Shown here: piece after piece, positions 1 through 32,882 of the stretch
Position numbering within the stretch: the stretch's first letter is position 1
Layout: every line of letters begins with the position of its first letter
Assembly (NCBI GenBank): GCA_025964325.1
Contig: JAOPZA010000103.1
Coordinates: forward strand, 1-32,882
DNA: 32,882 nucleotides
Direction of reading: 5' to 3'
Source of the DNA: Conexibacter sp.
Lineage (GTDB): Bacteria > Actinomycetota > Thermoleophilia > Solirubrobacterales > Solirubrobacteraceae
Position numbers and translations under genes: made by a program
Notes under the pieces: generated by a model
The model's input: the letters and a program-made list of their open reading frames with translations, nothing else
The model's database searches: none
Told to the model about the DNA's origin: nothing

Positions 1-486
1 CGTCGCGCCGAGGTCGAGCTCGACGCCGGCCGGCGCGCGCACGACCCGCCGCGCGGCGTCGAGCTCGACGTCGCGCCAGCCGCCGGCCGAGCGGGAGAGG
101 GAGTGGGAGGGGAGGTCGTCGAGGTAGCGCGGGTCGCCGGCGCTCGTGAGCTCCTCGGCGTCCGCTGGGATCGCCGCGAAGTCGCGGTCGTAGCCGGCTT
201 GCCGCAGCTCGGCGCCGAGCGTCGGGTCGACGATCCCGCCGGTCGCGCGGGCCGCGCGCAGCGCGACCGCGATCGCCTGCGCCAGCAGCGGTCCGACCTG
301 CACCGGCCGGCCGCCGGCGGCGTTCAGGGCCGTCAGCTCGGAGTCGGCGCGGAAGCGGCTGCAGGCGCGGTCGATCGCGTCGAGCTCGCGCTCGACGGCG
401 GCGCGGGCGGCGGGCAGCGCCGCGTCGTCGGTCACGACGACGACCGCGCTGGTGCCGAGCGCCGGCCACTGGGCGGTCGCGCTCAC
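1..486 (-). CDS. apbE: FAD:protein FMN transferase (ApbE family), partial
   Basis: ApbE enzymes attach FMN covalently to threonine of flavoproteins, using FAD as donor and Mg2+. The 162 codons visible include the family's N-terminal blocks: an ALGTSAVV start region, then DRACSRFRADSEL followed by LN, then GIVDPTLGAEL followed by an AGYDRDF block, and at the window edge VELDLGAT, which should continue into the usual AKG. The C-terminal half lies outside the window. Translation starts at a GTG that shares one base with the TAG stop of the small membrane gene upstream (TAGTG), so the two are probably translationally coupled. No signal peptide is seen, so the enzyme is probably cytoplasmic. Family assignment is fairly sure; the flavinylated partner is not in the window. 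Confidence 0.82.
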   Translation of the reverse strand, partial: MSATAQWPALGTSAVVVVTDDAALPAARAAVERELDAIDRACSRFRADSELTALNAAGGRPVQVGPLLAQAIAVALRAARATGGIVDPTLGAELRQAGYDRDFAAIPADAEELTSAGDPRYLDDLPSHSLSRSAGGWRDVELDAARRVVRAPAGVELDLGAT

Positions 487-827
487 TACGACGCCCCCGA
501 CGCGGCGGCCGGCGGTCCGGCCGCCGACCGCGGCACCTGCGCGGGCGGCGCCAGCCCCTGCGCGGAGTCGAACGTGCCGTCGTTCTGCTGCACGCGCGCG
601 CTGCTGGTCGCCGCCGAGCGCTGGCTCGTCGGCGTCGTCGCGGTCGCCCGGCCGGGCGTGACCTGCCAGGCGACGCCGGCGAAGGCGCCGGTCAGCGCGG
701 TCGCGCCGGCGGCGATCCAGCGCGTCGTGTGCCCGACGCGGCGCAGGCCGGCGTCGCGGGCGGCGGCGGCGTCGCCGTCGGCAGCAGGGTCGCGGCGCTT
801 GGTGGAGTCCTGCGGCTCATCCGTCAT
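486..827 (-). CDS. small single-pass membrane protein upstream of apbE
   Basis: A 113-residue protein I do not recognise. It has a charged N-terminus (about residues 1-36), one hydrophobic segment (roughly 37-56, WIAAGATALTGAFAGVAW), and an extracytoplasmic tail rich in Ala, Ser, Thr and Pro with no cysteines. The ATG at 827 is the first of a dense, high-GC reading frame whose stop overlaps the apbE start by one base. Coupling to apbE suggests a role near flavinylated membrane redox proteins, but this is inference only. The tail has no FMN-attachment motif of the form Dx(s/t)(g/s)AT that I can see. Confidence 0.6.
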   Translation of the reverse strand: MTDEPQDSTKRRDPAADGDAAAARDAGLRRVGHTTRWIAAGATALTGAFAGVAWQVTPGRATATTPTSQRSAATSSARVQQNDGTFDSAQGLAPPAQVPRSAAGPPAAASGAS

Positions 828-870
828 GAGTCGATCGTGCAGCCCGAACGCAAAGCTCCCGTAAGGCTTT

Positions 871-889
871 GCTGGGAGAACGCTGGGAG
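871..889. repeat. 8-bp direct repeat with 11-bp period upstream of the small membrane gene
   Basis: GCTGGGAG occurs at 871-878 and again at 882-889, one helical turn apart, between the end of zur (897) and the start of the small membrane gene (827). Read on the minus strand the units are CTCCCAGC, 44-62 bp upstream of that start. Spacing by 11 bp is typical of OmpR-type regulator sites. The function is unproven. Confidence 0.35.
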
Positions 890-896
890 CGCGGAG

Positions 897-1358
897 CTAC
901 CGCGGGCGGCAGTCCTTGCAGGAGCCGTGCAGCACGACGTCGTGCTCGTCGACGGCGAAGCTGAGCTTGCGCGAGACGCGCTCGATCGCCTGCTCGAGCG
1001 TCGGGTCCTCGAAGGGCGCGATCGTCCCGCACTCGTCGCAGACGAGGTGGTGATGGTGGTCGCCGTCCGGCTGGTGGCGCTCGTAGCGCGCGACCCCCTG
1101 GCCGACGTCGATCCGCTGGACGAGCTTCAGCTCGGTCAGCATCTCGAGGATCCGGTAGACGCTCGCGCGGCCGACCGCACGGCCCTCCTCGCGCAGGCCG
1201 TCGTCGATCTCCTGCGCGCTCAGCGCGCAGGTCTGCCGGTCGAGCAGCTCGACGACGGCGTTGCGGGCACCGCCCTTGCGGTAGCCGGCGGCGGCCAGCG
1301 TCGCGAGCGTGTGGTCGCGCCAGGTCGAGGCGGGGGCCGGTCGTGCGGACGTGGACAT
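897..1358 (-). CDS. zur: Fur-family metal regulator, probably zinc uptake regulator Zur
   Basis: A 153-residue Fur-family repressor. The N-terminal winged helix includes the family pattern around residues 46-75 (LSAQEI, then VGRASVYRILEML). The metal-binding half carries a His run at 101-104 (HHHHLVC), a first CxxC at 107-110 and a second at 147-150 near the C-terminus, which form the structural Zn site of Zur/Fur proteins. It is divergent from a zinc-type ABC importer, so Zur is preferred over Fur or PerR. The ATG at 1358 is chosen because longer in-frame starts run across the promoter region and encode low-complexity sequence, and because a TACGAT box lies 8 nt upstream. The protein would bind DNA as a Zn-loaded dimer and repress the importer. 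Confidence 0.85.
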   Translation of the reverse strand: MSTSARPAPASTWRDHTLATLAAAGYRKGGARNAVVELLDRQTCALSAQEIDDGLREEGRAVGRASVYRILEMLTELKLVQRIDVGQGVARYERHQPDGDHHHHLVCDECGTIAPFEDPTLEQAIERVSRKLSFAVDEHDVVLHGSCKDCRPR

Positions 1359-1366
1359 CGAGCACG

Positions 1367-1372
1367 ATCGTA
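1367..1372 (-). promoter_or_regulatory. -10 box for a probably leaderless zur transcript
   Basis: TACGAT on the minus strand, with 8 nt between it and the zur ATG at 1358. This would place the transcription start at or next to the start codon. No good -35 hexamer is visible, but the 1390-1406 inverted repeat covers the expected -35 zone. Confidence 0.45.
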
Positions 1373-1389
1373 GCGAAACCGACGCGCGG

Positions 1390-1406
1390 ATTGGACTCGG
1401 TCCCAT
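1390..1406. promoter_or_regulatory. inverted repeat between zur and the zinc importer, candidate Zur operator
   Basis: ATTGGAC-TCG-GTCCCAT is a 7-3-7 dyad with one mismatch. It ends 1 bp before the first possible permease ATG (1408) and overlaps the expected -35 position of zur, so one dimer could control both divergent units. It does not resemble the AT-rich Zur boxes I know from other actinobacteria, so this is a position-based inference. Confidence 0.35.
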
Positions 1407-1407
1407 T

Positions 1408-2295
1408 ATGCTCATGGCCGACGTGCTCGACGCCTTCCAACTCCCGTTCGTCCAGCGCGCCCTCGTCGAGGTGCTGCTGCTGTCGGTCGCGGCCGGCGCC
1501 CTCGGCACCTGGATCGTCCTGCGGGGACTCGCCTTCTACGCCCACGGGGTCGCCGCGGCGGCCTTCCCCGGCCTCGTGCTGGCCGACGGTCTCGGCTTCT
1601 CCCCGCCGCTCGGCGCGTTCGGCGTCGCGCTGCTGTTCGCGCTGCTCGTCGGCCGCCTCTCGGCGCGAGGCCGCAGCGGCCACGACAGCCTCACCGCGCT
1701 CGTGCTGGTCGGCGCGCTGGCGGTTGGGATCGTGCTCGCCTCCGACGTCTTCCACTCCGCCGCGAACGTCGAGACGCTGCTGTTCGGCAGCCTGCTCGCG
1801 GTCGGGCCGGGCGAGATCCGGCTGGCGGCGGTCGTCGCCGTGCTGGCGGCGCTCGCGACCTACCTGCTGGGGCGCCGCTGGCTGGCGGTCGGCTTCGACG
1901 CCGGGGCGGCGCGTGCGCTCGGCGTGCGCTCGCCGGCCGCCGACGCGGTCCTGCTCGTCCTGATCGCGCTGGCCGCCGTCGCGACGCTGTCGGCCGTCGG
2001 CGCGCTGCTGTCGACCGCGCTGCTCGTCGTGCCGGCGGCGACCGTGCGGCTCGGCACGCGCCGGATGACGCCGTGGCAGCTCGGCACCGTCGCCCTGACC
2101 GCCTTCGAGGGGACCGCCGGCCTGTGGCTCTCGTTCCAGACGAACGCGCCACCCGGCGCGACGATCGCCGTGATCGCCGGCGGCGTCTTCGTGCTCGCCG
2201 CGACCGCGCGCGTGTCCGCCGGTCCGCTGCGGCGCCTGCTGGGCGACGACGCCGCGCCCGTCGCGGCCGCCGCGACGCTGCGGGGCGGTCGATGA
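1408..2295 (+). CDS. zinc/manganese-type ABC transporter permease (ZnuB family)
   Basis: A 295-residue ABC-3 family permease with about eight hydrophobic segments, importing Zn2+ or a related metal across the cytoplasmic membrane. The N-terminal region reads FVQRALVEVLLLSVAAGALG, followed by GTWIVLRGLAFYAHG and AAAFPGLVLA, the family pattern in which the conserved segment contacts the ATPase. Later segments include SVAALS-like VATLSAVGALLSTALLVVPAA, also typical. The ATG at 1408 (or 1414) is used because upstream codons run back into zur regulatory DNA. It overlaps the ATPase gene by 4 nt (ATGA). Neighbours indicate zinc as substrate; manganese is possible. Confidence 0.85.
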   Translation: MLMADVLDAFQLPFVQRALVEVLLLSVAAGALGTWIVLRGLAFYAHGVAAAAFPGLVLADGLGFSPPLGAFGVALLFALLVGRLSARGRSGHDSLTALVLVGALAVGIVLASDVFHSAANVETLLFGSLLAVGPGEIRLAAVVAVLAALATYLLGRRWLAVGFDAGAARALGVRSPAADAVLLVLIALAAVATLSAVGALLSTALLVVPAATVRLGTRRMTPWQLGTVALTAFEGTAGLWLSFQTNAPPGATIAVIAGGVFVLAATARVSAGPLRRLLGDDAAPVAAAATLRGGR

Positions 2296-3056
2296 GCGCG
2301 CTCGTCGAGGCGCGCGGGCTGGCGGTCGGCTACGGCGCCGCGCCGGTCCTCGGCGACGTCGACTTCGCGCTCGAGGCGGGCGAGCGGGTCGGCGTGCTGG
2401 GTCCCAACGGCGGTGGCAAGACGACGCTGTTCCGCGCCCTGCTGGGAGAGCTGCGGCCGCTCGCCGGCGAGCTGACCGTCGCGGGGCGCTGCGGCACCGT
2501 GCCGCAGACCGAGCGGTCGCGGCTCGACTTCCCCGTCTCCGCGCTCGACGTCGCGCTGATGGGCACGATCGCCGGGCGTCCCTGGTGGCGTCGCCCCGGC
2601 CGGGCGGAGCGCCGCACGGCCCGCGCCGCGCTCGGCCGCGTCGGACTCGAGCAGCTCGCGGAACGGACCTTCGGCGAGCTCTCGGGCGGTCAGCGCCAGC
2701 GCGTGCTGGTCGCGCGCGCCCTCGTGCAGGAGGCCCGCATCGTGCTGCTCGACGAGCCCTTCACGGGCCTCGACGCGGCCAGCGCCGAGCGGCTCGAGGC
2801 GCTGCTCGACGAGCTGGCGAGCGAGGGGCGCGGGATCCTGATCGCGACGCACGACGTCGACCAGGCGCGCGCCTGGGATCGCGTGCTGTGCCTCAACCGC
2901 CGCCAGATCGCCTTCGGCCCCCCGGCCGAGACGCTCACGCGCGAGGTGCTGGCGGCGACCTACGGCGGGGCGATCGTCACGCTGCCGGCCGAGGACGGCC
3001 GTGAGGCGCTCGCGCTGCTGCCGCCCCACCACTGCGATCACGAGCACAGCGCGTGA
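2292..3056 (+). CDS. zinc/manganese-type ABC transporter ATP-binding protein (ZnuC family)
   Basis: A 254-residue ATPase energising the importer. Walker A is GPNGGGKT at residues 37-44, the Q-loop is in the TVPQTE region, the signature LSGGQ is at 130-134, Walker B VLLDEP at 151-156, and the H-loop is in IATHDVDQA, so all catalytic motifs are intact. The C-terminus is histidine-rich ([11 protein letters not shown]), which fits zinc handling in this family. The ATG overlaps the stop of the upstream permease by 4 nt, and its own stop overlaps the GTG of the second permease by 4 nt, so the three genes are translated as a coupled operon. Confidence 0.9.
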
Positions 3057-3916
3057 CGGTCCTCGCGAGCGTGCTGACGGCGCTCGGCGATCCCTGGGAC
3101 CAGGGGATCATGCAGCGGGCGCTGCTCGAGGTCGTCCTGCTCGGCCTCGTCGGCGGGGCGCTCGGCTGCTGGATCGTGCTGTCGGAGCTCTCCTACGGCG
3201 CCGAGTCGCTCGCGCACGGGATGTTCCCCGGCCTCGTGCTGGCGGCGCTGACCGGCATCCCACTGCTGCTCGGCGGCGCGGCCGGGATCCTCGTCGCCGC
3301 GCTCGCGGTCGCGCTCGCCGGCCGCGTGCCGGGGATCGGCCGCGACAACGCCGTCGCCGTCGTCGTCACGACGCTCTTCGGCCTCGGCGTGCTGCTGGCG
3401 CTCTCGCCCAGCTCGCCGCCGGGCATCCAGGGGCTGCTGTTCGGCGATGTGCTCGGCACGAGCGCCGGCGACCTGCTCGACGGCGCCGCGCTCGCCGCGG
3501 TCGTGCTCGCGGCGCTGTGGGTGCTGCACTGGCGGCTGCTCGCGGTCGGCTTCGACCGCCTCTCGGCGCGCGCGCTGGGCGCCCCGCCGCTGCTCGCCGA
3601 CGCCGCGCTGCTGATCCTGCTCGCGCTGGCCGTGCTCGTCGCCGTCCAGGGACTCGGCAATTTGCTCGTCGTCGCCGTGCTGGTCGCGCCGGCGGCGGCC
3701 GCGCGGCTGCTCGCGCGACGGCTGCTACCGATGATGGCGACCGCCGTCGCGATCGCGATCGTCGCCGGGATCGCCGGCCTCTACCTGTCCTACTACGTGC
3801 GCGTCGCGGCCGGCGCGTCGATCGCCGGCTTCATGGTGCTCGCCTACGCGCTCGCGCGGCTGGCGACGCTCGCGGAGAGCCTGCGCGGCGCGGCTACCCT
3901 GACAGAAGCGAACTGA
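3053..3916 (+). CDS. second zinc/manganese-type ABC transporter permease
   Basis: A 287-residue permease of the same ABC-3 family as the gene at 1408, but clearly diverged from it. Shared blocks include [20 protein letters not shown], then [18 protein letters not shown], and [15 protein letters not shown] near residues 160-175. Two non-identical permeases with a single ATPase suggest a heterodimeric membrane channel. It starts at GTG in a GTGA overlap with the ATPase gene. No metal-binding lipoprotein gene (ZnuA/TroA) follows: the next gene is msrA. The binding protein is either encoded elsewhere or not used. Confidence 0.85.
3895..3900 (+). promoter_or_regulatory. possible -10 box for msrA inside the permease 3' end
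   Basis: TACCCT lies 39 nt before the msrA ATG, within the last codons of the second permease. It would give a leader of about 33 nt that includes GAGG 6 nt before the ATG. No convincing -35 is seen; read-through from the zinc operon is an alternative. Confidence 0.25.
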
Positions 3917-3939
3917 AGCGACGAGAGACGAGGCGAGCG

Positions 3940-4599
3940 ATGCGATTCCTCACACGCAAGACGGACATGGTCGACGCCGAGCGCGCGCTGCCCGGCCGCG
4001 AGCAGGCGATCCCGGTCCCGCCGACCCACGCGGTGCTCGGGACAGCGCTGAAGGGGCCGTTTCCGGACGGCTACGAGACCGCGATCTTCGGCCTCGGCTG
4101 CTTCTGGGGCGCCGAGCGCGTCTTCTGGCAGGCCCCGGGCGTCTACACGACCGCCGTCGGCTATGCGGGCGGCTTCACGCCGAACCCGACCTACGAGGAG
4201 GTCTGCTCCGCGCAGACGGGTCACACGGAGGCCGTGCTGGTCGTCTTCGACCCGGCCGTCACGAGCTACGAGCAGCTGCTGAAGCTGTTCTGGGAGAACC
4301 ACGACCCGACGCAGGGGATGCGCCAGGGCAACGACGTCGGCACGCAGTACCGCTCGGCGATCTACACGACAAGCGACGCACAGGCGCAGCAGGCGCGCGC
4401 CTCGCGCGAGGCGTTCGCGGGCAACCTGCGAACCGCCGGCTACGGCGAGATCACGACGGAGATCGCGCCGGCGGGCACGTTCTACTACGCCGAGGACTAC
4501 CACCAGCAATACCTGCAGAAGAACCCGATGGGCTACTGCGGGCTGGGCGGCACGGGCGTCAGCTGCCCGGTCGGCGTCGCGAACGCCGCGACGAGCTGA
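3940..4599 (+). CDS. msrA: peptide-methionine (S)-S-oxide reductase MsrA
   Basis: A 219-residue cytoplasmic repair enzyme reducing the S-epimer of methionine sulfoxide in proteins. The catalytic motif GCFWGAE is present, with the nucleophilic Cys at residue 54. The family blocks [30 protein letters not shown] and [10 protein letters not shown] all follow in order. Two C-terminal cysteines (about 200 and 209, in [12 protein letters not shown]) are well placed as recycling cysteines for thioredoxin. The N-terminal 45-residue extension before the catalytic core is common in actinobacterial forms. The ATG at 3940 has GAGG 6 nt upstream. It lies 23 nt after the zinc operon. Its 3' end overlaps the end of the opposing gene at 4559 by 41 nt. 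Confidence 0.95.
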
Positions 4600-5227
4600 G
4601 CGCCGTCCGCCGCGGTCCCGCGATCGGCGCCGCGCGCGGACGCGTCGCGAGCTGACGCAGCGTGTGCGCCAGCTCGACGACGCGTCGTGGCTCCAACTCG
4701 CAGAAGCGTGCCGTCTCGGGCACGCCGGCGAGCGCGGCCACCTGCCGCGCGCGTGTCGTGTCGACGTCACGGAAGGCAGCGAGCACGTCGACGACGCGGG
4801 CAGGCCACGCGGTGTGCGCATCGCTGCCGGCGAGCGCGTCCGCGAGGGCGTGGAAGCCCTGCTCGGGGGTGAGCAGGCGCGCAGCCATCAGTGCGCGCCG
4901 CTGGTCGGCGATGCCTTCCGCGAGCGCCTCGCGCGCGGCATTCGCGATCTCCGGCTCGCTGACGTCCAACGGAGCGAGCGGGAGACGGTCGAGGACGAGT
5001 GCGACCCGCGACGCGAGCTCCGCGATCTGGTCGCCCATGCTGCCGAGCTGGACGAGCTCGCACGCCTCGAGCTGTCGCGTGGCGCTCCGGTCGTCGGCGA
5101 AGGCGCCGAGCTGACTCGAGAGCACCGTGAGCAGCGCCTGGGTGCGCGTCGCGAGCGCCGCGGCCTCGTAGAGGGCGAGGCCCGTCGCGCCGTTCTCGTG
5201 CACCGTTGAGGCGGATCCACTCATCAT
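4559..5227 (-). CDS. hypothetical helical protein
   Basis: I do not recognise this 222-residue protein. It appears almost all helical, with no signal peptide or membrane segment, many Ala/Leu/Arg/Glu heptad-like stretches (about residues 15-100) and a helix-turn-helix-like tail ([19 protein letters not shown], about 154-172). The last 14 residues are encoded opposite the end of msrA and are low in complexity, so the functional protein may end earlier. Tandem ATGs at 5227 and 5224 could each be the start; GGGG lies a few bases before the first. It is followed downstream only by convergent msrA and preceded by the DUF2600 gene on the same strand (67-nt gap). A shared role with DUF2600 is possible but unsupported. 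Confidence 0.5.
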
Positions 5228-5294
5228 CGACCCCGATCATCGATCAGCGTCCGAGGCGGGGCAATGCCACTGCTGATCATTCAGCGCTGAACAA

Positions 5295-6458
5295 TCAGGG
5301 GCCGGCGGCGAGCGCGCACACCTCGCGCTCGGCCTCCGGCACGACGCCCCGCGCATCCGTCTCGCCGCCCCTGCTCCGCAGCAGCCGCCATACACGCATC
5401 AGCGGAAGCAGGATCGGGGCCATCGCGGTCCCGGACGCGCGCAGCAGCGCGAGCGTCATCGGCCGCGTCGCGGGGGCCCAGGCGGACGGCTCGGAGAGGT
5501 GCATGGCGATCATCCCGGCGATCAGGACGACGTGGCGCTCGCCGCGCGGCAGCTTGCGGGCGCCGGCGACGGCGCGGGCCGCGACCTGCTCCATGCGCAT
5601 CAGCGCAGTCGCGTCCGACGGATAGCACGCGATGAAGCTCATCTCGCCCGTGAGCGCGTCACGCTCGCGGTCGACGAGGCTGTCCAGCAGCGTGCTGAGC
5701 GCCTCGATCCACGGAAAGTAGGCGGCCCGCACCTGCTCGGCGCTCGTCGTCGTGGTGGTCGGCTCGGCGGCAGCCGCGATCAACGCGAGGACGGCGAGCG
5801 AGGAGGCGCCGGCGGCGGCCAGCTCGAACCAGCTCGCGTCGCCGGCATCGCCCTGCTGCTCGGCCCAGCGTCGCAGCGCCGGCTCGCGCAGCGGCGCCGG
5901 CGCGTGGTTCATCCCCTGCACGGCGGTGCGCTCCGCCTCCCGCGCGGCCGCCGCCTGGATGCGTCCGTCGGACGGCAGCCTCGAGCAGCCCTCGCGGCAG
6001 GCGTCGACGAGCGCCGCCAGGTAGCCGCCGTCCTCGCGGGCATGATGTCGCGCGTAGTAGTCGGGGTGCCCGGGCTCCCGTCCGATCGCCTCGGCGAGCG
6101 CGCGGTGCAGTTGCACACCGTTGCCGATCGGATCAGCGGTCGGCTGCTCCGACAGCGTGTCGAGATAGTCGATCGTCACCTGAAAGGCGACGAGGGCGCG
6201 CACAAGCCCAGGCTCGTGCCGATCGAGCGTGGCCGCGAACAGCGCCGCGCCAGCCGCGCTCAGGCGCTCGCTGCGGATCGTCGCCAGCGCCTGCTCGCGG
6301 AGCTCGGGATCGGGGATCGCGGCGGCGCGCTCCTGCCACGTCCGCAGCTCCGCGCGCACGAGCGGGAAGACGGTGATCCAGAACCGCGCCATGATGCGGC
6401 CGAACGCGACGTACTCGCGGACACGATCCGGCGTTGAGACAAGGCAGTTCGATCGCAC
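5295..6458 (-). CDS. DUF2600 family protein (YtpB/tetraprenyl-beta-curcumene synthase-like)
   Basis: A 387-residue protein matching the DUF2600 family, whose characterised member, Bacillus YtpB, is a class I-type terpene synthase acting on tetraprenyl diphosphate. Supporting blocks are VFPLVRAELRTW near residues 30-41, IPDPELREQAL at 48-58, the acidic DYLDTLSE at 97-104, and YFPWIEALSTLLDSLVDRERD near 247-267. The two Asp-rich stretches are plausible metal/diphosphate-binding sites. Length is close to YtpB (about 370). The start is the GTG at 6458, 7 nt after a TACGCT box. No prenyl-diphosphate synthase or cyclase is nearby, so substrate is unknown. No signal peptide is seen. Confidence 0.75.
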   Translation of the reverse strand: MRSNCLVSTPDRVREYVAFGRIMARFWITVFPLVRAELRTWQERAAAIPDPELREQALATIRSERLSAAGAALFAATLDRHEPGLVRALVAFQVTIDYLDTLSEQPTADPIGNGVQLHRALAEAIGREPGHPDYYARHHAREDGGYLAALVDACREGCSRLPSDGRIQAAAAREAERTAVQGMNHAPAPLREPALRRWAEQQGDAGDASWFELAAAGASSLAVLALIAAAAEPTTTTTSAEQVRAAYFPWIEALSTLLDSLVDRERDALTGEMSFIACYPSDATALMRMEQVAARAVAGARKLPRGERHVVLIAGMIAMHLSEPSAWAPATRPMTLALLRASGTAMAPILLPLMRVWRLLRSRGGETDARGVVPEAEREVCALAAGP

Positions 6459-6465
6459 GGTTCCA

Positions 6466-6471
6466 AGCGTA
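6466..6471 (-). promoter_or_regulatory. -10 box for a probably leaderless DUF2600 transcript
   Basis: TACGCT on the minus strand ends 7 nt before the GTG at 6458. This fits transcription starting at the start codon and separates the gene from the ABC operon that ends at 6528. Confidence 0.4.
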
Positions 6472-6527
6472 AGTTGCCCGTCGGTCGTTATCGCATGCGT
6501 TGTCCGGATCTACCCTTAATCCGGCCG

Positions 6528-9056
6528 TTAATCGTCCTGGAAGCTCATCGTCGGCGGTACGCGTGCCGCGAGGTACCCGGGCAGGGCCGCGATCGTAACG
6601 GCGACAAGCGTGACGCCTGCCAGCGCGGCGAGCGCGAGCGACCCGGAGGGCGCATAACTGGTGGGGAATCCGGTTGAGCGGGTCAGCCATTGGGTCAGCA
6701 TGAACTGTCCGTAGAGGCCGAAGACGGCGCCGATCGTACAGCCGATTCCGAGCACGATTCCGCTTTCCAACACGATCGCCCGCCATACGTCAGCGTCGGT
6801 GAAGCCGTTGAGCTTCAAGGTCGCTAGCCGCGGCCGCCGGCTCCAGATCACGCCGCTCATCGCCGCGGCGAGGGCGAGCGCGGCGGCGACCAGCACGAGT
6901 GTGGCGATCTGCGTCAGGCGGCTGAGCCCCTGACGCGTCGAGGCGCGAAACCGCTGCTCGCGCTGCTCGGCCGTCTCGACCCGCAGGCCGCTGCCGGGAC
7001 CGAGCGCCCGTCGCAGCGCGGGCACCAGCGCGGCGGGGGTGACGCGGGGGGCGACCGCCACGTGCAGCGCGCTGACGTCTTGTGCGCCCCACGCGCGACC
7101 GTAGTCCTCGGCGGTGAGGATCACGGCGCCGGCGGTCCAGCCGAAGTTCGTCACGATCGCGGCGAGGCGCAGCGGGATCGGGCGCGCCGTCGGCAGCGTC
7201 ACGCGGTCCCCGACGTGCAGGTGCTGCTCCTCCGCGATCGCCGCCGAGAGCGCGACCCAGCCGCCTGCGCGAAGCCGCCGCGTGGCCGTCGCGAGATCGC
7301 CCGCTGTGAGCTGATGAGGCAGGATGCTCGCGATCGTCGGGGCCGGCGGTGCAACGACCCAGGCGCGCCGATCGCCGATGTCGAGGAAGCCGCCGCGGTA
7401 GGAGCGCAGCGACGCGACGCCGGCCGTGGCGGCGAGCGCGCGCGAGACCTGCCCGCCGTCGAACGAGACCGTCGCGAGCTCGTTCTCCGTCCCCGCCGGC
7501 AGGACCCACAGGCCACTCTGCGCGTTGAACTGATGCGCCGCGCGGTCGAGCCCGCGTTGCAGGTCGAGGTGCGCGCCCTCGACGGCGACGCTGCCGAACA
7601 CGGCCAACGCGCCGGTCGCGGCGAGCGCGAGCGATCGCGTCGTCGAGGCGCGCAGCTCGCCCAGCGAGACGAGCAGGACGGCGCTGTGCGCGCGGCGCGC
7701 CAGCAGGTCGAGCAGCGACAGGACGCCCGCGACGATGCGAGGTGTCAGCAGCAGCATCGCGCCGACCAGCAGCGCGATCCCGACGACGGTCGCGGCCGGG
7801 GCGAGCAGCAGCACCGCGCTCGCGCCGACGACGAGGGCGACGCCGGCCGCGACCAGTCGTCGGGGTGCGGCGAAGCGGTCCTCGTCGCGCTCGTCGGTGC
7901 GATACACGGCGTCGAGCGGTCGGCGCGCGGCCAGGTCGCTCAGTGGGCGCAGCGCCGCCACCAGCGTCGCGCCGATGCCGCCCGCGAGGGCAATCGCGAT
8001 CGTCTGCCGGTCGACGATCCGCTGGCCGCCGATCGTGAACGCGAAGGAGAGGTAGCCGGGCGCCGCGTGGAAGACGTGGCGCGAGAGCTGGTCGCCGAGC
8101 AGCAGTCCCGTGAGCGACGCGGCGAGACCGAGCAGGAGCGCGTCGAACAGGACCAGTCTCACGACCGTGCTGTCGCCGAGCCCCTCCGTCCGCAGGTCGG
8201 CGATGAAGCGCCGGCGCTCCGGGACCGTCAGCAGCATCGCGTTGAAGGCGAACAGCAGGCCGACGAGCGCGCTGATCGCGGCGAACAGCGCCGTCGACTC
8301 GTTGTTCGGGGCCGTCGCCTGGCGCAGCAGACGCGCCTCCATGTCGCTCGGTCCGACGTTCGCGTAGGCGCCCGCGAGCGCCACGAGCTCGGCACGCACG
8401 CGTGCTTGCGCGCCGGGCAGCGGCTCGACCAGCACGCGCGAGATGCGTCCGCGGAGGCCGGCGATCCGCTGCGCGTAGCCGAGCGGCGCGAGCACCAGCG
8501 GGTTGTTCGCGAGCGTGCCGATCTGGTCGGGAGTCAGCACCGTCGCGACGGGCGCGGCATGCGTGCGCGCACCGATCTCGAGCGCGACCTGGTCGCCGAC
8601 GCGCGCGCCGATCTCGTCCGCCGTCCGCCGCGGGAGCGCGATCGCGTCGTGCAGCTGCAGGTTGGGGGAGGCGAACTGCGCCAGCAGGGCGCCGCGCAGC
8701 GCGACCAGGCGACGGTCGCCGCCGAGCAGCGTGACGCCGCGGACGCCGCGCGGGCCGCGGACGTTCGCGCGCACCTCGATCGCGGGCGCGGCCGTACGGA
8801 CGCCCGGGAGTCGCGCGATCGCGGGCACGATCGCGGCATCGACGCCGTCCGATCCGCGAGCAGTGACCTGCAACGTGGCCGAGCCGGTCACGCCGCGCAC
8901 GAGCTCCTCGACCGAGCCGGCGACGCTCGTGTTCGCGACCTGCACGGCGAAGACGAGCGCGACGCCGACGGCGATCCCGACGAGCGCGAGCAGCTCCTGC
9001 AGCGGGTGGGTGCGCATCCGCCGCGTGTAGAGGAAGAGGAGGTTGCGCAGTCGCAT
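6528..9056 (-). CDS. FtsX/MacB-type ABC transporter permease, large
   Basis: An 842-residue permease of the MacB/LolCE/FtsX superfamily. It begins with a first membrane segment (about 20-42) after a short basic N-terminus (RNLLFLYTRRMRTHPLQELL), followed by a large extracytoplasmic MacB_PCD-like domain (VRTAAPAIEV...). A first FtsX block lies near 260-345 and further helices near 400-440. A second extracytoplasmic domain follows, and a second FtsX block with three helices ends the protein (about 710-835). This is the double-FtsX plan of predicted permeases that work as one chain. It is 3 nt downstream of the canonical ATPase and closes the PadR operon. Likely roles are efflux of a hydrophobic compound or peptide, or lipoprotein/envelope work; substrate unknown. 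Confidence 0.85.
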   Translation of the reverse strand: MRLRNLLFLYTRRMRTHPLQELLALVGIAVGVALVFAVQVANTSVAGSVEELVRGVTGSATLQVTARGSDGVDAAIVPAIARLPGVRTAAPAIEVRANVRGPRGVRGVTLLGGDRRLVALRGALLAQFASPNLQLHDAIALPRRTADEIGARVGDQVALEIGARTHAAPVATVLTPDQIGTLANNPLVLAPLGYAQRIAGLRGRISRVLVEPLPGAQARVRAELVALAGAYANVGPSDMEARLLRQATAPNNESTALFAAISALVGLLFAFNAMLLTVPERRRFIADLRTEGLGDSTVVRLVLFDALLLGLAASLTGLLLGDQLSRHVFHAAPGYLSFAFTIGGQRIVDRQTIAIALAGGIGATLVAALRPLSDLAARRPLDAVYRTDERDEDRFAAPRRLVAAGVALVVGASAVLLLAPAATVVGIALLVGAMLLLTPRIVAGVLSLLDLLARRAHSAVLLVSLGELRASTTRSLALAATGALAVFGSVAVEGAHLDLQRGLDRAAHQFNAQSGLWVLPAGTENELATVSFDGGQVSRALAATAGVASLRSYRGGFLDIGDRRAWVVAPPAPTIASILPHQLTAGDLATATRRLRAGGWVALSAAIAEEQHLHVGDRVTLPTARPIPLRLAAIVTNFGWTAGAVILTAEDYGRAWGAQDVSALHVAVAPRVTPAALVPALRRALGPGSGLRVETAEQREQRFRASTRQGLSRLTQIATLVLVAAALALAAAMSGVIWSRRPRLATLKLNGFTDADVWRAIVLESGIVLGIGCTIGAVFGLYGQFMLTQWLTRSTGFPTSYAPSGSLALAALAGVTLVAVTIAALPGYLAARVPPTMSFQDD

Positions 9057-9059
9057 CGT

Positions 9060-9851
9060 TCACTCGGGCGAGCCGAGCGGCGCTCGCGCGCCGGCGCCGG
9101 CGCGCTCGCCGCCGGTCGCGTCCTCGGCCGCCGGGGTCGGGGCAGGGGCGAACGGCTCGAGCCTCCCGTCGTGGAGGCGAAAGGCGCGCGTCGCAACGGC
9201 GGCGGCCGCCGGATCGTGGGTCACCAAGGCGACGCCGATGTCGCGCTCGACCGCGATCGCGGCGAGCAACGCGAGGACCTCGTGCGCGCGTCGCGAGTCG
9301 AGGCTGCCGGTCGGCTCGTCCGCCAGCACGAGCCGCGGGCCGTTCGAGAGGGCGCCCGCGATCGCGACGCGCTGGCGCTCGCCGACCGACAGCTGGGTCG
9401 CCCGGTGCTCGGCGCGGTCGGCGATGCCGAGCCGCTCGAGCAGCGGCAAGACGGCCCGCCGCGCCTCGCGCCGTGACGCGCCGGCGGCCATCAGCTTCAG
9501 CGCCGCGTTGTCGATCGCCGAGAGGCCCGGCACGAGCCGGAACGTCTGGAAGATGAAGCCGAGCTCGGTCAGTCGGTGGCGGGCGGCGTCGCGGCGTGAC
9601 AGGCGCGCGAGGTCGCGGCCGTCGAACAGGACCGCGCCGGCGTCCGGGCGCGTCAGGCCGGCGGCGAGGAACAGCAGCGTCGACTTGCCGGATCCGCTCG
9701 GCCCGTAGAGCGCGACCAGCTCGCCGGGCACGAGCGCCAGCGAGACCCCGTCGACGGCGCGCACCGAGTCGCCGTCGGGCGCGGTGAAGTGCTTGCGGAC
9801 GTCGCGCAGCTCGAGCACGGCAGCGGCCCGGGCGCTAGGCGCCCCGGCCAC
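9060..9851 (-). CDS. LolD/MacB-type ABC transporter ATP-binding protein
   Basis: A 263-residue ATPase with intact key residues: Walker A GPSGSGKST at 50-58, Q-loop FIFQTFRL at 99-106, signature LSVGE at 154-158, Walker B LVLADEP with D-loop SLD, and switch His at 212 (VTHDP). The FQTF and ADEPTGSLD patterns are those of the LolD/MacB subfamily that partners FtsX-type permeases. The C-terminal tail (about 235-263) is Ala/Gly/Pro-rich and probably disordered. It overlaps the preceding ATPase gene by 17 nt and precedes the permease by 3 nt, so it is the middle of a coupled operon. It is probably the catalytically dominant nucleotide-binding subunit. Confidence 0.9.
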   Translation of the reverse strand: MAGAPSARAAAVLELRDVRKHFTAPDGDSVRAVDGVSLALVPGELVALYGPSGSGKSTLLFLAAGLTRPDAGAVLFDGRDLARLSRRDAARHRLTELGFIFQTFRLVPGLSAIDNAALKLMAAGASRREARRAVLPLLERLGIADRAEHRATQLSVGERQRVAIAGALSNGPRLVLADEPTGSLDSRRAHEVLALLAAIAVERDIGVALVTHDPAAAAVATRAFRLHDGRLEPFAPAPTPAAEDATGGERAGAGARAPLGSPE

Positions 9852-10560
9852 GCGCGGGGAAGTCGATCAGCTCGCCGCGCCGCTCCGAGCGCGGCTTGAT
9901 GAGTCGGCCGTGGTCGAGCGACATCAAGCGGTGGGAGCGCAGCAGCTCGGGTGCGTCCGGCGCCATCATCAGGACCGTCACGCCGGCGTCCTCGGCGACC
10001 GATCGCAGCAGCGAGACGAGCTGCTCGCGCTCGATCATGTTGAGGTTGGCGGTCGGCTCGTCGGCGAGCAGCAGTCGCGGGCGGCGCACGAGTGCGTGCG
10101 CGACCGCGACGCGCGTGCGGTCGCCGTCGCTCAGCTCGTACCAGTGCGCCTGCGCGCACTGCCGCGCGCCGACGCGCTCGAGCATCTCGGTGGCGTCGCG
10201 GCGCGCCTGCGTGTGGCTGTGGTGCTTCAAGCGCGGCAGCGCGACGTGGTCGAGCACCGACAGCCCGTGCGTGATGCGACCGGCCTGCCAGACGCAGCCG
10301 ATCTGCTCCAGCAGCAGGCGGGCGCGATGCTTGCGCGGGAGCGTCGCGAGCTCCTGGCCGTCGAACGTGACGCTGCCGCCGTCCGGCGCCTCGATCCCCG
10401 CCGCAACCCGCAGGAGCGTCGTCTTGCCCGAGCGGCTGCTGCCCCAGACGGCGACGAAGTCACCGCGCTCGAGCTCGAGCGAGACCTCGTCGAGCGCGAC
10501 GATCTCTCTGTACCCGCGCCAGTAACGCTTCACCACCCGGTCGAGCGAGAGGAGCGTCAT
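9835..10560 (-). CDS. ABC transporter ATP-binding protein with degenerate catalytic motifs
   Basis: A 241-residue ATPase of the same subfamily as its neighbour, but with several departures. Walker A is GSSRSGKT (40-47), Arg replacing the usual central Gly. The signature is LSDGD (143-147) instead of LSGGQ. The D-loop reads ANLN, with Asn174 for Asp. The switch region reads LMMAPDAPE, with Pro201 where His is expected. Walker B LLLADE (163-168) and the Q-loop Gln are kept. It may bind ATP but is unlikely to turn over a full site, suggesting an asymmetric heterodimer with the canonical ATPase at 9060. It starts 1 nt after the PadR gene and overlaps the next gene by 17 nt. Confidence 0.85.
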   Translation of the reverse strand: MTLLSLDRVVKRYWRGYREIVALDEVSLELERGDFVAVWGSSRSGKTTLLRVAAGIEAPDGGSVTFDGQELATLPRKHRARLLLEQIGCVWQAGRITHGLSVLDHVALPRLKHHSHTQARRDATEMLERVGARQCAQAHWYELSDGDRTRVAVAHALVRRPRLLLADEPTANLNMIEREQLVSLLRSVAEDAGVTVLMMAPDAPELLRSHRLMSLDHGRLIKPRSERRGELIDFPARGRGA

Positions 10561-10561
10561 C

Positions 10562-11191
10562 TCATCGCTGCGGCGATGGTCCCTCGGGGCGTTCCTGCAG
10601 CGTTCGGATGCCCTCGCGCACGCGCCGCAGCCACTGCACGGTCGCCTGCAGGTGCGCGACCTCCGCGTCGCGCACCATCACGCTCGCGATCGCCGGCCAC
10701 GACTCGCTGCCGCCCAGCAGCTCCTCGAGGGGGCGCGGCTCGAGCGACTGCTCGAGCCGTTCGAGGCAGGCCTGCTCCTGCTCGTAGGTGACCTCGATCA
10801 GACGCTCGAGGTTGCGTGGACGCGAGAGCGCCAGCTTGAGGTGCAGCTCCTCGCGCAGCGGCGCGAGCGTCGAGCGCGTGCTCATCCACTCCTCGAAGCG
10901 GTCGAGGCCGTTCGGCGTCGCCTCGTAGATCACACGGGGCGCCCCGCGCACGGTGCGCCGGCGTGTCGACGGAGCGCCGTCGTCGTTCGGCACGGGGCGG
11001 ACGAGACCCTCCTGCTCGAGCTTGTCGAGGGCGACGTAGATCGCGCCCGCGTTGAGCTGCCAGGCGGAGCCGATCTGCTCCTCGAAGCGCTGGACGAGGT
11101 CGTAGCCGTAGCCTCGGCGCTGCGCCAGCAATCCCAACACCGCGTACTTCATCGACATCGCGTCGCCCGTGCTCTCGTCTGGTCCCCCCAC
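10562..11191 (-). CDS. PadR family transcriptional regulator
   Basis: A 209-residue PadR regulator. The winged helix reads KYAVLGLLAQRRGYGYDLVQRFEEQIG, then GAIYVALDKLEQEGLV, the classical PadR_N pattern; the C-terminal half (about 120-200) is the helical dimerisation region (PadR_C/Vir-like). I use the GTG at 11191, because GGAGGA lies 10 nt upstream and a TACGCT box lies just beyond it; the ATGs at 11158 and 11152 lack a ribosome site. It is the first gene of a four-gene unit (PadR, two ATPases, permease), with gaps of 1 nt or overlaps throughout. PadR proteins next to exporters usually repress them until a ligand binds, so self-regulated efflux is a fair inference. Confidence 0.88.
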   Translation of the reverse strand: MGGPDESTGDAMSMKYAVLGLLAQRRGYGYDLVQRFEEQIGSAWQLNAGAIYVALDKLEQEGLVRPVPNDDGAPSTRRRTVRGAPRVIYEATPNGLDRFEEWMSTRSTLAPLREELHLKLALSRPRNLERLIEVTYEQEQACLERLEQSLEPRPLEELLGGSESWPAIASVMVRDAEVAHLQATVQWLRRVREGIRTLQERPEGPSPQR

Positions 11192-11201
11192 CGGAAGCCG
11201 C

Positions 11202-11207
11202 TCCTCC
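11202..11207 (-). promoter_or_regulatory. ribosome binding site fixing the padR start
   Basis: GGAGGA on the minus strand, 10 nt before the GTG at 11191. It decides between this start and the internal ATGs at 11158 and 11152. Confidence 0.6.
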
Positions 11208-11216
11208 GGGGACGCG

Positions 11217-11222
11217 AGCGTA
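11217..11222 (-). promoter_or_regulatory. -10 box of the PadR-ABC exporter operon
   Basis: TACGCT on the minus strand. A start about 7 nt downstream would give a leader of roughly 20 nt that just includes the GGAGGA site. It is divergent from the lipoprotein promoter at 11296, leaving about 75 bp for regulator binding. Confidence 0.4.
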
Positions 11223-11295
11223 CCTGAAGCGCTGTCGGCGCGCCAGCGCTGCTCCGGTGCGACGACGCGAGCGCCGAAGCGGAATCGTCGCTTGC

Positions 11296-11301
11296 TACGG
11301 T
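11296..11301 (+). promoter_or_regulatory. -10 box for a probably leaderless lipoprotein transcript
   Basis: TACGGT followed by 6 nt and then the ATG at 11308, which puts the transcription start at the first codon. No ribosome binding site precedes the ATG. Confidence 0.5.
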
Positions 11302-11307
11302 GCCGAG

Positions 11308-11874
11308 ATGCTCAGCACCAGGATCCGCCTCGTTCCCGCGCTCCTCCTGCTCACGCTCGGGCTCGCCGCCTGCGGCGGCTCGAGCTCGGGCGACCACGCA
11401 GCAGTCACGACCGACCAGCCCGCGTTGACGGGCACGACGCCGACGACGCCGCCGGCCACGACGGCGACCACGCCGACGACCACACCGAGAACCCCGACCA
11501 CCAGCACGGCGACGACGCCCCCGGCGACGACCACCACGCCGACGACGCCCGCGCCGACGCAGACGAGCACCGCGCCGCCGTCCAACACGGCGCCCGCCGA
11601 CACGATCCCGCAGCAGAGATCCGGCGGCGCGCCGGCCGGCTGCCCGGGCGCGATCGGCGGCTTCGTCAAGGGCGTGCAGGCGAGCGGCACCGACTGCGGG
11701 CAGGCCCGCGACGTCGCCAGCGCGTGGTTCGACAAGGTGCAGGGCGGGGCCTCGCCTGACAGCTCGATCTCGGCCGGCGGCTACGACTGCTCCGGCAGCC
11801 TCGAGGGCGAGCGCGCCGCCATCACCTGCTCGGGCGCGGGCGGCAGCAGCGTCACCTTCACCGCCAGCCCGTAG
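11308..11874 (+). CDS. threonine/proline-rich lipoprotein
   Basis: A 188-residue secreted lipoprotein of unknown function. A signal peptide (residues 1-21) ends in the lipobox LAAC with the lipidated Cys at 22. A long Thr/Pro-rich linker (about 40-100, repeated TTP and TPTT units) would span the wall. A compact C-terminal domain (about 108-188) has four cysteines (in GCPGAIGG, TDCGQA, YDCSGS and ITCSG) that may form two disulfides, and resembles small DUF4333-like actinobacterial domains only loosely. The ATG at 11308 is chosen because it begins the signal peptide and has a TACGGT box 6 nt upstream; longer frames add Arg-rich nonsense. It ends in a strong hairpin at 11875. Confidence 0.8.
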   Translation: MLSTRIRLVPALLLLTLGLAACGGSSSGDHAAVTTDQPALTGTTPTTPPATTATTPTTTPRTPTTSTATTPPATTTTPTTPAPTQTSTAPPSNTAPADTIPQQRSGGAPAGCPGAIGGFVKGVQASGTDCGQARDVASAWFDKVQGGASPDSSISAGGYDCSGSLEGERAAITCSGAGGSSVTFTASP

Positions 11875-11896
11875 CCGTGGGCGAGGTCGCCCACGG
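11875..11896 (+). terminator. hairpin terminator after the lipoprotein gene
   Basis: CCGTGGGCGA-GG-TCGCCCACGG forms a perfect 10-bp stem (the innermost pair would open to leave a 4-nt loop) directly after the TAG stop. There is no T-run, as is common in GC-rich genomes. Confidence 0.6.
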
Positions 11897-11919
11897 CGGT
11901 CAAATGCGTCGCGCGCTGC

Positions 11920-11925
11920 TACCGT
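11920..11925 (+). promoter_or_regulatory. candidate -10 box of the DEAD-box helicase gene
   Basis: TACCGT lies 135 nt before the ATG at 12061 and would give a leader of roughly 130 nt that contains the two hairpins at 11987-12044. No clear -35 is seen. Confidence 0.35.
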
Positions 11926-11986
11926 AAATCGTACGGGCGGCGCCGTCGCCCGCGAGGTTCTGGTCTTCGAGGTGCGCTGCTCGGCG

Positions 11987-12044
11987 CGATTCGGGTCAGG
12001 GAATCTCCCGAATCGTGCGTGCTCCAGCCCCATGCGGGAGCACG
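11987..12044 (+). promoter_or_regulatory. two-hairpin leader of the DEAD-box helicase mRNA
   Basis: Hairpin 1 pairs CGATTCGGG (11987-11995) with CCCGAATCG (12007-12015) around an 11-nt loop. Hairpin 2 pairs CGTGCTCC (12018-12025) with GGAGCACG (12037-12044), also with an 11-nt loop. The ribosome site AAGGAG follows at 12047-12052, 8 nt before the ATG. The equal loop sizes and 2-nt spacing look deliberate. Structured leaders are known for several cold-induced DEAD-box helicases; autoregulation here is inference. Confidence 0.5.
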
Positions 12045-12060
12045 AGAAGGAGCAACACCA

Positions 12061-13284
<1,224 letters not shown>

Positions 13285-13347
13285 CCTGAGTCGCGGCAGC
13301 GGCCCGCACGCGATGCCGGCCGCCTGCCGCCCCGTCGCGTCGGCTCG

Positions 13348-13369
13348 CGAGCGGTCGATCGACCGCTCG
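13348..13369. repeat. perfect 22-bp palindrome after the helicase gene
   Basis: The 11-bp arm CGAGCGGTCGA is followed directly by its own reverse complement, with no spacer. It lies 64 nt after the helicase stop and 40-60 nt before the membrane-protein start. A zero-loop palindrome suits a dimeric protein site better than a terminator. Function unknown. Confidence 0.45.
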
Positions 13370-13373
13370 GCCG

Positions 13374-13399
13374 GGTGCCCGACGCCCGCGTCGGGCACC
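13374..13399 (+). terminator. 12-bp perfect hairpin just before the flippase-like gene
   Basis: GGTGCCCGACGC-CC-GCGTCGGGCACC. It may terminate helicase transcription (no T-run), or, if the following gene is transcribed through it, it may limit access to its GTG starts at 13402/13408, 2-8 nt beyond the stem. Confidence 0.45.
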
Positions 13400-13407
13400 A
13401 TGTGCAC

Positions 13408-14517
13408 GTGACGCGCGCGCAGCCCTCGTCTTCGGAGCAGATCCCGAGCGACGAGCTGCGCCCCGGTGCGGGCGGCGCCGCCGCCCCGACGGATCCCGAG
13501 GAGCCGCGGTCGCCCGAGGAGCTCGTCGCCGCCGAACGGCAGGAGGGCCGGCGCCTCTGGACCGGCATCCTCACGCTCGTCGTGCTGATGGTGATCGTCG
13601 TCGGGCTGATCACGGCGCTGCCGGGGCTCGACACGGTCGAGCAGCGGCTGGCGGACATGGCGCCGGGCTGGATCGCCGCCGCGATCGTGCTCGAATGGCT
13701 CTCGTGCGTCGGCTACATCCTCGCCTTCCAGCTCGTCTTCTCGCGCGCTCCGCGGCGCTTCGCCGCACGCGTCGCGCTGTCCGAGCTCGCCTTCGGCGCC
13801 GTCGTGCCGATCGGCGGGGCCGGCGGCGTGGCCGTCGGCGCCTGGATGCTGCGCGCGAAGGGCGTCTCCTGGAGACTGATCGCAAGGCGCTCGGCCGCGC
13901 TCTTCCTGGTGACGAGCGCGCTCAACGTCGCCGCGCTGGTGCCGGCCGGGATCGCCTTCGCGCTCGCCGGCGACGTGGAGCACCACGTGCTGCTGGGCAC
14001 GGTCCCGGCGGCCGTCGGGATCGTCGTGATCGCCCTGCTGTGGCCGCTGCCGCGCTTCCGCGAGCGGCTCACGGGCGACGGTCGCCTCCGCGCGCTGCTG
14101 CGCGGCTCGGTCGACGCGATCGAGGACGTGAAGCGGCACGTCCTGCACCCGCACTGGCGGCTCGTCGGGGTCCTGATGTACCTCGGCTGCGACATCGCCG
14201 TGCTCGGCGTCTGCCTCCACGCCGTCGGCGTCGATCTCGATCCGTCGGCGCTCGTGCTCGGCTACCTGATCGGCTACCTCGGCAACCTGCTGCCGGTGCC
14301 GGGCGGCATCGGCGTGCTCGACGGCGGCCTCGTCGGCGCGCTCGCGCTCTACGGCGCCCCGGTCGGGCGGACGACCGCCGCCGTCCTCGTCTACCACGCG
14401 ATCGTCCTGTGGCTGCCGACGCTGATCGGCTCGATCGCCTTCGTGCTGGCGCGGCGCACGCTGCACGATCCGGTGGCGCCGCTGCCAGCGCCGTCCGACG
14501 AGAGCGCTAGACGCTGA
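13408..14517 (+). CDS. flippase-like membrane protein (lysylphosphatidylglycerol synthase TM-region family)
   Basis: About 369 residues with a disordered acidic/Pro-rich N-terminus of about 50 residues and seven to eight membrane segments beginning near GILTLVVLMVIVVGLITALPG. It matches the UPF0104/LPG_synthase_TM family by the blocks WIAAAIVLEWLSCVGYILAFQ, ALSELAFGAVVPIGGAGG, and near the end YLIGYLGNLLPVPGGIGVLDGGLVGALALYG, the family's most conserved stretch. No MprF synthase domain is attached, so the role is lipid or undecaprenyl-sugar flipping at most; the exact substrate is unknown. The start is uncertain: GTG at 13375, 13402 or 13408. I choose 13408 because the first lies inside a 12-bp hairpin. 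Its end overlaps the opposing synthetase gene by 11 nt. Confidence 0.8.
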   Translation: MTRAQPSSSEQIPSDELRPGAGGAAAPTDPEEPRSPEELVAAERQEGRRLWTGILTLVVLMVIVVGLITALPGLDTVEQRLADMAPGWIAAAIVLEWLSCVGYILAFQLVFSRAPRRFAARVALSELAFGAVVPIGGAGGVAVGAWMLRAKGVSWRLIARRSAALFLVTSALNVAALVPAGIAFALAGDVEHHVLLGTVPAAVGIVVIALLWPLPRFRERLTGDGRLRALLRGSVDAIEDVKRHVLHPHWRLVGVLMYLGCDIAVLGVCLHAVGVDLDPSALVLGYLIGYLGNLLPVPGGIGVLDGGLVGALALYGAPVGRTTAAVLVYHAIVLWLPTLIGSIAFVLARRTLHDPVAPLPAPSDESARR

Positions 14518-15451
14518 GGACCGCGGCGGCGTCGAAGAGCGCCGGCTCGCGCGGGAGCGCGGCGGGGTCGAAGCGCGCCAGCAGCAGTGCCGGCGTGACC
14601 GCCTCGCGGGCGCTCGCGAGGCCGAGGCTGTGGGCGATCCAGGCGAGCGCGTCGGACGCCGCGCGCGGTCCACGCGCGGCGGCGAGGTCGTCGAGCGTCA
14701 CGGCTCCGTGTCGCTTCGCGAGCCGCTGCCGATCGGCGCCCAGCACGAGCGGGACGTGCGCGTAGCGCGGCGCCGGCACGCCCAGCAGGCGGCCCACGAG
14801 CAGCTGGCGCGGCGTCGTCTCGAGCAGGTCGTCGCCGCGCACGACCTCGCCGATCCGCTGATCGGCGTCGTCGACGACGACCGCGAGGTTGTACGCGGGC
14901 GTGCCGTCGTTGCGCCACAGCACGAGGTCGTCGACGACCGCCTCCACCGGCCCATGGAGGCGGTCGACGAAGCCGATCCGCTCGCCGCCGGCGTCGAGTC
15001 GCAGCGCGGCCGGGCGACCGCTCGCCTCGCGCTCGGCGCGGGCGGCGGCGCCCAGCCTTCGGCAGGTGCCCGGGTACGCGCCGTCAGCGAGCGGGCCGTG
15101 TGCCGCCGACGCGGCCTCCCGGATCTCTGCGCGCGAGCACCAGCAGGGGTAGACGCGGCCGCTTGCCCGCAGCTGCTCGAGCGCGGCGCGGTGGCGCTCG
15201 CGGCGCTCGGACTGGCGCACGACGTCGCCGTCCCAGTCGAGCCCGAGCCGGCGCAGGTCGGCGAGCTGGCCGGCCTCGTGCGCGCGCCGCGAGCGGCCGG
15301 GGTCGAGGTCCTCGATCCGCACCAGGAAACGCGCCCGCGCGCGGCGCGCGAAGAGCCACGCGAGCAGCGCGGTGCGAAGGTTGCCGAGGTGCAGCGGACC
15401 GCTCGGGCTGGGCGCGAAGCGGCCGTCGGGAGGGCATGCCACGGCGCCCAT
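14507..15451 (-). CDS. gluQ: glutamyl-Q tRNA(Asp) synthetase
   Basis: A 314-residue truncated relative of glutamyl-tRNA synthetase that charges Glu onto queuosine in tRNA(Asp). The Rossmann catalytic half is present: RFAPSPSGPLHLGNLRTALL (HIGH-like HLGN at 21-24), RIEDLDPGR (45-53), and the KMSKS-like stretch LAKRHGAVTL. The zinc site CxCx(n)YxxxC is present (C103, C105, Y126, C130), as in YadB/GluQ. The anticodon-binding domain of GluRS is absent, and the C-terminal remainder is short (ending AAAVLSV). The ATG at 15451 gives a start immediately before the catalytic core. Convergent with the flippase-like gene (11-nt overlap). No queuosine biosynthesis genes are in the window. Confidence 0.9.
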   Translation of the reverse strand: MGAVACPPDGRFAPSPSGPLHLGNLRTALLAWLFARRARARFLVRIEDLDPGRSRRAHEAGQLADLRRLGLDWDGDVVRQSERRERHRAALEQLRASGRVYPCWCSRAEIREAASAAHGPLADGAYPGTCRRLGAAARAEREASGRPAALRLDAGGERIGFVDRLHGPVEAVVDDLVLWRNDGTPAYNLAVVVDDADQRIGEVVRGDDLLETTPRQLLVGRLLGVPAPRYAHVPLVLGADRQRLAKRHGAVTLDDLAAARGPRAASDALAWIAHSLGLASAREAVTPALLLARFDPAALPREPALFDAAAVLSV

Positions 15452-15566
15452 GATGGCAGGGGGCCTGTGCAGCTTCGCGCCGCGGGATCAGGGTGAGACC
15501 GAAGCGACACTGACGCCGGCGCGGTGCTCTGGGACGGTGGCCTCGACACCGACCGGGAGCTTCTCG

Positions 15567-16019
15567 ATGAAGACCGTACGCATCGCCCTCGGCGGCGCGA
15601 TCAGCCTCGCCGCCGTGACCGTGTTCTGCACTGGCCTGCACCACCTCGTGCGCGCCGGGACGTGCGCCTCCGGCGGCCCCTACGTCTCCGCGCGCCCGTG
15701 CGCGCCCGGCACCGGCACCTGGGCGTTCGTGCTCCCGATCGCGGTCGTCGCCGGCCTCGCCGGCTGCTGGCTCGCGTACAGCTCGCACATGCGCGTGTTC
15801 GTCTGGTTCGCGACGCTCGGCGGCTTTGGCGCGACCGCGCTCGTCGCGCTGCGCGACGGGACCGCGACGAGCGGCCGCCCCGCCGTGCTCGGCGTCGGCG
15901 TCGCGCTGGTCGTCGTCGCCGTCTCGCCGCTCGTGCTGCTCGCGCTCCTGCGCCGCGACCGTCCGCCGCCACCGCTGACGCCTCGGCGCGCGTTCGGCGG
16001 CGACGACGGCCCCGCCTGA
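15567..16019 (+). CDS. small multi-pass membrane protein
   Basis: A 150-residue protein of unknown family with about four hydrophobic segments: residues 6-27 (IALGGAISLAAVTVFCTGLHHL), about 53-70 (FVLPIAVVAGLAGCWLAY), about 77-93, and about 107-128 (VGVALVVVAVSPLVLLALL). An outside loop (about 28-50) has two cysteines that may pair. The cytoplasmic tail is Pro/Arg-rich. The ATG at 15567 has GGGAG 7 nt upstream and starts the first membrane segment; in-frame codons further upstream run into the gluQ promoter. It lies alone between divergent gluQ and convergent phosphatase. Confidence 0.65.
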   Translation: MKTVRIALGGAISLAAVTVFCTGLHHLVRAGTCASGGPYVSARPCAPGTGTWAFVLPIAVVAGLAGCWLAYSSHMRVFVWFATLGGFGATALVALRDGTATSGRPAVLGVGVALVVVAVSPLVLLALLRRDRPPPPLTPRRAFGGDDGPA

Positions 16020-16176
16020 GCCGCTCCCGGTGCGGCGCCCCGCCGGAGCGCAGCGTCGAGGCGACCGCTGCGGACGTCACCGAGCCATGCTCGTGTCGCC
16101 TCCGCGCCGGCATGCCGCGACGCTACGGCCCGCCGCCGCGCGTTCCACGCGTGCTCCGCCAAAGATCAGCGCCGGC

Positions 16177-16761
16177 TCAGCGCAGGAAGTGCGTGTCGTT
16201 CCAGAGCCGGATCGCGGGCTGCGCGTGCTCGGAGCCGACGATCGAGAGCGCGGCGGTGTCGAGCGCGAGGTGGCGTCCGAGGACCGGGTCCTGGCCGATC
16301 GCGCGCGTCACGATCACGCGCGACATGTGGCCGTGGCCGACGAGCAGCACCGGGCCCTCGACGTCGCGCACGCGCGCGAGGACGCGATCGGCGCGAACGG
16401 CCGCGTCGGCGACCGTCTCACCGCCCGGGCAGCCGTCGCGCCACAGGTCCCAGCCGGGCCGCGCGCGGGTGATCTCGGCCGTCGTGCGGCCCTCGTACTC
16501 GCCGTAGTCGACCTCGGCGAGGTCGCGCTCGGGCTGGGCGACGTCGCCCAGGCCCGCCAGCTCGGCCGTCCGCAGCGCGCGCGTGAACGGGCTCACGAGC
16601 ACGAGCGCGAAGCGGGTCCCGCGCAGCTGCGCGCCGAGCGCGGCAGCCTGCGCCTCGCCGCGCGGCGTCAACGGGATGTCGGTGCGCCCGGTGTGCTTGC
16701 GCGAGATCGTCCACTCGGTCTCGCCGTGACGCGCGATCCACAGTTCGGTCGGCTCGGACAT
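16177..16761 (-). CDS. histidine phosphatase family protein (phosphoglycerate-mutase-like)
   Basis: A 194-residue branch-1 histidine phosphatase. The signature RHGETEW places the phospho-accepting His at residue 12; the second catalytic His lies in LLVGHGHMSRV near 142-152, and the SPFTRALRTAELAG and EVDYGEYEG blocks are typical. The family includes phosphoglycerate mutases, acid phosphatases and cobalamin/sugar phosphatases; the length and YGEYEG suggest a GpmB-like general phosphatase, with substrate unknown. The ATG at 16761 is 10 nt downstream of TAAGGT. It is not in an operon. Confidence 0.9.
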   Translation of the reverse strand: MSEPTELWIARHGETEWTISRKHTGRTDIPLTPRGEAQAAALGAQLRGTRFALVLVSPFTRALRTAELAGLGDVAQPERDLAEVDYGEYEGRTTAEITRARPGWDLWRDGCPGGETVADAAVRADRVLARVRDVEGPVLLVGHGHMSRVIVTRAIGQDPVLGRHLALDTAALSIVGSEHAQPAIRLWNDTHFLR

Positions 16762-16771
16762 CAGGGGCGGG

Positions 16772-16777
16772 ACCTTA
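16772..16777 (-). promoter_or_regulatory. -10 box upstream of the histidine phosphatase
   Basis: TAAGGT on the minus strand, 10 nt before the ATG at 16761, giving a leaderless or 2-4 nt leader transcript. Confidence 0.35.
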
Positions 16778-16819
16778 CTCGGGCCTCGGCGCGCGTGGGA
16801 GCCGGCGGCCGAGGCGCGC

Positions 16820-17368
16820 CTACGTGTGGCGCCCGAAGTCGGTCGTGTACGTGCCGCCGGTGCCGTCGGAGCGAACCGGCACGCCGGCGGCGATGCCGAC
16901 GCCGATCTCGCGGAAGTCGCGGCTGAGGATGTTCGCGCGGTGCGGCGCGCTGTGCATCCAGGCGCGCACGAGCGCGAGCGGCTGCGCGAGGTCGTCGGCG
17001 CCCCAGCCGATGTTCTCGGCCAGCGACCAGCCCGCCTTCGGCGGCACGTAGTGCGCGGCGATGATCCGCTGGAACGGGGTCGTGCCGTCGAGGCTGTCGT
17101 GGGCGAAGTACCGCTCGATCACCATGTCGCGCGAATGCGCGGCGGCGACGCGCGTCAGCCGCTCGTTCATCGTCAGGGGCCTGAGACCGCGGCGCGTACG
17201 CTCGCGGTTGAGCAGGCAGAGCGTCGCGTCGCGCGCCTGCGCGACGGTCGCGCGGGTGACCGCGACCCGGCCGGCGTCGCAGGCGCCCGCTCGCGCACCG
17301 GCGGACGCCGGGACGAGCAGTGCGGCGAGCAGCGCGAGGAGGAACAGGAGCGACGAGCGGATACGCAT
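16820..17368 (-). CDS. secreted CAP (SCP/PR1)-domain protein
   Basis: A 182-residue exported protein. A signal peptide covers residues 1-25 (basic MRIRSS, hydrophobic LLFLLALLAALLVPASAGA). The rest is one CAP domain: LCLLNRERTRRGLRPLTMNERLTRVAAAHSRDM, the CAP cavity His in AAHSRDM and YFAHDS, NIGWG, and ILSRDFREIGVGIAAG, closest to the YkwD-type bacterial CAP proteins. Bacterial members are secreted or wall-linked and their biochemical role is mostly unknown. The ATG at 17368 is the one that begins the signal peptide; longer frames prepend Arg-rich sequence. It is divergent from ligD. Confidence 0.88.
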   Translation of the reverse strand: MRIRSSLLFLLALLAALLVPASAGARAGACDAGRVAVTRATVAQARDATLCLLNRERTRRGLRPLTMNERLTRVAAAHSRDMVIERYFAHDSLDGTTPFQRIIAAHYVPPKAGWSLAENIGWGADDLAQPLALVRAWMHSAPHRANILSRDFREIGVGIAAGVPVRSDGTGGTYTTDFGRHT

Positions 17369-17472
17369 CGTTGCTTCGCATCGGCAGCGCGCCGCGCGCT
17401 GCCGGAGCGACCGCCGGACGCTGGACGGATGTTCGAGCGGAGAGCGCGCGGTCACGCCAGCGGCGGCGCGGG

Positions 17473-17478
17473 TACGGT
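17473..17478 (+). promoter_or_regulatory. -10 box for a probably leaderless ligD transcript
   Basis: TACGGT, then 6 nt, then the ATG at 17485. Identical box and spacing to the lipoprotein gene at 11308. Confidence 0.5.
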
Positions 17479-17484
17479 GGCGAG

Positions 17485-20004
17485 ATGGCGGACGACGACG
17501 ACGGCGGCGAGACGCAGGAGCGGCTGCGCTCCTACCGCGCCAGACGCGACTTCGCGGCGACGAGCGAGCCGACGCCGGACGGGGAGCCGGAGCGCGAGGA
17601 CGCCTCGGGCGAGCGCACGCCCGGCAGGGAGCGCGACGTCGCCGCCCCGCCGCGCCAGGCGCCGCGCTTCGTGATCCAGCAGCACCACGCGACGCGGCTG
17701 CACTGGGATCTGCGGCTCGAGCACGACGGCGCGCTCGCCTCGTGGGCACTCCCGCGCGGGATCCCGCTCGACCCGAGCGACAACCGCATCGCGGTCCACA
17801 CCGAGGACCACCCACTCGCCTATCTCGAGTTCCACGGCGAGATCCCGGCCGGCAGCTACGGCGCCGGGACGATGGAGATCTGGGACCACGGCACCTACGA
17901 CTGCCACGAGTGGACCGATCGCAAGGTCGAGGTCACGCTCCACGGCGAGCGCGTCAGCGGCCGCTACGGCCTCTTCCCGATCGGCAGACGAGGCAGAGCC
18001 GACGAGTGGATGATCCACCGGATCGACCCGCCGCAGGATCCGCAGCGGGTCCCGCTCCCCGAGCACCTCGTCCCGATGCTTGCGCGCGCCGGTGAGCTGC
18101 CGGGGGCGGGGGAGGACGAGCAGTGGTCCTACGAGGTCAAGTGGGACGGCGTGCGCGCGCTGCTGTGGAGCGACCACGGGCACGTGCGGATCGAGAGCCG
18201 CACGCAGCGCGAGATCAGCGACCGCTACCCGGAGGTGCGCGCGATCGGTCGCGCGCTGGGCGCGCGCGAGCTGCTGCTCGACGGCGAGATCGTCGCGCTC
18301 GACGAGCAGGGCCGCCCGAGCTTCGAGCGGCTGCAGCGGCGCATGAACGTCGCCGGCGACGCGGCCGTTCGCAGGGTCGCCCGCAGCACGCCGGTCACCT
18401 ACGTGATCTTCGACCTGCTCCACCTCGACGGGCGCTCGCTGCTCGACGCGCCGTATGAGCGCCGCCGCGAGCTGCTCGACGGGCTCGCGCTGGAGGGCGA
18501 CGGCTGGCGCACCCCCGCGGCGCACCGCGGCGACGGCGAGGCGCTGCTGGCGGCGACGCGCGCGCAGGGGCTGGAGGGGATCGTCGCGAAGCGCGTCGAG
18601 AGCCGCTACGAGCCGGGCCGCCGCAGCGGCGCCTGGCGCAAGCTCCGCAACCGGCACCGGCAGGAGCTCGTGATCGGCGGCTGGACGCCCGGCGAGGGGC
18701 GGCGCAGCAGACAGCTCGGCTCCCTCCAGGTCGGCGTGCCGGAGTCGCCCGACGGGCCGCTGCGCTACGCCGGCGGCGTCGGCAGCGGCTTCAGCGAGGC
18801 GGTCCTCGACGACCTGATCGCGCGCCTGCAGGCGCTGCGACGGGAGACCTCGCCGTTCGCGCCGGCGGTCGGCCGCGACGCGCCGAAGCCGCCGCGCGGC
18901 ACGCAGTTCGTCGAGCCGCGGCTGGTCGCCGAGGTCGAGTTCAGCGAGTGGACGCGCGAGGGGATCCTGCGCCAGCCGGTCTTCAAGGGCCTGCGCGACG
19001 ACAAGGCGCCGCGCGACGTCGTGCGCGAGCCGCAGACCGAGGACGTCGCCGAGAGCGTCGTCCCGGCGCTGACGGTGCTCGGTCCCGTGCCCGGCGCCGA
19101 CGCGCTCGAGGCGGAGGTCGACGGGCGCCGGCTGAAGATCACCAACCACGACAAGGTGCTGTTCCCGGCGGCCGGCTTCACGAAGGGCGACCTGATCGCC
19201 TACTACGTGAAGATCGCGCCGACGCTGCTGGCGCACCTGCGCGACCGGCCCGTGACGCTGCGCCGCTGGCCGAGCGGCGTCGATGGGCAGTCGTTCTACG
19301 AGAAGAACTGCCCCGGGCACCGACCCGAGTGGGTCGAGACCGCGTCCGTCTACAGCAGCAACGAGCGCGGCCGGATCGACTTCTGCCTCGCCCAGGACGC
19401 AGCCACGCTCGCCTGGTTCGCGAACCTCGCCGCGATCGAGCTGCACCCGTCGCTCGCGCTCGCGCGTGCGATCGACCGGCCCACCGCGGTCGTCTTCGAC
19501 CTCGACCCGGGCGCGCCCGCCGGCCTCGCGCAGTGCGCCGAGGTCGCGTTGCTGCTCGAGGGGCTGTTCGGGCAGCTCGGCCTGCGCAGCGTCGTCAAGA
19601 CGTCGGGCTCGAAGGGACTCCAGGTCTACGTGCCGCTCGGCACCGGCGCCGCCACCTACGAGCGCACGAAGCCGTTCGCGCGGCAGGTCGCCGAGCTGCT
19701 CGAACGGCGGCTGCCCGAGCTCGTCGTCGCGCGGATGACGAAGCGGCTGCGGGCCGGCAAGGTGTTCGTCGACTGGAGCCAGAACGACCAGCACAAGACG
19801 ACCGTCGCCGCCTACTCGGTCCGTGCGCGCGAGCAGCCGACCGTCTCGACGCCGCTCGGCTGGGACGAGCTGCGGAGCGCGCACGAGGCCGGCGAGACCG
19901 GCCGGCTCGTCTTCGACGCCGCCGCGGTGCTCGCGCGCGTCGACGAGCTGGGGGACCTGTTCGCGCCGATGCTCGGCCTCGCGCAGGAGCTGCCGGAGCT
20001 GTGA
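17485..20004 (+). CDS. ligD: ATP-dependent DNA ligase D (PE-LIG-POL order)
   Basis: An 839-residue non-homologous end-joining enzyme. The N-terminal 3'-phosphoesterase (about 60-180) shows FVIQQHHATRLHWDLRLEH, with the metal His/Asp set at 67-79. The ligase (about 195-490) has the adenylated lysine in EVKWDG (K219), the ELLLDGEIVAL block, EGIVAKR, and GAWRKLR. The polymerase/primase domain (about 545-830) has the catalytic DLD at 672-674, SGSKGLQVYVPL, and VFVDWSQN. The order matches Pseudomonas LigD and differs from mycobacterial POL-PE-LIG. The first 55 residues are acidic and probably disordered. No Ku gene is within the window. The ATG at 17485 is fixed by TACGGT 6 nt upstream; the polymerase domain is complete. 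Confidence 0.95.
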   Translation: MADDDDGGETQERLRSYRARRDFAATSEPTPDGEPEREDASGERTPGRERDVAAPPRQAPRFVIQQHHATRLHWDLRLEHDGALASWALPRGIPLDPSDNRIAVHTEDHPLAYLEFHGEIPAGSYGAGTMEIWDHGTYDCHEWTDRKVEVTLHGERVSGRYGLFPIGRRGRADEWMIHRIDPPQDPQRVPLPEHLVPMLARAGELPGAGEDEQWSYEVKWDGVRALLWSDHGHVRIESRTQREISDRYPEVRAIGRALGARELLLDGEIVALDEQGRPSFERLQRRMNVAGDAAVRRVARSTPVTYVIFDLLHLDGRSLLDAPYERRRELLDGLALEGDGWRTPAAHRGDGEALLAATRAQGLEGIVAKRVESRYEPGRRSGAWRKLRNRHRQELVIGGWTPGEGRRSRQLGSLQVGVPESPDGPLRYAGGVGSGFSEAVLDDLIARLQALRRETSPFAPAVGRDAPKPPRGTQFVEPRLVAEVEFSEWTREGILRQPVFKGLRDDKAPRDVVREPQTEDVAESVVPALTVLGPVPGADALEAEVDGRRLKITNHDKVLFPAAGFTKGDLIAYYVKIAPTLLAHLRDRPVTLRRWPSGVDGQSFYEKNCPGHRPEWVETASVYSSNERGRIDFCLAQDAATLAWFANLAAIELHPSLALARAIDRPTAVVFDLDPGAPAGLAQCAEVALLLEGLFGQLGLRSVVKTSGSKGLQVYVPLGTGAATYERTKPFARQVAELLERRLPELVVARMTKRLRAGKVFVDWSQNDQHKTTVAAYSVRAREQPTVSTPLGWDELRSAHEAGETGRLVFDAAAVLARVDELGDLFAPMLGLAQELPEL

Positions 20005-20063
20005 CGGCGGCTCTCGGCGACGCAGACGGCCACCTCTGGAGCCCTCCGAACGCGCTCGCCGTC

Positions 20064-20069
20064 TAGGAT
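20064..20069 (+). promoter_or_regulatory. -10 box for a probably leaderless transcript
   Basis: TAGGAT ends 8 nt before the GTG at 20078. It supports that GTG as start and separate transcription from ligD, which ends 73 nt upstream. Confidence 0.4.
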
Positions 20070-20077
20070 GCCGCGAC

Positions 20078-20368
20078 GTGGATCCCGTCCAGCTCCGTAA
20101 CCGCCTCCTCGTCGCCACCGGAATGTGGCGAGAGATCACCGGCGAGCCGCTCCCGAAGCTCCCGCCGGCCGATCCGGAGCAGCAGGTCGAGGCCTTCGAG
20201 CTGCTGCTCGTCGACCGCCTGTGGCAGAACGCGACGCCCGAGAACGCGCGCGAGGTCGCGGACCGCACCTGGGATCTCGTGCACGACCGGCCCGACGGCA
20301 ACCCGGTCAGAAGACGCGTCGTCGAGTGCCACGAGGCGCTCGCCCGCATGTCGCGCCTCGGCGACTGA
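20078..20368 (+). CDS. small hypothetical protein downstream of ligD
   Basis: A 96-residue soluble protein I do not recognise. It begins MDPVQLRNRLLVATGMWREITGEPLP-like (GTG start), then has an acidic helical middle (PEQQVEAFELLLVDRLWQ) and ends in a basic helix (RRRVVECHEALARMSRLGD). There is one Cys and no signal or membrane segment. The GTG at 20078 is preferred: a TAGGAT box lies 8 nt before it and residues encoded upstream are Arg-rich filler. Proximity to ligD suggests but does not show a repair role. Confidence 0.6.
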   Translation: MDPVQLRNRLLVATGMWREITGEPLPKLPPADPEQQVEAFELLLVDRLWQNATPENAREVADRTWDLVHDRPDGNPVRRRVVECHEALARMSRLGD

Positions 20369-20468
20369 GCGGCGCGCCGCCTCCCCGGCGGAGAGCTTCC
20401 GCAAGCGTTCGCACGCCTTTGTCAACGTTCGTCCAGCGCATGCGTGTCCGCCCGTCCCAGCGGCGACG

Positions 20469-22565
20469 ATGTCGGCGATGGCCCGACACACGGAAGTGGA
20501 GGACACGGATGCCGTCGCGCCCGCCGCTGCTGCCCGCCCAGCGCATCCGCTCGATCGCTTCGCCCGCCTCGCCGCCGCGTCGCTGCGCGCGCCGGTCGCG
20601 CTGATCGCGCTGCGCGAGGCCGGCCGCCCCGTGCTCGGCAGCGCCGTCGGGCTGCCGCCCGACTTCGCCGTCGATCGCGGCGAGCTGCTCGACGACGGGG
20701 TGCTCGTCGCCGCCTGCGCCAGCGTCGCGCCGCTCGCGGTCGCCGACCTGCGAGCCGAGCCGCGCCTGCGCGACGGCGCCGTCGTCGCCGGCAGCGGCGC
20801 GGTCGCCGTGCTCGCGGTCGCGCTGCCCGGCCGCACCGGCGAGCCGCTCGGCGCGCTGTGCGTCTTCGACGTCCGCCCGCGCGCCTGGAGCGGCGAGGAG
20901 CGGGCGCTGGTGGCCGAGCTCGCGGCGGCCGCCGGGCACGAGCGCGAAAGCGGCAACGAGCTGCTGGCGCAGGCCGCGCTGCGCCACGTCGCGACGGCCG
21001 TCGCCCACGGCGCCGAGCCGGAGGCGGTCTGCGCGCTCGTCGCCGAGGCAGCGGCCCGCGCGGTCGAGTCGGAGGCCGGCGCGGTCGTGCGCTACGAGGA
21101 CGAGCGCAGCGCGCGCGTGCTCGGCACATGGGGCGCCGAGGGCATCGAGCCGCTGCCGGAGGGCACCGTCCTGGCGGTCGAGGGCGAGGGGATCGCGGCC
21201 AGCATGCGGCGCGGGTTGGCGGCACGGGCCGACAGCGCGCCGGGCCACCGGCCCTTTCGCCACCGGATCGGTGCGCCGGTCATGCATGGCACGCAGGTCT
21301 GGGGCTTCGTCGGCGCGCTCTCGAACCAGGCGCCGCCGGCGGCCGCCGCCGAGCACCGGCTGGCGCCGTTCGCGGAGCTGGTCGGCGCCGCGATCCGCAA
21401 CGCCGAGACGCGGACGCAGCTCGCCACGCAGGCGACGACCGACGCGCTCACCGGCCTCGCGAACCAGCGCGCCTTCCACCGCCGGCTGGCGGCGGAGGCC
21501 GAGCGCGCGCGTCGTCACGGTCGCAACCTCGCGCTCGCGCTGTTCGACGTCGACGGCTTCAAGCTCGTGAACGACACCTACGGCCACCCGATCGGCGACG
21601 AGGTGCTGTGCGGCGTCGCGCGGCGGATCGCCGGCGTCGTGCGGGCGGGCGAGCTGGTCGCCCGCATCGGTGGCGACGAGCTCGCGCTGCTGCTCCCGGA
21701 GACCGACGCGCAGGAGGCCTACGGCATCGCCGAGCGGGTGCGCGAGCTGATCGAGGAGGCGCCGATCGGACGGCTGCGGCCGGTCACGCTGTCGGGCGGC
21801 GTGAGCGACCTTGAGGACGCCGGCGGCGATCCCGAGGCGCTGATGCGCGGCGCCGACGACGCGCTCTACTGGGCGAAGGCGCAGGGACGCAACGTCGTCG
21901 CGCGCTACGCGCCCGAGCTGGGCGAGCGGTTCGGCGAGCGCGAGCGCGCCGAGCACGTCGGGCGCGGACAGGTGCTGCTGGGGATCGGGGCGCTCGCACG
22001 CGCGGTCGACGCGAAGGACCCGGTCAGCGAGCGCCACTCCGAGCGCGTCGCCGAGCTGGCCGTCAGGCTGGCGCGCGCGGCCGGCTGGCCGGTGCGGCGC
22101 CTCGCGCTCCTGCGCGAGGCCGCGCTGGTGCACGACGTCGGCAAGATCGGCCTGCCGGAGGAGCTGCTGACGGCGCCCGACCCGACGCCCGGGCAGGCCC
22201 AGGCGCTCGAGCAGCACGCCCGCCTCGGGGCCGAGATCGCGGCCGAGGTGCTGAGCGGCCAGCAGGTCGGCTGGATCCGCCACCACCACGAGCGCGCCGA
22301 CGGGCGCGGCTACCCCGACGGCCTGCTGGGTGAGGCGATCCCGCACGGCGCGCGCGTGATCGCCGTCGCCGACGCCTGGGACGCGATGACGAGCCCGAGC
22401 GCGCGGCGCACGTCGCTGAGCCCCGAGGAGGCGCTGGCAGAGTGCCGCGCGGGGGCCGGGACGCAGTTCGCCGCCGACGTCGTCGGCGCGCTCGAACGGG
22501 TGCTCCTGAGCGGCGAGCTCGCCCCCGCGTGGGCGGCGTCGTCGGCGATCTCGCTCGGCGCCTGA
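20469..22565 (+). CDS. GAF-GAF-GGDEF-HD-GYP signalling protein
   Basis: A 698-residue soluble protein with two sensory GAF-like domains (about 25-160 and 170-310), a diguanylate cyclase domain (about 320-480) and a C-terminal HD-GYP phosphodiesterase (about 500-690). The cyclase has FDVDGFKLVND and GGDEL at 401-405 (Leu for Phe, catalytic GGDE kept); the inhibitory RxxD site is RAGE (392-395), with Glu for Asp. The HD-GYP has HDVGKI (His555-Asp556), HHERADGRGYP (606-616), and Asp635, so metal-binding residues look intact. It could make and/or break c-di-GMP in response to a ligand, redox or light cue. No membrane segment is seen. Start is ATG at 20469 or 20478. Confidence 0.9.
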   Translation: MSAMARHTEVEDTDAVAPAAAARPAHPLDRFARLAAASLRAPVALIALREAGRPVLGSAVGLPPDFAVDRGELLDDGVLVAACASVAPLAVADLRAEPRLRDGAVVAGSGAVAVLAVALPGRTGEPLGALCVFDVRPRAWSGEERALVAELAAAAGHERESGNELLAQAALRHVATAVAHGAEPEAVCALVAEAAARAVESEAGAVVRYEDERSARVLGTWGAEGIEPLPEGTVLAVEGEGIAASMRRGLAARADSAPGHRPFRHRIGAPVMHGTQVWGFVGALSNQAPPAAAAEHRLAPFAELVGAAIRNAETRTQLATQATTDALTGLANQRAFHRRLAAEAERARRHGRNLALALFDVDGFKLVNDTYGHPIGDEVLCGVARRIAGVVRAGELVARIGGDELALLLPETDAQEAYGIAERVRELIEEAPIGRLRPVTLSGGVSDLEDAGGDPEALMRGADDALYWAKAQGRNVVARYAPELGERFGERERAEHVGRGQVLLGIGALARAVDAKDPVSERHSERVAELAVRLARAAGWPVRRLALLREAALVHDVGKIGLPEELLTAPDPTPGQAQALEQHARLGAEIAAEVLSGQQVGWIRHHHERADGRGYPDGLLGEAIPHGARVIAVADAWDAMTSPSARRTSLSPEEALAECRAGAGTQFAADVVGALERVLLSGELAPAWAASSAISLGA

Positions 22566-22641
22566 ACGACCCCGTCGTGGAGCAGGCGCGTGACATCTTC
22601 GTCACATCCGCAAAGGGCTGGTCGTGGCCCGCGGCACCTGG

Positions 22642-22647
22642 TACTTT
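22642..22647 (+). promoter_or_regulatory. candidate -10 box of the cold-shock gene
   Basis: TACTTT in an unusually AT-rich patch. A start near 22654 gives a leader of about 108 nt before the GTG at 22762. A weak TGGTCG lies 17 nt upstream in the -35 position. Confidence 0.4.
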
Positions 22648-22653
22648 CTGCGC

Positions 22654-22761
22654 CGTACGGCCGGCTATCGGGGCCGGTGCAAAGCAGTGTGACGCTCGCG
22701 GGTCGTTGCTGGACAGCATCCTCCGCGCATGCAGCACGCCAGCAGCAGTGGAGGCAACATC
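22654..22761 (+). promoter_or_regulatory. long 5' leader of the cold-shock gene
   Basis: About 108 nt without a gene, including a small hairpin CCGGC-TATCGGG-GCCGG and ending in GGAGG, 7 nt before the GTG start. Long leaders on cspA-type mRNAs act as RNA thermosensors in other bacteria; here it is only a length and position argument. Confidence 0.35.
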
Positions 22762-22965
22762 GTGCCGACTGGAACCGTGAAGTGGTTCAGCGACGAGAAG
22801 GGCTTCGGCTTCATCACGCCCGACGAGGGCAGCCGCGACCTCTTCGTCCATCACACCGGCATCAACAGCGACGGCTATCGCTCGCTTCCCGAGGGAGCCA
22901 AGGTCTCCTACGAGGAGGAGCAGGGCGACAAGGGTCCGAAGGCGGTCAACGTCTCCGCCATCTGA
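22762..22965 (+). CDS. cold-shock protein (CspA family)
   Basis: A 67-residue single cold-shock domain that binds single-stranded RNA/DNA as a chaperone. RNP-1 is KGFGFITP and RNP-2 is DLFVHHT, flanked by [11 protein letters not shown] and [21 protein letters not shown]; all of the β-barrel is present. The GTG at 22762 is chosen: GGAGG lies 7 nt upstream and MPTGTVKWF is the normal N-terminus, whereas the ATG at 22729 would add 11 unrelated residues. It is monocistronic and ends before a strong terminator at 22990. Confidence 0.95.
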
Positions 22966-22981
22966 CCACCCCGCGCACGCA

Positions 22982-24523
22982 TCACGCTGAAGGCCTCCCC
23001 GCGGGAGGCCTTCCGTGTCTCCGGGGTCGTGGCTCTCGCGGCCGGGTGGCGGCGGGCGGCGTCGCGCGCGGCGCCGGCCGGAAGGCCGGCAGCTCGAAGG
23101 CGACGCGGGCGCCGCCCTCCGGCGAGGCGCCGGCCGAGATGCTGCCGCCGTGCGCGGCGACGATCGCGCGGGCGATCGCGAGCCCCAGCCCGGCGCCGCC
23201 CTGCCCGCGGGCGCGGGCGCTGTCCGTGCGGTGGAAGCGGTCGAAGATGCGATCCCGCTGCGCGGCCGGGATGCCGGGTCCGTCGTCCTCGATCGCGATC
23301 TCGACGCGCCCGTCGCGCGCCGCGACGGTGACACGCACGAGGCCGCCGGGGCCGGTGTGCTCGATCGCGTTGCGCGCGAGGTTGCGGACGACCTGCGCGA
23401 TCCGGTCCTCGTCGGCGATCAGCGTGCCGTCGGGCACCTCGCCGAGCTCGAAGGCGCGGTCGGCCGTCAGCGTGAGCGCGTCGAACAGCTCCGTCACGAA
23501 CGTCCGCAGGTCGAGCGCGGCGGGGCGCACGAGCTCCCCCTCGTCGGCGCGCGCGAGCAGCAGCAGGTCCTCGACCAGCCGCTCCATCCGCACCACCTCG
23601 GTGCGCACGACGGCGTTGACGCGGCCGACGTCCTCGCGCGTCACAGCCGGCTGGCGGGCCAGCACCTCGAGCTGGCCGCGGATCACCGTCAGCGGCGTGC
23701 GCAGCTCGTGCGAGGCGTCGGCGACGAACCCGCGCTGGCGCGCGAAGGCGTCCTCGAGCCGGTCGAGCATGCGGTCGAAGGCGTCCGCCAGCACGCGCAC
23801 CTCGTCCTGGGGGGCGGTCGAGCCGATCCGCTGGGAGAGGTCGCCGGCCGTCACGCGGGCGGCCGTGCCCGCCATCCGCCGCAGCGGACGCGAGAGGCGG
23901 CTCGCGAGCGCGAAGCCGAGCGCGATCGCGGCCAGCAGCGTCGCCGTGCCCGCGATCGCGAAGGTGCGCGCGACGCCGCTCTGCGCGCGCGCGACGGAGG
24001 CCGCCGACTCGCCGATCGCGATCGTCGCGACGCGGCGGCCGTTGCGGATCACGGGGACGACCGAGAGCCGCAGCGGCTCGCTGCCGAACCGCAGCGTCGA
24101 GAAGCCGGGCTGCGCCGTCCGCAGCGCGCGCGACTCGTCGCTCTCGCGCGGCGGCCCGGCGACGAGCCGCTCGGCACGCGTCGCGCCACTCGTCGGGCCG
24201 GCGATCCCCGGTTGATTCGTGACGATCCCGCCGCCGGCGATCCGGACGACGTAGAGGCGGGCGGTCGCGCCGAACGAGCTCTGCTGGTCGAGGTAGCTCT
24301 GCGCCGCGCGGGCGATCGCTCTCGGCTTCGCGGGATAGAACGGGATCTTGCTCTCGAACGAGGTCGCGTCCTGCCGCAGGTCGCCGTCGATCTGGTTGCG
24401 AACCTGCGTCCCCGTGCCGCGATAGGTCGCGACGAACGCGGTCCCGAGGGCGGCGACGAGGATCACCGCGATCGAGAGCGCGAGGCGGGCCCGCAGCCCG
24501 CGCCACCAGGGGCCCTCAGGCAC
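22982..24523 (-). CDS. membrane sensor histidine kinase
   Basis: A 513-residue kinase paired with the adjacent regulator. Layout: first membrane helix about 12-31, extracytoplasmic sensor about 32-186, second helix about 187-207, HAMP about 208-260, then HisKA with the phospho-accepting His at 272 (ASHELRTPL), and an HATPase domain with N-box NLARNAIEHT (381-390), G1 EDDGPGIP (412-419) and G2 GAGLGLAI (443-450). The C-terminal ~35 residues (PRATPPAATRPREPRPRRHG...) are basic, disordered, and run through the hairpin at 22990, so they may be dispensable. It starts at GTG 24523, 5 nt after the regulator stop, and is cotranscribed. The signal sensed is unknown. Confidence 0.93.
   Translation of the reverse strand: MPEGPWWRGLRARLALSIAVILVAALGTAFVATYRGTGTQVRNQIDGDLRQDATSFESKIPFYPAKPRAIARAAQSYLDQQSSFGATARLYVVRIAGGGIVTNQPGIAGPTSGATRAERLVAGPPRESDESRALRTAQPGFSTLRFGSEPLRLSVVPVIRNGRRVATIAIGESAASVARAQSGVARTFAIAGTATLLAAIALGFALASRLSRPLRRMAGTAARVTAGDLSQRIGSTAPQDEVRVLADAFDRMLDRLEDAFARQRGFVADASHELRTPLTVIRGQLEVLARQPAVTREDVGRVNAVVRTEVVRMERLVEDLLLLARADEGELVRPAALDLRTFVTELFDALTLTADRAFELGEVPDGTLIADEDRIAQVVRNLARNAIEHTGPGGLVRVTVAARDGRVEIAIEDDGPGIPAAQRDRIFDRFHRTDSARARGQGGAGLGLAIARAIVAAHGGSISAGASPEGGARVAFELPAFRPAPRATPPAATRPREPRPRRHGRPPAGRPSA
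22990..23012 (+). terminator. strong hairpin terminator between cold-shock and kinase genes
   Basis: AAGGCCTCCC-CGC-GGGAGGCCTT, a perfect 10-bp stem and 3-nt loop, then TTCCGTGTCT on the plus strand. It lies 25 nt after the cold-shock stop. The same stem is read by the opposing histidine kinase, whose last codons cross it. Confidence 0.75.
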
Positions 24524-24528
24524 CGTCC

Positions 24529-25203
24529 TCAGGCACGGGTCGTGAGGCGGTAGCCGACGGACCGCAGCGTGTCGATCGGCGCGGGACGCCCGGGCAGCTC
24601 GAGCTTGCGCCGCAGGTAGCGGATGTAGACCTCGACGACGTTCGTGCCCGGGTCGAAGTCGTAGCCCCAGACGGCGCTCAGGATCTGCTGCCGCGAGAGC
24701 GCCTGATCGGGATGGCGCAGGAAGTAGGCGAGCAGGTCGAACTCGCGCGCGGAGAGGCGCAGCTCGACGCCGTCGCGCTCGACCTTGCGGCTCAGCAGGT
24801 CGAGCTCGATGCCGGCGGCCGACAGCGTCGTCGCGTCGCGCTGGCGGGGCGTCCGCAGGTGCGCGCGCACGCGGGCGGCCAGCTCGTCGAACGAGAACGG
24901 CTTCGTGACGTAGTCGGTGGCCCCGCCGTCGAGCCCCGCGACGCGGTCGTCGACGGCGGCGCGCGCGCTCAGCATCACGACTGGCAGCTCCGGCTTGACG
25001 CGGCGGATCGCGGCGAGCACGGCGAGCCCGTCCTTGCCGGGGAGCATCACGTCGAGCACGACGAGGTCGACGTCGTCGTGCAGCGCGTGCTGCTCGCCCT
25101 CGATCCCGTCGGCCGCGCAGGTGACGGCGTGGCCCTCGGCCTGCAGGCCGCGCTGCACGAAGTCGGCGATCGCGGTCTCGTCCTCGATCACCAAGATTCG
25201 CAT
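24529..25203 (-). CDS. OmpR/PhoB-family response regulator
   Basis: A 224-residue two-component regulator. The receiver (1-117) has the acidic pair E7-D8, phospho-accepting Asp51 (LVVLDVMLPGKDG), the conserved Ser/Thr switch in MLSA (77-80) and Lys101 in TKPF. The effector is a winged helix (about 128-220; LSAREFDLLAYFLRHPDQALSR, then VVEVYIRYLRRKL, RSVGYRL). It is the partner of the kinase at 22982 and starts the operon. The ATG at 25203 is chosen over an in-frame GTG at 25209, because TACGAT ends 6 nt before the ATG (the GTG would lie inside the gap) and MRILVIEDE is the usual N-terminus. Confidence 0.95.
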   Translation of the reverse strand: MRILVIEDETAIADFVQRGLQAEGHAVTCAADGIEGEQHALHDDVDLVVLDVMLPGKDGLAVLAAIRRVKPELPVVMLSARAAVDDRVAGLDGGATDYVTKPFSFDELAARVRAHLRTPRQRDATTLSAAGIELDLLSRKVERDGVELRLSAREFDLLAYFLRHPDQALSRQQILSAVWGYDFDPGTNVVEVYIRYLRRKLELPGRPAPIDTLRSVGYRLTTRA

Positions 25204-25209
25204 CCGCAC

Positions 25210-25215
25210 ATCGTA
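25210..25215 (-). promoter_or_regulatory. -10 box for a probably leaderless two-component operon transcript
   Basis: TACGAT on the minus strand, 6 nt before the ATG at 25203. It implies that translation starts at the first transcribed codon. Confidence 0.5.
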
Positions 25216-25262
25216 GGTGAGCCGAGCGTCCGGCCCCTCGACGGCGACGTACTCCCCTGACT

Positions 25263-25285
25263 CTCACTCTCGAGTAGAGGGTGAG
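25263..25285. promoter_or_regulatory. imperfect dyad upstream of the response regulator
   Basis: CTCACTCTC (25263-25271) and GAGGGTGAG (25277-25285) pair with one T-G mismatch around GAGTA. It is 60-80 bp upstream of the regulator start and about 95 bp upstream of the riboswitch promoter, a plausible place for autoregulation or cross-control of the divergent cell-wall gene. The region 25286-25355 otherwise holds nothing that I recognise. Confidence 0.35.
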
Positions 25286-25355
25286 GGAGGGCGTTTGGCA
25301 AGTGCCCGACGATGCTGCGGGACAAACCGCTTCTGTGCGCCAGGAGAAGAATCGC

Positions 25356-25385
25356 TCGACATCCGGCCGGGAGCCCCGCTATTCT
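25356..25385 (+). promoter_or_regulatory. sigma-70-type promoter of the riboswitch/cell-wall hydrolase gene
   Basis: TCGACA (25356-25361), 18-nt spacer, TATTCT (25380-25385). This is the best bipartite promoter in the window. Transcription would start near 25392, just before the riboswitch. Confidence 0.55.
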
Positions 25386-25400
25386 GCCCGGCGTCGTACA

Positions 25401-25561
25401 AGACCCAGCCGAATCCCTGGCAACAAATGTCCAGGGAGCGGGGGAACCAGTGAGTCCGACCCAGGACTCTGGGGCGAATCGTCGTATCCACGCGACGTAG
25501 CGCTGCTCTTTCAGCGCGAGCCCGGCAGCTAACCCCGTAGGCGTTTGAAAGAGAAGGGGTT
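25401..25561 (+). ncRNA. cyclic di-AMP riboswitch (ydaO-yuaA type)
   Basis: The leader has the conserved ydaO/yuaA elements in order: GCCGAATCC (25408-25416), GGGGGAACCA (25440-25449), TGGGGCGAATC (25470-25480) and GGCAGCTAACCCCGTAGGCG (25524-25543), then GAGAAGGGG (25551-25559). Stems are visible: CCCTGG/CCAGGG (25415-25420 with 25431-25436), GAGTCC/GGACTC (25452-25457 with 25464-25469) and GCGCTG/CAGCGC (25500-25505 with 25512-25517). The family senses c-di-AMP and usually turns off cell-wall hydrolase or ion-transport genes when it binds. AACCCC at 25531-25536 can pair with GGGGTT at 25556-25561, which includes the ribosome site, so translational control is plausible. Confidence 0.85.
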
Positions 25562-25566
25562 GCACC

Positions 25567-26622
25567 TTGTCGTTCTTCACCGCGTCGGCCTTCAAGCGAT
25601 CGTCTGCGATCGTCATCGCGCTGTTCGCCGTCGCGCTCGCCCCCTCCGCCGCCCTCGCCGCCAGCGCGCACCTCGGTGATCGCACGCTGAAGCAGGGAAT
25701 GGCTGGGCATGACGTCCGCGTCCTCCAGGACTTCCTCACGCGGGCCGGATTCAAGACACCGATCGCCGGCCAGTTCGGGCCGCAGACGCTGGCGAACGTG
25801 AAGCGCTTCCAGAAGGGCGCGAAGCTCACGGCCAACGGCGTCGTCGACGCCAACGTCGCGACCGCCCTCCGCACCGCCGGCGGCGCGCCGGCCGCGAGCA
25901 GCAAGACCACGGTCTCGAGCAAGACGACGCGCTCCACCAAGGGCGGCTCCCAGCACCTCGGCGACCGCGCCTTGAAGAGCGGCGCGAGCGGGCACGACGT
26001 GCGGGTGCTCCAGTCCTACCTCACGAAGGCCGGCTTCGCCACGCCGATCGACGGCAGCTTCGGCTCGGGCACGCTGAGGAGCGTCAAGAGCTTCCAGACG
26101 GCGAACGGGCTGTCGACGGACGGCGTCGTCAACGACGAGGTCGTCTTCGCGCTGCGCCGCGTCGTCGACGGCGGCGCCGCCACCGACACGACGCCGGTCT
26201 CGGCACCCGCACCCGCGGGCGGCAAGGCGACGCTCAACCCCGACGGCACGGCCAACGCGCCGGCCGACGCCCCGCCTGAGATCAAGGCCGTGATCGCGGC
26301 CGGCAACAAGATCGCCAGCACGCCGTACGTCTGGGGCGGCGGACACGGCCAGTGGAACGACACCGGCTACGACTGCTCCGGCTCGGTCTCCTACGCGCTC
26401 CACGGCGGCGGCCTGCTCGACCAGTCGATGGACTCCGGCACGCTCGAGTCCTACGGTGCCGCCGGCAAGGGCACGTGGATCACGATCTGGGCCAACGCCG
26501 GCCACACCTACATGTCCGTCGCGGGACTCCGCTTCGACACGAGCGGCGCGAACCCGTCCCGCTGGCAGACCGACACGCGGTCCGGCAGCGGCTACGTCGT
26601 GCGTCACCCGAAGGGTTTCTAG
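25567..26622 (+). CDS. secreted peptidoglycan-binding, NlpC/P60-like hydrolase
   Basis: A 351-residue exported cell-wall enzyme. A signal peptide (1-33, ending ALAAS) precedes two tandem PG_binding_1 domains (about 42-103 and 137-199; each with GHDVRVLQ and the IxGxFGxxT pattern), joined by a Ser/Thr/Lys linker. The C-terminal NlpC/P60-like domain (about 238-351) has the catalytic Cys at 270 in TGYDCSGSVSYAL and the His at 313 in NAGHTYM. It should cleave peptide stems in peptidoglycan. The start is a TTG at 25567 with AAGGGG 7 nt upstream; no ATG or GTG lies suitably. The c-di-AMP riboswitch in its leader fits the known link of this messenger with wall turnover. Confidence 0.92.
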   Translation: MSFFTASAFKRSSAIVIALFAVALAPSAALAASAHLGDRTLKQGMAGHDVRVLQDFLTRAGFKTPIAGQFGPQTLANVKRFQKGAKLTANGVVDANVATALRTAGGAPAASSKTTVSSKTTRSTKGGSQHLGDRALKSGASGHDVRVLQSYLTKAGFATPIDGSFGSGTLRSVKSFQTANGLSTDGVVNDEVVFALRRVVDGGAATDTTPVSAPAPAGGKATLNPDGTANAPADAPPEIKAVIAAGNKIASTPYVWGGGHGQWNDTGYDCSGSVSYALHGGGLLDQSMDSGTLESYGAAGKGTWITIWANAGHTYMSVAGLRFDTSGANPSRWQTDTRSGSGYVVRHPKGF

Positions 26623-26701
26623 GCGCTCGCCTGGGGCGAGCGCTCGGGAGTTCGCCTGGCGGGCGCTCGCCTGCGGCGAGCACTTGGGAGTTCGCCTGGC
26701 G
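26622..26701. repeat. tandem 40-bp repeat, two copies, hairpin-forming
   Basis: Copies at 26622-26661 and 26662-26701 differ at 3 positions. Each begins with a hairpin; the first, GCGCTCGCC-TGG-GGCGAGCGC (26623-26643), is perfect, the second is shortened to 7 bp by a substitution. They start at the hydrolase stop codon. Confidence 0.7.
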
Positions 26702-26711
26702 GCGAACTCCC
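26686..26711 (+). terminator. 11-bp hairpin after the cell-wall hydrolase
   Basis: GGGAGTTCGCC-TGGC-GGCGAACTCCC, perfect 11-bp stem and 4-nt loop, the strongest of the hairpins here; probable terminator without a T-run. Confidence 0.6.
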
Positions 26712-26729
26712 GGGCCTCGCCTGACTGGT

Positions 26730-26756
26730 GATCCGCGGGCCGTGGGCTCGCGGATC
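26730..26756. repeat. inverted repeat before the acyl-CoA dehydrogenase
   Basis: GATCCGCGGGCC (26730-26741), loop GTG, GGCTCGCGGATC (26745-26756), 12-bp stem with one G-T pair. It is 46 bp upstream of the -10 box and could be a terminator or a dimeric repressor site for the next gene. Confidence 0.45.
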
Positions 26757-26801
26757 CGCCAGTTGTGCGGGGAACTGCCGTGGCGGTCGCGGGGGCGGCG
26801 C

Positions 26802-26807
26802 TAGCAT
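26802..26807 (+). promoter_or_regulatory. -10 box for a probably leaderless acyl-CoA dehydrogenase transcript
   Basis: TAGCAT, 8 nt before the ATG at 26816. Confidence 0.45.
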
Positions 26808-26815
26808 GCCGCCGC

Positions 26816-27970
26816 ATGTCCGCACTCGCCGATTCCTACGCCCTCACCGAGGACCAGCGCGCCTTCCGCGACACCATCCGGCAGATGGTCCGCGAGCGCG
26901 TCGCACCGCGCGCCGCCGAGATCGACGAGAAGGCCGCGTACCCGCACGACCTGCGCCAGCTGTTCGCCGAGCACGACCTCTTCGGACTGCCGTTCTCGGA
27001 GGAGTACGGCGGCACCGGCACCGGCGTGCTGATGCTCAACATCGCGGTCGAGGAGATCGCGAAGGCGTGCGCCTCGAGCGCCCTGATGCTGATGATCCAG
27101 GAGCTCGGCACGCTGCCGATCAAGCTGTTCGGCAGCGAGGAGCTCAGAGCTCGCTTCCTGCCCAGATGCGCGAGCGGCGACTGGACGCCCGCCTTCGCGC
27201 TGTCCGAGCCGGAGGCGGGCTCCGACCCCGGCGGCATGATCACGCGCGCCGTGCGCGACGGCGATGACTGGATCATCTCGGGCACGAAGAACTGGATCAC
27301 GAACCTCGGGATCGCCGACTTCTACGTCGTCTTCGCCGTCACCGACGCGCAGGCCGGCCGCTCGCACGGCATCAGCGCCTTCGTCGTCGAGGCCGACCGG
27401 CCGGGCTTCAGCGTCGGCAAGCTCGAGAAGAAGCTCGGCATCAGAGGCTCGCCGACCGGGCAGCCGATCTTCGACGACGTGCGGATCCCGGGCGCGAACC
27501 TGATCGGCGAGGTCGACAGAGGGATGCACGTCGCGCTCGGCACGCTCGACTACTCGCGCCTCGGCGTCGCCGCGCAGGCGCTCGGGATCGCGCAGGGCGC
27601 GACCGACTACGCCGCCGCGTACGCCCGCGAGCGCAGACAGTTCGGCAAGCCGATCAACGCCTTCCAGGGGATCCAGTTCAAGCTCGCCGACATGGAGACG
27701 CAGACGGCCGCGGGCCGCGAGCTGCTCTACCAGGCGTGCGCGAAGGCCGACCGCGGGGACGCCGACCGCGGCAGATACTCCGCGATGGCGAAGCTGTTCA
27801 ACTCGGACAACGCGATGAAGGTCACGGTCGAGGCGGTGCAGATCCTCGGCGGCTACGGCTACGTCAACGAGTACCCGGTCGAGCGCATGATGCGCGACGC
27901 CAAGATCACGCAGATCTACGAGGGCACGAACGAGATCCAGCGCGTCGTGATCGCCCGCAGCCTCCGGTAG
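26816..27970 (+). CDS. acyl-CoA dehydrogenase
   Basis: A 384-residue FAD-dependent acyl-CoA dehydrogenase making a trans-2-enoyl-CoA. Blocks in order: LTEDQRAFRDTIRQMVRERVAP (N-terminal helical domain), ALSEPEAGSD and GTKNWITN (substrate/FAD loops), ERRQFGKPINAFQGIQFKLADM, and ILGGYGYVNEYPVERMMRDAKITQIYEGT, where the catalytic Glu is at 369. This catalytic position is that of short/branched or medium-chain types. The length is standard. The ATG at 26816 is 8 nt after TAGCAT; an in-frame start at 26765 would add 17 odd residues. Thiolase and SDR genes follow within 3.5 kb, which fits acyl-CoA degradation; electrons would go to an ETF not in the window. Confidence 0.94.
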   Translation: MSALADSYALTEDQRAFRDTIRQMVRERVAPRAAEIDEKAAYPHDLRQLFAEHDLFGLPFSEEYGGTGTGVLMLNIAVEEIAKACASSALMLMIQELGTLPIKLFGSEELRARFLPRCASGDWTPAFALSEPEAGSDPGGMITRAVRDGDDWIISGTKNWITNLGIADFYVVFAVTDAQAGRSHGISAFVVEADRPGFSVGKLEKKLGIRGSPTGQPIFDDVRIPGANLIGEVDRGMHVALGTLDYSRLGVAAQALGIAQGATDYAAAYARERRQFGKPINAFQGIQFKLADMETQTAAGRELLYQACAKADRGDADRGRYSAMAKLFNSDNAMKVTVEAVQILGGYGYVNEYPVERMMRDAKITQIYEGTNEIQRVVIARSLR

Positions 27971-27971
27971 C

Positions 27972-28029
27972 AGGCGAAACTGCGGGCAGGCCCTTGTTTC
28001 GCCTTGCGGTGTTCGGCCCAGTGGCCGAA
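27972..28029 (+). terminator. two hairpins after the acyl-CoA dehydrogenase
   Basis: AGGCGAAAC (27972-27980) pairs with GTTTCGCCT (27996-28004), with a nested GGGC-AG-GCCC inside. A second stem TTCGGCC-CAGT-GGCCGAA (28012-28029) follows. Probable terminator region. Confidence 0.5.
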
Positions 28030-28088
28030 ACCCGCGGGGGCTGAAGTGTCGGGACGTTCCTGGGGTGGCCGCGCGGGCACGGGGCCAC

Positions 28089-28094
28089 TACCGT
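28089..28094 (+). promoter_or_regulatory. -10 box upstream of the zincin gene
   Basis: TACCGT, 9 nt before the ATG at 28104, giving no leader or one of 1-3 nt. Confidence 0.4.
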
Positions 28095-28103
28095 AGGCAG
28101 GGC

Positions 28104-28754
28104 ATGCGCGCGCCGACGCCATCCCGCATCTTCTGGGCCGCCCTGGCCGCCTTCACGGTCGCGATATCGATCGTCACGATCCTCCGCGGCTTCACCCCCG
28201 ACTACCCGCTGCGGCTCTTCCAGGGGCTCGCGGTCGCGATCGCCGCGATGCTCGCGATCGCGTTCGTGATGTCGCTGCTGACCTCGCGACTCGCGGGCTG
28301 GCGGGCGCCGGCCTCCGAGGAGGAGTTCGAGCAGCTCGTCGAGCGCAGCGAGCAGCTCGCGCGCGAGGGCTCCTGGGGCGAGTCCGACGACGACCTCGCC
28401 GAGCTCGACGAGGACGACGACATCGGCATCGATCCGTGGAACGAGGAGGACTTCCGCGCGATCGTCCGCTCGGCCGTCGACGACCTGCCGCTCGAGTTCC
28501 ATCGGGCGCTCGAGCACGTCGCGATCGTCGTCTCGGACGGCGGTCGCCGCAGACGCGCCTACGGCCTCTACCACGGCGACACCGTCGCGCGCGACGGCTT
28601 CGCCGACCGGATCGTGATCTACCGCGACACGCTGCTGCGCGACTTCGGGCACGACCACGACCTGCTGCGCGCGCAGGTCACGCGCACCGTCCGCCACGAG
28701 CTCGCGCACCACCTCGGCTGGGACGAGGACGGCGTGCGCGACCTCGGGTTGTAG
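28104..28754 (+). CDS. membrane-anchored minimal zinc metallopeptidase (zincin family)
   Basis: A 216-residue protein with two N-terminal membrane helices (about 8-27 and 36-58), an acidic linker (EEEFEQLVERSEQ..., then DDDLAELDEDDDIG, about 72-112), and a C-terminal minimal zincin domain (about 116-216) resembling the metallopeptidase PF06262 group. The active site is HELAHHLGWDEDG near the C-terminus (His198, Glu199, His202), with a following Asp/Glu as a possible third ligand. Soluble family members are usually about 110-150 residues, so the membrane anchor is an added part. Substrate unknown; proteolysis at the cytoplasmic face is likely. The ATG at 28104 is 9 nt after TACCGT. Confidence 0.8.
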   Translation: MRAPTPSRIFWAALAAFTVAISIVTILRGFTPDYPLRLFQGLAVAIAAMLAIAFVMSLLTSRLAGWRAPASEEEFEQLVERSEQLAREGSWGESDDDLAELDEDDDIGIDPWNEEDFRAIVRSAVDDLPLEFHRALEHVAIVVSDGGRRRRAYGLYHGDTVARDGFADRIVIYRDTLLRDFGHDHDLLRAQVTRTVRHELAHHLGWDEDGVRDLGL

Positions 28755-28770
28755 TCGACGGCAGGCCGCT

Positions 28771-28851
28771 GGGACCGGCGCCAGCCGGTCCCGACCGACC
28801 GCGAAGCGGTCGACGGCTTCGCCGTCGATTGGGACCGGCTATCGCGGTCCC
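28771..28851. repeat. array of four hairpins between zincin and thiolase genes
   Basis: Stems: GGGACCGGC/GCCGGTCCC (28771-28792, 9 bp), GACCGC/GCGGTC (28797-28811, loop GAA), TCGACGGC/GCCGTCGA (28810-28828, loop TTC, sharing two bases with the previous), and GGGACCG/CGGTCCC (28831-28851). The first and last share the GGGACCG arm and can pair across. It follows the zincin stop by 16 nt. Terminator or a repeated palindromic element. Confidence 0.6.
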
Positions 28852-28883
28852 GGTCGGCTAGCTCATGAACGGAGGCGATCATC

Positions 28884-28889
28884 TAGCCT
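28884..28889 (+). promoter_or_regulatory. candidate -10 box of the thiolase gene
   Basis: TAGCCT, 90 nt before the ATG at 28980. It would place the two direct repeats at 28902-28956 in the leader. Confidence 0.35.
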
Positions 28890-28901
28890 GTGAGGCAGGC
28901 C

Positions 28902-28956
28902 CCCGTGGAGTGCGACCGCCGGGGACAACGCAGGCCCGTGGAGTGCGACCGCCGGG
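28902..28956 (+). repeat. 22-bp direct repeats upstream of the thiolase
   Basis: Identical 22-bp copies at 28902-28923 and 28935-28956, each beginning CCCGTGGAGTGCG and ending ACCGCCGGG. They are repeated with a 33-bp period, near three helical turns. Bases before them (GCAGG) also repeat. They lie 23-78 bp before the ATG. Regulator sites or a duplicated leader segment. Confidence 0.6.
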
Positions 28957-28979
28957 CACCTGACGAAAGGACTCAGACC

Positions 28980-30173
28980 ATGGCCGAAGCCGTCATCGTC
29001 GACGCCATCCGTACGCCGATCGGCCGCGCCGTCAAGGGCTCGCTGAGAGACGTCCGCGCGGACGACCTCGCCGCGATCCCGCTGCGCGCGCTGATCGAGC
29101 GCAACCCCGGCGTCGACTTCTCGACCGTCACCGACGTCCTGATGGGCGCCGCCTTCGGCGAGGGTGAGCAGGGCTACAACATCGGGCGCAACGCCTCGAT
29201 CCTCGCGGGCCTCCCGCTCGAGGTCCCGGGCTGCACGCTCAACCGCTTCTGCGCCTCCTCGCTGCAGACGCTGCGGATGGCCTTCCACGCGATCAAGGCG
29301 GGGGAGGGCGACACCTACATCGCCGCCGGCGTCGAGGCCGTCTCGCGGGCCGGCGGCGGCTCCGTCGTGCCGTTCCACCACCAGCTCGACGGCTCCGAGG
29401 GATCGCTCGTCAACGTCTACATCCCGATGGGCCTGACGGCCGAGAACGTCGCCGAGCGCGAGGGCGTCACGCGCGCGGAGCAGGACCGCTGGGCGGCGAT
29501 CTCGCAGAACCGCGCGGTCGCCGCGCAGGCGTCGGGCCACTTCGACGTCGAGATCGTCCCCGTCGTCGTGCCCGAGCACACGGTCACCGACGAGCAGGGC
29601 GAGGAGATCACGGTCGCGGAGGCGACCGTGACGAAGGACGACGGGCCGCGTCCCGGCACGACCGAGGAGAAGCTCGCGCAGCTGAAGCCCGTCTTCAGAC
29701 CCGACGGCACCGTCACGGCCGGCAACGCCTGCCCTCTGAACGACGGCGCCGCCGCCGTCCTCGTGATGTCGGAGACGCGGGCGAAGGCGCTCGGGCTGAC
29801 GCCGAAGGCGCGCATCGTCGCCTCCGCCGTCGGCGCGCTCGCGCCAGAGTACATGGGCCTCGGCCCGATCCCGGCGGTCCGCAAGGTGCTCGCGCAGGCC
29901 GGCATGACGATGGCCGACATCGACGTCGTCGAGTTGAACGAGGCGTTCGCGGCCCAGGTCGTCCCCTGCCAGCGCGAGTGGGGCATCTCCGACGAGCAGC
30001 TCAACCCGCACGGCGGCGCGATCGCGCTCGGCCACCCCTTCGGGATGACCGGCGCGCGCATCATGACGACGCTGCTGAACGACCTCGCGACGCTCGACAA
30101 GACGTACGGCATCGAGACGATGTGCGTCGCCGGCGGGATGGGCCAGGCGATGATCGTGGAGCGGCTCAGCTAG
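28980..30173 (+). CDS. acetyl-CoA acetyltransferase / 3-ketoacyl-CoA thiolase
   Basis: A 397-residue thiolase cleaving or forming 3-ketoacyl-CoA. The nucleophilic Cys is at 91 (NRFCASSLQ), the NEAFAAQ block follows, with His352 in GGAIALGHPFGMTGAR and the second Cys382 in CVAGGMGQ, all in family order. It carries a loop insertion (about 195-230: PVVVPEHTVTDEQGEEITVAEATVTKDDG) typical of FadA/FadI-like degradative forms. AAAGGA lies 8 nt before the ATG at 28980. With the acyl-CoA dehydrogenase and the SDR it could act in fatty-acid or isoleucine-type acyl-CoA breakdown. The frame opening further upstream is rejected since it translates the direct repeats. Confidence 0.94.
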   Translation: MAEAVIVDAIRTPIGRAVKGSLRDVRADDLAAIPLRALIERNPGVDFSTVTDVLMGAAFGEGEQGYNIGRNASILAGLPLEVPGCTLNRFCASSLQTLRMAFHAIKAGEGDTYIAAGVEAVSRAGGGSVVPFHHQLDGSEGSLVNVYIPMGLTAENVAEREGVTRAEQDRWAAISQNRAVAAQASGHFDVEIVPVVVPEHTVTDEQGEEITVAEATVTKDDGPRPGTTEEKLAQLKPVFRPDGTVTAGNACPLNDGAAAVLVMSETRAKALGLTPKARIVASAVGALAPEYMGLGPIPAVRKVLAQAGMTMADIDVVELNEAFAAQVVPCQREWGISDEQLNPHGGAIALGHPFGMTGARIMTTLLNDLATLDKTYGIETMCVAGGMGQAMIVERLS

Positions 30174-30192
30174 GAGGCGCTCCCCGCGCGGC

Positions 30193-30425
30193 TCAGCCGC
30201 CGGCGCGCATGATCGCCATGTCGATCTCCTCGTCTGCCTCGTCGACGCGGCTCATGTCGATTCTGCCTCTCAGCGATCCCCAGCCGGTGCGGGGGCCCAG
30301 CGGCGGCGGCGTCTCCGCGACGAGGCGCGCGACCGGCTTGCCGTTGCGGCGATCACGATCTCCTCGCCCTGCTCGACGCGCTCGATCAGCTTCGAGAGCG
30401 TCGTCTTCGCTTCGTGGATGTTCAC
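30193..30425 (-). pseudogene. frameshifted Phd/YefM-type antitoxin, no toxin nearby
   Basis: Read on the minus strand from a GTG at 30425, the first frame gives MNIHEAKTTLSKLIERVEQ, then GEEIVIA, the N-terminus of prevent-host-death antitoxins. The sequence then runs GTGATCGCCGCAACGGC near 30347-30353, where GCCCGC is expected; with one C missing the frame breaks. The remainder, RNGKPVARLVAE and then GWGSLRGRIDMSRVDEADEEID up to 30193, lies in the next frame and matches the C-terminus. So one base is lost, or one is missing from the assembly. No PIN/VapC or RelE toxin gene follows; thiolase (plus strand) ends at 30173. Orphan, probably dead. Confidence 0.75.
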
Positions 30426-30455
30426 TTGGGCGAGCGTGGTCCGACGAAGGCCAGC

Positions 30456-31223
30456 TCACCGCGGCGGCATCCGCAACGCGCCGTCGAGGCGGATCACCTC
30501 GCCGTTGAGCATCGCGTTCTCGGCGATCTGGACGACGAGCGCGCCGAACTCGTCGGGGCGGCCGAGGCGGGAGGGAAAGGGGACCTGGCGGCCCAGCTCC
30601 GTCCGCGCCGGCTCGGGCAGCCCCGCCAGCAGCGGCGTGTCGAAGGTTCCGGGCGCGATCGCGCAGACGCGGATCCCGGCGCTCGCGAGGTCGCGCGCGG
30701 CCGGCAGCGTCATGGCGATGATGCCGCCCTTCGAGGCGCTGTAGGCGAGCTGCCCGATCTGGCCGTCGTAGGCCGCGATCGAGGCGGTGTTGACGCAGAC
30801 GCCGCGCTCGCCGTCGTCGTTCGGCTCGTTCTCGCGCATCGCGGCGGCCGCCAGCCGCAGCACGTTGAAGCTCCCGACGAGGTTGACCGCGATCACCCGT
30901 TCGAACGTGTCCGGCTTGTGCGGACCGCGCTTGCTGACGAGCCGCTCGGCCCAGCCGATCCCGGCGCAGCTGACGGAGATCCGCAGGCCACCCGGCAGCG
31001 CCGCCGCCTGCGCGACCGCGGCCTCGAGCTCGGCCGGGTCGGTCACGTCGGCGCGGACGAAGGCGGCGTGAGCTCCCAGCGCGGCGACGAGCGCCGTGCC
31101 GTGCTGCTCGTCGAGGTCGGCGATCACGACGTGAGCGCCGGCGGCGTGGAGGCGCCGCGCGGTCGCCGCGCCGAGGCCGGAGGCGCCGCCGGCGATGAGT
31201 GCTGCACTGCGTTCGATGTTCAT
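30456..31223 (-). CDS. short-chain dehydrogenase, 3-hydroxyacyl-CoA dehydrogenase type-2-like
   Basis: A 255-residue SDR. The cofactor loop is AGGASGLG (11-18), with an acidic residue after the second strand (VVIADLDEQ) suggesting NAD+. Catalytic Ser lies in [14 protein letters not shown] and the Tyr-Lys pair in YSASKGG, with the Tyr-x3-Lys spacing intact. [16 protein letters not shown] and the C-terminus [17 protein letters not shown] resemble HSD17B10-type enzymes that oxidise 3-hydroxy(2-methyl)acyl-CoA. The ATG at 31223 is 7 nt downstream of TAGGGT. The nearby thiolase and acyl-CoA dehydrogenase support an acyl-CoA role, but other alcohol substrates cannot be excluded. Confidence 0.88.
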
Positions 31224-31230
31224 CGGCCGG

Positions 31231-31236
31231 ACCCTA
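31231..31236 (-). promoter_or_regulatory. -10 box for a probably leaderless SDR transcript
   Basis: TAGGGT on the minus strand, 7 nt before the ATG at 31223. Confidence 0.45.
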
Positions 31237-31280
31237 GAGCGAATCGACGATCGAGCTCGCCGGAGGGGCGCGCGCGGCCG

Positions 31281-32882
31281 CTACGGCTCGGGCTGCCCGA
31301 TCCCGGACGCCGCTCGCGCGAGGCGCGGCTCGACGCCCCGCAGCAGGTCGAGATGGGAGGTCGTCCAGGCGATCGCGATGCCGGGCGGGAAGCGGCCGTC
31401 GCCGCCGTCGTCGGGGTCGAGCACGACCTCGGGCGGCTCCGCCCGCCCCTCGGCGTCGAGCGCGCGCTGCTCCTGCGGGGCCGGCGCCTCGCCGCCGTCC
31501 GCGACCGCGTCGCCAAGCGCCGCGTACCAGGAGCAGAGCGCGTGCGTGTCGGCGAGCAGCCGATCGTGGTGGCGCACGAGGCGTGCCGTGGGGTGGACCG
31601 CCGGGGTCAGCGGGACGATCGCGTGCATCGAATGCAGCAGGTCGGCGGCGCGGCGCATGTGCTGCATGCCGGCGATCAGCGTCGTCAGCTCGTGCAGGCG
31701 CGCGTGCGCCGGCGAGCGCTCGGCGAGGTACTGGCGCACCGAGTCGTCGAGTCGCTCGGCCGCCGCGGTCGCCTCGCGCGCGGCGAGCTCGAGCGCGCGG
31801 CCCCGGCCACGGCCGTCGAGCAGCGCGACGATCGACGCCTCGAGAAAGTCGGAGACGCGCGTGTAGGCGTCGCTGACGCCCTCGCGCGCGACCGCGCCGG
31901 CGCCCCGCGGCCAGAACAGCAGTCCGACGACGAGGCTGATCCCGACGCCGATCGCGATGTCCTCGACGCGGACGATGCCGACGCGCCAGCCGACCGGGCT
32001 GAGCAGGTTGAAGAGCACCAGCACCACGAGCGTGAAGGCCGCCTGGCCGGCGACGAAGGTCAGCACGCGCGGCGCGTAGGCGGCCAGCAGCACGGCGAAC
32101 GGCAGCACCGCCCACAGCACCTCGCGATGGCTGCCGACGGCGACGACGAGGAGGCCGCCGACGACGATCCCCGCGAACGTCCCGGCCAGCGCCCGCAGCG
32201 CCGAGGAGCCCGTCGCGAGCGCCTGCGAGCGCAGCACCGAGAGCGTCGCGAGCACGACCCAGAAGGCGTTCTGGATGTCGGCCAGGTGGCCGACGAGCAC
32301 CGCGATCGCCAGGCCGGCGGCGCCGCGGAGGCTGTTGTGGAGCCAGACCGAGCGGAGGCTGATGTGCGAGCTGGCGCGTTGGCGTGCCGCCGCCAGCGGC
32401 GCCTCGGTCCGTGGCTCGTCGAGCGGCGGCGCCGGCTGGCCGGAGGTCAGCAGCGCGTTGCGGCCGACGAGCCAGGCGGCGTGGGCGAGCGCGCGCAGCT
32501 CGAACGCCTCCGCCACCTCGCGGGCGACCTCGTCCTCGTCGCGCCCCCCGCAGGAGGCCGCGAGGACCGCGATGAAGGCCACCCCGACCGACTCGCGCGC
32601 GCGGCCGAGGCGCGCCAGGTCGGGCTGCTCGGCGCCCCCGTCGAGCTGGTCGGCGCTCGCGCGCAGCACCTGCTGCGAAGCCGCCAGCGCCTCGGCACGC
32701 TGCCCGGCCAGCGCGGCGGTCGCCGGCGCCCGGAGCGTCGGCTGGCGCGCGAGCGCCAGCAGCCACCCGACGTCGTCGACGAGGCGCGCGAGCGCCGCCG
32801 TCCGTCCGCCCGTGCCGCTGGGGCGGTTGGGCGTCGCGACGAAGCTCTCGCGCAGGGCGTGCACGGCGGCGCGGCCGGCCGC
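31281..32882 (-). CDS. FUSC-family membrane protein, N-terminus beyond the window
   Basis: At least 527 residues are visible from a GTG at 32864 to the stop; the frame stays open to the window edge and FUSC proteins are usually 600-750 residues, so the N-terminal membrane block is likely missing. The visible part begins with a helical cytoplasmic region, then a block of about five or six membrane segments (about 180-330, including RGAAGLAIAVLVGHL and NAFWVVLATLSVLRSQ, the FUSC_2 signature stretch), and a long helical C-terminal cytoplasmic domain. FUSC proteins (YccS/aromatic acid exporter-like) are linked to efflux of organic acids. The gene is not clearly in an operon with the SDR 57 nt downstream, which has its own -10 box. 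Confidence 0.78.
   Translation of the reverse strand, partial: AAGRAAVHALRESFVATPNRPSGTGGRTAALARLVDDVGWLLALARQPTLRAPATAALAGQRAEALAASQQVLRASADQLDGGAEQPDLARLGRARESVGVAFIAVLAASCGGRDEDEVAREVAEAFELRALAHAAWLVGRNALLTSGQPAPPLDEPRTEAPLAAARQRASSHISLRSVWLHNSLRGAAGLAIAVLVGHLADIQNAFWVVLATLSVLRSQALATGSSALRALAGTFAGIVVGGLLVVAVGSHREVLWAVLPFAVLLAAYAPRVLTFVAGQAAFTLVVLVLFNLLSPVGWRVGIVRVEDIAIGVGISLVVGLLFWPRGAGAVAREGVSDAYTRVSDFLEASIVALLDGRGRGRALELAAREATAAAERLDDSVRQYLAERSPAHARLHELTTLIAGMQHMRRAADLLHSMHAIVPLTPAVHPTARLVRHHDRLLADTHALCSWYAALGDAVADGGEAPAPQEQRALDAEGRAEPPEVVLDPDDGGDGRFPPGIAIAWTTSHLDLLRGVEPRLARAASGIGQPEP

What the first reader, a model, noticed from the sequence alone, without database searches (positions are those of the whole stretch)
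9060..10560. Paired canonical and degenerate ABC ATPases with one double-FtsX permease
The ATPase at 9835-10560 has Arg in Walker A (GSSRSGKT), LSDGD for LSGGQ, Asn for the D-loop Asp, and Pro for the switch His, while its neighbour keeps the key residues. LolD/MacB ATPases normally act as homodimers, so an encoded asymmetric pair under a PadR regulator would be a variant exporter.
Basis: partly seen in the sequence, partly recalled or inferred. Interest (0 to 1): 0.5.

Follow-up and report, generated by a model that had tools for sequence, protein, structure and literature searches.

The report
Lopsided-motor transporter beside terpene-making enzymes
A soil-bacterium gene cluster encodes a membrane transporter with one working and one crippled ATP motor subunit, and the same cluster recurs dozens of times in related bacteria beside enzymes that make long isoprenoid lipids, so it is probably a dedicated machine for handling those lipids.

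Summary
The window (a Conexibacter-like genome) carries PadR, degenerate ATPase B, canonical ATPase A, double-FtsX permease and DUF2600 in one tight operon. Relatives gave 54 family permeases: 44 with B and A, 3 only A, 3 only B, 4 without an intact adjacent ATPase. A keeps Walker Lys, catalytic Glu, signature Ser/Gly and switch His in 47 of 47. B lacks the switch His in 47 of 47; 19 sampled B proteins form one clade. Eleven further operons, reached through DUF2600, agree (A 11/11 canonical; B lacks the His in 10/11). Sister families with this permease type show one ATPase, like E. coli YbbAP, the nearest solved fold. B's defects hit its Walker/switch motifs and its own signature while A's signature stays intact, unlike TAP/CFTR-type pairs. 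Of 55 DUF2600 (YtpB-type terpene synthase) places in 151 genomes, 51 lie within 2.6 kb of a family permease; some copies have prenyltransferases instead. Best reading: a YbbAP-like type VII transporter handling isoprenoid lipids, driven by an A:B pair. The A:B dimer, substrate and direction are inferred, not shown.

The parts
11206..11230 (-). conserved block upstream of PadR (gcttcaggtacgctcgcgtccccgg in the window), possible promoter/operator
   Evidence: longest conserved stretch, by eye, in the upstream alignment of 4 orthologous operons; function not tested
10562..11191 (-). PadR-family regulator gene (likely start ATG at 11158)
   Evidence: PF03551 E 8.7e-14; stop codon 1 nt before the start of ATPase B
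9835..10560 (-). degenerate ATPase B
   Evidence: PF00005; model pLDDT 92, nearest solved folds LolD and YbbA; motifs
10420..10443 (-). B Walker A GSSRSGKT (Gly4 to Arg)
   Evidence: Gly4 kept in 11 of 47 B proteins
10120..10134 (-). B signature LSDGD (Ser and second Gly kept)
10039..10041 (-). B D-loop Asn (Asp in canonical)
9958..9960 (-). B switch-loop Pro (His in canonical)
9856..9876 (-). B C-terminal GELIDFP, a B-family tail motif
   Evidence: loose pattern (chosen after seeing the tails) 46 of 47 B tails, 8 of 47 A tails; strict V[VILF]x[FL][PRK] 34 of 47 against 7 of 47, 0.8 expected in shuffled B tails; the window itself fits only the loose pattern
9060..9851 (-). canonical ATPase A, overlapping B by 17 bases
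   Evidence: PF00005 E 7.1e-32; motifs
6528..9056 (-). double-FtsX permease, YbbP-like, two periplasmic domains
   Evidence: PF02687 (two stretches) and PF12704; model pLDDT 84, best solved fold YbbP 9ge6, TM 0.61/0.63
8148..8222 (-). first coupling segment (permease residues 279-303)
   Evidence: aligned; taken to match the TM2-3 coupling helix described for YbbP (PMC12646458, passages)
6771..6845 (-). second coupling segment (permease residues 738-762)
   Evidence: aligned; taken to match the TM8-9 coupling helix described for YbbP
5295..6458 (-). DUF2600, YtpB-type (tetraprenyl-beta-curcumene synthase family) gene, last gene of the cassette
   Evidence: PF10776 E 1.6e-84; solved relative 5yo8 E 2.6e-40; linkage

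Best explanation
The operon encodes a YbbAP-like type VII ABC machine whose fused, pseudo-symmetric permease is driven by two different ATPases. A keeps all catalytic motifs. B, probably a duplicate of A, lost the switch histidine early and then drifted further. Most likely A sits on the N-terminal coupling helix and B on the C-terminal one, so that ATP is hydrolysed only in the site made of A's Walker/switch residues and B's signature, while the site built on B's Walker residues hydrolyses ATP slowly or not at all. The permease, which resembles one that pulls hydrophobic compounds out of the membrane, would extract or move an isoprenoid lipid made by the DUF2600 terpene synthase (or, in other copies, a cis- or trans-prenyltransferase) encoded beside it. 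PadR would switch the cassette on. Shown here: gene order, its recurrence, the motif states, the single B clade among sampled rows, the linkage to isoprenoid enzymes, and the predicted folds. Inferred: the duplication, the A:B dimer, which helix each ATPase binds, the substrate, the direction of movement, and PadR control.
For: 54 family permeases: 44 with B and A, 3 A only, 3 B only, 4 without an intact adjacent ATPase. A keeps Lys, Glu, signature Ser/Gly and switch His 47/47, B lacks the switch His 47/47; further set 11/11 and 10/11. 19 sampled B proteins are one clade, SH-aLRT 99.5. In the window the four genes overlap or are a few bases apart. Sister families with 22-32% identical permeases show one A-type ATPase; 11 of 11 outgroup ATPase rows are canonical. 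Best solved fold is YbbP, which takes two YbbA and has two coupling helices. B's permease-facing segment co-varies with the permease C half (partial r 0.45, against 0.16 with the N half) and is the peak of all B windows for that half; A's co-varies with the N half (0.29 against 0.11); the same direction appears in 85% and 87% of random half-samples. The two coupling segments are less alike in this family than in sister families. Isoprenoid linkage: 51 of 55 DUF2600 places near a family permease; 11 of 11 further DUF2600 loci in two genomes carry the operon; 44 of 54 permeases have an isoprenoid enzyme beside them; 3 of 4 cis-prenyltransferase genes of G054 sit beside family permeases.
Against: B's signature keeps both Ser and second Gly in only 13 of 47, so in most copies the one site with intact Walker/switch residues would have a poor signature. 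A's signature (Ser, second Gly) is intact 47/47, as a working A homodimer would need. Three related operons have A without B, and three lack A, two of them in the finished Conexibacter woesei genome. Control of the co-variation test: in 27 single-ATPase pairs the A segment also follows only the N half (0.31 against -0.10), so the test does not cleanly read docking; other parts of B (windows from residue 21 to 41) follow the N half up to 0.32, and the matching part of A follows the C half up to 0.31; whole A also correlates with the second coupling segment (r 0.41). Of 205 permease windows, 9 score as high as the second coupling segment with B's groove and 25 as high as the first with A's. 10 of 54 permeases have no isoprenoid enzyme beside them, including the orthologue L092, and three genomes have DUF2600 without the permease.
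Confidence: 0.5

Rival explanations
1. A homodimer on the permease is the motor, and B is an accessory pseudo-ATPase: a regulator that caps or competes with A on the permease, or reports transporter state to PadR.
For: A keeps its key motifs including the signature in 47/47 and 11/11; B decays in both the Walker/switch motifs and the signature; the A-only trio L094/L097/L098 lacks B and PadR together; PadR directly precedes B in 41 of 47; A's groove signal in the co-variation test is the same with and without B.
Against: Three operons keep B and lack A (L092, L131, L125); the permease has only two coupling segments, and B's permease-facing segment follows the permease C half; a sister locus has PadR with A and no B (L181), so PadR does not need B.
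Confidence: 0.27
2. The ATPase pair is real but the isoprenoid link is only neighbourhood inheritance: DUF2600 was swept along with an unrelated exporter as the cassette multiplied.
For: Many copies descend by paralogous expansion, so linkage events are not independent; 10 of 54 permeases lack an isoprenoid neighbour.
Against: In G054 and G096, where no DUF2600 was found, a different isoprenoid enzyme (cis- or trans-prenyltransferase) sits beside 6 of their permeases; DUF2600 also occurs upstream or on the other strand yet still adjacent; 15 genomes share both, 2 have only the permease, 3 only DUF2600.
Confidence: 0.15
3. B is a decaying duplicate without function.
For: Many catalytic residues lost; broken B pieces in L122; B dN/dS (0.50-0.93) is somewhat above that of A (0.39-0.55).
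Against: Open frames in 47 loci plus 11, one clade among 19 sampled rows, amino-acid identity to orthologues (76, 75, 68%) above that of the permease (68, 63, 58%), permease dN/dS 0.44-0.84 (GC-rich codons make dS unreliable), confident NBD fold.
Confidence: 0.03

Closest known systems
E. coli YbbAP(-TesA), type VII ABC
   Same: One fused permease with two periplasmic domains and two coupling helices; LolD-like ATPases; best solved fold for the permease; extracts hydrophobic compounds from the inner membrane and works with an enzyme (PMC12646458, title, abstract start and passages).
   Different: YbbAP uses two copies of one ATPase (2:1:1 with TesA). Here two different ATPases are encoded, one degenerate, and the enzymes beside it belong to isoprenoid-making families instead of a lipid hydrolase.
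LolCDE / MacB / FtsEX
   Same: Same superfamily; the ATPases score best against LolD models.
   Different: Scores far under the LolD equivalog cut-off (154.9 and 192.9 against 307.75); those systems use ATPase homodimers (recalled).
Degenerate-site ABC exporters (TM287/288, TAP, CFTR, MRP1, Pdr5)
   Same: One canonical and one impaired ATPase, with loss of catalytic residues that is conserved.
   Different: In the human ones the signature defects lie in NBD2, opposite the Walker/switch defects of NBD1 (PMC7756269, passages). Here both kinds of defect are in B, and A's signature is intact 47/47.
RbsA/NupO fused importer ATPases
   Same: One degenerate site, with the second Walker A lacking its Lys and a deviating signature (PMC11466899, passages; which half bears it is not said there).
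   Different: Type II importers with fused domains.
Bacillus subtilis YtpB and bacitracin-related BceAB work
   Same: DUF2600 is the YtpB family (control, 78); a C35 isoprenoid was once proposed to inhibit the BceAB transporter (PMC7038271, passages).
   Different: The passages read mention no operon joining them, and that study found heptaprenyl diphosphate did not inhibit BceAB.

Membership tests
Type VII ABC (MacB superfamily) | FtsX domain(s) and MacB-type periplasmic domain | tested here: met
   PF02687, two stretches, and PF12704, above cut-off; fold match to YbbP
Type VII ABC (MacB superfamily) | LolD/FtsE/MacB-like ATPase | tested here: met
   best NCBIfam hits are of this group; B model nearest LolD and YbbA
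Type VII ABC (MacB superfamily) | mechanotransmission across the membrane | not testable with these tools
   needs structures in two nucleotide states
YbbAP | single fused permease with two coupling helices | tested here: met
   alignment and predicted fold
YbbAP | two identical ATPases on one permease | tested here: inconclusive
   44 of 54 family operons encode two different ATPases, but which of them bind the permease is not known
YbbAP | TesA hydrolase partner | not tested
   no search for TesA was run
LolCDE | curated LolD and LolC/E equivalog scores | tested here: not met
   154.9 and 192.9 against 307.75; permease 43.8 against 362.45
Degenerate-site heterodimeric ABC exporter | one catalytically impaired and one intact ATPase subunit | tested here: met
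   by motif only
Degenerate-site heterodimeric ABC exporter | signature defect in the subunit opposite the Walker/switch defects | tested here: not met
   A signature Ser and second Gly intact 47/47 and 11/11; B signature keeps both in 13/47
Degenerate-site heterodimeric ABC exporter | physical A:B dimer | not testable with these tools
   co-variation is suggestive only
DUF2600 / YtpB terpene synthase | PF10776 and conserved acidic motifs | tested here: met
   E 1.6e-84; 5yo8 E 2.6e-40; several acidic positions 97-100% conserved in 38 homologues, others 76-89%
DUF2600 / YtpB terpene synthase | makes a C35 terpene | not testable with these tools
   needs enzyme assay

The most novel reading that the evidence does not exclude
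A multi-copy cassette of the Solirubrobacterales, with at least 12 family permeases in one 3.6 Mb genome (G006), couples an isoprenoid-making enzyme to a YbbAP-like lipid-extracting machine powered by a canonical/degenerate ATPase pair. Each copy would have its own PadR regulator, enzyme and co-evolved ATPase-permease docking. The degenerate subunit carries both kinds of defect in itself, so the motor cycle would differ from the degenerate-site ABC transporters described so far.
Probability: 0.4. Interest if true: 0.78.

Novelty: new variant of a known kind. Interest (0 to 1): 0.62.

Why it matters
Paired canonical/degenerate ATPases are studied in exporters of the TAP/CFTR kind; in the listings of the searches made here I saw no paper describing them in type VII machines. 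A natural family with 55 sequenced pairs (44 plus 11), together with A-only and B-only relatives, makes it directly testable why one site is disabled. The close linkage to DUF2600 and prenyltransferases gives a likely substrate class for a transporter group whose function I found nowhere described, and points to an unexplored isoprenoid lipid system in soil actinobacteria.

Tried and rejected
Chance or local decay of B: rejected by recurrence and tree. LolD/MacB membership: rejected by curated cut-offs. A scan of named genomes with B gave 51 loci: L039 (75%) lies on a contig of the same length as G006's contig 31 and is taken to be the same genome; the other 50 are at most 38% identical and were not studied. 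An orphan A elsewhere in C. woesei to explain L092: 150 of 299 candidates were scored; the best unassigned one (50% identity, L150) is followed by an open frame that looks like another FtsX-type permease (judged by eye, not scanned); A from a paralogous operon could serve in trans. dN/dS is of little use at about 74% GC, and its PadR rows for L092 used a wrong frame and are ignored. Co-variation tests are mixed: the single-ATPase control did not behave as a docking readout should. The strict tail motif of B misses the window itself. A first motif extraction for the new loci picked wrong domains in several rows and was redone. Of the 10 permeases without an isoprenoid neighbour, open frames beside 8 were scanned, one to three each: a sulfatase-modifying-factor protein, an ABC-2 membrane protein, a histidine kinase, an AAA protein, an HTH protein, an EAL protein, or nothing; no common partner. 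L101's first copy and L138 were not scanned. Rows dropped before the 47/47 tallies: edge-cut B pieces in L108 and L115, an extra B-like gene in L121, two broken B pieces in L122, A-like genes of other systems in L125 and L131, and ABC rows of neither class. The permease searches scored at most 6, 3 and 2 candidates per genome, so copies are undercounted. Upstream flanks of the phylum sisters were about 1.5 kb.

Literature: 10 searches of open-access PMC; several listings show only part of the papers that matched. In what was listed I saw no paper on a type VII ABC system with a degenerate second ATPase or on a DUF2600-ABC operon; most subscription papers are not held, so absence is weak evidence. 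Papers: passages seen of PMC11466899, PMC7756269, PMC12646458, PMC3035278, PMC7038271 and PMC11708026; all others only as listings.

Full report
What is there. On the minus strand the window holds PadR (11191-10562), ATPase B (10560-9835), ATPase A (9851-9060), a double-FtsX permease (9056-6528) and DUF2600 (6458-5295). PadR stops one base before B starts, B overlaps A by 17 bases, and A stops three bases before the permease. The host genome G000 is 4.3 Mb in 251 contigs. Its relative G002 has a single contig of 6,359,369 bp, the size published for Conexibacter woesei (PMC3035278, passages), and shares its genus code, so the window comes from a Conexibacter-like member of the Solirubrobacterales (inference).

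The degenerate pair recurs. P0003 searched in 151 genomes gave a family of 54 permeases at 36% or more identity to the window's in 17 genomes, the window's own included, among them all 7 of its genus; L140 and one fragment were set aside. They were read in 60 fetched stretches, of which L140-L149 served as outgroup. Of the 54, 44 have B and A, 3 only A (L094, L097, L098), 3 only B (L092, L131, L125), and 4 no intact adjacent ATPase (L101 first copy, L122 twice, L138). In 47 A proteins the Walker A Gly4 and Lys, catalytic Glu, signature Ser and second Gly, and switch His are intact (47/47 each); Q-loop Gln 46/47, D-loop Asp 45/47. In 47 B proteins: switch His 0, Walker A Gly4 11, Lys 36 (Arg in 11), catalytic Glu 25 (Asp in 18), signature Ser 28, second Gly 17, D-loop Asp 14. 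Eleven single-ATPase outgroup rows are canonical. The window's B keeps Lys, Glu, Gln and the key signature residues; only 4 of 47 B proteins keep Lys, Glu, signature Ser and second Gly together, so it is among the least decayed.

Origin. On a tree of 72 ATPases the 19 sampled B proteins are one clade (SH-aLRT 99.5). It joins family A at support 84 in a group that also takes in another ATPase of the window's genome (L006), with open forks and some long branches, so descent of B from A is likely but not firm. On the permease tree the A-only trio is nested among B-bearing operons, so B and PadR were probably lost there, and A was lost twice in C. woesei, L092 and L131. Profile searches at E 1e-60 matched 11 of 249 genomes drawn from the class, all of the window's order; one of them, G093, has only the A-only L140 type. 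In 396 genomes drawn from the phylum 23 matched, and besides the window these were weaker sisters. Of 19 sister loci read, 18 show one A-type ATPase in the 1.5 kb upstream, and L183 is cut before it. One sister, L181, has PadR-A-permease without B, which suggests that B was added to an older PadR-A-permease operon.

Structure. A model of B (47-row alignment, pLDDT 92) matches LolD and YbbA best. The permease model (26 rows, pLDDT 84, pTM 0.80) matches YbbP 9ge6 best, TM 0.61/0.63, rmsd 8.3, 13% identity. YbbP binds two YbbA through coupling helices between TM2-3 and TM8-9 (PMC12646458, passages). The segments taken as equivalent here are permease residues 279-303 and 738-762; their 19-residue cores are less alike within family permeases (mean BLOSUM 32, n=51) than within sisters (43.5, n=19) and outgroups (55.5, n=8); the A-only trio lies between (38) (rows are related, so the p-value is only a guide).

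Do A and B pair? The segment around and after the Q-loop is taken as permease-facing (recalled from other ABC structures). Distances of B's segment, with the rest of B and the other permease half held constant, follow the C half (0.45) more than the N half (0.16); A's follow the N half (0.29 against 0.11); leave-one-out ranges do not overlap, and random half-samples agree in 85% and 87% (44 operons). Sliding windows put B's peak for the C half at that segment, 0.45-0.56, while B windows from residues 21 to 41 follow the N half up to 0.32. The control weakens this: 27 single-ATPase pairs also show the N-half signal alone, and whole A correlates with the second coupling segment. I therefore treat docking as suggested only.

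The odd pattern of defects. In human degenerate pairs the signature facing the impaired Walker site is the mutated one (PMC7756269, passages). Here A's signature is intact in all 47 and 11 A proteins, while B, which has the Walker and switch defects, has also lost signature residues (both Ser and second Gly kept in 13 of 47). Either the only competent site works with a weak signature, or A also acts without B. The window's LSDGD keeps both residues.

Partner enzymes. DUF2600 in the window is a YtpB-type protein (5yo8, E 2.6e-40), with several acidic positions 97-100% conserved in 38 homologues and others 76-89%. In the same 151 genomes DUF2600 is found in 18, at 55 places, one gene counted in two pieces. 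Of these, 51 lie within 2.6 kb of a family permease: 40 beside permeases, and 11 beside permeases found when those places were fetched. Genomes split 15 both, 2 permease only, 3 DUF2600 only, 131 neither (Fisher 5.9e-16, genomes related). The blind check: 11 DUF2600 places in G004 and G006, each over 10 kb from a permease or on another contig, were fetched, and 11 of 11 carry PadR-B-A-permease. Five other stretches were fetched with them: L201 repeats L129's operon; L202, L204 and L205 show no operon; in L203 DUF2600 lies at a contig end. In the 11, A is canonical 11/11; B has the switch His in 1 (L200, otherwise degenerate), Walker A Lys in 2 and Gly4 in 1.

Where DUF2600 is missing, cis-prenyltransferase genes sit beside L136, L137 and L139 (3 of the 4 such genes of G054) and trans-polyprenyl synthases beside L125 and both L122 permeases (G096). 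In all, 44 of 54 permeases have an isoprenoid enzyme beside them and 10 do not; none was seen in sister or outgroup loci, though their flanks were short.

Verdict. I judge the system a new variant of type VII ABC transporters: YbbAP-like, with an added degenerate ATPase and tied to isoprenoid enzymes. The A:B dimer, substrate, direction and PadR control remain inferred.

Noticed in passing
L194:6501-7316 (minus); L121:7507-8184 (plus); edges of L108 and L115: Extra B-like degenerate ATPase genes near the cassettes without an A partner seen in the stretch held, convergent with DUF2600 in L194, L108 and L115.
   Followed up: partly
L101:1973-4480 and 7795-10314; L122:1621-4089 and 7512-10025: Divergent permease pairs in which one copy has no ATPase of its own; two permeases may share one ATPase pair.
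   Followed up: no
L092:5156-5905: In Conexibacter woesei the orthologue of the window operon lacks A: B ends about 12 bases before the permease start. No DUF2600 was found in the 1.6 kb held downstream.
   Followed up: partly
L201:1484-3874: Two tandem DUF2600 genes behind one cassette.
   Followed up: no
L125:922-4576: A second, distantly related FtsX permease with a canonical ATPase lies directly upstream of the B-permease-prenyl synthase operon.
   Followed up: no
window:26622-26702: A two-copy 40-base tandem repeat, 92% matching.
   Followed up: no

What the first reader, a model, noticed from the sequence alone, without database searches (positions are those of the whole stretch)
25356..25567. 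c-di-AMP riboswitch controlling a secreted peptidoglycan hydrolase with a TTG start
The leader carries the ydaO/yuaA elements in correct order (GCCGAATCC, GGGGGAACCA, TGGGGCGAATC, GGCAGCTAACCCCGTAGGCG) plus three clear stems. It sits between a TCGACA-N18-TATTCT promoter and a TTG start. Because AACCCC (25531-25536) can pair with GGGGTT (25556-25561), which holds the ribosome site, control may be translational. The gene has two PG_binding_1 domains and an NlpC/P60-like domain, the classical actinobacterial target class.
Basis: partly seen in the sequence, partly recalled or inferred. Interest (0 to 1): 0.75.

Follow-up and report, generated by a model that had tools for sequence, protein, structure and literature searches.

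The report
c-di-AMP riboswitch before cell-wall enzyme
The RNA leader of a secreted cell-wall-cutting enzyme is, by sequence and structure, a c-di-AMP riboswitch, one of seven in this actinobacterial genome, and it most likely works by hiding or exposing the ribosome-binding site; this is a well-known kind of switch, with one unusual alternative pairing found mainly in its closest relatives.

Summary
Rfam RF00379 (c-di-AMP/ydaO riboswitch) matches 25397-25558 (+) at 88.4 bits (cut-off 38), end to end. The TCGACA-N18-TATTCT promoter is conserved in relatives, and a TTG start follows 8 nt after the match. The gene encodes a secreted protein with two PG_binding_1 repeats and an NlpC/P60-fold domain. 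The genome holds seven such riboswitches, the six others mostly before peptidoglycan hydrolases, plus a diadenylate cyclase domain.

What I add is the expression platform. The aptamer's loop-tail pseudoknot (25506-25512 with 25547-25553) covaries strongly over 167 riboswitches and sits on the ribosome-binding site. Start codons lie about 21-24 nt after the aptamer's closing helix, leaving no room for a terminator, so control is most likely translational. By analogy with Corynebacterium nlpC, c-di-AMP most likely turns expression OFF.

It is strong in this genus, present in many family orthologues, lost in some, and scarce in the other riboswitches. It would favour an ON switch, because ligand binding would free the ribosome site; direction is therefore open. 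This is a new member of a known kind. No binding, transcript or expression data exist here.

The parts
25356..25385 (+). promoter: -35 TCGACA (25356-25361), 18-nt spacer, -10 TATTCT (25380-25385); inferred transcription start about 25391-25393
   Evidence: only promoter-like site in the region; conserved as (T/A)CGACAT...TANNNT in relatives; start point is inference
25397..25558 (+). c-di-AMP riboswitch aptamer (RF00379, ydaO/yuaA leader)
   Evidence: cmscan 88.4 bits, gathering score 38, E 1.4e-19, full-length match
25438..25443 (+). 5' strand GCGGGG of the core helix, pairs with CCCCGT 25533-25538
   Evidence: Rfam structure line; minimum-energy fold
25506..25512 (+). CTCTTTC, loop strand of the loop-tail pseudoknot (hairpin 25500-25517)
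   Evidence: covaries with 25547-25553: mean 6.41 of 7 Watson-Crick pairs against 5.73 (sd 0.04) with swapped tails, 167 riboswitches
25547..25553 (+). GAAAGAG, tail strand of the pseudoknot, overlapping the 5' edge of the ribosome-binding site by 2 nt
25531..25536 (+). AACCCC, partly 3' strand of the core helix; can instead pair with GGGGTT 25556-25561
25552..25561 (+). ribosome-binding site AGAAGGGG (25552-25559) and the GGGGTT (25556-25561) complementary to AACCCC
25567..26622 (+). riboswitch-controlled gene, TTG start, 351 aa: signal-like N terminus, two PG_binding_1 repeats, C-terminal NlpC/P60-fold domain
   Evidence: ORF; Pfam; AlphaFold model and Foldseek; alignment with invariant C270 and H313

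Best explanation
25397-25558 is a class RF00379 c-di-AMP riboswitch in the leader of a secreted NlpC/P60-type peptidoglycan hydrolase gene (shown by covariance model). It acts on translation (inferred): the aptamer runs directly into the ribosome-binding site with no terminator between. When c-di-AMP folds the aptamer, the loop-tail pseudoknot 25506-25512/25547-25553 is locked against the ribosome site and blocks initiation at the TTG, so the switch is most likely OFF (inferred by analogy with Corynebacterium glutamicum nlpC). In this genus the ribosome site also carries a second, competing partner, the strand AACCCC, which adds a ligand-free sequestered state and may tune, weaken or invert the response. 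The switch belongs to a seven-member c-di-AMP regulon aimed mostly at cell-wall hydrolases.
For: RF00379 hit at 88.4 bits. Seven such riboswitches in the genome and at least one in all 60 relatives searched. Over 167 unique riboswitches the pseudoknot pairs 6.41 of 7 against 5.73 +/- 0.04 after swapping tails, with compensatory changes at all seven positions. Median distance from the aptamer's closing helix to the start codon is 21-24 nt, and from the pseudoknot end to the start codon 10-13 nt; the best anti-SD match overlaps the pseudoknot strand in 135 of 149. No terminator-like site. The same layout appears in other actinobacterial groups, in one case with a GGAGGT tail strand (L241). C. 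glutamicum nlpC: reporter falls with c-di-AMP at unchanged transcript level, and the authors suggest a CTCC/GGAG pseudoknot at the RBS (PMC9960051). Diadenylate cyclase domain PF02457 in the genome; two DHH-family proteins, of which a c-di-AMP phosphodiesterase could be one, also present. Downstream genes in the regulon are mostly PG_binding, M23, lytic transglycosylase, Rpf-like and NlpC-like.
Against: In the window RNA the pseudoknot takes only 2 nt of the ribosome site; the GGGG core stays single-stranded, so full occlusion is not certain. The AACCCC/GGGGTT alternative (-13.5 kcal/mol duplex) is mutually exclusive with the ligand-binding core and would favour expression with ligand. A local hairpin GAAAGAGAAGG/CCTTGTCGTTC (25547-25557/25565-25575) can also mask the start site regardless of ligand. 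In Streptomyces rpfA the related switch was reported to act by premature transcription termination (PMC10117811). No binding or expression data here.
Confidence: 0.6

Rival explanations
1. ON switch: without c-di-AMP the strand CAGCUAACCCC pairs with GGGGUU(GC) and buries the ribosome site; ligand binding draws the strand into the aptamer core and frees the site, so c-di-AMP activates the hydrolase. This is the direction implied by the first reader's pairing.
For: Exact 6-bp complementarity. Duplex -13.5 kcal/mol in the window and most genus members against a shuffle mean of about -5.8 (fraction of shuffles as good 0.01 or less). 24 of 32 window-type orthologues reach -8 kcal/mol or better against 16 of 135 other riboswitches. 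All 12 cases with 6 uninterrupted pairs are window-type orthologues. Without ligand or pseudoknot, the alternative fold scores slightly better than the enforced native outer helices (-80.7 against -78.2).
Against: Conservation is partial: lost in genus g8, weak in g25. The AACCCC strand is nearly invariant in the aptamer, so no compensatory test is possible. When the G-run is held fixed, the extension is only marginally better than shuffled in the genus (fraction about 0.04-0.14) and at chance in several genera. All tested c-di-AMP riboswitches known to me are OFF. The pseudoknot still flanks the ribosome site.
Confidence: 0.25
2. Transcriptional attenuation: the ligand-stabilised aptamer causes early termination without a classical U-tract, as reported for Streptomyces rpfA.
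For: Related switch reported to terminate transcription (PMC10117811).
Against: No terminator-like site in 25200-26800; 8 nt between aptamer match and start codon; conserved short spacing across relatives.
Confidence: 0.12
3. A relic or non-responsive aptamer whose leader simply carries a masked ribosome site.
For: A local hairpin alone can mask the start region.
Against: All ligand-core motifs intact and high-scoring; aptamer conserved in orthologues over the family.
Confidence: 0.03

Closest known systems
c-di-AMP (ydaO/yuaA/kimA) riboswitch, Rfam RF00379
   Same: Full-length covariance-model match; same core helices and ligand-core motifs; the loop-tail complementarity is also visible in the crystallised ydaO RNA of PDB 4QLM (sequence printed in PMC5393176).
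   Different: No intrinsic terminator; aptamer abuts the ribosome site; extra clade-specific AACCCC/GGGGTT pairing.
Corynebacterium glutamicum nlpC riboswitch (PMC9960051)
   Same: Actinobacterial, NlpC/P60 target, no terminator, proposed translational control with a pseudoknot at the RBS.
   Different: A different class of the phylum; there OFF was shown with reporters, here nothing is measured. In the window the pseudoknot strand is GAAAGAG beside an AAGGGG site rather than GGAG itself.
Streptomyces rpfA and related ydaO-like riboswitches (PMC10117811)
   Same: Six or seven copies per genome before cell-wall hydrolases; [quoted passage not shown]
   Different: rpfA is reported to act on transcription; target genes are other hydrolases.

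Membership tests
RF00379 c-di-AMP riboswitch | covariance-model score above the curated cut-off | tested here: met
   88.4 bits against 38, model 1-134
RF00379 c-di-AMP riboswitch | conserved ligand-core motifs and closing helices | tested here: met
RF00379 c-di-AMP riboswitch | loop-tail pseudoknot | tested here: met
   7 of 7 pairs in the window; covariation over 167 RNAs
RF00379 c-di-AMP riboswitch | leader position, same strand, directly upstream of a gene | tested here: met
RF00379 c-di-AMP riboswitch | selective binding of c-di-AMP | not testable with these tools
   needs in-line probing or ITC
RF00379 c-di-AMP riboswitch | ligand-producing enzyme in the genome (supporting, not defining) | tested here: met
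   PF02457 DAC domain, 98.5 bits
Terminator-type ydaO switch (Bacillus subtilis) | intrinsic terminator between aptamer and gene | tested here: not met
   none found; no room before the start codon
NlpC/P60 (PF00877) | Pfam score above cut-off | tested here: not met
   19.7 bits against 23, domain alone
NlpC/P60 fold | papain-like NlpC/P60 fold | tested here: met
   model mostly above pLDDT 90 in the domain; Foldseek to 7cfl and 8er5, target-normalised TM 0.63-0.67
NlpC/P60 fold | catalytic Cys and His | tested here: met
   DCSG Cys270 and His313 invariant in 35 homologues
NlpC/P60 fold | peptidoglycan endopeptidase activity | not testable with these tools
   needs an enzyme assay

The most novel reading that the evidence does not exclude
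Within one genome's c-di-AMP regulon this leader, and its orthologues in the genus and some sister genera, has an inverted or two-input platform: the strand AACCCC hides the ribosome site without ligand, so c-di-AMP turns this hydrolase ON while its sister riboswitches, in which the site overlaps the pseudoknot, are turned OFF.
Probability: 0.22. Interest if true: 0.6.

Novelty: new member of a known kind. Interest (0 to 1): 0.33.

Why it matters
It extends the c-di-AMP control of cell-wall hydrolases to the Solirubrobacterales branch of Actinomycetota. The comparison gives evolutionary evidence, suggested so far (in what I could read) from one reporter study, that actinobacterial c-di-AMP riboswitches use their own pseudoknot at the ribosome site as the expression platform. 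If the AACCCC/GGGGTT state is functional, it would be a simple test bed for an opposite-direction c-di-AMP riboswitch.

Tried and rejected
Intrinsic terminator between aptamer and gene: none found. AACCCC/GGGGTT as the general platform: rejected, because only 16 of 135 other riboswitches show a comparable duplex and their mean (-4.1) equals the shuffle mean (-4.0). Simple energy folding to decide direction: inconclusive, since native, alternative and unconstrained folds lie within about 3 kcal/mol and ligand and pseudoknot cannot be modelled. Three ydaO structure papers and the papers by Nelson et al. and by St-Onge and Elliot were not held, so what they say on the pseudoknot is known here only through other papers. 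A scan of named genomes gave one orthologue, a Solirubrobacterales MAG. A first pseudoknot test with a badly placed loop window was replaced.

Full report
Check of the observation. Scanning the whole 32,882-base window against Rfam 15 at curated cut-offs returns one match: RF00379, the c-di-AMP (ydaO/yuaA) riboswitch, 25397-25558 on the + strand, 88.4 bits (cut-off 38), E 1.4e-19, covering the model from first to last position. The TCGACA-N18-TATTCT pair is the only promoter-like site of the region; shuffles give none, and no terminator-like site is present. In leaders of same-genus orthologues the pair recurs as (T/A)CGACAT and TANNNT while neighbouring sequence diverges. The transcript therefore most likely starts near 25391-25393 (inference), just upstream of the aptamer.

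The gene. The 351-codon ORF 25567-26622 starts with TTG, 8 nt after the aptamer match. It has a signal-like N terminus (read from the sequence) and two PG_binding_1 repeats (96.3 bits). Its C-terminal domain falls just short of the Pfam NLPC_P60 cut-off (19.7 against 23). The AlphaFold model is confident there and matches solved NlpC/P60 domains (7cfl, 8er5; target-normalised TM 0.63-0.67). Cys270 in DCSG and His313 are invariant among 35 homologues. It is best called a secreted NlpC/P60-fold peptidoglycan hydrolase candidate; activity is untested.

A regulon, not a lone element. The genome carries seven RF00379 elements, and every one of the 60 relatives searched has at least one, up to twelve. 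Downstream of the other six in this genome are an NlpC-like protein, an Rpf-like transglycosylase, a triple PG_binding protein with an NlpC-like end, two DPBB lytic transglycosylases, and one small protein without a Pfam match. Among 129 downstream proteins, from this genome and its relatives, the common domains are PG_binding_1 (45), Peptidase_M23 (25), DPBB_1 (10) and Transglycosylas (6). A diadenylate cyclase domain is present, and two DHH-family proteins, whose substrates are not known here. This is the same picture as in Streptomyces, with six or seven ydaO-like switches before wall hydrolases (PMC10117811).

The expression platform. The hairpin 25500-25517 exposes CTCTTTC (25506-25512), complementary to GAAAGAG (25547-25553) in the tail. 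Over 167 unique riboswitches the seven positions form 6.41 Watson-Crick pairs on average; swapping tails among RNAs gives 5.73 (sd 0.04, 300 swaps, largest 5.86), and each of the seven positions shows compensated changes. The swap test does not correct for relatedness, but the changes occur across many genera. The same loop-tail complementarity is visible in the crystallised RNA of PDB 4QLM (sequence printed in PMC5393176), so this pseudoknot is part of the known aptamer. What the comparison adds is its position. The start codon lies a median of 21-24 nt after the closing helix and 10-13 nt after the pseudoknot, and the best anti-SD match overlaps the pseudoknot strand in 135 of 149 RNAs. The overlap count is partly automatic, because the strand is purine-rich and a generic anti-SD was used; the short fixed spacing is the cleaner fact. 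The layout recurs in other actinobacterial groups, including one RNA whose tail strand is GGAGGT itself (L241), while some others (for example L222, L224, L243) have distant start codons instead. In C. glutamicum the nlpC riboswitch lowers reporter protein but not transcript when c-di-AMP rises, and its authors suggest a CTCC/GGAG pseudoknot at the RBS (PMC9960051). Translational OFF control by the aptamer's own pseudoknot is therefore the best-supported reading for the class in this phylum.

It is exact, and it is mutually exclusive with the core helix GCGGGG/CCCCGT, with which it shares four C residues. Six uninterrupted pairs are found in 12 of 141 riboswitches, all of them window-type orthologues. 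Duplex energies between the core strand and the ribosome-site region average -9.9 kcal/mol in 32 window-type orthologues (24 at -8 or better) and -4.1 in 135 others (16 at -8 or better), the latter equal to their shuffle mean. In the genus the duplex reaches -13.5 (fraction of shuffles as good 0.01 or less). In genus g8 it is lost, and when the G-run is held fixed the extension beyond it is only marginally better than chance. The strand AACCCC is nearly invariant because of its place in the aptamer, so covariation cannot be asked of it. Folding without ligand or pseudoknot puts the alternative at -80.7, the enforced native outer helices at -78.2, and the unconstrained minimum at -81.4. A local hairpin 25547-25557/25565-25575 offers a third masked state. 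I give that about 0.25.

Verdict. The finding is right in class, place and target, and probably right on translational control. It is a new member of a known kind with a conserved local twist in its platform. Steps shown: aptamer class, pseudoknot covariation, spacing, regulon content, predicted fold of the enzyme domain. Steps inferred: transcription start, ligand binding, translational mechanism, direction.

Limits. The order is inferred from one named near relative, a Solirubrobacterales MAG at 69% protein identity.

Noticed in passing
L002:1240-1494 (-); L018, L022, L027, L095, L106, L122, L127, L162, L167, L177, L179: Relatives place c-di-AMP riboswitches before small proteins ending in RPDRIALWA plus a single membrane span; L122 has no Pfam hit. 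The same motif precedes the lytic transglycosylase-like part in L125 and L138. The own-genome small protein L002 (85 aa) also has no Pfam hit but did not match the motif pattern. Function unknown.
   Followed up: partly
window 22982-25209 (-): A divergent OmpR-type response regulator (24529-25209) and an apparent sensor kinase lie next to the riboswitch gene. The regulator is found close beside the orthologue only in the nearest relative (L038/L252, 96% identical), while the downstream acyl-CoA dehydrogenase gene is a more widely kept neighbour.
   Followed up: partly
L222, L224, L226, L228, L243: Some Actinomycetota riboswitches of the same class have start codons roughly 90-280 nt away, a different platform from the pseudoknot-at-RBS layout.
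   Followed up: no
L199, L200, L204, L205, L207 (genus g14): Leaders of window-type orthologues read GGGGGTTCCCC at the ribosome site, so the site could also fold back on itself.
   Followed up: no
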